39,616 nt of DNA from Prochloron didemni P4-Papua_New_Guinea. Its GTDB lineage: Bacteria > Cyanobacteriota > Cyanobacteriia > Cyanobacteriales > Prochloraceae. The DNA lies in assembly GCA_000252485.1 (NCBI GenBank), contig JH610643.1, positions 3 through 39,618 on the forward strand, in the 5' to 3' direction. Below the pieces are notes generated by a model. That model searched no databases. It was given only the letters and a program-made list of their open reading frames with translations, and was not told where the DNA came from. Shown here piece after piece: positions 1 to 39,616 of this stretch (within the stretch, counting starts at the first letter, position 1; the number at the start of each line of letters is the position of its first letter). Both the position numbers and the translations under genes were made by a program.

Positions 1-172
1 GAGGGGGGAGCTGTTTAACAACAAGCGACAGAGCCATAAACTAGCGACGCATTCGTGGGTGTCATCACTCAAAAAACGTAGCCCACTAATGGGCTTAGAC
101 TGGTCAGCTATCCTAGGAGGGAGGCACGAAGCCCCGCATCTTCAGAGCGGGGTGCTGACATTACTCTTTTAG
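1..172 (+). mobile_element. Right end of an IS200/IS605-family (TnpB) element, 3' relic
   Basis: The frame starting at base 2 is open from the window edge to a TAG at 170-172 and ends with residues GGRHEAPHLQSGVLTLLF. The DNA contains two consecutive stem-loops: AGCCCA/TGGGCT near 80-96, and CCCCGC/GCGGGG near 133-153 inside GAAGCCCCGC...GCGGGGTGCTGACA. Such a GAAGCCCC-hairpin-(T)CAC/GACA end is typical of TnpB-type right ends, where the 3' end of the omega (re)RNA lies and the guide begins just outside. The body of the gene would lie before the window, so the assignment rests on the end structure only. Whether the open frame is truly the TnpB C-terminus is not certain. Confidence 0.5.
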
Positions 173-1341
173 TATTTTATTTTTTTATTTATCCATTCTT
201 CAAGCAAAGAATATTGCTTGAAGAAATCGTGTATAACATTTGTTTCCTCTGACATTTCCGGACATTTAAAAAAGACTGCTAGATGCTCTAATAAACCGCC
301 TTCTCGCATCCTTATCGAAATTGTCATCAGTCTGACCATATCTAGTATTAGAGGTGCAGCCAAGATACTGTCTCGATAAAGCCCGTTAATCTTAATTTGC
401 ATAGAATACCCCAAAAAACCTTGCAAATCTATGTTATCCCATGATTCTTTATTGTCACGGCGAGGAGGATAGTGGTGAATATGAACTTGATGATTATCAA
501 CTTCATAGCCTAGTATCTCATCCAAACAAGCTAATTTGCTCATAGCTTTAGTTTGGAAAGCATCTTTTTCAGATAACGCTTCACCATCTCGATTTCCTAA
601 TATATTAGTGCTATACCAACCATGTATGTGTAATTGACGCATATTTAAAGCCGAAGCTAGCACCGTTTTTAAGAAAGTTTGTCCAGTTTTACCGTCCCGA
701 CCTGCTAATGGCACACCCTTTTCTTTTGCTAATGTAACTATAGCTGGGATTGCTGATAAGTTTGGGGTGAAATTTATGTAGCCGGCTGATTCTAAGACAG
801 CAGCGCAAGCATACTTCATAGAGGAGGTAACAGAGTCATAACCCTGACAACATGATTCTTGAAACTCACCTAAAGAATCATAGGTTTCTGACCACACTGG
901 AGTAGGTTGGGTAGAGATGCAGTTTACTACTACTATGCAGTTTAACTGGTTTTTTTCCCGGAATTTCCGAATATCAGAGCGTATTCCTTCGATTTCTTGC
1001 CCCCATTCCCCCTTGTTAGCTGCGCGAGATACTAGCATAGAGCGTTGATTTAAAACATCAGCAGATACTTTTTCAATATCTTTTTCTGATAAAACTTCGT
1101 GATGACGCAAACTCTCTTCTATAGTAGAGCTACGAATATCCCATCCGCCAAACACCAAGTCACTCAGTAAAGGTAGTTCCAATCGTTCAGCAATACTTCT
1201 TCGATCCCCTTTGATAGGTGACTCGCAGAGTAAGCCGTATTTCGAGCTAACCCCTTGCTTGATTAAATCAGTACCTGCAATAACAGTAGACGCTATTGCA
1301 CCTGCGTGACCTGCAAATAAAATTCCTATCCTTTTTGTCAT
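169..1341 (-). CDS. Myo-inositol-1-phosphate synthase-like protein (INO1 family)
   Basis: This 390-aa protein resembles L-myo-inositol-1-phosphate synthase, the NAD-dependent isomerase that makes inositol phosphate from glucose-6-phosphate. An N-terminal Rossmann segment (GHAGAIASTVIAG, about residues 11-23) and the family block GRDGKTGQTFLK (about 214-225, holding the conserved lysines K218 and K225) are followed by NILGNRDGEALS, where other members have HLGNNDGxNLS. A later DSILAAPLILDMV segment also fits. The length suits the shorter bacterial forms. It lies downstream of rpoC2 on the same strand but is separated by about 190 bp with a hairpin, so it is probably transcribed separately. Its stop codon overlaps the end of the IS605-type element. 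The exact substrate is inferred; a related sugar-phosphate cyclase is possible. Confidence 0.75.
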   Translation of the reverse strand: MTKRIGILFAGHAGAIASTVIAGTDLIKQGVSSKYGLLCESPIKGDRRSIAERLELPLLSDLVFGGWDIRSSTIEESLRHHEVLSEKDIEKVSADVLNQRSMLVSRAANKGEWGQEIEGIRSDIRKFREKNQLNCIVVVNCISTQPTPVWSETYDSLGEFQESCCQGYDSVTSSMKYACAAVLESAGYINFTPNLSAIPAIVTLAKEKGVPLAGRDGKTGQTFLKTVLASALNMRQLHIHGWYSTNILGNRDGEALSEKDAFQTKAMSKLACLDEILGYEVDNHQVHIHHYPPRRDNKESWDNIDLQGFLGYSMQIKINGLYRDSILAAPLILDMVRLMTISIRMREGGLLEHLAVFFKCPEMSEETNVIHDFFKQYSLLEEWINKKIKY

Positions 1342-1388
1342 ATTTAATTGCGCTATAGAAATTGAACAAGATATTTGGATTCAATTAA

Positions 1389-1441
1389 ACAGCTTTTAGT
1401 CCTCATAAAAAACCTGATTATCAACGAGGACACAAAGCTGT
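1389..1441 (-). terminator. Long inverted repeat downstream of rpoC2, probable terminator
   Basis: The arms 1389-1404 and 1426-1441 pair at 14 of 16 positions around a 21-nt loop. The structure sits about 90 bp after the rpoC2 stop and before the inositol-phosphate-synthase-like start, where the polymerase operon would be expected to end. A clear U-tract is not seen, so it could instead be an mRNA 3'-end stabiliser. Confidence 0.45.
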
Positions 1442-1530
1442 AACCCTTATCCAATCTAGTTTGTAGACTAAGAGGTGTAATTTTAAGTACTATACCTCTC
1501 GTCCAGAAAACTAGAAAATGGCTCCTAACA

Positions 1531-4500
1531 TCAATCTTCTTCATCAACATTGTCATCATCTTCATTCAGACTCAAAACCTCCTCATCAGGATGACCGCCA
1601 TTAGGGATCGAGGAATAAGAATACCCATAAGTATCCTCTAAAGAATCTTCCACTGTATAAGTCCTCGCAGAAAGGTCATCCAGCACTACATCGGTTCCGG
1701 CGAGGGTAGACGAACCGCCGTATTTGGATTCTTCCTCCATGCTCATGGAGCCAAAAGGGGGATAAGCAACATCGCCATTCAAATCATCGACATTCGTAGC
1801 ACCGCTTTGCGAATCTCGTAGAGACCCCTCGGTGGAACCATCTTGATTGTATATCTGTCCATTATTTGCAGCGATATAACCCATATCGCCCATATCATCA
1901 TTTCCTTCACCATCAGCATGGGCATTATAACCAGTTCCAGCAGGAATTAAACGACCAATAATCACATTTTCCTTTAAACCCCTCAACCAATCTGATTTGC
2001 CTTCTATGGCTGCCTCCGTCAGCACCCGAGTTGTTTCTTGGAAAGAAGCTGCCGAAATAAAGCTATCCGTATTTAAAGATGCTTTCGTAATCCCCAATAA
2101 AATTGGCGTATAGCGAGCGGTCGCGCCTCCCGTAATAGCCATCGCTTCGTTGACCTGCTCAATTTGGCGCAATTCCACCAACTCTCCAGGGAGCATAGTA
2201 GTATCGCCTCCATCATCCATTCTTACTTTACAGGTCATCTGACGAACGATGGTTTCGATATGCTTGTCCGATATATCTATACCCTGACTTTGATATACCG
2301 ACTGCACCTGATCCACCAGAAATTTTTGCGCTTCTTTCATTGCTGCCAGCGTCGCTTCATAAACTCCTAAATCGTCTAAATAGTAATTGAAGAAAACTTC
2401 TAAAATCTCGTGAGGATTAGAGGGCCCATCCGTTAGCTGTTCTCCAACATCAACCTGCTGACCGTCAACAACCATGGTATTTTGCCCCATATTCAAGGGA
2501 TACTCGCTAATGGTTCCATCACGACTGATTACTTTCACCAATTTGGATTCATCTGCTAGCTGTTCTATTTGACACACTCCAGGACGGCGATTGAGTAAGC
2601 AAGCTTCTTTTGGTTTCCTTGCTTCTAACAATTCCTCAATCCGGGGCAAACCCTGAATAATATCCCCTGTTTTGGCTCGCTCGAACACTAGCAAGACTAA
2701 ATTATCTCCCCGCTGCACCAAATCTTCATTATCGATGTGCAATATTGCTCCGGCGGATACTCGGTAAGGACGAGCTAGTCTCAATGTTACCTGCTGCTCA
2801 TCTTTTCCAGACTTGACCTGGACTACCTGACCGGATTCCTTAGCGTAATAGCCAGGAGCAATCTGGGTTCCAGCTACTATTAAATCTCCCTCTTGTACCA
2901 ACGGGGTGCTATCAATTTTCTCCACTAGCTTATCGGTATCCCGGACGATTAAAATCCGACGCACTGCTGAGGCTCCTGAACGAATCCCTCGCACCAATCC
3001 AGCTTCCTTGCATTTTATTTCTGTGCGGGCTACTACCGCTCCTGGGGGAATTTCTTGTCCGTCTTCTACTAACAGTCGGGTTTGAATGTTGCCTCCTAGG
3101 GGATCTCCATCGGAATCTCGGCGCAAAACTAAGGATTCCAAAATGACTAACTGCAAGGAATGAAGGGATTCTTCTTCTGAGTCTGTAGTGGTTCCAGGCT
3201 GTGAGACAAAACCATTTAAAATTTGTAGTTCGATATCTGCACTAAGGCTAGCATCATAATTAGATTTCTTTATGTTGCTTCGATTTGAGCTGCTTGAGTT
3301 ACTCCCAATTTCCAAGATTAACTGGGTACTGAGTAAAGAAACTCCGGCAACTGTACTCACGTGTTCGCCATCTTTATATGCTAATCGCTGTACGGAGCGT
3401 AATTGAATTTGTGCTCCTCCAGACTGATTGATGGAACCCTGGCTAGGTACTGCTGCGGTATCTGCTACTGAGTACTCTTGGGTCGGTCTCAACAAAAAGA
3501 ACATGCCATTGGAGCTTGCAATGAATTCTCCATATTTTATTTCCTCCAATGTCCCCCAAGGAAATTCGGTTCCTGGCTGTAATAATTTCCCGGACATTTC
3601 GCTAAATTTCTCTTCATCGGCGAAGTCAATTTCGTGTAGCTCTCCGGGCTTAATGGCGATGGAACGCAAAATATCGTTCTTCTGCACTACTTCCACATAT
3701 CCTGCTATTGAGCAGAAAATATCCTTGACTACCTCGGTTCCAGCTTCAACGTATTCTCCATTTTCTACGTTGAGTAAAGAAATATCTTTGTTAATTTCAT
3801 GGTTTTCTTCGGCAATCCAAAGTAAAGTACCTCCTTTGGTTACTTCATAAAAAACTTCTTTGGTATTCTTACGGCGAATCTTTTGGGTCTCAATTCCAGC
3901 ATATTTAATGATGCCTCCCGTGTTTGTTTGATAGCGATCGCAAATCAATTCGGCCACTACATCCCCATTGAGCACTTTAGTCCCTGGTGTAGCTTTCAAC
4001 AAAAAGCTTTCTCCAGAATTCGTCTCAATGGTATACTGTTCTCGACCACCACCAACGGAGCGGCGCACTTTTGCTTGGTCTAAGGTTACGGAAGCGGTAA
4101 TAATCTCAATCTCCCGACCTTCTGTCAGCCGCACTACGCCCCCGGAACCAGTAACTAATTTAGTCTCTGCTAAAATACTATCAACGGAAACCTCCGAACC
4201 ATTCTTTACCACTGCCTCTGCTCCAGGAGGCAAGTTATAGACTTCCCCAGACAGTACCCACAGCATTCCCGCTCGATTGGCAACACGAGTGCTATTGCCC
4301 TGACGGTCAGTTTTCTCTTCCACTGACAAGTCAGCAAATAATACCTCTCCTGCTAAATCAGAAGATACGTCTTTGGCTGCCTTCTCGGTAGAACCTTGCT
4401 GTTTGCTAGAGGCAACTTCACAGATAAGCTGTCCCTTTTCTATTTCCTGTCCATCGTCAACAAAAAGCATGTAGCCATTGACCAGAGGATAAACTTGCTT

Positions 4501-5676
4501 TTTCCCTGAGCTTGCAACAAAAATCAAGTCCCCTGGTGCTTCTACTTGAGCGAGTTCGTCTCCATGGCGCGTCCTCACTTTGCGGGTCTGCAAGGTCTGA
4601 CCAAATTTAATTGTACCGGCTTTTTCCGCTTTAATTTGTCGTGCTACTTCCCCTGTAAATACACCTCCAGTGTGGAAAGTGCGCATGGTGAGCTGAGTTC
4701 CTGGCTCGCCAATGGACTGGGCCGCAATAATTCCGATCGCTTCTCCTAAATTCACCATTTTGCCGTGAGCCAAACTCCAGCCATAGCAATACTGACAGAC
4801 AGAACGAGCGGCTTCACAGGTGAGGGGGCTGCGAAGATAGACGCAATCAACTGTTTGGCCAATTTTCTGCGCCAGTTCCCCATCAATACTCTGGTTGCGC
4901 TGGGCAATGACTTCCTGGGTATGGGGATCTACCACATCTTCTGCCAGCATCCTACCCAAGAGTCGATCTTGCAGGGGAATTAGGACGCGATCGCCATCTT
5001 TCATGGGCTCCAATTTGATCCCCCGCTTTGTGCCACAGTCAATTTCTCTGACTATCACATCTTGGGACACATCCACCAGTCTACGGGTAAGATAACCCGA
5101 GTCAGCTGTTCGCAGAGCGGTGTCTACTAGTCCTTTCCTTGCTCCATAGGAAGATATGATATACTCCGTGACAGTTAGTCCTTCACGGAAATTAGTCTTA
5201 ATCGGTAAATCAATTATTTCCCCTTGAGGATCAGCCATTAAGCCTCGCATTCCCACTAACTGTCTTACTTGAGAGAGGTTCCCTCTTGCTCCAGAGAAAG
5301 CCATCATATAAACAGAATTCAACGGATTAGTATCCTTAAAATTCCTCACCACTTCTTCTTTAAGAGCTTCTGAAGTACCGTTCCAAGTATCAATCACCTT
5401 TTGGAAACGTTCTACTTCAGTTATTTCCCCCTGTGCATAGCGCCTTTCTGTCTCGCGTATTTCCTGTTCCGCACTTTCAATCATTTTTCGTTTCACTGGC
5501 GGCACTTGCAGGTCATCTACGCTAATACTAACTCCCGCTTTGGTAGCATATTTAAAACCCAATTCTTTCAATTTATCTGCTATTTGAGCGCTGCGAGCGG
5601 AGCCGTAATTAGTATAAGCCCAAGCTATTAATTTCTTCAGTCCGCCTTTATCGACAATCCGATTATAAAATTTCAT
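1531..5676 (-). CDS. rpoC2: DNA-directed RNA polymerase subunit beta'' (RpoC2)
   Basis: This 1381-aa protein is the C-terminal half of bacterial beta', separate in cyanobacteria and plastids. It contributes the bridge-helix and trigger-loop side of the active centre. A Cys-rich zinc site ([13 protein letters not shown], about residues 280-300) is followed by the highly conserved [20 protein letters not shown] block near residue 320 and, far downstream, [10 protein letters not shown]. The large insertion between them, made of beta-barrel hybrid motifs, is characteristic of the cyanobacterial subunit. A serine/asparagine-rich low-complexity stretch ([11 protein letters not shown], near residue 800) lies in it. 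The C-terminal tail is very acidic. The start ATG is immediately preceded by a heptad repeat array rather than a recognisable Shine-Dalgarno sequence. It is last in the operon after rpoC1. Confidence 0.98.
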
Positions 5677-5964
5677 TTGTTGTCTGTTGTTGGTTGTTGG
5701 TTGTTTGTTGTTTGTTGTTTGCTATTCAATAAGCCATTTATAGCGTTTCTTGGACTCAATATGTACACCTATAAACCTGCGGACTGCTTCTGGACCTATT
5801 TCTGATGAGCGAACAAGTATGAGAAATGCTATATATACTGGACCATGAGAGTGTTTACTATGATATCAGAGCAACCTTGTCCAGCAGTTCGACGACCCTC
5901 TCTGCAAGCTGTATAACTATCAACTGTCCACTATCAACTGTCAACTGCTATATTAATAATTTGT
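5677..5964. repeat. rpoC1-rpoC2 spacer with two heptad repeat arrays
   Basis: On the minus strand a 7-bp-period array of CAACAAA/CAACCAA units (5677-about 5723) runs directly into the rpoC2 ATG. A second array of CAACTGT/CAACTAT units lies at about 5912-5950, just after rpoC1. The 190 bp between holds no ORF or RNA that I recognise. The spacer is long for this operon, which suggests the repeats were gained here. Confidence 0.8.
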
Positions 5965-7836
5965 TCAAGAAATAGCCGATTGAATAGCCAAGTTATAAAT
6001 AATCCGACCAGGAGTAGTTCTGATATACTGAGCCAGTTGCTTCCCTTCAGCACTTTCCCTTACAAACCTTTCCCGATAATACTTAACTTTGCTACCATCC
6101 TCTTTAATTTCTTCTCGAACAACCTTATCGTCTGGTTCCTTGGTATCCACTTCTCCTCCATAGCGAACCCAAACTTTTGCGTGAATATTTAATATTCCTT
6201 GTTCGTAAGCTTTAACCGCATCATCTAGCCCGGAAAAATACCTTCCCTCTTCTGACTCCAAAGCCGGATTTTCTGCAGTTAAGTAATAGCAGCCTAAAAC
6301 CATATCCTGAGAAGGAGCGACTATGGGTCTTCCTGTTGCGGGGGAAAGAATATTGTGACAAGCCAGCATCAACAACCTGGCCTCTGCCTGGGCTTCCAAA
6401 GATAACGGGACGTGAACCGCCATTTGGTCTCCATCAAAATCCGCATTGAAAGCGGGACAAACTAGAGGATGTAACTGGAGCGCTCTGCCATTTACTAAAA
6501 TCGGTTCAAAAGCCTGTATTCCCAAACGATGGAGGGTTGGCGCTCGGTTCAACATCACTGGATGCCCGGTAATCACTTCTTTGAGAACATCCCAAACGCT
6601 GCTATCCCCTCGTTGAATAAGTTTTTTAGCTGCTTTAATGTTGTTGACTAGACCATTGCGAATTAAGCGGTGAATTACAAAAGGTTGAAACAACGAGATC
6701 GCCATTTCCCTGGGCAAACCGCACTGATATATCTTGAGGTTAGGACCTACTACAATAACTGAGCGCCCCGAATAATCCACCCGTTTCCCCAACAAATTCT
6801 GGCGAAATCGTCCCTGTTTTCCTTCAATAATATCAGAAAGAGATTTGAGGGCGCGGTTATTGGCTCCCACTACCGTCCTTCCCCGACGACCATTATCAAT
6901 TAAAGCATCCACTGCTTCCTGCAGCATGCGCTTCTCGTTACGCACAATAATTTCTGGAGCCAAAATCTCTTGCAATCGAGATAGGCGATTATTGCGATTA
7001 ATCACTCGGCGGTAGAGGTCGTTCAAGTCAGAGGTAGCGAATCTCCCCCCGTCCAACTGCACCATAGGGCGCAATTCCGGTGGTATGACAGGAATCGCCT
7101 CCACCACCATCCATTCCGGTCGAGAACCTGTGGCGACAAAGTTATCAATTACTCGCAATCGTTTAATTAATTTTGCCCGTTTTTGTCCTTTGCAATTAGC
7201 AATTTCGGACCGTAATTTTTCGGCTTCGCTTGTCTTATCAACTTCTTCTAAGAGGCGCTTTACTGCTTCAGCTCCAATACCAACTTCTATGCCCAATAAT
7301 TCAGAATCTTCCCCATAGATTTGTTCTTCTATTTCCAACCATTGGTCTTCAGTAAGAAGTTGTTTGTAACTCAGATTTTGCGCGTTGCCAGGGTCTAGAA
7401 CTACATAAGCGTTGAAGTAGACTATTTGCTCCACATCTCGTAGAGGCATATCCAAAATAATACTCATGTAGCTGGGTATCCCCTTCAAATACCAAACATG
7501 AGTCACAGGGGCAGCTAGTTTTATATAGCCCATTCTGTGTCGTCGGACTTTAGATTCGGTTACTTCTACCCCGCATCTTTCGCAAACGATACCTTTATAT
7601 CTGACTCGTTTGTATTTGCCACAGTGGCATTCCCAGTCTTTGGCTGGTCCAAAAATGCGCTCGCAAAATAGACCGTCCATTTCCGGTTTTAAAGTTCTGT
7701 AATTGATAGTTTCCGGCTTAGTGACTTCCCCCACAACTTGTCCGTTGGGCAGAGTTCTTTCCCCCCATTGCTTAATTCTGTCTGGCGAAGCAATGCCAAT
7801 TTTGACATAATCAAAACGTTGTTCTATTTGGCTCAT
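5965..7836 (-). CDS. rpoC1: DNA-directed RNA polymerase subunit gamma (RpoC1)
   Basis: This 623-aa protein is the N-terminal half of beta' as found in cyanobacteria. A zinc-binding segment ([20 protein letters not shown], about residues 70-90) is followed by the catalytic magnesium motif NADFDGD at residues 464-470. The three aspartates of that motif hold the active-site metal ion for RNA synthesis. Conserved lid/rudder and switch-region sequences such as [18 protein letters not shown] are present. The length is normal for the family. It sits between rpoB (174 bp upstream) and rpoC2 on the same strand, in the standard polymerase operon. Confidence 0.98.
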
Positions 7837-8010
7837 TCTTTTCCCTTTGAGATCGATTATTAATTCCCAATCAATTACCGCTCTTATTGCCGACTCAAAA
7901 ACTCCCTAATATTACCTCTTAATCAAAGCTATTGGCCATGAAAATTAATTGCCATTCGTGTAATCTAACATAGGGGCACATAGTCTGGTTCGTGCATTCA
8001 GCTGTGGGTC

Positions 8011-11000
8011 TTACTCATCATCATCCTCATCAAATTCATTGCCAGAGAACGACTCATAAACAGGTTGAGAAGGAAAACGGCGCAAGGTATCAGCCATCAA
8101 ATCCACTTCCACATCCTTAGTCATACCATCCTCCAAAGTTTCCACCTTATGGGCCGCAATATCCAAACCTAGAGACTGCAACTCCCTCATCAACACTTTA
8201 AAAGACTCTGGTGTACCGGGACGGGGAATAGGCTTGCCCTTAACAATGGCATTAAGCGCCTCATTCCGTCCCTGCATGTCGTCAGACTTCACCGTCAGCA
8301 ACTCCTGCAGAGTATAAGCCGCCCCATAAGCCTCCAAGGCCCAAACTTCCATTTCTCCAAAACGCTGACCTCCCTGCTGTGCCTTGCCTCCCAGAGGTTG
8401 TTGAGTTACCAAAGAATAAGGACCAGTAGAACGAGCGTGGATTTTGTCGTCTACCAGGTGGACTAGTTTGAGCATGTAGGCTTTACCTATAGTCACTGGG
8501 CTATCGAAGGGTTCCCCTGTGCGACCGTCAAAGACCTTAATTTTACCAGGATTAGCCTCATTGAAAACCCAATCCTTACTGGGTCTCATTGTGGCATCTT
8601 TTAGCAAACCGTGAACCGTTTCGCGAGAAGCCTCCTCTCCATACATTTCATCAAAAGGAGTCACCTTAAACCGCAAACCCAAATTTTCTCCAGCCCAACC
8701 AAGCAAACATTCAAATACCTGTCCCACATTCATTCGTGAGGGAACGCCTAGGGGGTTCAAAACAATATCCACGGGAGTCCCATCGGGCAAATAAGGCATG
8801 TCCTCAATATCCATAATTCGTGAAATAATTCCCTTGTTACCGTGGCGACCTGCCATTTTATCCCCCACCTGAATCTTGCGTTTCTGAGCCACATAGACTC
8901 GCACCACCATGTTGGCTCCCGGTGGCAGTTCATCTCCTTTTTCCCGAGTAAACATCCGCACGTCTACTACCCGGCCTTTTTCCCCATTGGGAACCCGCAG
9001 GGAATTATCCCGCACGTCCCTTGCTTTCTCCCCAAAGATGGCTCTGAGGAGTTTTTCTTCTGGGGGTTGGTCTGATTCTCCCTTTGGTGTCACCTTCCCT
9101 ACCAAAATATCCCCAGATTCTACCCAAGCACCAATGCGGATAATGCCTTGTTCATCTAAATTTCTGAGGGCATCTTCCCCGACATTGGGAATTTCTCGGG
9201 TAATTTCTTCTGGTCCGAGTTTAGTTTGCCTGGCCTCAATCTCGTATTTCTCTACATGGATACTGGTGTAGACATCCTCATATACCAGACGTTGGCTAAT
9301 TAAAATAGCGTCTTCATAGTTATATCCCTCCCAGGGCATATAAGCTACCAGAATGTTTTGGCCTAGGGCTAGTTCCCCTCCTTCGGTAGAAGAACCATCT
9401 GCTAGCACTTGTCCTGGTACTACTTCTTCGCCTACATATACCAAGGGGCGTTGATTTAAGCAGGTGTCTTGGTTGGAACGTTGATACTTCTGTAAGGGAT
9501 ACTCAATTTCTTGGGGTTCCTTTGCCTCATCTTCCTGTTTTACCTCATCAGGTTTCACCCGTATCCTCTTCGCATCTACATAAGTAATCGTTCCCTTAAT
9601 GCGAGAAACTACCACCATACCCGAATCCCGAGCCGCCTGTGCTTCCAAACCAGTTCCTACCAAAGGTCGCTGTGGACGAAGTAAGGGGACAGCCTGTCGC
9701 TGCATGTTGGAACCCATCAGCGCCCGGTTAGCATCGTCGTGTTCCAAAAAAGGAATCATAGAAGTAGCCACTGAGACAATCTGTACGGGAGACACAGCTA
9801 CATAATCCACCTGCTTGGGAGTAGTGGTAGAAAATTCCTGACGGTAGCGCACTGGAACCATTTCCCCGAGAATATAGCCATTCTCATCTGTTGCCACATC
9901 CCCTGGAGCCACCCGCAAATCGTCCTCCTCATCTGCAGTGAGATAAACTGGGTCTTCACCTGGACAAACCCGACCGTTTTCCACCCTGTAATAAGGAGTA
10001 GCAATAAAACCAAAATCGTTTACTTTAGCATAAGTAGCCAGAGAGCCAATCAAACCAGCATTAGGTCCTTCAGGTGTTTCCACCGGGCAAATGCGACCGT
10101 AATGACTGGGGTGAATGTCTCGCACAGCAAAACCAGCCCTTTCCCGAGTCAGACCTCCAGGACCGAGAGCGGAAATCCGGCGCTTGTGAGTCAACTCTGC
10201 CAATGGATTGGTTTGGTCCATAAACTGAGACAACTGGGAAGAGCCGAAAAATTCTTTAATCGCTGCCACTAAAGGTTTGGGGTTTACCAAAGAAGCAGGA
10301 GTCAGGTTATCTGCTTCGCTCACAGTCATCCGTTCCCGAATAATCCTTTCCAGACGGTTCAAACCTACCCGCACCTGGTTTTGCAGCAGTTCCCCCACGC
10401 TGCGCACCCGGCGATTGCCCAAATGGTCAATATCATCAGTACTACCTACGTCGAACTCTAGGTTAATCAGGTAGTTGATCGCCGACAAGATATCTATGGG
10501 GGTCAGCACCCGGATAGTATCCGCTACGGAAAGCCGCAGCTTTTTATTCAGCTTATATCGTCCCACGCGCCCTAAATCGTAGCGTTTGTTATCGAAGAAC
10601 CGAAAATTGAGCAATTGTTTGCCCCCGCTCATTGTAGGGGGTTCACCGGGACGGAGTTTACGGTACAGTTCCAACAAAGCATCTTCTTCCGAGGGATTCC
10701 CCTCTTTTTCCAAGGTCCGTTGGTAATAATCTGGATGACGCAGAGCGTCGATTATTTCATTATCCGCCAGTCCAATGGCTTTTAGCAGTACTTGGGCGGA
10801 AAGTTTGCGGGTCTTGTCTATGCGCACCCAAACTAGGTCGTTTTTATCTGTCTCGAATTTCAGCCACGCTCCTCGGTTGGGGATGAGAGAAGCGGAATAG
10901 GTGCGCCTGCCGTTTTTATCTGTTTCTGCTTTATAATATACTCCAGGGGAGCGGACAATTTGGTTGACTATTACTCGCTCTGCCCCGTTGATGATAAAGG

Positions 11001-11325
11001 TTCCTCGATCTGTCATCAGCGGAAGGTCGCCAATAAAAACTTGCTGTTCTTTTATTTCCCCGGTTTCCTTATTAATTAAGCGGGTGGGTACGTACATTTG
11101 TACCGCATAGCTGCTGTCTCGGCGCTTGGCTTCGTCTACATGGTATTTTGGCTCTTTCAGTTTGAAGTCCCCTCCCATGAAGTGCAGTTCCAACTTTCCT
11201 GTGTAGTCGGTAATGGGAGAAAAGCTGTTTAGTTCTTCAATTAGTCCTTCTTCTAGGAACCAGCGAAAGCTAGAGCGTTGAATTTCGATCAGGTCTGGTA
11301 AAAGGTTCTGAGTCTTATTTGTCAT
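8011..11325 (-). CDS. rpoB: DNA-directed RNA polymerase subunit beta (RpoB)
   Basis: This 1104-aa protein is the beta subunit. Recognisable blocks are the rifampicin-pocket region ([20 protein letters not shown] and [12 protein letters not shown]), the [20 protein letters not shown] block, the [13 protein letters not shown] segment with active-centre lysines, and the C-terminal [20 protein letters not shown] clamp-anchoring region. The length agrees with cyanobacterial RpoB, which lacks the large proteobacterial insertions. Translation starts at an ATG with no clear Shine-Dalgarno sequence. It is transcribed before rpoC1, with tatD and rpsT upstream on the same strand. Confidence 0.98.
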
Positions 11326-11376
11326 TTGAAGAATAATAAGTTCTTGATTTCCGAAATTCGCTTATTAATTATCAAT

Positions 11377-11404
11377 ACAACTAGAAACGTATCTTTCTAG
11401 TTGT
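11377..11404 (-). other. Perfect 11-bp hairpin between tatD and rpoB
   Basis: ACAACTAGAAA at 11377-11387 and TTTCTAGTTGT at 11394-11404 form a perfect 11-bp stem with a 6-nt loop, about 50 nt upstream of the rpoB start in the transcript sense. No U-tract follows on the minus strand. It may be a processing or attenuation site separating rpsT-tatD from rpoBC1C2, rather than a full terminator. Confidence 0.5.
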
Positions 11405-11453
11405 GAGCAGTGAGGAACGGTTCTGTTTCTAGCTTTATGTTTCCTGTTTTCTG

Positions 11454-12263
11454 TTACTTCCCATTTACAGAGATCCGGAAAAGTTGACAGGCATTGGCAG
11501 TAGTTTGAGCTGCGAGGGTTTCTAAAGGAACCTGGCGCAACTGAGCTATAAATTCGGCTACATATCTAACATAAGAGGGCTCATTGCGTTTTCCTCGCTT
11601 TGGTACTGGAGCTAAAAAAGGACAATCTGTTTCTATAAGCAGGCGATCGCTCGGTACCATTTTTGCTGATGCTTGCAGGTCGCGGGCATTTTTAAATGTT
11701 ACTATACCACTAAAGCTGATGTAAAAGCCCAGATCCAAAAACCATTGAGTTTCTTCTGGGGTTCCTCCCCAACAATGCATCACTCCCTGTAGGGGCGCAC
11801 GGCCCTCCTTCCCTAATCCTTGTTGCAAAAATTCTGTTAATATTTCTTTTAACTCTCTTGCTGCTTCTCGGCAATGAATTATCACTGGTTTATTCAGTTG
11901 GCAAGCTATGTTCAGTTGCGCTAACAGTATTTTTATTTGTTGCTGGCGATTGTCAGCTTTGTAAAAGTCCAAACCCATTTCGCCAATTGCTACTATCCTC
12001 TTATCTTGCTGGGCTAGTCTGTGAATTTCGTTGGCTGTGGAATCTGTCCATTTATCTGTATCTAAGGGGTGCAACCCCACCGCAAAGGATATTTCTGGCG
12101 AGAAGCGATCGGCTATAGTTCTAATGCTCTCGAATTCTGCTGGCTCTACGCAAGAATGAATTAAACGAACTACTCCTGCTTTTTGCCAATTCTCTTGCAG
12201 GTATTTTAAGTCTTGCTTAAATATCTCGAAGTTGAGATGAACGTGGGTATCGATTAATTGCAT
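11454..12263 (-). CDS. tatD: TatD family metal-dependent deoxyribonuclease
   Basis: This 269-aa TIM-barrel hydrolase of the TatD family acts as a cytoplasmic DNase. Metal ligands are visible as DTHVHLNF (His7, His9), the glutamate in GEMGLDFYK, histidines in VIHCREA and MHCWGG, and the aspartate in ETDCPFLAP. The length is typical. It sits between rpsT and rpoB on the same strand, a neighbourhood conserved in many cyanobacteria, and is probably co-transcribed with them. Confidence 0.95.
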
Positions 12264-12392
12264 CCTCTTACCTTTATCAGGTCATTATGGCGACTTCGGT
12301 CTTGATGTTACCGATGCCGCCGGGAGGGTAGTCCAGTGAATTTACTGAGACTTGACTTTGCGCTTCGTAAATGATCTTGTACTTATTTGTTC

Positions 12393-12701
12393 TTATGCTG
12401 TTGCTTCTGTTGGGGCAGGGACAAATTTTTTCAACGCCTTTGCCAATTGGGATTTTTTCCGGTTGCCGTTATTTTTGTGCAATACTCTCCGCTTTACTGA
12501 TTTGTCTATTTTGCTGTAAGCCACAGACATTGCTTTGTTAACTTCCTCCATTGCCGACGTACTGGGGTTAGCTCCATAGGCTACAATCGCTTGAAAGCAC
12601 TTCTTCATCAGGGTTTTCACCGCTGATTTATAGGACTTGTTCCGCAGTCGATTGCGCTCGGCTATTTTTATACGCTTAATTGCAGATTTGATATTAGCCA
12701 C
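12393..12701 (-). CDS. rpsT: 30S ribosomal protein S20
   Basis: This small basic protein binds 16S rRNA during small-subunit assembly. The sequence [20 protein letters not shown] is the hallmark S20 N-terminus, and the helical body [13 protein letters not shown] follows. I place the start at the GTG at 12701 (102 aa). Codon 2 then begins the conserved ANIKSA segment, and AAGGA lies 4-5 nt upstream as a Shine-Dalgarno sequence. An in-frame TTG five codons earlier would place the Shine-Dalgarno inside the gene. It is the first gene of the rpsT-tatD-rpoB-rpoC1-rpoC2 run and divergent from hisD. Confidence 0.95.
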
Positions 12702-13032
12702 AGTTTCCTTGAGCAAAAATTATTTTTCTTGATATCTCTAACGAACTCAGAATTTTTATTCTAACATGACCGAGTCCAATTGACCAGGGTAATTTTTCAA
12801 CAATCAAATGATAAGGGAAGCTATTAGCCAAAATAACACGCCAACAACAAAAAATCCAGGTTAAGCTAGAGAAGTGAGTCAAAAGCCAGGAAAGCCGGTC
12901 GTTTGTACAGTCCCACGGTCGTGCGCCCCTATGTCAAATTTGGTGAGGAGCAAAGTATTTTGGGAATCCACGACAAATCCTTGGATTCATTGACTCATAG
13001 CTGGTACTAGCGTTTAAGGTCATTCAGACTCC
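12702..13032. promoter_or_regulatory. Divergent rpsT/hisD intergenic region with a candidate rpsT promoter
   Basis: On the minus strand TGTTAGAAT (12758-12766) is an extended -10 type element about 60 nt upstream of the rpsT start; a matching -35 is not evident. The rest of the 330 bp up to hisD shows no ORF with support. The hisD ATG has no obvious Shine-Dalgarno sequence. Confidence 0.35.
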
Positions 13033-14331
13033 ATGCTGCGAATTATACATCAGCAGGCTGAGGCAGAAACTGAACTGCGACGAATCCGGGAGCGTACTCG
13101 CGACGACCAGATTAGGCTTACATTCGCAACGGTAAGGGAAATCCTTGCAACTGTTAAGCGCTCCGGAGATCTAGCTCTCCTAGACTATACAGAAAAGTTC
13201 CACGGAGAAACTCTCAATCTCCATAGTCTCAGGGTAAGAGGTTCAGAACTGGACGCAGCCTATCAACAGATTAATTCGGAATTACTAGATGCTATTCAGC
13301 TAGCATGCAGCAAAATAGAAGAATTTCACCGCCAGCGGGTTCCCAGTTCTTGGGTGCAATTTGGGGAAGATGACGTAGTACTGGGCAAGCGTTATACTCA
13401 GGTGGATCGGGCGGGAATATACATTCCTGGGGGTAAAGCTTCTTATCCCAGTACGGTACTGATGAATGCCATTCCTGCTAAGGTAGCCAAGGTGCCTCGG
13501 ATTGTGATGGTAACGCCGCCAGGAGAGAATGGGAAAATCAATGCTGCTGTTTTGGTGGCTGCGGTAGAGGCGGGGGTGGAAGAAATTTATCGGGTGGGGG
13601 GAGCCCAGGCGATCGCCGCTTTGGCTTACGGGACGAAAACTATTCCCAAGGTGGATGTAATTACGGGTTCCGGAGATATCTATGTCACTGTCGCCAAGAA
13701 AATGGTTTACGGTACGGTGGCCATAGATTCTCTGGGAGGTCCGCCCGAAGTTCTGATTATAGCGGATGGGGAGGCAAATCCACTGTGGGTGGCAGCGGAT
13801 CTGCTGGCACAGGCGGAACACGACCCTATGGCGGCGGCAATTTTGGTGACCACCGATGATTTGCTAGCCCAAAAGGTTCGCCAGGAAGTAGAAAGGCAAT
13901 TGGAAGATTGCCCCTTCAGGATTATGACGGAAAAGGCGATCGCGCATTACGGTTTGATTGTGTTAGTGGATTCTTTAGAAATTGCGGCAGAACTATCTAA
14001 TTTGTTCGCTCCAGAACATCTACAATTACAAGTGGCAGATCCTTGGGAAATTTTGGAACTAATTCGCCATGCTGGGGCAATCTTTTTGGGCAATTCTACA
14101 CCGGAAGCTGTGGGGGATTATTTGGCAGGTCCGAACCATTCCCTACCTACTTGCGGCGCTGCTCGTTATGCTTCTCCTTTGGGCGTGGAAACGTTTATGA
14201 AACATTCCAGTTTGATTCAATATTCTCCCATTGCCTTGAAGAAAATGTCTAGCGCAATTCAAATTTTGGCTGATGCAGAAGGGTTGCCAGGTCATGGTAA
14301 ATCTGTCAGATTCAGAAATATTGGTGGTTAG
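13033..14331 (+). CDS. hisD: Histidinol dehydrogenase
   Basis: This 432-aa enzyme catalyses the last two oxidations of histidine biosynthesis, L-histidinol to L-histidine, with NAD and a zinc ion. Family blocks are GGKASYPSTVLMNAIPAKVA, VITGSGDIYVTVAKK, AEHDPMAAAILVT (zinc-ligand His and Asp) and the C-terminal AGPNHSLPTCGAARY with GVETFMK. The length is standard. It is divergent from rpsT and is followed within a few bases of its stop by a heptad repeat array. Most other his genes are not in the window, as expected for dispersed cyanobacterial his genes. Confidence 0.97.
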   Translation: MLRIIHQQAEAETELRRIRERTRDDQIRLTFATVREILATVKRSGDLALLDYTEKFHGETLNLHSLRVRGSELDAAYQQINSELLDAIQLACSKIEEFHRQRVPSSWVQFGEDDVVLGKRYTQVDRAGIYIPGGKASYPSTVLMNAIPAKVAKVPRIVMVTPPGENGKINAAVLVAAVEAGVEEIYRVGGAQAIAALAYGTKTIPKVDVITGSGDIYVTVAKKMVYGTVAIDSLGGPPEVLIIADGEANPLWVAADLLAQAEHDPMAAAILVTTDDLLAQKVRQEVERQLEDCPFRIMTEKAIAHYGLIVLVDSLEIAAELSNLFAPEHLQLQVADPWEILELIRHAGAIFLGNSTPEAVGDYLAGPNHSLPTCGAARYASPLGVETFMKHSSLIQYSPIALKKMSSAIQILADAEGLPGHGKSVRFRNIGG

Positions 14332-14449
14332 TTGGTTGTTTGTTATTGGTTGTTTGTTATTGGTTGTTTGTTGTTTGTTGTTTGTTGTTTGTTGTGCTGA
14401 TAGAGGTTGACCCACATTTCGCACTTCGTGTTGCATTCAAAAATACTAC
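14332..14449. repeat. Heptad tandem repeat after hisD
   Basis: Units of TTGGTTG/TTTGTTA/TTTGTTG repeat with a 7-bp period from about 14332 to 14394. The remaining 55 bp carry no recognisable gene. The antisense frame through the array encodes a Q/T/N-rich run that is a repeat artefact. Confidence 0.85.
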
Positions 14450-14524
14450 TTATCTATCTCTTAAGTCTAAAGATAGATAAGGAATAGAAATGCGCTTGTT
14501 TTCTGGAGGTGAGATGGTCTGCAT
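14450..14524 (-). pseudogene. 5' stub of a third tandem Uma2 gene
   Basis: The frame starting at the ATG at 14524 reads MQTISPPENKRISIPYL, matching the first 17 residues of the two intact neighbours with one change (P for T at position 7). It then diverges at once and stops at 14450-14452. The 45 bp upstream of the ATG also match the leader of the intact copies. The break lies in a 9-bp inverted repeat (TATCTATCT/AGATAGATA, 14451-14480). I read this as a deleted third copy of the tandem array. Confidence 0.8.
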
Positions 14525-14729
14525 TTTTCTTGTTATTATCGATAATTAGATGTTATCATAATAAATAAACCGCAGAGGACACAGAGGACGCAGAGGAAAG
14601 AGAAGAGAGGGAAATAGCTATTTGTTGCTGATTCATGACCTAACAATTAATTTAAACTCAAAAAATTGAAACAAATATCTCTCTTTTCCCTCCACCTGTC
14701 TCTGTGTCTCTATGTTAGATAATAAATCC
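14525..14729. other. Spacer with CAGAGG repeats, no gene
   Basis: The part next to the stub is a copy of the Uma2 leader. It is followed by a short array of ACACAGAGG/ACGCAGAGG 9-bp units at about 14570-14596. A related CTCTGTGTCTCT sequence in inverted orientation occurs near 14700. No coding potential was seen. Confidence 0.6.
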
Positions 14730-15410
14730 TTATTTAAGAAACTCAGCGTGTTCTGGAGAACTCAACCCCTGCTGCAAAGTAGCCAAAACTTCAACCATAT
14801 CTTCCTCTAAAAGGGCCTCAACTGCTAACCACAGTCCGGGAAACTTTCTACTACGAATTACTCCCTGAGCATCTGGTAGTAAAGATATATATTCTCCCTT
14901 CTCTAATACAAACCAATCTAATCCATGATCTGACCTGCGCCACACTATATATTCCTGTACTCCATTGCGACGATAAGCCCGTTTTTTATCTTGCAAGTCA
15001 ATACTAGCTGTACTAGCAGCAACTTCTACTACTAATTCTGGCGCACCTTCAATATAATCATCTTCACTGATACGAGTTTGTCCTCCTAACTTAGGATCTA
15101 TTATTAGAACTGCATCGGGTTGGGGTTGGTTCTCCAAATCTAGGCGCACGGTAGGATTATCTGCCAGCTCCACTCCGGGAGTAACTATTTTATAGTTTCC
15201 CAACCAAATCATGATATTACCGTGGGGTTTTGCATGAGGTTCAAATCGCAATGGGGAAGCCATATAAACAATTCCTTCGATTAATTCTGCTTTTTTGATA
15301 TGAGGCATAGCTGTATAGCGCTGCTCGAACTCTATACTGTTGAGAGAGTCGCCATTTTCTAAATAAGGAATTGAAATGCGCTTGTTTTCTGTCGGTGAGA
15401 TGGTCTGCAT
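14730..15410 (-). CDS. Uma2 family putative endonuclease, tandem copy A
   Basis: This 226-aa protein belongs to the Uma2/DUF820 family with a PD-(D/E)XK nuclease fold, which is abundant in cyanobacteria and of unproven biological role. The core is QPDAVLII (catalytic Asp), APELVVEVAASTASIDLQDKKRAY (E-V-E plus Lys) and YIVWR. It differs from copy B at about 19 of 226 positions by my count, roughly 92% identity. Ten of these differences cluster at residues 61-83. A third copy survives only as a 17-codon stub downstream. Confidence 0.9.
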   Translation of the reverse strand: MQTISPTENKRISIPYLENGDSLNSIEFEQRYTAMPHIKKAELIEGIVYMASPLRFEPHAKPHGNIMIWLGNYKIVTPGVELADNPTVRLDLENQPQPDAVLIIDPKLGGQTRISEDDYIEGAPELVVEVAASTASIDLQDKKRAYRRNGVQEYIVWRRSDHGLDWFVLEKGEYISLLPDAQGVIRSRKFPGLWLAVEALLEEDMVEVLATLQQGLSSPEHAEFLK

Positions 15411-15461
15411 TTTTCCTGGTTATTCTTGATAATTAGATGTTATTATAATAAATAAACCGCA

Positions 15462-15615
15462 TTTGCTACAAATAGCTTCTATCCCCCTAAATCCCCCTTA
15501 ATAAGGGGGACTTTCAGCAATTGTAGGTTGGGTTGAGGTAACGAAACCCAACACAACTTGGTGCCGAAGGGTTTCGCTATCGTAATCGCCAACCTACGTT
15601 TGTATTTGTAGCAAA
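15462..15615. mobile_element. Small inverted-repeat element (MITE-like) between the Uma2 copies
   Basis: TTTGCTACAAATA (15462-15474) and its exact complement TATTTGTAGCAAA (15603-15615) bound 154 bp that encode nothing. Inside are a CCCCCTTAATAAGGGGG palindrome and an AGGTTGGGTTGAGGTAACGA repeat, both dispersed elsewhere in the window. The leader shared by the Uma2 copies continues up to AAATAAACCGCA and stops at the left end of this element. That supports insertion after duplication. Confidence 0.65.
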
Positions 15616-15648
15616 CATTATTCAGATTTCAGATTAGGTAATCAATCC

Positions 15649-16329
15649 TTATTTAACAAACTCAGCATGTTCTGGAGAACTCAACCCCTCCTGCAAAGTA
15701 GCCAAAACTTCAACCATATTTCCCTCTAAAAGGGCCTCAACTGCCAACCACAGTCCGGGAAACTTTCTACTACGAATTACTCCCTGAGCATCTGGTAGTA
15801 AAGATACATATTCTCCCGGATCTAATACAAACCAATCTAATTGATTATCTGACCTGCGCCACACTATATATTCCTGCACTCCATTGCGACGATAAGCCCG
15901 TTTTTTATCTTGCAAGTCAATACTAGCTGTACTAGCAGCAACTTCTACTACTAATTCTGGCGCACCTTCAATATAATCATCTTCACTGATACGAGTTTGT
16001 CCTCCTAACTTAGGATCTATTATTAGAACTGCATCGGGTTGGGGTTGGTTCTCCAAATCTAGGCGCACTGTAGGATTATCTCCCAGACGAACTCCAGGAG
16101 TCAATATTTGATAAGTCCATAGCCAACCCATTATATTGGCATGGGGTTCTGCATGAGGTTCAAATCGCAATGGTGAAGCCATATAAACAATTCCTTCGAT
16201 TAATTCTGCTTTTTTGATATGAGGCATAGCAGTATAGCGCTGCTCGAACTCTATACTATTAAGAGAGTCGCCATTTTCTAAATAAGGAATTGAAATGGGC
16301 TTGTTTTCTGTCGGTGAGATGGTCTGCAT
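15649..16329 (-). CDS. Uma2 family putative endonuclease, tandem copy B
   Basis: This 226-aa Uma2/DUF820 protein has the PD-(D/E)XK residues QPDAVLII, PELVVEV and the lysine pair in LQDKKRAY. It is a tandem paralogue of the gene at 14730-15410. The N- and C-terminal thirds are almost identical, while residues 61-83 (EPHANIMGWLWTYQILTPGV against KPHGNIMIWLGNYKIVTPGV) differ strongly. The duplicated unit includes about 45 bp of leader sequence before the ATG. It is divergent from gatB, whose start is only about 60 bp away. The function is unknown; a nuclease role is inferred from the fold. Confidence 0.9.
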   Translation of the reverse strand: MQTISPTENKPISIPYLENGDSLNSIEFEQRYTAMPHIKKAELIEGIVYMASPLRFEPHAEPHANIMGWLWTYQILTPGVRLGDNPTVRLDLENQPQPDAVLIIDPKLGGQTRISEDDYIEGAPELVVEVAASTASIDLQDKKRAYRRNGVQEYIVWRRSDNQLDWFVLDPGEYVSLLPDAQGVIRSRKFPGLWLAVEALLEGNMVEVLATLQEGLSSPEHAEFVK

Positions 16330-16390
16330 TTTTTCTGGTTATTCTTGATAATTACATGTTATCATAAAAAGAAATTGTTAATTAATTAAT

Positions 16391-18019
16391 ATGGCCCCAG
16401 CTACTGCTACGAAAACCGAATACGAGCCAATTATCGGCTTGGAAACCCACTGTCAACTGAACACCAAAACCAAAATCTTCAGCCCCGTGTCCACGGAGTT
16501 TGGCGCACCTCCCAACACCAATATCTCCCCCATTTGTCTGGGTTATCCGGGGGTTCTTCCCGTTCTCAACGAGAAAGTACTGGAATATGCAGTGAAAGCA
16601 GGGGTAGCTTTGAACTGTGAAATTGCTCCTTACAGCAAGTTCGATCGCAAGCAATATTTTTACGCGGACTTACCGAAGAACTATCAAATCTCTCAGTACG
16701 ACCTACCCATTGCGGAACATGGTTCCTTGGAAATAGAATTGGTAGATAAGAAGACCAAAAAAGGCACTAAAAAAAAGATTGGCATTACTCGCTTGCACAT
16801 GGAAGAAGATGCGGGGAAATTGGTTCATGCAGGAAGCGATCGCCTTGCCGGTTCTGCCTATTCCCTGGTGGACTTCAACCGTGCGGGAGTTCCTCTCTTA
16901 GAAATTGTCTCGGAACCGGACATTCGCACGGGAGAAGAAGCGGCAGAATACGGCCAGGAATTGCGCCGTATCGTCCGTTATTTGGGCATCAGCGATGGCA
17001 ACATGCAGGAAGGTTCCCTACGCTGCGACGTGAACGTTTCCGTTCGTCCTGTGGGACAGGAGAAATTTGGGGTGAAGGTGGAGATTAAGAATATGAACTC
17101 CTTCAGCGCCATTCACAAGGCGATCGACTATGAAATCCAGCGGCAAATTGAAGCCTTAGAGAACGGGGAGCCTATCGTACAGGAAACTCGCCTTTGGGAG
17201 GAAGGGAGCCAGCGCACTATCAGCATGCGTTCCAAGGAAGGTTCCAGCGACTATCGCTACTTCCCGGAACCGGATCTGCCCCCCATTGAACTATCTTCCC
17301 AGCAACTGGCTGCTTGGAAGTCGGAATTACCGGAATTAGCTGCAGCCAAGCGGCAGCGCTACCAAACAGAATACGGACTTTCAGCTTACGATGCAAGAGT
17401 ATTGACGGACGACCGGGAAATAGCAGAATATTTTGAAGCTGCGGTCGGTGAGCGTAGTCGAACCGCGGTCGGTGAGCGTAGTCGAACCGCGGTCGGTGAG
17501 CGTAGTCGAACCGCGGTCGGTGAGCGTAGTCGAACCGCGGTCGGTGAGCGTAGTCGAACCGCGGTCGGTGAGCGTAGTCGAACCGCGGTGGCTGCCAAGG
17601 CTAATCCGAAACAAGTAGCTAATTGGTTGACTCAGGATATTGCAGCTTATTTAAATAACAATAAGTTGAAGGTAACGGAAATTGCTTTAACTGCGGATAT
17701 TTTGGCAGAGTTAGTCAATTTAATTAGTGAAGGAACTATTAGTGGGAAAATAGGCAAAGAGATTTTACCGGAGTTATTAACTAAAGGTGGTTCGGCACGG
17801 GAGTTAGTAGAAAAGAAAGGATTGGTGCAAATTTCCGATGCGGATGCTTTGGGTAAGATTATTGATGAGGTAATAGAAGCTCATCCGGAAGAATTGGAGA
17901 AATATCGCAATGGGAAAACTAAGTTGAAAGGTTTCTTTGTAGGACAAGTGATGAAGAAAAGTGGGGGACGTGCTGACCCGAAGTTGACCAATCAATTGTT
18001 GAGTCAGAAATTGGGATAA
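16391..18019 (+). CDS. gatB: Aspartyl/glutamyl-tRNA amidotransferase subunit B with a repeat insertion
   Basis: GatB is the kinase/transamidation subunit of GatCAB, which converts Glu-tRNA(Gln) (and Asp-tRNA(Asn)) to the amide form. The N-terminal block YEPIIGLETHCQLNTKTKIF, the LHMEEDAGKLVH metal site, the VDFNRAGVPLLEIVSEPD block and a C-terminal YqeY-like tail (VANWLTQDIAAYLN to GQVMKKSGGRADP) are all present. The protein is 542 aa, whereas GatB is usually near 490. The excess is 48 residues of AVGERSRT x6 at residues 351-398, placed between YFEA and AVAAKANPKQ where relatives continue directly. Without it the length is 494 aa. The frame is intact on both sides. Confidence 0.96.
   Translation: MAPATATKTEYEPIIGLETHCQLNTKTKIFSPVSTEFGAPPNTNISPICLGYPGVLPVLNEKVLEYAVKAGVALNCEIAPYSKFDRKQYFYADLPKNYQISQYDLPIAEHGSLEIELVDKKTKKGTKKKIGITRLHMEEDAGKLVHAGSDRLAGSAYSLVDFNRAGVPLLEIVSEPDIRTGEEAAEYGQELRRIVRYLGISDGNMQEGSLRCDVNVSVRPVGQEKFGVKVEIKNMNSFSAIHKAIDYEIQRQIEALENGEPIVQETRLWEEGSQRTISMRSKEGSSDYRYFPEPDLPPIELSSQQLAAWKSELPELAAAKRQRYQTEYGLSAYDARVLTDDREIAEYFEAAVGERSRTAVGERSRTAVGERSRTAVGERSRTAVGERSRTAVGERSRTAVAAKANPKQVANWLTQDIAAYLNNNKLKVTEIALTADILAELVNLISEGTISGKIGKEILPELLTKGGSARELVEKKGLVQISDADALGKIIDEVIEAHPEELEKYRNGKTKLKGFFVGQVMKKSGGRADPKLTNQLLSQKLG
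17441..17584 (+). repeat. Six perfect 24-bp tandem repeats inside gatB
   Basis: Six identical 24-bp units run from 17441 to 17584, each encoding AVGERSRT in the gatB frame. Five of the six reading frames of the unit are free of stops. The minus strand of each unit contains TTCGACTACGCTCA, the same 14-nt core found in intergenic palindromic repeats at 29030-29043 and 34192-34205. The ends GCGGT/ACCGC of each unit can pair. Confidence 0.97.
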
Positions 18020-18181
18020 AGTTGGTTTTCCTTCTCCCGGATAGCCTCCCGAGTCCAAGGGGTTCCGGAGGAGCTAAGAATTTAATCAAACGAGCAATTT
18101 TTTTTATTCATTTCCCTGAGAATTTTTTCTTTTTCTTCTCTGGTAAACCAACTAGCGATCGCTTTCTTCAGCAAATCCTAA

Positions 18182-18361
18182 CAGGACTTACGCAAAATTT
18201 GGTTGAAGACACTAGGGGTAGTGTGGTGCGTTACGAACGCACCCTACTAATAGGGTTATAGCGCTACGCGCAATTCAAAATTCAAAATTAGGCTGTGACT
18301 AGGTTTCAGGCTTTATTAATGTCCTAACCTAAATGCGTAGTGCTATACTGCGTAAGTCCGG
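18182..18361. mobile_element. MITE with 13-bp terminal inverted repeats and CCTAA target duplication
   Basis: CAGGACTTACGCA (18182-18194) and TGCGTAAGTCCGG (18349-18361) are inverted repeats matching at 12 of 13 positions. They are flanked on both sides by the direct repeat CCTAA (18177-18181 and 18362-18366). The 180-bp interior encodes nothing and holds a palindromic GGTGCGTTACGAACGCACC. Terminal repeats plus a 5-bp duplication are the signature of a non-autonomous DNA transposon. The surrounding 18020-18500 region has no other gene. Confidence 0.88.
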
Positions 18362-18500
18362 CCTAAGTAACATGAGCCTATGGTGGGCAGTGCCGCACCC
18401 TACTTTCTAGAGACTGTCTGTTGTATACTATTAATTGAGCGGAAAAGCTTTAGATTTAATCAAGGCAAGTAATTGTTCATTTATAACTCAGGCAATAACT

Positions 18501-18992
18501 ATGGCACAACAAAAACTATTCAAGTCTTTAGTCACTGTATTATTGACTACAACCTTAATAGGTGTAGAAACATTAGCTGTTAATGCAGGCGCTCGCCAGA
18601 ACAGAACCATTCTTGTGCAAGGCCATGGGCGCTGTCAGGAAACAAGATCGAGTAATGCTGGGGATGAACTTGTAAGAAGTGCCTTCCAGAACCAAAGAAG
18701 TAATTTGCAGGTTGAAGGACAAGGAAAGGTAATTCAAATTCTTCCAGATGACCTTGAGGGAAGCAAACATCAACGGTTTATTCTTAGACTCAATTCTGGT
18801 CAAACCTTATTGATTGCCCATAATATCGATTTAGCTCCAAGAATTAATTCCCTTCGAGTGGGAGATTTCGTTACCTTCTATGGTGAATACGAGTACAATT
18901 CTCAAGGGGGAGTGATACACTGGACTCATCACGACCCTAGAAATGCACATGTTGGTGGCTGGATTAAGCATTGTGGTAGAACGTATCAATAA
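18501..18992 (+). CDS. Secreted DUF3465 protein
   Basis: This 163-aa protein begins with a signal peptide (KLFKSLVTVLLTTTLIGVETL, then AVNA), so it is expected in the periplasm or outside. The mature part GKVIQILPDDLEGSKHQRFI, LLIAHNIDLAPRI, GDFVTFYGEY and VIHWTHHDP matches the DUF3465 family, probably a small beta-barrel of unknown function. I chose the ATG at 18501 because it opens the signal peptide; an upstream in-frame TTG at 18435 would add 22 unlikely residues. It precedes the bufferin-like genes on the same strand by about 260 bp, with no clear functional link. Confidence 0.8.
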   Translation: MAQQKLFKSLVTVLLTTTLIGVETLAVNAGARQNRTILVQGHGRCQETRSSNAGDELVRSAFQNQRSNLQVEGQGKVIQILPDDLEGSKHQRFILRLNSGQTLLIAHNIDLAPRINSLRVGDFVTFYGEYEYNSQGGVIHWTHHDPRNAHVGGWIKHCGRTYQ

Positions 18993-19003
18993 TACTTATT
19001 CCT

Positions 19004-19114
19004 TTATTCTGCTTCCCCCATTAAAGTAAAGGCTGCCCAATCTTGGGGATTTAGTATTAAACTATACATATCTATTGTTTCACCAGATTCAATTTTCCTT
19101 TTGGCTCCGTATTT
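19004..19114 (-). pseudogene. Possible C-terminal remnant of an unknown gene
   Basis: An antisense frame of 36 codons ends at 19004 and reads, in part, IESGETIDMYSLILNPQDWA. Its composition looks protein-like, but it is preceded by two consecutive stops and has no start signal. It may be the eroded 3' end of a gene. No family is recognised. Confidence 0.25.
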
Positions 19115-19203
19115 TTACTACGTCTCAAGTTGTTTAATGATCATTGACCAAATTTTCAGTAAAATCTAAGGTTGCTTCAAGACTATCTTAAGACAAGGGA
19201 TTC

Positions 19204-19209
19204 TATAAT
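19204..19209 (+). promoter_or_regulatory. Candidate -10 element of the bufferin-like operon
   Basis: TATAAT lies 46 nt upstream of the bufA-like ATG. No good -35 is found at 16-18 bp spacing. AAGGA about 12 nt before the ATG is the likely ribosome-binding site. Confidence 0.45.
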
Positions 19210-19254
19210 AAAAACACAAGCTAGAAACAAACGCAAACAAGGATTGAATGAGCC

Positions 19255-19518
19255 ATGACTAATCTGAAAAAGAAAGTAGGAATCGCAGCAGCAGTAACCG
19301 GTGTTATCGCCCTGGGTGTTGGCACCATGGGCCAGGATGCAGTTGCACTGAAAAGAGGTTATGAAAAATGCGCTGGCATAGTTAAAGCCGGAATGAATGA
19401 CTGCGGTGCTAACGGACACGCTTGTGCTGGATATGCTAAAGTTGATGGCGATCCCAACGAATGGATCGAGCTTCCAGCAGGCACTTGCAAGAAAATTGTT
19501 GGTGCTAGAACTCTCTAA
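19255..19518 (+). CDS. bufA1: Bufferin-like precursor peptide (BufA1/DUF2282 family)
   Basis: This 87-aa peptide has an N-terminal signal sequence (about residues 1-31, ending GQDAVA) and four cysteines at 39, 50, 57 and 78 in the DUF2282 pattern [36 protein letters not shown]. Peptides of this family, called bufferins, are exported RiPPs whose cysteines are modified by an MNIO (DUF692) enzyme and which bind copper. The MNIO gene follows 8 bp downstream, so precursor and enzyme form one unit. The usual third gene, bufC (DUF2063), is not seen. The copper role is inferred from the family. Confidence 0.87.
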
Positions 19519-19526
19519 AAATTATC

Positions 19527-20342
19527 ATGACGGCTACGATTAGGGGAGCGGGTATTGGTCTGCGCTCCCTTCACTATTCAGAGATTCTCCATGATAAACC
19601 AACAGTACCCTGGTTTGAGGTATTGTCCGACAACTATTTTGTTCCTGGAGGACAACCTCTTTACTATTTAGATAAAATCCGCCAAAACTATCCCGTCACT
19701 CTTCATGGAGTAGGGATGTCCTTAGCTTCTGCAGACCCTTTAAATTTAGATTATTTAACTAGTTTAAAGCATTTAGCAGCTCGAGTAGAACCTGCTTATA
19801 TTTCCGACCATTTGTCTTGGTCTTCTATTGAAGGTCACTATGTAAACGACCTCATTCCTCTACCTTATACGGAAGAAAGTCTAGAACTTTTGGTAGCAAG
19901 GATTGGGGAAGCGCAAGAATTTTTGGGTGGTCGAATTTTAATTGAAAATCCTTCTACTTATATCACTTTTACTCATTCTACTCTGGAAGAATGGGAATTT
20001 CTTCGTGCTTTGGTGGAAAAGGCAGATTGTTATTTGTTGTTGGATGTTAATAACGTCTATGTGACTTGTACCAATCACGGCTACGACCCGTTAGTATATT
20101 TGGCTGGTATTCCTGTTAGTAGAGTGAAGCAAATACATTTAGCCGGTTACGAAGATAAACAAGATTATCTTTTTGATACTCACAGTTATCCGGTACATGC
20201 TCCTGTTTGGGAGTTATATAAGGAAGCAGTCAAGCGTTTTGGTTCCGTACCAAGTTTAATTGAATGGGATAGGGACATTCCTGCTTTTGCAGTATTAATG
20301 AAGGAGGCAAATAAGGCTCAAGCAATTTTGGATGGTGTTTAG
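19527..20342 (+). CDS. bufB1: BufB-type multinuclear non-heme iron oxidative enzyme (MNIO, DUF692)
   Basis: This 271-aa TIM-barrel enzyme of the DUF692/MNIO family uses a di- or tri-iron centre to modify cysteines of a partner precursor peptide. Candidate metal ligands are His60 (LHGVGMSL), His95 (SDHLSW), Glu140 (IENPSTY), Asp173 (LLDVNN), His204 (IHLAGYED), His219 and His224 (DTHSYPVH) and Glu246 (IEWDRD). The gene starts 8 bp after the BufA-like stop with no visible Shine-Dalgarno sequence, which suggests translational coupling. It is followed directly by repeats, so no BufC or DoxX partner is encoded next to it. Confidence 0.9.
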   Translation: MTATIRGAGIGLRSLHYSEILHDKPTVPWFEVLSDNYFVPGGQPLYYLDKIRQNYPVTLHGVGMSLASADPLNLDYLTSLKHLAARVEPAYISDHLSWSSIEGHYVNDLIPLPYTEESLELLVARIGEAQEFLGGRILIENPSTYITFTHSTLEEWEFLRALVEKADCYLLLDVNNVYVTCTNHGYDPLVYLAGIPVSRVKQIHLAGYEDKQDYLFDTHSYPVHAPVWELYKEAVKRFGSVPSLIEWDRDIPAFAVLMKEANKAQAILDGV

Positions 20343-20420
20343 TTTTATCCCCCTAAATCCAGTTTTATCCCCCTAAATCCGGTTTTATCCCCCTAAATCC
20401 GGTTTTATCCCCCTAAATCC
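20341..20420. repeat. Four 20-bp tandem repeats overlapping the bufB stop
   Basis: The unit AGTTTTATCCCCCTAAATCC occurs four times in a row, with AG/GG variation. The first unit includes the last two bases of the bufB TAG stop. The same TATCCCCCTAAATCC sequence is dispersed elsewhere (for example near 15481 and 26473). Confidence 0.9.
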
Positions 20421-20442
20421 CCCTTATCGAAGGGGGACTTTG
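20419..20442 (+). terminator. Hairpin terminator of the bufferin-like operon
   Basis: CCCCCTT (20419-20425) and AAGGGGG (20430-20436) form a 7-bp GC-rich stem with a 4-nt loop followed by ACTTTGA. It belongs to a dispersed palindrome family that appears to act as a 3' end in several places here. Confidence 0.5.
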
Positions 20443-20765
20443 ACTATTTTAGACTGAATTATATTTGAGCAAAGAAACCAGGTTTCCTTATATTATTTTG
20501 AGGATTAATCCTGAAACTTTGGAATATTCCCGGTTTGGAAACCCACGGGATAACCAATAACAAATAACCAACAACCAACAAGTTTCTCAACCCACGGGAT
20601 AACCTCAATCTACTACAATGCAATAAACTATTTGTACTTAGGCAGCCCAGAGGGCTACCCCACGATTGATAAATAGATATTTGTCCCCAAACAACTACTT
20701 TTAACCACACTCCCAAGAACAAATAACCAACAACAAACAGTAGTTTTAAGGGTAGATCCCCCCCA
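20441..20765. other. Repeat debris, no gene
   Basis: This stretch holds a decayed copy of the 66-bp AGAAACC palindromic element (from 20473), short heptad runs (AACCAAC, about 20552-20581), and a CCACGGGATAACCTCAATCT segment that recurs at 35163-35182. No ORF or RNA gene is supported. Confidence 0.6.
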
Positions 20766-21036
20766 GCCCCCCTTAATAAGGGGGGAGCAATTATTGAAAG
20801 CCCCTCTTAATAAGGGGAGAGCAATTATTGAAAGCCCCTCTTAATAAGGGGAGAGCAATTATTGAAAGCCCCTCTTAATAAGGGGAGAGCAATTGTTGAA
20901 AGCCCCTCTTAATAAGGGGGGAGCAATTATTGAAAGCCCCTCTTAATAAGGGGAGAGCAATTGTTGAAAGCCCCTCTTAATAAGGGGGGAGCAATTATTG
21001 AAAGACCCCCTTAATAAGGGGGGAGCAATTATTGAA
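20766..21036. repeat. Eight tandem 34-bp palindrome-bearing repeats
   Basis: About eight units of 34 bp follow each other without spacers. Each has the palindrome CCCCTCTTAATAAGGGG followed by AGCAATTATTGAAAG. Units differ at a few positions (A/G in the loop side, GTT for ATT). No unique spacers exist, so this is a tandem array and not a CRISPR. Confidence 0.92.
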
Positions 21037-21055
21037 GATTAATTGTAAATTCTTA

Positions 21056-21227
21056 TAAAAACAAATAACAAACAACAAACAACCAACCAACAAACAACCA
21101 ACCAACAACAACCAACCAACAACCAACAACCAACAACCAACAACCAACCAACAACCAACCAACAACCAACAACCAACAACCAACAACCAACCAACAACAA
21201 ACAACCAACAACCAACAACCAACACTC
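21056..21227. repeat. Long CAACCAA/CAACAAA heptad array
   Basis: About 170 bp of CAACCAA, CAACAAA and related units, mostly with 7-bp period and some 4-bp slips (CCAA). The minus-strand frame through it gives a V/G/W/L-rich run which is a repeat artefact. It ends 30 bp before the Rpn pseudogene start. Confidence 0.92.
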
Positions 21228-21258
21228 TCGCGTAGCTCAGTGCAGGCAACAAAGAAAA

Positions 21259-22395
21259 ATGACCCGTTTTATTCATGACCAATTTGCTAAGAAATATCTG
21301 ACCGAACTCCTCAACTCCTTTGGCCAAGTACAAACCAGCCTTGATATTGCCCCAGAACTAAAACAAGCAGATCTCCTTTTCATTCGAGACCCAAACGCTC
21401 CCCCAGCAACCACCAACATCACTTTGGTGGAAAAACTGGCAGCCCAATCCGCCTTATTTGAACCATTCCGCAATCCAGTTGCTCCTGAGGAGATTCGCAG
21501 TTGTCTTGGCAAATTATTCGACGTTCATGCTAAAATGATAAGAGATGCCAAGCGAAAAAAATCGCAAAATCTCAGAAGCAGAACTACCAATTTTGTGGAT
21601 TATCTGTCCTACATTTTCGGAATCATTAATCAAAAGCTGCAGCGCAGTTACAGATGAAGAAAACTATCCCAAAGGAGTCTACTTGCTTCCAGATGTTCTC
21701 AAAGCGCGAATTATTGCCGTTCATAAACTACCTAAAACTCCAGAAACCCTGTGGTTAAGAATTCTCGGTCGAGGCAAAGTTCAACAACAGGCCATTCAAG
21801 AACTAAAATCTTTATCAGAGGATAACGGTATTCGAGATAATGCATTAGAATTGGTGTATGAAATGCTATCCCATTGTTCGCCAGGGAAAAACAAGAATTA
21901 GACAGAGAAGACAAGGAGTTGATTATGCAGTTATCTACTATTTATCTGGAAAAATTGGAAAATGCTACCGCCCAAGGGATTGAACAAGGGATTCAACAAG
22001 GTCTTGAGCAAGGCATCCAACAAGGTCTTGAGCGAGGAATTCAACAAGGTCTTGAACAAGGCATCCAACAAGGAATTGAACAAGGTCTTGAACAAGGAAT
22101 TCAACGAGGCATTGAACAAGGTCTTGAACAAGGTCTTGAGCGAGGTATGGAAAGAGGTCTTGAGCGAGGTCGTGAAGAAGGTATTGAAGAAGGGATGGAA
22201 CAAGGTCTTGAGCAAGGAACCCAAAGGGAACGCCGCGCTACAATCCGAAATCTATTAATTGTACGGTTCGGTTCCATTGATGAGGCACTGGAAAGGATTG
22301 TTGAGCCATTAACAGCATTACCTCCAGAGGAATTTACTCCTTTACTATTCCAGTTATCTCGAGAAGATTTATTAGCTCGTTTTTATAGTAGTTGA
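21259..22395 (+). pseudogene. Rpn-family (PD-(D/E)XK nuclease-like) gene broken by two frameshifts
   Basis: Three overlapping frames together make one protein. 21259-21657 gives the N-terminus (MTRFIHDQFAKKYLTELL, FEPFRNPVAPEEIRSCLGKLF). A second frame gives ISEAELPILWI through TLWLRILGRGKVQ to 21901. The first frame then resumes with EKQELDREDKELIMQLS and continues to 22395. The shifts fall at an A7 run near 21554-21561 (one extra A) and near 21873 (CATTGTTC, one T missing). A long run of (Q/E)QG(I/L) tetrads, about residues 30-110 of the last part, is a repeat-rich coiled segment usual in this Rpn/DUF4351-like family. The C-terminus PPEEFTPLLFQLSREDLLARF is intact. Sequencing error at the homopolymer is possible. 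Confidence 0.85.
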
Positions 22396-22462
22396 TAGTG
22401 GATAGTGGATAGTTAATAGCTCCTGAGGTCGAATTCAAAATTCAAAATTCAAAATTCAAAAT
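22391..22462. repeat. Two heptad arrays after the Rpn pseudogene
   Basis: TTGATAG/TGGATAG units (22391-about 22418) overlap the stop of the pseudogene, followed by ATTCAAA units (22431-22462). Both have a 7-bp period. Confidence 0.85.
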
Positions 22463-22586
22463 TTAATTCGTGGCGAATGTCTCCGCAAAAAATGGCAGAA
22501 ACTAGAAAAGCCTTATTCCTCTTGGGTTTTAGCTTGTTGTCAATTTCAAGATTCGGTCGAGTTAATTTAGACTAATGGCTGGGGTT

Positions 22587-22651
22587 AGAAACCGGGTTTC
22601 TTTGACAAATTTAGGTACGTTTACCTCAATAATGCAAGAAACCCGGTTTCT
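22587..22651. mobile_element. 66-bp-class palindromic dispersed element, copy B
   Basis: AGAAACCGGGTTTCT (22587-22601) and AGAAACCCGGTTTCT (22637-22651) frame a short AT-rich core. Each arm is itself nearly self-complementary. Further copies lie at 29152-29217, 34836-34901, 35093-35158 and 35389-35454, with a decayed one from 20473. Confidence 0.8.
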
Positions 22652-22675
22652 TGGTGGCTGAGGTTGTTTGCTTGG

Positions 22676-22993
22676 TTATTTGTTAGTGGCGAAGTTGGGG
22701 GAAAGTCGAATAAATTTAAATCCTTTCTTTACTGACCCTTTCCAACCTTGTCTCGCTTCATAACCGGTTTTCCTAAAATTGCTGGTTTTCATGTGAGCGC
22801 GGAGGATAACTACTTGTTCGGAAGAATCTAGAGGGATAGGGTTACTAGTACTGTCAAAAGGTTGCTGGTTTCGATCGTTTTTAGCCAGGTTTTGGCTGTA
22901 GATGAGTTTTCCTTTTTCGGTGAGGATTTCCCAGCGATCGCTACTATAATTAGCATAGGGTTTGGAAGATGGTAATGGGGCTGAAATCGTTAA
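22676..22993 (-). pseudogene. C-terminal fragment of an unknown gene, antisense to the TPR gene start
   Basis: On the minus strand a frame is open from 22993 to a TAA at 22676-22678 and reads as ordinary protein, for example YANYSSDRWEILTEKGKLIY, then EQVVILRAHMKTSNF and GYEARQGWKGSVKKGF. It has no start codon in a sensible position, and its 5' side runs into the beginning of the TPR gene at 22975. I read it as the 3' part of a gene lost by rearrangement. The family is not recognised. Confidence 0.6.
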
Positions 22994-23700
22994 TCAATCT
23001 GGCCAGTAAATTAGCAAAGCTATTGGGAATCTCGGGGAATATGGCTCCAGAGCATATTTCATCTACAGCTATGTCTTCACCAACAGAATATCTCCAGTTC
23101 TTAATCGAGGTGTTACAAGCCACTGACGAGAGCCAAGGAGATAAGAATCGGGTTTATCTTCTGCTGCGAAACAACCAGGATAAGCTGGATGAGGTGTTGC
23201 GGAAGGTTTTGCAAGCTTGGGGAACTGAGACTTTAAGACAATTGAAGCGGGAGCAAGCAGATTATATTGCTGTAAATATTGCCAATTTCAGCAATCTGAT
23301 TTGGGAGTTCCCCCAGGGTAACAGGTCCAATAACTTGGAAATTGCTATTACTGGTTACAAAGTAGTTTTATCGCTTTGGACTCGGGAAGATTTTCCCCTA
23401 AATTGGGCCGCAACTCAAAATAATCTGGGTAATGCTTACAGAGATCGCCTCAAAGAAGATAAAGCAGAAAATCTGGAACTGGCCATCTCTTTTTACCAAC
23501 AAGCATTACTCGTCCGCACCCAAAAGGATTTTCCTCTAGATTGGGCCATGACTCAAAACAATCTGGCTAATGCTTATAGCGATCGCCTCAAAAGAGATAA
23601 AGCAGAAAACCTGGAACTAGCCATCTCTTGTTACCAATTGGTGTTGGGTTTCGCTCGCTCAACCCAACCTACAATTGCTTATAACACTCACAAGCAATAA
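22975..23700 (+). CDS. Truncated TPR protein (N-terminal part of a CHAT/TPR-type gene)
   Basis: The encoded 241 aa have a helical N-terminal region and at least two TPR-like repeats of the DFPLDWAMTQNNLGNAYSDR, KAENLELAISxYQQAL type. In other cyanobacterial proteins these precede more TPRs and a CHAT protease domain. Here the second repeat ends in SCYQLV, and the reading frame then runs into a dispersed non-coding repeat (TTGGGTTTCGCTCGCTCAACCCAACC), giving a foreign tail LGFARSTQPTIAYNTHKQ. The ATG at 22975 has GGAAG six bases upstream; the ATG at 22969 does not leave room for it. It is probably non-functional. Confidence 0.75.
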   Translation: MGLKSLINLASKLAKLLGISGNMAPEHISSTAMSSPTEYLQFLIEVLQATDESQGDKNRVYLLLRNNQDKLDEVLRKVLQAWGTETLRQLKREQADYIAVNIANFSNLIWEFPQGNRSNNLEIAITGYKVVLSLWTREDFPLNWAATQNNLGNAYRDRLKEDKAENLELAISFYQQALLVRTQKDFPLDWAMTQNNLANAYSDRLKRDKAENLELAISCYQLVLGFARSTQPTIAYNTHKQ

Positions 23701-23919
23701 CCAATCAAAAAAATCCCTATATATGGCGGCACATTTTCCCACTCTTAAAGAATAGCATTTCCAAACAAAAAATACAAGACGAGTTGAACTAAATCCAAAA
23801 AATTGCTGCTCAGAATCCAGATTTATTACTCTATCGTTAGATTAAAATCCCCTTGATATCTAATTTTTGAGCTACTTTATCCTCTCAAACCTATAAATAA
23901 TGTAAATAATGAGGAAAAC

Positions 23920-23948
23920 TTGACAGCAACCAGAAAAGTAGCTAAGAT
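23920..23948 (+). promoter_or_regulatory. Sigma-70 type promoter of the HTH gene
   Basis: TTGACA (23920-23925) and TAAGAT (23943-23948) are spaced by exactly 17 bp, about 30 bp before the HTH gene ATG. ATTGTCAA at about 23957-23964 is an inverted copy of the -35 sequence and could be an operator half-site. The rest of 23701-23919 holds nothing I recognise. Confidence 0.65.
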
Positions 23949-23978
23949 AAAACTATATTGTCAAATCACTAAGCCGCT

Positions 23979-24464
23979 ATGAGCAACCAGCAACTGGACC
24001 CAACCCAAGAAGTCATCGAAACCAAAGAAGCCGCTTTCCTCCTCAACATCAGCGTTATCAGACTGCGCCAGCTTCTACAGCAAGGACGAGTTGTGGGAGC
24101 TTACAAGCAGGGCAGGCGCTGGCAAATCCCTCTCTACAAAGGAATGCCCAACATTAAAGCTGGTTCTCGTGGTCCCAAAGGCACTTGGAGTAAGAAACGC
24201 CGCACCGCCAGAACCCGTATTCACATCAACAGAAAGATTTTTGCCTTTAATAAAAAACACGGCACTAATCTCGCACCCATTTCCGTCAGAATTGGTCCTA
24301 AAACTCACTTTTGTCATGAAGTAAGTATTCCCGCCAATGCTAGGGTAGTCTACCGACCTGAAGAGCCTTTACCTTGCAAAGCAGTGCTGTGGATTGAAGT
24401 GGACCCCAATCAAGTAATTACAATGAAAAAGCACAAAAAGCTGGAACTGGATTTGACTGTTTGA
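23979..24464 (+). CDS. Helix-turn-helix (excisionase-like) DNA-binding protein
   Basis: This 161-aa protein opens with an excisionase/MerR-like winged helix (ETKEAAFLLNISVIRLRQLL, then GRVVGAYKQGRRWQIPL, about residues 15-52). A strongly basic stretch follows (GPKGTWSKKRRTARTRIHIN) and then a more hydrophobic C-terminal part without a recognised fold. The protein probably binds DNA or RNA. It has its own good promoter and is followed 41 bp later by a VapB-like gene on the same strand. No phage or integrase gene is nearby, so a role in excision is not supported. Confidence 0.6.
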   Translation: MSNQQLDPTQEVIETKEAAFLLNISVIRLRQLLQQGRVVGAYKQGRRWQIPLYKGMPNIKAGSRGPKGTWSKKRRTARTRIHINRKIFAFNKKHGTNLAPISVRIGPKTHFCHEVSIPANARVVYRPEEPLPCKAVLWIEVDPNQVITMKKHKKLELDLTV

Positions 24465-24505
24465 TATAATAAATTTTTATTAAAGAATCAATCAAAGGAA
24501 AAATC

Positions 24506-24733
24506 ATGAATATTAAAGAAGCGATACTCTCTAACTTAGAAGTATTGCCTCCAGAAAAGCAGCTAGAAGTATTAGATTTTACTGAGTTCCTGAAATATAA
24601 AGGTCAACTCTTGCCAGACAGAGAAATCCACAAACAAAGAGCAAATAATTGGAAAAAGTGGGTAGAAAGTCACGAAAAAGACAGTGCCGGATTATCGGAT
24701 GAAGCTATAAGAAGAGAAACAATATATGAATAA
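24506..24733 (+). CDS. VapB-like antitoxin (DUF2281 type)
   Basis: This 75-aa protein, with ILSNLEVLPPEKQLEVLDFT near the start and EFLKYK following, resembles the short DUF2281/VapB-type antitoxins that neutralise PIN-domain toxins. AGGA precedes the ATG by about 8 nt. A TATAAT at 24465-24470 directly after the HTH stop may serve as its -10. The stop TAA overlaps the ATG of the vapC remnant by one base, the usual TA arrangement. The toxin is broken, so the antitoxin may be an orphan. Confidence 0.75.
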   Translation: MNIKEAILSNLEVLPPEKQLEVLDFTEFLKYKGQLLPDREIHKQRANNWKKWVESHEKDSAGLSDEAIRRETIYE

Positions 24734-24810
24734 TGACTAAATATTTATTAGATACGAATATTATTTTACGATCCAGCGACTGTTATCTTGGGAATATCAA
24801 TCAATTGTGA
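24733..24810 (+). pseudogene. VapC (PIN domain) toxin, 25-codon stub
   Basis: The frame reads MTKYLLDTNIILRSSD, the exact start of a PIN-domain ribonuclease with its first catalytic aspartate (D7), and stops after 25 codons at 24808-24810. The remaining ~110 residues, with the other acidic ligands, are absent. Sequence after the break is unrelated and includes the palindrome TGTAACAATGTTACA and then a repeat arm. The toxin was lost by deletion or rearrangement at the repeat. Confidence 0.8.
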
Positions 24811-24864
24811 GGCAGATGTAACAATGTTACATGCTACATTTTGTTTATAAAAGTGCTGCATCTG

Positions 24865-24950
24865 CTGCATCACCTTTGTACAAAGCGTGCATGGGCATTT
24901 TTCTGCACGAACTCTTAATTGTTAATTGTTCATTGTTCATTGTTCATTGC
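24865..24950. repeat. Left arm of an inverted repeat flanking the symporter
   Basis: 24865-24914 is repeated in inverted orientation at 26811-26861 with one single-base indel. The following heptad array (AATTGTT/CATTGTT, 24915-24950) is the inverse of the CAATGAA array at 26703-26806. The arm contains the 12-bp palindrome CTTTGTACAAAG. Confidence 0.92.
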
Positions 24951-24955
24951 TATAT

Positions 24956-26428
24956 ATGGAATTTATCGATTGGTTCATTGTTGGGATTTACTCAATCATT
25001 GTAATTGCTATTGGTATTGCTGCCAGTGGCAAGCAAAACAACACGGATGAATATTTTCGAGGGTCGCGATCGCTACCTTGGTGGGCCATTAGTTTCTCCA
25101 TTATTGCCACCGCTTTCTCCGCAGCTTCCCTTCTTGGGGGACCTGGAGAAGGTTATAGCCACGGTTTTTTGTATCTCCAGCTTCAGTTGGGGGATTTGCT
25201 TGGTTACGGTCTGGTTATCTTGCTGTTTTTGCGGTTTTTTGTGCGCTTGAATCTCACTACTGCCTATGAATATTTAGAGAAACGTTTCGATGGAAAAACC
25301 CGTTCTCTAGGCTCTCTCTGTTTTTTATTATTTGTAATTGCCAGGTTAGGAGGACTTCTCTACGCGGCATCTTTGGTAGTTTCCACCGTAACCGGACTCC
25401 CTCTGTATCCTGCCATATTTCTCGTGGGGGTTGTGTCCATTGTCTATACCGTTATGGGTGGCATTACAGCGGTGGTGTGGACTGATGTGCTGCAGTTTGC
25501 CATGATTTTCGTTGGCTTGGCTGCTGGGATTTGGGCTACAGTTTCAGGCGTTTCTGGCGGCTTAGGAGAACTAACACAGGTAGCGGCAGAAGAAGGGAAA
25601 CTAGCAGTATTCAACCTATCTTGGGACCCTGCTAATATTCGCTCCCTACCAACCGCTTTATTGGGCTACGGTATTCTGGCCTTTGGTGTGGCGGGAACCA
25701 ACCAGCAATCAGTGCAGCGTTACGTTTCCTGTGCCGATGAGAAGTCAGCCCAGAAAGCAATTCTCTTAGGATGGTTTTCCGGTTTGGTAGGGGTTGCTGC
25801 TACTTTGTTGCTGGGAGTTCTTTTGTTTAGTTTTTATTCCCTGAATGGGGGACTGCCAGATGATATACAACCTGATAGAATTCTTGCTTATTTTATTACC
25901 AATCAAGTACCAGCAGGTGCTTCGGGATTATTAGTTGCTGCTATTTTTGCCGCAGCCATGTCCTCTATCGATTCCGCACTTCATTCCCTGGCTACTTGCA
26001 TGACGGTAGACTTTTACCATCGCTATTCTAAATCCCAACCCGGGGAATCTAAGTCCCTCAAGGTTGCTCAATTTTTGATTGTTATCTGGGGTCTTCTTGG
26101 TATTCTCTCAGCATTTTATGTTGCCTCAACCGGGGAATCGTTACTGCCATTTCTAGTTACCTATACCACCATGTTTTTGGGTCCCTTACTGGGAATTTTT
26201 CTCATGGGAGTGCTGGTTCCTCGCATTAACCCTACAGGGGCTTTCTATGGTACTGTGGTGACGGTGATTATTCTGGTGATAAACTCCCAAATGGAATGGT
26301 TCAATTTTCCGGGAATTTGGCGATCGGCCATCACCGCCCCAGTTGCAGTTATCTTAGGTTTGGGGATCTCTTTGCTGGGTCAGAAGCCAGAGGAGCGATC
26401 GCTTAAAGGGCTGACAATTTGGAATTAA
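24956..26428 (+). CDS. Sodium:solute symporter (SSS family)
   Basis: This 490-aa multi-spanning membrane protein of the SSS family imports a small solute with Na+. It begins FIDWFIVGIYSIIVIAIGIA, followed by the cytoplasmic motif DEYFRGSRSLPWWA, the GGPGEGY loop, GGITAVVWTDVLQF, and the sodium-site region AAIFAAAMSSIDSALHSLAT. About 13 helices are expected. The substrate cannot be told; proline, urea, sugars and carboxylates are all known for the family. I use the ATG at 24956; an upstream in-frame start at 24926 lies in the heptad repeat and would encode MFIVHCSLLY, a repeat product. No Shine-Dalgarno sequence is visible. Confidence 0.9.
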   Translation: MEFIDWFIVGIYSIIVIAIGIAASGKQNNTDEYFRGSRSLPWWAISFSIIATAFSAASLLGGPGEGYSHGFLYLQLQLGDLLGYGLVILLFLRFFVRLNLTTAYEYLEKRFDGKTRSLGSLCFLLFVIARLGGLLYAASLVVSTVTGLPLYPAIFLVGVVSIVYTVMGGITAVVWTDVLQFAMIFVGLAAGIWATVSGVSGGLGELTQVAAEEGKLAVFNLSWDPANIRSLPTALLGYGILAFGVAGTNQQSVQRYVSCADEKSAQKAILLGWFSGLVGVAATLLLGVLLFSFYSLNGGLPDDIQPDRILAYFITNQVPAGASGLLVAAIFAAAMSSIDSALHSLATCMTVDFYHRYSKSQPGESKSLKVAQFLIVIWGLLGILSAFYVASTGESLLPFLVTYTTMFLGPLLGIFLMGVLVPRINPTGAFYGTVVTVIILVINSQMEWFNFPGIWRSAITAPVAVILGLGISLLGQKPEERSLKGLTIWN

Positions 26429-26484
26429 AAAGATTGAGCCAAGAAATTTTTGCTACCCTATAAATAGGATTTATCCCCCTAAAT

Positions 26485-26508
26485 CCCCCTTGTTAAGGGG
26501 GACTTTTA
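26485..26508 (+). terminator. Hairpin terminator after the symporter
   Basis: CCCCCTT (26485-26491) and AAGGGGG (26495-26501) form a stem followed by ACTTTTA. It is a member of the dispersed CCCCCTTAATAAGGGGG palindromes. Confidence 0.55.
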
Positions 26509-26544
26509 AAATAAAGCAATAATCAAATTTAAATATACTCTACC

Positions 26545-26724
26545 ATGAAAACTAGTCATTTTACAGTCATCCTCTATAAAGAAGAGGATATGTATATAGG
26601 GGAATGTGTCGAGGTTGGGACGGTAGATCAAGGAGCGACAATCGAGGAAGTGATCGCCGGTTTGAAAGAAGCAACAAAGCTCTACTTGGAAGAATTTCCT
26701 TTAACAATGAACAATGAACAATGA
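26545..26724 (+). pseudogene. HicB-like antitoxin with its C-terminus replaced by a heptad repeat
   Basis: The 59-aa frame MKTSHFTVILYKEEDMYIGE, then VGTVDQGATIEEVIAGLKEA and LYLEEFPL, is a HicB-type domain (FTV...GEC.E.GT..QG.T.EEA...LKEA). HicB antitoxins of this type usually run about 10-15 residues further. Here the frame enters the CAATGAA array right after EEFP and ends TMNNEQ. No HicA gene is adjacent. It may still fold, but it looks like a repeat-truncated remnant. Confidence 0.75.
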
Positions 26725-26861
26725 ACAATGAACAATGAACAATGAACAATGAACAATAAACAATAAACAATAAACAATGAACAATAAACAATGAACAATG
26801 AACAAGTGGCGAGTTCGTGCAGGAAAAATGCCCATGCACGCTTTGTACAAAGGTGATGCAG
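26703..26861. repeat. CAATGAA heptad array and right arm of the inverted repeat
   Basis: About 14 units of CAATGAA/CAATAAA (26703-26806, 7-bp period) precede a 49-bp arm (26811-26859, extending to 26861) that is the inverted copy of 24865-24914. Confidence 0.92.
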
Positions 26862-27097
26862 TTTATAACTCGTAGGTTGGGTTGAGGTAACGAAACCCTT
26901 CGGCTACCCTTCGGCGACCCTCTGGGCAAGCGCTCAGGGCAACGCCCAACAAGCCACAAGATTGGTGTTGGGTTTCCCTATCGCTCAACCCAACCTACAA
27001 TTGCTACAATTGCTGTAGCATTCTTTTTCAAATAACAAAAAACAAATAACAAAAAACAAACAACCAACAACCAACAACCAACAACAAACAACCAACA
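26862..27097. repeat. GTAGGTTGGGTTGAGG repeat and heptad array before dnaG
   Basis: GTAGGTTGGGTTGAGGTAAC and the inverse GCTCAACCCAACCTACAATT (about 26980-27003) form a dispersed palindromic element with a nested GGCTACCCTTCGG segment. From about 27030 an array of CAACCAA/CAACAAA/AACAAAT units runs to 27097 and touches the dnaG ATG. No gene is present. Confidence 0.8.
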
Positions 27098-28996
27098 ATG
27101 AAAATCCCTCGTTTACACCCAGATACCATTGAAGCAGTCAATCAAAGAGTTGACATTGTGGATATTATTTCCGAATCGGTGGTATTGAAAAAGCGGGGGA
27201 AAGATTATTTAGGTTTATGCCCTTTTCACGATGAAAAAACCCCCAGTTTTAGCGTTAGTCCCACTAAACAACTTTACTATTGTTTTGGTTGCGGTGCTGG
27301 GGGAAATGCTTTTAAGTTTCTCATGGAGGTGAGAAAAAGTTCTTTTAGCGATGTCGTTCTGAGTCTGGCGGAAAGGTATCAAGTACCCATCCAAACTTTA
27401 GCTCCAGAGGAACGACAAGAACTGAAGCGAGAACTTTCCCTGCGAGAACAATTATACGAAATCTTAGCTCTCAGCGCAAGTTTTTATCACCACGCTTTAC
27501 ATCAAAGTGAAGGGGAAGAAGCTCTCAACTATTTACTAAAAAAAAGAAAGTTAAAACCAGGGACAATCCAACAATTTCAATTAGGTTACGCCCCGGGAGG
27601 TTGGAATGCAGTTTATCGCTATTTAGTAGAAGCGAAAAAATATCCTGTTGCTTTGGTAGAAAGGGCTGGTTTAATTAAAGCGAGAACAGAAGGAAAAGGT
27701 TATTACGATCGCTTTCGCCATCGCCTGGTAATTCCTATTCACGATACTCAAGGAAGAATCATTGCTTTTGGCACCAGAAGTTTGGGAGACGAACTACCAA
27801 AATATATTAATTCGCCGGAAACCAGTTTATTTAATAAGAGCAAAACTTTGTTTGCTTTGGACAAAGCCCGTCAGAGTATTAGTAAAGCAGATAGAGCCGT
27901 AGTAGTAGAGGGGTATTTCGACGCGATCGCCCTTCATACTGCGGGAATAACCAATGTTGTGGCCTCCCTAGGAACGGCATTTACTCCTGACCAATTAAGA
28001 CAACTTTTGCGCTATACTGAATCTAAACAAGTTGTCTTAAATTTCGATGCGGATGCTGCGGGAATTAAAGCTACTCAACGAGCCATTAAAGAAGTAGAAC
28101 CTTTGGTTTATTCCGGACAAGTTCAATTAAGAGTTCTCAATCTTCCTGGGGGAAAAGATGCCGATGAATTTTTGCAAGAACATGGCGATGCTACAAATAC
28201 TACAAATGCGATCCAAACCTATCAAGATGCTATTGCCAATGCTCCCTTGTGGTTAGATTGGCAAATCGACCAATTATTAACAGGAAAAAATCTCACTGCA
28301 GCAGACCAGTTTGAAGCAGTAGCCCGGCAGATGGTCCAGTTACTCAACCGCATTGAAGATAGTATTAAACGATCTCATTATTTAGGTTATTGTGCGGAAA
28401 TTCTCAGTCAAGGAGATGGAAGATTAATCCCCCTCCATGCTGCTAATTTAATGGCGCAGTTAAAAAAACGGAAGAAAACAATTAATTTAACTGTCAGCAA
28501 GGAAAAGAGCATGTTAGCGCAGGCAGAAGCAGATTTGCTGCGGATTTACTTGCACTTCCCCCACCATCGCCAAACTATAATTACGGCATTAGAAAAGAAA
28601 GACTTGCTCTTTAGTTTAGCTCCCCATCGTTTTCTATGGCAACAAATTGTGAACTTGCCCCAAAAAGAAAAAGATTTGATTTCTTTATTACAAGATAGCA
28701 ATATTTACTATACCGAAAAAATGAAGCAAGTAACTCAGTTGTTTCATTTGGATGAAAAAACTGAGTGGGAAGATAACTTGCGATCGCCTTTCGTTATTAA
28801 TGCGGCCATCGCCACTTTAGAGAAAGTGAGTTGGGAGCAATACTGTCGTTTGTGCTCGCAACAGTGGCAAACCTTGGACGTAAGCCAGGAACCAGAAAAA
28901 ATGGCATACTATTATCAGGAGTTACAAGCAGCAAAACAGCGGATTAAAGAATTGGATATTCAGCGTTGTTTTGATGATATGGAGATAGACGTTTAG
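27098..28996 (+). CDS. dnaG: DNA primase
   Basis: DnaG makes RNA primers for replication. The 632-aa protein has a CHC2 zinc finger (Cys41, His44, Cys62, Cys65), the RNA-polymerase core with YxxRFRHRLVIPIHD and FGTRSLGDELPKY, and a TOPRIM centre: the glutamate in VVVEGYFDAIAL near residue 269 and the DxD of NFDADAAG near residue 314. A C-terminal helicase-interaction region follows. The length is normal. There is no Shine-Dalgarno sequence; the 5' side is a CAA-rich heptad array that abuts the ATG. Confidence 0.97.
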   Translation: MKIPRLHPDTIEAVNQRVDIVDIISESVVLKKRGKDYLGLCPFHDEKTPSFSVSPTKQLYYCFGCGAGGNAFKFLMEVRKSSFSDVVLSLAERYQVPIQTLAPEERQELKRELSLREQLYEILALSASFYHHALHQSEGEEALNYLLKKRKLKPGTIQQFQLGYAPGGWNAVYRYLVEAKKYPVALVERAGLIKARTEGKGYYDRFRHRLVIPIHDTQGRIIAFGTRSLGDELPKYINSPETSLFNKSKTLFALDKARQSISKADRAVVVEGYFDAIALHTAGITNVVASLGTAFTPDQLRQLLRYTESKQVVLNFDADAAGIKATQRAIKEVEPLVYSGQVQLRVLNLPGGKDADEFLQEHGDATNTTNAIQTYQDAIANAPLWLDWQIDQLLTGKNLTAADQFEAVARQMVQLLNRIEDSIKRSHYLGYCAEILSQGDGRLIPLHAANLMAQLKKRKKTINLTVSKEKSMLAQAEADLLRIYLHFPHHRQTIITALEKKDLLFSLAPHRFLWQQIVNLPQKEKDLISLLQDSNIYYTEKMKQVTQLFHLDEKTEWEDNLRSPFVINAAIATLEKVSWEQYCRLCSQQWQTLDVSQEPEKMAYYYQELQAAKQRIKELDIQRCFDDMEIDV

Positions 28997-29325
28997 TTGT
29001 TGGTTGCTTGCACTGCACTTCGACTACCCTTCGACTACGCTCAGGGCGAGCGCTCAGTGACCGCGTAGCCGAAGTGTTGGTTGTTTGTTGTTGGTTGTTT
29101 GTTAATGGTAATCTATCCTTGTTCAGAAGGTAGTTTTGTAATTGTGGGTTGAGAAACCGGGTTTCTTTCCAAAATTTCAGCATTAATCCTTAAAATAATA
29201 AGAGAAACCCGGTTTCTTGGCTGAGTTGTTGGTTGTTGGTTGTTTACGGTTAGATTAGTGGGACTTAAAACGACAAATAAGAGTAAAATACTGTATAGTA
29301 GACAGTAACAAGCCTCTATATGAGA
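28997..29325. repeat. Repeat-filled region between dnaG and an Uma2 gene
   Basis: Contents in order: TTGGTTG heptads; two CTTCGACTAC palindromic elements including TTCGACTACGCTCA (29030-29043), the core shared with the gatB repeat; more heptads; one AGAAACC palindromic element (29152-29217, in the opposite orientation to the copies near 35100); and a last heptad run at about 29222-29247. No gene was seen. Confidence 0.8.
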
Positions 29326-29883
29326 TTACAACAAACGCTTCAAAGCCAAACTAAACCCCTCCACAACATCTTCCCCCTTCAAAGTAGCAGTAGAAGGATA
29401 GCGCGTAATAGTGCCATCATCCCCATAAACCCAAGCTTGTTGACCTTGACGGTCTATCAACCAAGCCAATCTAACTCCATTAGCAATATATTCCTCCATC
29501 TTTTCTTGCAAAACAGACAAACTATCCGTTTTAGAACGAACTTCAATCACAAAATCTGGAGCTAGAGGTAAAAACTGGTCTTCCCCCTCATCCCAACCTT
29601 GAGGTAAGCGAGAGTGAGAAACAAAAGCAGCATCCGCCGAACGGATGGCACCGTTAGGCAAGCGAAAACCGGTGCTAGAGCTAAATACTTCTCCCAAATT
29701 ATTACTTTCTGCCCAAACCAAAAGATAAGCGATCGCCTTTGCTTCTCGATTCCCAGAAATCGCCCCAGTAGGAGACATAGTTACCAAGTTTCCCAAATAG
29801 TTCCGTTCAAACCGGAGGGACTGATTTTGAGAACTCAGTTCCATCAGTTCCCCGTCAGTGACAGAATACCAAGACTGAACCAT
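29326..29883 (-). CDS. Uma2 family putative endonuclease
   Basis: This 185-aa protein has the Uma2/DUF820 fold. It contains SADAAFVSHSRLP (catalytic Asp), the PDFVIEVRSKTDSLSVLQEKM block (E-V plus later Lys) and ARLAWLIDRQGQQAWVY. It is more distant from the tandem pair at 14730-16329 and closer to the GFRLPNGAIRSADAAFV subgroup. It is transcribed alone, convergent with dnaG. The role is unknown. Confidence 0.88.
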   Translation of the reverse strand: MVQSWYSVTDGELMELSSQNQSLRFERNYLGNLVTMSPTGAISGNREAKAIAYLLVWAESNNLGEVFSSSTGFRLPNGAIRSADAAFVSHSRLPQGWDEGEDQFLPLAPDFVIEVRSKTDSLSVLQEKMEEYIANGVRLAWLIDRQGQQAWVYGDDGTITRYPSTATLKGEDVVEGFSLALKRLL

Positions 29884-30476
29884 TTATCACTTCTGATAAA
29901 AAACCTAATTATAGCAGTTGACAGTTGATAGTGGACAGTTGATAGTTATACTGCAACCTGCGGTTGCTCTGAGGAAATAGTAAACACTTTCATAAATATA
30001 AAATCTAAACTCTAGAAAAATTTTTCTAATTCCCCAATCCGGAAAACCCTTATCCAGAAAGAAACTCAAGATGATTCCTGCAGATATTCCTCCCTGAAAA
30101 ATCAAGTTTTCATCAAGTTTTATCCGGAATCCGTATTAATCACCAAGTAGAGTTAAATAGAGCTGAAAAAGCTGGAGGAGCAATACTACCCAGTAGCTTT
30201 GCTCACCAGAAAAACCACTTAGTCTGAACAGGTACAATTAAAGCTATTGCTGCTTCTACTTACCTATTGCATTATCTATCATAGCACAAAGTGGGAGAGA
30301 TTGGGAAATCATTTATCCAAAAAGCAAATAACTTATATTTATCTGCAACAACATCCATCTGCGTTCATCGTGGCACAGGCTTCCAGCCTGTAAGCTCATC
30401 TGCGGTTCAAATAACCAACGACTAAGCTATCCTAGAAGGAACAGAGATTAGGATCTAACTCCCACCAGGAGAACCT
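29884..30476. other. 593-bp intergenic region, repeats and subtilase leader
   Basis: Near 29914-29947 is a TTGATAG/TTGACAG heptad array followed by ATACTGCAACCTGCGGTTGC (from 29949), a composite that recurs at 34972-35020 and 39421-39471. A perfect 7-bp hairpin ACAGGCT/AGCCTGT lies around 30374-30390. The middle part shows no supported gene. AGGAG 5 nt before the subtilase ATG is a strong ribosome-binding site. Confidence 0.6.
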
Positions 30477-32237
30477 ATGAGAAAATTGTTACTAGCGTGC
30501 TTGTTCGTTCTCGGACTGGGCTGGGCTTTGTTCAACTTCAAAGGACTGGCAGTTCAAGGCGACTACGATTCCCTAGTCTTAGACTTTAGGGAAGACATTC
30601 CAGCAGAACGGGTAGAGGCAGATATTAAGGCGATCGCCTCCCAATATCAATTGATAGCCCGGTTGAACAGTGAATTCTCCGCAACAGACCAAATTTATAT
30701 TGTCAAAGGAGATGGCTATCTACTCAAAAAACTAGAAGCATCCCCTCTTCAACAAGATGTGGAGTACATGGAACCCAACTACATTTACTCCGCCTTAGAC
30801 ACCAGTCCCAACGACCCCATGTATGACCAGCAGTGGAACCTGGACAACATCAACATGGAAGAAGCTTGGGAAAAAACCCAAGGAGAGGGAGTTACCGTAG
30901 CAGTCATCGACACTGGAGTTAGTCCGGTGAAAGACTTGAAAAATACGGACTTAGTCCCCGGCTACGACTTCGTCAACGACAGAGAGAAGGCCGCTGACGA
31001 CAACGGACACGGCACTCACGTAGCGGGAACCGTAGCCCAATCCACCAACAACAACTACGGCGTAGCTGGAGTAGCCTACAAAGCCAGCATCATGCCCCTG
31101 AAAGTGTTGAGTGCTTCCGGTGGCGGCACTATTTCCGACATTGCCGAAGCCATTAGATTTGCTGCCGACAACGGTGCAGACGTAATTAACATGAGCTTAG
31201 GCGGTGGCGGTGCCAGCAATCTGATGGAAGAAAGCATTAACTACGCCTACGACCAAGGAGTAGTAATCATAGCAGCAGCAGGAAACGAAAGCAGCAACTC
31301 TTCCTCCTACCCCGCCAGATATCCCAAAGTTATCAGCGTCTCCGCCTTAGACATAGAAGGAGTTAAAGCTCCCTATTCTAACTATGGCGCGGGAGTAGAT
31401 ATTTCCGCTCCTGGAGGCAGTGAAGACGCTAAAGTAGTCCAAGAAACAGTCAACCCTCGCAGCGGACAAGCCACCTTTGCTGGCTTCCAAGGCACTAGCA
31501 TGGCTTCTCCCCACGTAGCCGGAGTAGCTGCTTTAATTAAAGCCCAAGGAATACAAGACCCGGCGCAAGTACTGCAAGTACTGCAAGAGTCGGCCCAGAA
31601 AGTAGACAATGACCCCGAAAACCACTTTGGTGCGGGTAAATTAGATGCAGCAGCAGCAGTAGCCTTAGCAGAGAAAGGTGGATTTAACTGGTGGAAAGAC
31701 TTTTTCAACTGGCTGCGGGATAACGGTTATCTAGATCCCCGCTTCTGGTTCGACGGTGGCGCAGTCTTATTGATTCCCAAACTGATCATGGTCATTGGTG
31801 CTTACCTCCTGGCCTTGTTCCTGCGCAAGTGGAGCTGGCCTTTAGCTGCAGGCTTAGTTTTAGGCAGCAGCGGCCTATTCTTCTTGCGAGGTTTCTATAT
31901 CTTCGACCTACCTCAATGGCCCTTGCGCCTGGCAGGCAGTTCAATTCCCGAACTGGGCAATGCCATTAGCGGTACACCGGAATTAAATCCTCTCTTTGCC
32001 AGCGTTTTAATTCCTTTTGCCTTAGTAGCTCTCTTAGCAGGACATGCTACCTTGAGGTGGTTTGCCATGGGTACTAGCTTGGGAGTCGCTTCTTGCTTGC
32101 TAGTGAGTGCGGCCTTATCCTTCCCCCTGTGGGGTTTAGGTGCTGGAATTATTGCTCAAGGATTCCTAGTAACCAACGCTTTTCTCTGTATTGCTTTAGT
32201 CTGGTTAGCCAATAAGGAAGATATTAAACTGGCATGA
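30477..32237 (+). CDS. Membrane-anchored S8 family (subtilisin-like) serine protease
   Basis: This 586-aa protein begins with a signal/anchor helix (KLLLACLFVLGLGWALF). A propeptide-like region follows to about residue 110, then the subtilase domain with the catalytic triad Asp145 (VAVIDTG), His178 (NGHGTHVAG) and Ser341 (GTSMASPHVAG), and Asn270 (AAAGN) as the oxyanion residue. After the catalytic domain, residues 430-585 hold about four transmembrane helices. The protease domain should therefore face the periplasm or thylakoid lumen while tethered at both ends. AGGAG precedes the ATG. The stop overlaps the next gene's ATG by 4 bp (ATGA), so the two are likely co-translated. The four-helix tail is unusual for a subtilase. 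Confidence 0.93.
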   Translation: MRKLLLACLFVLGLGWALFNFKGLAVQGDYDSLVLDFREDIPAERVEADIKAIASQYQLIARLNSEFSATDQIYIVKGDGYLLKKLEASPLQQDVEYMEPNYIYSALDTSPNDPMYDQQWNLDNINMEEAWEKTQGEGVTVAVIDTGVSPVKDLKNTDLVPGYDFVNDREKAADDNGHGTHVAGTVAQSTNNNYGVAGVAYKASIMPLKVLSASGGGTISDIAEAIRFAADNGADVINMSLGGGGASNLMEESINYAYDQGVVIIAAAGNESSNSSSYPARYPKVISVSALDIEGVKAPYSNYGAGVDISAPGGSEDAKVVQETVNPRSGQATFAGFQGTSMASPHVAGVAALIKAQGIQDPAQVLQVLQESAQKVDNDPENHFGAGKLDAAAAVALAEKGGFNWWKDFFNWLRDNGYLDPRFWFDGGAVLLIPKLIMVIGAYLLALFLRKWSWPLAAGLVLGSSGLFFLRGFYIFDLPQWPLRLAGSSIPELGNAISGTPELNPLFASVLIPFALVALLAGHATLRWFAMGTSLGVASCLLVSAALSFPLWGLGAGIIAQGFLVTNAFLCIALVWLANKEDIKLA

Positions 32238-33337
32238 GTATCACAGTAAAAGGAACTGTAGAACAGCAAGGTTTTGGCTGGGGAACCTGGGCTTTAGTCA
32301 CAGAGGCTGGGGAAACCTACGAACTATACCAACCAGTTCCCCAGTTACAGCAAGTTGGTTTGCAAGTAGCAATTACAGGCCAAGTGCGGCAAGATATTCT
32401 GACTCTAGCGGCTATAGGACCGGTGCTGGAAGTGGAATCTTTCCAACTTTCTCAGGAGAATAAATCTATGTTTTTAGTTACCGGAGCAACTAGTGGTTTA
32501 GGAAGGAGAATTGTGCGACAGTTGAGAGACGAGTCTCAGTCCGTTCGCGCTTTTGTCCGTTTAAGTGCTAATTATGAAGAATTAGAAGCTAGAGAAGCGG
32601 AGGTTTTTATCGGAGACCTGCGACAAGACAAAGATATTCGCAAAGCTTGTCGAGGAGTACAATATATTATTAGCTGCCACAGCAACAGTGGAGATCCTCA
32701 GATAGTAGATTACCGCGCCAACATCGAATTAATAGATCGGGCTAAGGAAAATGCAGTAGAACATTTCGTCTTTATTTCTGTCTTGGGAGCTGAAAGGAGT
32801 TATCAAGAATCTCCCACCTTTAAAGCAAAACGGGAAGTAGAGAAATACTTAGTCAATAGTGGTTTGAACTATACTATCTTGCGTCCTTCTGGTTTTGCCA
32901 GCAATCTCTTACCTCTAGCGGAAAGATTTCGAGATACGGGGATATATTTACTCTTGGGTAATGGCAAGAACCGTTCCTCGATTGTTAGTACTGACGATTT
33001 AGCCAAAATGGCGATCGCCTCTGTTGGAGTAGAGTCAGCCAAAAATAAGATTTTGCCAGTAGGAGGACCGGATATCCTCAAGCGAGAAGAGATTCCCCAA
33101 ATTTTCTCCCGGGTTTTTAACCGCCAACCCATTGTGATCAATCCTCCACTGTTGCTATTGGATGCCTTGCGCAGTCCCTTAGAACTGCTCAATCCTCAAA
33201 TAGGGGAGAACCTGGGCAGTTTCCGCACCTTATTAGCTAACGAGTTCTTTTGTACTGCCGAGGAGATTGCCAACCTGGAATCTATTTATAACCTCAAACT
33301 AGAGTCCTTAGAAAGTTTCTTGCGCCGCTATTTATAA
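32234..33337 (+). CDS. SDR/NmrA-type NAD(P)-binding protein with an N-terminal extension
   Basis: The 367-aa protein has an N-terminal domain of about 75 residues (GTVEQQGFGWGTWALVTEAG, small beta-rich) fused to an atypical short-chain dehydrogenase with VTGATSGLG at residues 82-90, an FVFISVLGAE strand and a C-terminal region like plastid and cyanobacterial NmrA-type reductases. Its substrate is unknown. The start overlaps the protease stop (ATGA). A second in-frame ATG at 32468 (codon 79) opens the Rossmann domain exactly and has AGGAG about 8 nt upstream, so a 289-aa product from internal initiation is plausible. Confidence 0.85.
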   Translation: MSITVKGTVEQQGFGWGTWALVTEAGETYELYQPVPQLQQVGLQVAITGQVRQDILTLAAIGPVLEVESFQLSQENKSMFLVTGATSGLGRRIVRQLRDESQSVRAFVRLSANYEELEAREAEVFIGDLRQDKDIRKACRGVQYIISCHSNSGDPQIVDYRANIELIDRAKENAVEHFVFISVLGAERSYQESPTFKAKREVEKYLVNSGLNYTILRPSGFASNLLPLAERFRDTGIYLLLGNGKNRSSIVSTDDLAKMAIASVGVESAKNKILPVGGPDILKREEIPQIFSRVFNRQPIVINPPLLLLDALRSPLELLNPQIGENLGSFRTLLANEFFCTAEEIANLESIYNLKLESLESFLRRYL

Positions 33338-33346
33338 CCCTTCCCT

Positions 33347-33511
33347 CTTAGAACTTACGCCGAAACCCGGTTTTTTGAGCTATTAGTAGGGTGCGTTCGT
33401 AACGCACCACACTATCCATAGTTGCTACAGATATAATAGCTATTAGTAGGGTGCGTTCGTAACGCACCACACTATCCATAGTGTCTTCAAGCAAATTTTG
33501 TGTTGAGTTCT
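33347..33511. mobile_element. Degenerate copy of the CAGGACTTACGCA MITE with an internal 44-bp duplication
   Basis: TAGAACTTACGC (33347-33358) and GTGTTGAGTTCTA (33499-33511) are the decayed ends. The right half (GGTGCGTTCGTAACGCACC ... CTTCAAGCAAATTTT) is the inverse of the interior of the element at 18182-18361. A 44-bp block with TAGTAGGGTGCGTTCGTAAC occurs twice (33378-33421 and 33438-33481). It lies directly after the SDR gene. Confidence 0.65.
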
Positions 33512-33625
33512 ACACTCTATTCCTCATTACAGGAGAGGCAAAAATTTTTTTTACGATCAAAACCCTTACCCATCAAGCATTATAGCGAATTTCTCTCCCA
33601 GCAAGAAAAAAAATTGAGAAAACCC

Positions 33626-33664
33626 TTGACACTTTTTTTAAAACGTGACAGTATAAGAGTATAC
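33626..33664 (+). promoter_or_regulatory. Promoter with an NtcA-type box before the glutamine riboswitch
   Basis: TTGACA (33626-33631) and TATAAG (33652-33657) are candidate -35/-10 elements with a long 20-bp spacer. GTA-N8-TAC at 33651-33664 (GTATAAGAGTATAC) is a perfect match to the NtcA consensus and covers the -10. NtcA bound there would be expected to repress when nitrogen is scarce, as known for the glutamine-synthetase inactivating-factor genes. Confidence 0.65.
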
Positions 33665-33671
33665 AAAATCC

Positions 33672-33732
33672 ATCGTTCATCTCTAGGAAAAGAGACGGAA
33701 GTAGGGAGTTAATCCCGAAGGAACGCGCCTCC
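33672..33732 (+). promoter_or_regulatory. Glutamine riboswitch (glnA / downstream-peptide RNA motif)
   Basis: The segment has the conserved ATCGTTCA start, a CTCT/AGAG hairpin (33681-33684/33691-33694), the signature GACGGAAGTAGGGA, a GGGA/TCCC hairpin (33704-33707/33713-33716) and CCGAAGGAACG. CGTTC (33674-33678) pairs with GAACG (33721-33725) as P1. These are the hallmarks of the L-glutamine aptamer known from cyanobacteria. Directly downstream, CGCCTC (33726-33731) is perfectly complementary to GAGGCG (33757-33762), which holds the Shine-Dalgarno sequence of the DUF4278 gene. Control is therefore probably at translation initiation. Confidence 0.93.
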
Positions 33733-33768
33733 GAAAAATAACAACTGTCATATTTTGAGGCGAAGACC

Positions 33769-33948
33769 ATGAAACTTTCTTATCGCGGCCAAACTTACGA
33801 CCGCAATCCCTCTGTTACCACAGCAACAGACGTAACAGTTGAAAGCAAGTATCGGGGGGCAAATACTAAAGTGCATATGTTCAAGAACTTGCAAGTTCGC
33901 CGTTCCAATGCTGACTTAACCTATCGCGGCGTTAAGTACCACAAATAA
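33769..33948 (+). CDS. DUF4278 small protein under glutamine riboswitch control
   Basis: This 59-aa basic protein starts MKLSYRGQTY and ends LTYRGVKYHK. The two YRG(x)xY motifs and the length are those of the cyanobacterial DUF4278 family, whose function is not established. GAGG lies 8 nt before the ATG. The gene is preceded by a glutamine riboswitch and an NtcA-type box, so it should be made when glutamine is plentiful. The downstream-peptide class of this riboswitch is known to sit before short ORFs, including the inactivating factor IF17 of glutamine synthetase. The protein is not visibly an IF7/IF17 homologue. A role in nitrogen homeostasis is inferred from the regulation only. Confidence 0.88.
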   Translation: MKLSYRGQTYDRNPSVTTATDVTVESKYRGANTKVHMFKNLQVRRSNADLTYRGVKYHK

Positions 33949-34359
33949 CCAATAACCAATAACCAATAACAAAAAGATTTAGTTTTCCTTCTCTATCACC
34001 CTCCACCGCCTCCTTCTCCCAAAAGCCAATTAAGGAGAAGGGGATGAGGTGAAGCAACTCCAGTAACAGCGCCCTTTCCATTAGGAGAGGGTAATTTATT
34101 TATTGGGGGGCGATGGAAAGTAGTTGTTTCGGGCTAAATATGTATTGGTCAATTGTGGGGTAGCCCCCCTTCGACTACGCGGTCCCTGCACTTCGACTAC
34201 GCTCAGTGGCCGCGAAGTCGAAGGGCAGGGCAAGTCTGGGCTGCCTAGCAATACCGAGTAAACCGCGACTATTACTCAAATATTAAAAAATCATAAAATG
34301 TAGCAATTTACACAGAAAGATGGTTTATCTTAGGTATATGGCAATCGGAGGGTTTGAAA
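33949..34359. other. 411-bp intergenic region with repeats
   Basis: A CAATAAC heptad array (33949-33972) follows the DUF4278 stop. A palindromic cluster at 34168-34230 has two CTTCGACTACGC segments, including the gatB-repeat core TTCGACTACGCTCA (34192-34205), and an inverse GCGAAGTCGAAGG. GGAGG at 34347-34351 is the ribosome-binding site of the next gene. No other gene was seen. Confidence 0.6.
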
Positions 34360-34548
34360 ATGAAAACCACAATTCAAGTTTTTAATACTGAGCGCACCCG
34401 GCAAATCCTAATAGTGTTTTTGGTGACAGGATGCTCCTTAGTTATGGGTTCCATTCCCATTGTTCACGGCTTAAGCAGTAATAACAGCGATACGATTGTA
34501 TCTATTCCTTCAGAAGCAACACTTTGGGATGGAATGGTTGACAAATAA
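34360..34548 (+). CDS. Small secreted protein or lipoprotein, 62 aa
   Basis: The ORF has a strong ribosome-binding site (GGAGG, 8 nt from the ATG at 34360). It encodes an N-terminal polar stretch with RTR, a hydrophobic core ILIVFLVTGCSLVMGSIPIV and a short polar tail. VTGC fits a lipobox, so it may be a small lipoprotein. A classical signal peptide ending at VHG is the alternative. No family is recognised. An in-frame TTG two codons earlier is unlikely as the start. Confidence 0.55.
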   Translation: MKTTIQVFNTERTRQILIVFLVTGCSLVMGSIPIVHGLSSNNSDTIVSIPSEATLWDGMVDK

Positions 34549-34551
34549 CAG

Positions 34552-34573
34552 TTGAACTAATGAATTAGTTCAA
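34552..34573 (+). terminator. Perfect 10-bp hairpin after the small ORF
   Basis: TTGAACTAAT (34552-34561) and ATTAGTTCAA (34564-34573) form a perfect stem with a 2-nt minimal loop just after the stop, followed by an A/T-rich stretch. It is a likely terminator or 3' stabiliser. Confidence 0.5.
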
Positions 34574-34728
34574 TTATAACTAATTCAATTCTACTGTAGT
34601 ACTAGAGCTTTACAATTCTACATAATTCTTATCTTATTACCCCTTTTTAATATCAAACTTTTTCCCCCCGATTAAACAGTAGGGGGGCTGTTCCATTTTA
34701 GGTGAAACCCAACCTACGAAAAATAAAC

Positions 34729-34917
34729 TATATTCTCAAAGTCCCCCTTTGATAAGGGGGATTTAGGGGGATAGCAATCATTTTTGTATTTGATATTAAA
34801 AGTATAGCAGGAAGGAAAATCATATTATTCAGCGAAGAAACCGGGTTTCTCCCATTATTTTAGGGGAAATTGCCAAAATTTTCTGAAGAAACCCGGTTTC
34901 TAACCCCAACCATTAGT
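34729..34917. repeat. 189-bp direct repeat, copy 1
   Basis: By my reading the 189 bp are identical to 35282-35470. They comprise a CCCCCTTTGATAAGGGGG palindrome, 60 bp of unique-looking sequence and one AGAAACC element. Copies are 553 bp apart in direct orientation. Confidence 0.95.
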
Positions 34918-35281
34918 GGTAGGGTGCGTTCGTAACGCACCGCATAAAGTTATAAACGATTGTAGGTTGAGTTGACAGTTGATAGTGGACAGTTGATAGT
35001 TATACAGCAACCTGCGGTTGCTCTCACTCAATACTTAATATCAAATCTGAAAATGGTTGCTACAGATACATTAGTGAATTGGATTTCAGCCCAGAAACCG
35101 GGTTTCTCCTATTATTTTAAGGGTTAATGCTAAAATTTTGGAAAGAAACCCGGTTTCTCAACCACGGGATAACCTCAATCTATACTATGATGGGAAAAAC
35201 TATTTGTAGCAAACATTCTCGTAATTCATATAACACGTTCATAGGCCCGTATATAATGTACATATTGACCAAGAAACCCTA

Positions 35282-35470
35282 TATATTCTCAAAGTCCCCC
35301 TTTGATAAGGGGGATTTAGGGGGATAGCAATCATTTTTGTATTTGATATTAAAAGTATAGCAGGAAGGAAAATCATATTATTCAGCGAAGAAACCGGGTT
35401 TCTCCCATTATTTTAGGGGAAATTGCCAAAATTTTCTGAAGAAACCCGGTTTCTAACCCCAACCATTAGT
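35282..35470. repeat. 189-bp direct repeat, copy 2
   Basis: Identical to 34729-34917. The absence of differences implies recent duplication or gene conversion. Deletion of the intervening 553-bp unit by homologous recombination is possible. Confidence 0.95.
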
Positions 35471-35557
35471 CTAAATCTAGACTACCATTTTAAGCGAAAG
35501 ACACATTTTTCTGATCAACCTCTTAATTGTTTATTGTTCATTGTTCATTGTTCATTG

Positions 35558-36184
35558 TTAATTGTTTATTGTTAATTGTTCATCGTTCAAATCTTCAGGG
35601 CGATCGATATCCGCCAAAGGCTCCAGCACGGAGCAAGATAAACCCAACCCTTTGGCAATCTCAGAAGTTCGAGCAAAAACAGTACCAGTACCCCAACTAA
35701 TATCAGCAAATAACTGGGGAACCAACCGACTCAAACCGATTAAATAATAACCTCCATCCAAGGCAGGACCCAGGACTAAATCCTGGTGTTGGAGAGCGGT
35801 AAAAGCTTCAGTTAAAATAGCAGGATTAATCCCCGGACAGTCTATGCCAATTATAACTACAGCAGTCATGTTTTCCGCAAAAGAGTTAGTGAAAGCCGCC
35901 AGCATGCGATGGCCTAAATCTCCCTCTTCCTGGGGGCGATAAACTAACTGGGAACCCAGCCAATTTTCCATTAACTGCAACTCACCCCCAGCATAATGGA
36001 TTTGTAAAGATAAAGAGGTGGTATTTTCTAGTTTCAATGCCTGGTGCAAGGTATATTCCGTCATTTTCCTCTGGAGAGATGCTGCACCTTCCGGTCCTAA
36101 GGCGGGAATCATTCTTGTTTTGGTTTTTCCCGGTTCCGGATAGCGGGTGAAGATAATTAGTCTTTCTCTCTTATTGGTTTTCAT
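35558..36184 (-). CDS. DUF2064 / TIGR04282 glycosyltransferase-like protein
   Basis: This 208-aa protein of the DUF2064 family has a GT-A type nucleotidyltransferase/glycosyltransferase fold; some members are annotated in arsenosugar biosynthesis. Motifs are FTRYPEPGKTKTRM near the N-terminus, GDLGHRM, VVIIGIDCPG (metal-site Asp) and LGPALDGGYYLIGL. The last eight residues DEQLTINN are encoded by a heptad array, so the natural C-terminus was replaced or extended. The start overlaps the 3' end of the upstream TPR gene by 14 bp, so co-transcription is likely. Confidence 0.87.
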   Translation of the reverse strand: MKTNKRERLIIFTRYPEPGKTKTRMIPALGPEGAASLQRKMTEYTLHQALKLENTTSLSLQIHYAGGELQLMENWLGSQLVYRPQEEGDLGHRMLAAFTNSFAENMTAVVIIGIDCPGINPAILTEAFTALQHQDLVLGPALDGGYYLIGLSRLVPQLFADISWGTGTVFARTSEIAKGLGLSCSVLEPLADIDRPEDLNDEQLTINN

Positions 36185-39100
36185 GTTTGGGTTTTTTATC
36201 TAATTTTTCAGCTATGCGGTTTAAATATTGAAGAATTATTTCGATAAGGTATTCATATTTAAATTCGGTGACAATCTCCAATGCTTGATTTAATAAATCT
36301 CTCGCTTCTATATAGTTTTCTTCTAACAATCCTAATGCTAGGTAGATCATCCCTTGTGAATAGCGATCTCGAAGAGATCCGCGAAGCGGTGCGCCATATT
36401 CGATATCGATTGCCAGAGCTTGCTGGTAGTTACATCTTGCTTCTTCCCATTCTCCTAAATGAAAGGCAAGATTACCCAAATTTTGGTAGGTATTAGCTTG
36501 TTGGTAGCGATCACTATATTCTATATAAATTGCCAGAGCTTGCTGGTAGTGACCTCTAGCCTCTTCCCATTCTTTTAACTTCTGGGCAACCATTCCCAAA
36601 TTGTGGTAAGTAAAAGCTTGTAAATAGCGATCGCCATATTCAATCAAGATTGCCAGAGCTTGCTCGTAGTTTTTCTTTGCTTCTTCCCATTCTTTAAAAT
36701 TGTAGGCAATTATGCCCAAATTTTGGTAGAGAATGACTTGTGGCTGGCGATCTTTATATTCAATGAAGATTGCCAAACTTTGCTGATAATTGTTTCTTGC
36801 TTCTTCTAATTCTTCTAACTGCATGGTAAGATGACCCAAACTGAGGTAGGTCTTTGCTTGTTCGTAGCGATCTTCATATTCAATGAAGATTGCCAAAGCT
36901 TGCTGGTAGTGACCTCTTGCTTCTTCCCATTCTTTTGACTCCTGGGCAACTATTCCCAAATGGTGGTAAATACTTGCTTGTGAATAGCGATCGCTATATT
37001 CAATGAAGATTGCCAGAGCTTGCTGGTAGTATGCTCTTGCTTCTTCCCATTCTCTTAACTCCTCGGCAACTATTCCCAAATTGTGGTAAATACTTGCTTG
37101 TTCGTAGCGATCGCCATATTCAATGAAGATTGCCAGAGCTTGTTGGTAGTGACCTCTTGCTTCTTCCCATTCTCTTAACTTCTGGGCAACTATTCCCAAT
37201 TGGCGGTAAGTACCAGCTTGTTCGTAGCGATCGCCATATTCAATTTTAATTGCCAGGGCTTGCTGATAGTTTTGTCTTGCTTCTTCCCATTGTCTTAACT
37301 GCTGGGCAACTATTCCCAAATTATGGTAGGTATGAGCTTGTTCGTAGCTATCATTATATTCTATATAAATTGCTAGAGCTTGCTGGTATTTGCTTCTAGC
37401 CTCTTCCCATTCTCTTAGCTCAGAGGCAACCCAACCCAACTGATGGTAACTCTTAGCAAATAATAATTGTCTCTGCTTTTCTTGCATATCGCTCAGTTGC
37501 TGAATTAATTCTATTCCTTTCTGATAATAGTCTCTCGCTTGAAGGTAATTCTTTGTCTTCAAATAGCTAGAAGCTAGCCTCGCCAAGGTTAATACAATTT
37601 GTTCTTCTATCTTTCCAGTCTTAATTTCCTCGGGATAAGTCTCAAGTGCTTCATAGACAAACTGAGATAATTCCAGTTTCCTAGGGAGATGGTTAATTAA
37701 TTTTAAGTATTGGTCTAAACAAAAAAATATATTAACTTTTTCTTGCTTATTCAAACAAATAACCAGGGCGTTATAAAGGTTTTCATATTCTAGATGAAAA
37801 AATAATTTCCCCAATTTCCGTTGGTTAGCTTCATTGGATTCCAGATAATCTTCATAAAAATTCGCTAACCGTATATAATGATTCTTAAATCCCTCCTGTA
37901 AAGCCTCCCTAGTAGCCTCATCCAATTCATTTAGCTTTGCCTTCAAAAAATAGGGAAAAATTGGTTGAATTGTTATAAATTCAGTATCATCTTGACTAGC
38001 AGAAAGCAAACCCCAGTTAATTGCTTCTTCAAGAGCTGCATCAAACTTATCAAAAGGGTAATCTTTAAACGGTTCTAGCTTTTTTAGTTCATTCTTATAA
38101 TTATCAATAGCTTTAGCATGATGGAAAATAACCCCACTAAAAGGAGCCAAACACAACAACAACTTTTGAGCATCGGGAGATAAATTACTATGAGAATACT
38201 CCACGCATTTGAGAATACTTCTCGTCTTATCCTCCCCCTGCCGATCCAACTCCAAATCTGCAGCCTGCAACCCCGCCAAAACCTCAGCGGGAGATTGCTT
38301 CTTCAGATTAGCCAGAACCACTTCCATAGCCAAAGGATAGCCAGCCAAAAGCTTCATCAACTTAGTAAAATCCTCGTCTTCCTTTATCCTTTCAATCTTA
38401 TTTCCTGCCACATTTCGTTCCAGAATCTTCTGAGCTAAGACAGTCCTGGCTTCCCGATCCAAGCCCCTTAATTGATAAATATTATCTTTAAAAGTCTTCT
38501 CCTTCAACCAATCCTCACTACCGCGAGAACCCAGCACTATCTTCGTATTTCCTCCCACTAACCTGGCCAAAAAATCCCGAATCTGGTTTCTCTCAGCTTC
38601 CGGCAAAGTATTCTCAATGGCCAATTGCTGTCCCGTCACCGATTCCAAATTATCCAGAATCAAGACGTAAGAATTAGCTCTCAGCAGCTCGATTAACTCT
38701 TCCACTTGAGCGGCCAAAGGAGTGACTTGAAAAATAGCTCGTTCCTCTTCCTCCTCATAAACCTGGGAACCCAGATCAAAAACAATTTGCTCTAAATTCC
38801 AGGCTTTCTCATCGTAACCGAAATAAAATATTTTCCCAGCAAAATTAGTAGCTTGCCACCATTCCCGGAGGTAATTGAGTAAAGTAGTCTTTCCCGTTCC
38901 TCCCATGCCCTGCAACAGCAAAATATTCTGTTTCAGCAAAGCTTTTTCTAGCTTCATAATCTCCAAATCTCGCCCCACAAAGCCGTAGGTAGGAGCAGGA
39001 AACCGATACCGCTGGCTGCGGCGGAGAAAATATTCTTTCTTTTCCTGAAAAGTAAACTGCCGCAAATTGAGATTAACCTGTCCGTTGCCGTAAACTACAG

Positions 39101-39323
39101 GTAACAACCAATCTTCCAAATCGATCGCCTGATTAAAATAAGCCCCCCTGCTTTTTTGCTGATAAAGTTCTTTCCGGGACAGTCTAATGGCTGTAGCTAA
39201 CTGTTCCTTAGCAAATAAATGCCCGTACAGCTCTTCCATCATCAAAACTGCAGCAGAAACAGTCACGGAATAACCCATAGCTACCACCATTTGCATACCT
39301 GCAGCCAGGAGTTGACTCCCCAC
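36171..39323 (-). CDS. CHAT (C-terminal part)-NB-ARC-TPR protein, 5'-truncated
   Basis: The 1050-aa frame has three parts. Residues 1-80 are the end of a CHAT protease domain (GSQLLAAGMQMVVAMGYSV, AYFNQAIDLEDWLLPVVY). An NB-ARC/STAND ATPase follows with P-loop GMGGTGKTT (139-147), Walker B LILDNLE (221-227), LGSRG and GYPLA (328-332). At least nine 40-residue TPRs (WEEARxxYQQALAIxIEY) form the C-terminal third. Upstream of the GTG the same frame continues through VCILNACQSG, the CHAT catalytic-cysteine motif, to about 39414, and then enters a heptad repeat with no start codon. The N-terminal half of CHAT, with its catalytic histidine, is missing. Related STAND proteins act in defence or programmed cell death. 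Confidence 0.88.
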   Translation of the reverse strand: MGSQLLAAGMQMVVAMGYSVTVSAAVLMMEELYGHLFAKEQLATAIRLSRKELYQQKSRGAYFNQAIDLEDWLLPVVYGNGQVNLNLRQFTFQEKKEYFLRRSQRYRFPAPTYGFVGRDLEIMKLEKALLKQNILLLQGMGGTGKTTLLNYLREWWQATNFAGKIFYFGYDEKAWNLEQIVFDLGSQVYEEEEERAIFQVTPLAAQVEELIELLRANSYVLILDNLESVTGQQLAIENTLPEAERNQIRDFLARLVGGNTKIVLGSRGSEDWLKEKTFKDNIYQLRGLDREARTVLAQKILERNVAGNKIERIKEDEDFTKLMKLLAGYPLAMEVVLANLKKQSPAEVLAGLQAADLELDRQGEDKTRSILKCVEYSHSNLSPDAQKLLLCLAPFSGVIFHHAKAIDNYKNELKKLEPFKDYPFDKFDAALEEAINWGLLSASQDDTEFITIQPIFPYFLKAKLNELDEATREALQEGFKNHYIRLANFYEDYLESNEANQRKLGKLFFHLEYENLYNALVICLNKQEKVNIFFCLDQYLKLINHLPRKLELSQFVYEALETYPEEIKTGKIEEQIVLTLARLASSYLKTKNYLQARDYYQKGIELIQQLSDMQEKQRQLLFAKSYHQLGWVASELREWEEARSKYQQALAIYIEYNDSYEQAHTYHNLGIVAQQLRQWEEARQNYQQALAIKIEYGDRYEQAGTYRQLGIVAQKLREWEEARGHYQQALAIFIEYGDRYEQASIYHNLGIVAEELREWEEARAYYQQALAIFIEYSDRYSQASIYHHLGIVAQESKEWEEARGHYQQALAIFIEYEDRYEQAKTYLSLGHLTMQLEELEEARNNYQQSLAIFIEYKDRQPQVILYQNLGIIAYNFKEWEEAKKNYEQALAILIEYGDRYLQAFTYHNLGMVAQKLKEWEEARGHYQQALAIYIEYSDRYQQANTYQNLGNLAFHLGEWEEARCNYQQALAIDIEYGAPLRGSLRDRYSQGMIYLALGLLEENYIEARDLLNQALEIVTEFKYEYLIEIILQYLNRIAEKLDKKPKHENQ
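36369..36392 (-). repeat. 24-bp in-frame palindromic insertion in a TPR
   Basis: Every other TPR unit reads EYxDRYxQ. Here it reads EYG-APLRGSLR-DRYSQ, an extra 8 codons. The insert contains two short hairpins (GATCTC-GAA-GAGATC, using flanking bases, and CCGC-GAA-GCGG). Its length equals that of the gatB repeat unit. Confidence 0.85.
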
Positions 39324-39616
39324 ACTGGTTTCCCGGAAAACCTCAGCCTTTTCCCCAGCAAAAGCAATTTGTTTCCCCGACTGACAAGCATTGAGAATGC
39401 AAACAGGTATCCTTTGATAGTTGACAGTTGATAGTTGATAGTTGACAGTTATACTGCAACCTGCGGTTGCTCTTACTCAATACTAAACAATTATAGCACC
39501 CCTCCAGAAACTCAGCAAAATTGCTCCTGCTCTCCTTAATAAGATAAACAACTTCGCCCCCCTTATTAAGGGGGGATTAAGGGGGGATCCGAACCCATAG
39601 ACAAATAATAAGAATC
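39324..39616. repeat. CHAT remnant, heptad array and composite repeat at the window end
   Basis: 39324-39413 still encodes CHAT residues on the minus strand (IPVCILNACQSGK ... EVFRETSV). 39414-39450 is a TTGACAG/TTGATAG heptad array, followed by ATACTGCAACCTGCGGTTGC (39451-39470). The last 140 bp contain a CCCCCCTTATTAAGGGGGG palindrome and no gene. Confidence 0.8.

What the first reader, a model, noticed from the sequence alone, without database searches (positions are those of the whole stretch)
33626..33948. NtcA box plus glutamine riboswitch plus DUF4278: a candidate new nitrogen-status effector
A perfect GTA-N8-TAC box overlapping the -10, a textbook glutamine aptamer and a 59-aa basic DUF4278 ORF lie within 325 bp. 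Known precedent: the cyanobacterial glutamine-synthetase inactivating factor IF17 is NtcA-repressed and glutamine-riboswitch-activated. DUF4278 is a different, uncharacterised family. The same logic implies a protein made when glutamine is high, possibly an inhibitor or adaptor in nitrogen assimilation. Presence of the elements is seen in sequence; the function is inference.
Basis: partly seen in the sequence, partly recalled or inferred. Interest (0 to 1): 0.85.

Follow-up and report, generated by a model that had tools for sequence, protein, structure and literature searches.

The report
Glutamine-switched stand-alone DUF4278 protein gene
A cyanobacterial gene for a tiny protein carries two nitrogen sensors in front of it, a repressor site and a glutamine-sensing RNA; both are real, but this arrangement is already known, and the protein matches the front half of a known glutamine synthetase inhibitor, so what remains open is what this half does on its own.

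Summary
The box alone is not above chance. Its position is: 42 of 100 aptamer loci have one there, about 0.4 expected. The start site shows a conserved anti-SD/SD hairpin with covariation.

DUF4278 is IF17's own N-terminal half, not a separate family, and the aptamer-DUF4278 link was published in 2018, including a stand-alone case in Prochlorococcus. This is a new member of a known kind. It is not IF17: the inhibitory C-terminal half is absent.

New here: DUF4278 behaves as a module, fused to IF7-like, PirA-like and two-TM membrane segments. Stand-alone copies recur in many genera and sit directly upstream of DUF4278-PirA genes in seven genomes. The genome's only two glutamine riboswitches control this gene and a two-TM protein; relatives of the two are fused in eight other genomes. 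Best guess: a nitrogen-excess accessory subunit acting in trans on PirA/IF7-type effectors, possibly at the membrane. Function is untested.

The parts
33626..33631 (+). TTGACA, -35-like hexamer
   Evidence: Read from sequence; 20 nt from the -10-like hexamer, not called by the consensus scan; weak
33651..33664 (+). NtcA box GTATAAGAGTATAC (GTA-N8-TAC)
   Evidence: Exact match; same position relative to the aptamer in 42 of 100 related loci, 0.4 expected
33652..33657 (+). TATAAG, -10-like hexamer inside the NtcA box
   Evidence: Read from sequence; inferred
33672..33729 (+). Type 1 glutamine riboswitch aptamer (RF01739)
   Evidence: cmscan 61.1 bits, E 3e-11, full length
33674..33678 (+). P1 helix, 5' strand CGUUC
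   Evidence: cmscan alignment
33721..33725 (+). P1 helix, 3' strand GAACG
   Evidence: cmscan alignment
33726..33731 (+). Anti-Shine-Dalgarno CGCCUC, directly after P1
   Evidence: Pairs with 33757-33762 in the fold; pairing runs and covariation across loci
33757..33762 (+). Shine-Dalgarno GAGGCG, predicted paired with 33726-33731
33769..33948 (+). 59-aa stand-alone DUF4278 protein (PF14105)
   Evidence: hmmscan 58.7 bits; clade of stand-alone DUF4278; nothing encoding an IF7 or PirA half downstream

Best explanation
This is a nitrogen-excess gene of the known type 1 glutamine riboswitch-DUF4278 kind. When 2-oxoglutarate is high (nitrogen poor), NtcA sits on the box over the promoter and blocks transcription (inferred from box position and from gifA/gifB/pirA). 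When nitrogen is plentiful the gene is transcribed, and the leader hides its Shine-Dalgarno sequence in a hairpin (CGCCUC with GAGGCG) placed directly after the aptamer's P1 helix. Glutamine binding at P1 opens translation, as shown experimentally for gifB in Synechocystis (the sign here is inferred from homology). The product is only the DUF4278 domain, the part that in IF17 raises stability and improves inhibition of glutamine synthetase. I propose that it acts in trans as an accessory, stabilising or docking subunit for this genome's nitrogen-excess effectors, first the DUF4278-PirA fusion protein (PII/arginine axis) and second IF7A (glutamine synthetase). Regulation: about 0.9 likely. The trans-acting accessory role: about 0.35.
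For: Riboswitch, box and ORF confirmed. Box position conserved. SD hairpin conserved: complementary runs of 6 or more in 53 of 99 leaders against 8.6 in shuffles, and the second pair covaries (G-C 62, A-U 15, G-U 3, A-C 1). Stand-alone DUF4278 (45-67 aa) follows the aptamer in 17 of 74 classified named loci, 16 of them with an exact NtcA box; Spirulinaceae SM2_1_0 has two complete aptamer-plus-ORF units in tandem. DUF4278 is modular: fused to an IF7-like segment, to a PirA-like segment (NF050139 53.4 bits in the own genome) or to a two-TM segment. Stand-alone copies lie directly upstream of DUF4278-PirA in seven genomes, including a same-genus relative. Own-genome gifA and DUF4278-PirA genes also have exact NtcA boxes. 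The N-terminal part of IF17 confers stability, also when added to IF7 (PMC6316151).
Against: No experiment on any stand-alone DUF4278 protein was found, only reporter work on PMM1846's leader. Stand-alone copies also occur in genomes that keep IF17-type and DUF4278-PirA genes (e.g. G164), so supplying a missing half is not a general need. In the window genome the gene is not next to any effector gene. Thermodynamic folding keeps the SD hairpin closed with the aptamer formed (SD unpaired 0.0-0.04 in both states), so the ON switch is not explained by simple competition. The same-genus relative has a stand-alone DUF4278 without the riboswitch.
Confidence: 0.5

Rival explanations
1. The DUF4278 protein is a direct inhibitor of glutamine synthetase, an IF-like peptide in its own right, as suggested for PMM1846 in Prochlorococcus.
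For: Same regulatory logic as gifB; small, basic protein; the review raises this for PMM1846.
Against: The C-terminal IF7-like half carries the inhibition in IF17 and the N-terminal half is dispensable for it. The window ORF has no IF7-like segment and none lies downstream. The genome has a separate full IF7A (110.6 bits).
Confidence: 0.15
2. The protein is the soluble half of a membrane complex: it partners the two-TM small protein controlled by the genome's only other glutamine riboswitch, forming a nitrogen-excess regulator of a membrane process such as ammonium or amino-acid transport.
For: The genome has exactly two RF01739 hits, at this gene and at a 69-aa two-TM ORF. Two-TM and DUF4278 segments are fused in one ORF in eight genomes. 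Two-TM genes follow 18 of 100 riboswitches.
Against: The fused two-TM segments are distant members of the family (weak E-values). The two-TM leaders mostly lack NtcA boxes (1 of 18). Partner and process are unknown.
Confidence: 0.25
3. The gene is a decaying gifB remnant: an IF17 gene that lost its C-terminal half, still regulated but without a function of its own.
For: Outside its own clade its DUF4278 is nearest to IF17-type domains (46% identity); the genome has no IF17.
Against: Stand-alone copies form a supported clade across several families (99/94), recur with leader, box and ORF in 16 named loci, and no C-terminal remnant follows.
Confidence: 0.07
4. The leader works as an OFF switch: glutamine-bound P1 stacks on the SD hairpin and shuts translation.
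For: The SD hairpin abuts P1 and folds equally well with the aptamer formed.
Against: Type 1 (gifB) and type 2 leaders raise expression with glutamine in vivo, and IF17-type leaders in the survey have the same GCGCCUC/GAGGCG platform.
Confidence: 0.08

Closest known systems
gifB / IF17 of Synechocystis PCC 6803 (type 1 glutamine riboswitch, NtcA-repressed)
   Same: Same aptamer class, NtcA repression, SD platform (as seen in the IF17-type leaders surveyed), and the same N-terminal DUF4278 domain
   Different: IF17 is 149 aa and has the IF7-like C-terminal half that inhibits glutamine synthetase; the window protein stops after DUF4278
PMM1846 of Prochlorococcus MED4 (stand-alone DUF4278 with glutamine riboswitch and NtcA motif)
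   Same: About 7 kDa stand-alone DUF4278, glutamine riboswitch in the 5' UTR, NtcA motif in the promoter (PMC6316151)
   Different: PMM1846 belongs to the marine picocyanobacteria, where the review places type 2 (downstream-peptide) riboswitches; the window has type 1 and comes from another group of cyanobacteria
[quoted passage not shown]
   Same: NtcA-repressed small nitrogen-excess protein; in this genome the only PirA found is fused to a DUF4278 domain, and stand-alone DUF4278 genes precede such fusions elsewhere
   Different: The window ORF has no PirA segment; Synechocystis PirA (51 aa) has no DUF4278

Membership tests
Type 1 glutamine riboswitch (RF01739) | Covariance-model score above gathering threshold over the full aptamer | tested here: met
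   61.1 bits against 35, model 1-53
Type 1 glutamine riboswitch (RF01739) | Expression platform at the ribosome-binding site | tested here: met
   CGCCUC/GAGGCG hairpin, conserved and covarying across loci
Type 1 glutamine riboswitch (RF01739) | Binds L-glutamine and raises expression | not testable with these tools
   Needs in-line probing or a reporter; shown for gifB in the literature
NtcA-repressed promoter | GTA-N8-TAC box close to the start site | tested here: met
   Exact box at 33651-33664, at the place conserved in related loci
NtcA-repressed promoter | NtcA binding and repression under nitrogen limitation | not testable with these tools
   Needs gel shift and an ntcA mutant
DUF4278 (PF14105) | Profile match over the domain | tested here: met
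   58.7 bits against 25.3, positions 1-57 of 57
GifB / IF17 | N-terminal DUF4278 moiety | tested here: met
   identity of DUF4278 with the IF17 N-terminus from PMC6316151
GifB / IF17 | C-terminal IF7-homologous GS-inhibiting half | tested here: not met
   ORF ends after the domain; no IF7 or PirA remnant in the next 1 kb
PirA | PirA profile NF050139 | tested here: not met
   No NCBIfam match for the window ORF; the genome's PirA segment is at C466
PMM1846-like stand-alone DUF4278 | DUF4278-only protein behind a glutamine riboswitch with an NtcA motif | tested here: met
   riboswitch type differs (type 1 here)

The most novel reading that the evidence does not exclude
Stand-alone DUF4278 is the separate, glutamine-induced subunit of a modular nitrogen-excess control system: one domain that pairs in trans with PirA-type, IF7-type and two-TM membrane effectors, which are fused to it in other genomes. 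In this genome its membrane partner is the two-TM protein under the second glutamine riboswitch, which would make a glutamine-responsive membrane complex unknown so far.
Probability: 0.2. Interest if true: 0.75.

Novelty: new member of a known kind. Interest (0 to 1): 0.45.

Why it matters
DUF4278 proteins are a main target of cyanobacterial glutamine riboswitches, yet no function is known for the domain on its own. The fusions and gene neighbourhoods found here (IF7, PirA, two-TM membrane segment) give concrete partners to test. They also offer an explanation for the N-terminally extended PirA proteins that the PirA paper left open as possible annotation errors: in this genome and several others the extension is a DUF4278 domain. 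The riboswitch regulon is wider than the GS-inhibitor story: it includes gifA-pirA gene pairs and an unnamed family of two-TM proteins.

Tried and rejected
Bare NtcA motif count in the window as evidence: rejected, 6 found and 4.9 expected.

Fold of the leader as evidence of structure: z-score -0.24, uninformative alone; covariation used instead.

Competition between P1 and the SD hairpin as the switch: not supported by constrained folding. Holding CGCC single-stranded frees the SD only partly, so the coupling stays unexplained.

Decayed IF17 with a C-terminal remnant downstream: tblastn found none.

Structure: AlphaFold2 model of DUF4278 all-beta but weak (pLDDT 69.9, pTM 0.25). Foldseek against PDB gave nothing below E 3. 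A PDB sequence search gave only a weak kinesin hit, E 0.03.

The search for related loci with the stand-alone alignment failed, no conserved stretch; replaced by a DNA pattern scan, which requires a GCGCC 3' end and so misses most two-TM leaders.

Early idea that DUF4278 is PirA: wrong. PirA is a different segment (NF050139).

Klahn et al. 2018 (NAR gky709) is not held, so its survey is cited through the 2018 review.

Classes of downstream genes were assigned by sequence motifs. Profile checks were done on representatives only, so counts by class may be off by a few.

Full report
OBSERVATION. All three elements are present. The glutamine aptamer at 33672-33729 scores 61.1 bits against a gathering score of 35 and covers the full model. 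The 59-aa ORF at 33769-33948 is a full-length DUF4278 domain, 58.7 bits. The box GTATAAGAGTATAC is at 33651-33664. On its own the box is no evidence, because the window has 6 such motifs with 4.9 expected.

COMPARATIVE TEST OF THE LEADER. RF01739 was searched in 291 genomes of the phylum, with matches in 58. 100 loci, including the two of the window's own genome, were taken out and oriented. An exact GTA-N8-TAC ending 2-18 nt before the aptamer is found in 42, with 0.4 expected from the upstream background. The window box is at this place. Distance from aptamer to start codon is mostly 27-55 nt, and most leaders have the same layout: P1 3' strand GAACG, then CGCCUC, then a loop, then GAGGCG and the start codon. 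Complementary runs of 6 or more occur in 53 of 99 leaders against 8.6 in shuffled controls. At the second pair G-C occurs 62 times and A-U 15 times, with G-U 3 and A-C 1. A-U is concentrated in the two-TM class, but L058, L059 and L065 show it too, so more than one change is likely. This supports translational control. Folding with the aptamer forced does not open the SD, so how glutamine opens it is not explained here. The ON direction rests on published work with gifB and the type 2 switch.

WHAT DUF4278 IS. [quoted passage not shown] It also reports that the 82-residue N-terminus of IF17 gives stability, can stabilise IF7 when added, and seems to improve GS inactivation, while the C-terminal half is the IF7-homologous inhibitor.

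ARCHITECTURES. Behind the surveyed riboswitches I find DUF4278 + IF7-like, DUF4278 + PirA-like, DUF4278 alone, IF7-like alone, a two-TM family (18 loci), and other small proteins. NCBIfam links the segments: the PirA segment matches NF050139 (80.4 bits on a stand-alone example) and the IF7 segment matches NF052599 weakly, below its cut-off. The own genome has one PirA, as the C-terminal half of a 138-aa DUF4278-PirA protein on C466 (53.4 bits, cut-off 50; ORF), one IF7A on C594 (110.6 bits), and no IF17, since its only two DUF4278 hits are C466 and the window. Exact NtcA boxes precede both effector genes. The C466 gene has no riboswitch.

STAND-ALONE DUF4278. In a pattern scan of named genomes, 17 of 74 classified riboswitch loci encode stand-alone DUF4278 proteins, 16 of them with an exact NtcA box. 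Spirulinaceae SM2_1_0 (L200) carries two complete aptamer-plus-ORF units in tandem, and in SBLK (L266) a second unit starts right after the first; their proteins resemble the window's (41-46% identity; sequences). A tree of 88 domains puts the window in a supported set of 14 rows, 12 of them stand-alone (99/94). Columns are few, so inner order is unsure; other stand-alone copies (L053, L097, L110, L117) have a separate origin. A second kind of stand-alone gene, without riboswitch, lies directly upstream of a DUF4278-PirA gene in seven genomes (L135, L170, L171, L172, L173, L174, L347), including same-genus G292. G292's only glutamine riboswitch is at its two-TM gene, so the riboswitch on the window's DUF4278 gene is not shared across the genus.

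LINK TO THE TWO-TM FAMILY. The own genome has two RF01739 hits: this gene and a 69-aa two-TM ORF on C448 (ORF). The two-TM examples have no significant Pfam or NCBIfam match. In eight genomes (L338-L342, L344-L346) a two-TM segment of this family and a DUF4278 domain form one 140-174 aa ORF. These fused members are distant (weak E-values). That the two genes under glutamine riboswitch control here are relatives of halves fused elsewhere suggests they may work together; this is inference. TM segments were judged by eye from hydrophobicity.

STRUCTURE. AlphaFold2 gives a weak all-beta model (pLDDT 69.9, pTM 0.25) with no convincing PDB neighbour.

MECHANISM. Shown: the elements, their conserved spacing, SD-hairpin covariation, the domain identity, the fusions and the gene neighbourhoods. 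Inferred: NtcA repression, glutamine-dependent translation in this strain, and the role of the protein. Best guess: a nitrogen-excess accessory subunit that stabilises or docks PirA- and IF7-type effectors in trans. Main rival: a soluble partner of the two-TM protein. Direct GS inhibition is less likely because the inhibitory half is missing.

VERDICT. Real and conserved, but a new member of a known kind. Interest lies in the open question of what DUF4278 does, which the fusions and neighbourhoods make testable.

Noticed in passing
Own genome C448:9544-9621 (L005 1045-1122) and 17 related loci: A glutamine riboswitch precedes a 69-aa two-TM protein family without Pfam or NCBIfam match; 18 of 100 riboswitch loci carry it, almost always without an NtcA box. 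Members are fused to DUF4278 in eight genomes.
   Followed up: partly
L046, L055, L066, L068, L072 (also L040, L050, L101): Riboswitch followed by an IF7-like ORF and then a PirA-like ORF, about 200-450 nt after the aptamer: gifA-pirA pairs that would put PirA under glutamine control too.
   Followed up: partly
Own genome C466:2955-3353 (L006, minus strand) and L060, L087, L112, L116, L121, L343: DUF4278-PirA fusion proteins, several behind riboswitches; probably the N-terminally extended PirA versions that PMC8092223 left open as possible false annotations.
   Followed up: partly
L208, L217, L221, L224, L247, L260, L264 (SAR86 and other Gammaproteobacteria): Type 1 glutamine aptamers, often two in tandem, upstream of genes that look like glutamine synthetase or like a porin followed by an ammonium transporter, so this riboswitch is not confined to cyanobacteria.
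   Followed up: partly
L062, L098, L122, L194, L239, L240, L252, L261: Riboswitch-linked 38-53 aa single-TM proteins, often with a CWVL-like motif; no family match in the example tested.
   Followed up: no
L054, L080, L092, L093, L115; and L065, L077: Two further small soluble protein families behind glutamine riboswitches (about 59-64 aa and 93-94 aa), without database match in the examples tested.
   Followed up: no
window 1-159, minus strand: HEARO RNA (RF02033, 88.4 bits), cut by the window edge.
   Followed up: no
window 33380-33483: A stretch of about 40 bp containing TAGCTATTAGTAGGGTGCGTTCGTAACGCACC occurs twice in tandem just upstream of the leader; a similar repeat lies near gifA on C594 (L139).
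   Followed up: no
window 36171-39323, minus strand: 1050-aa ORF that looks like an NTPase followed by many near-identical tetratricopeptide-like repeats.
   Followed up: no
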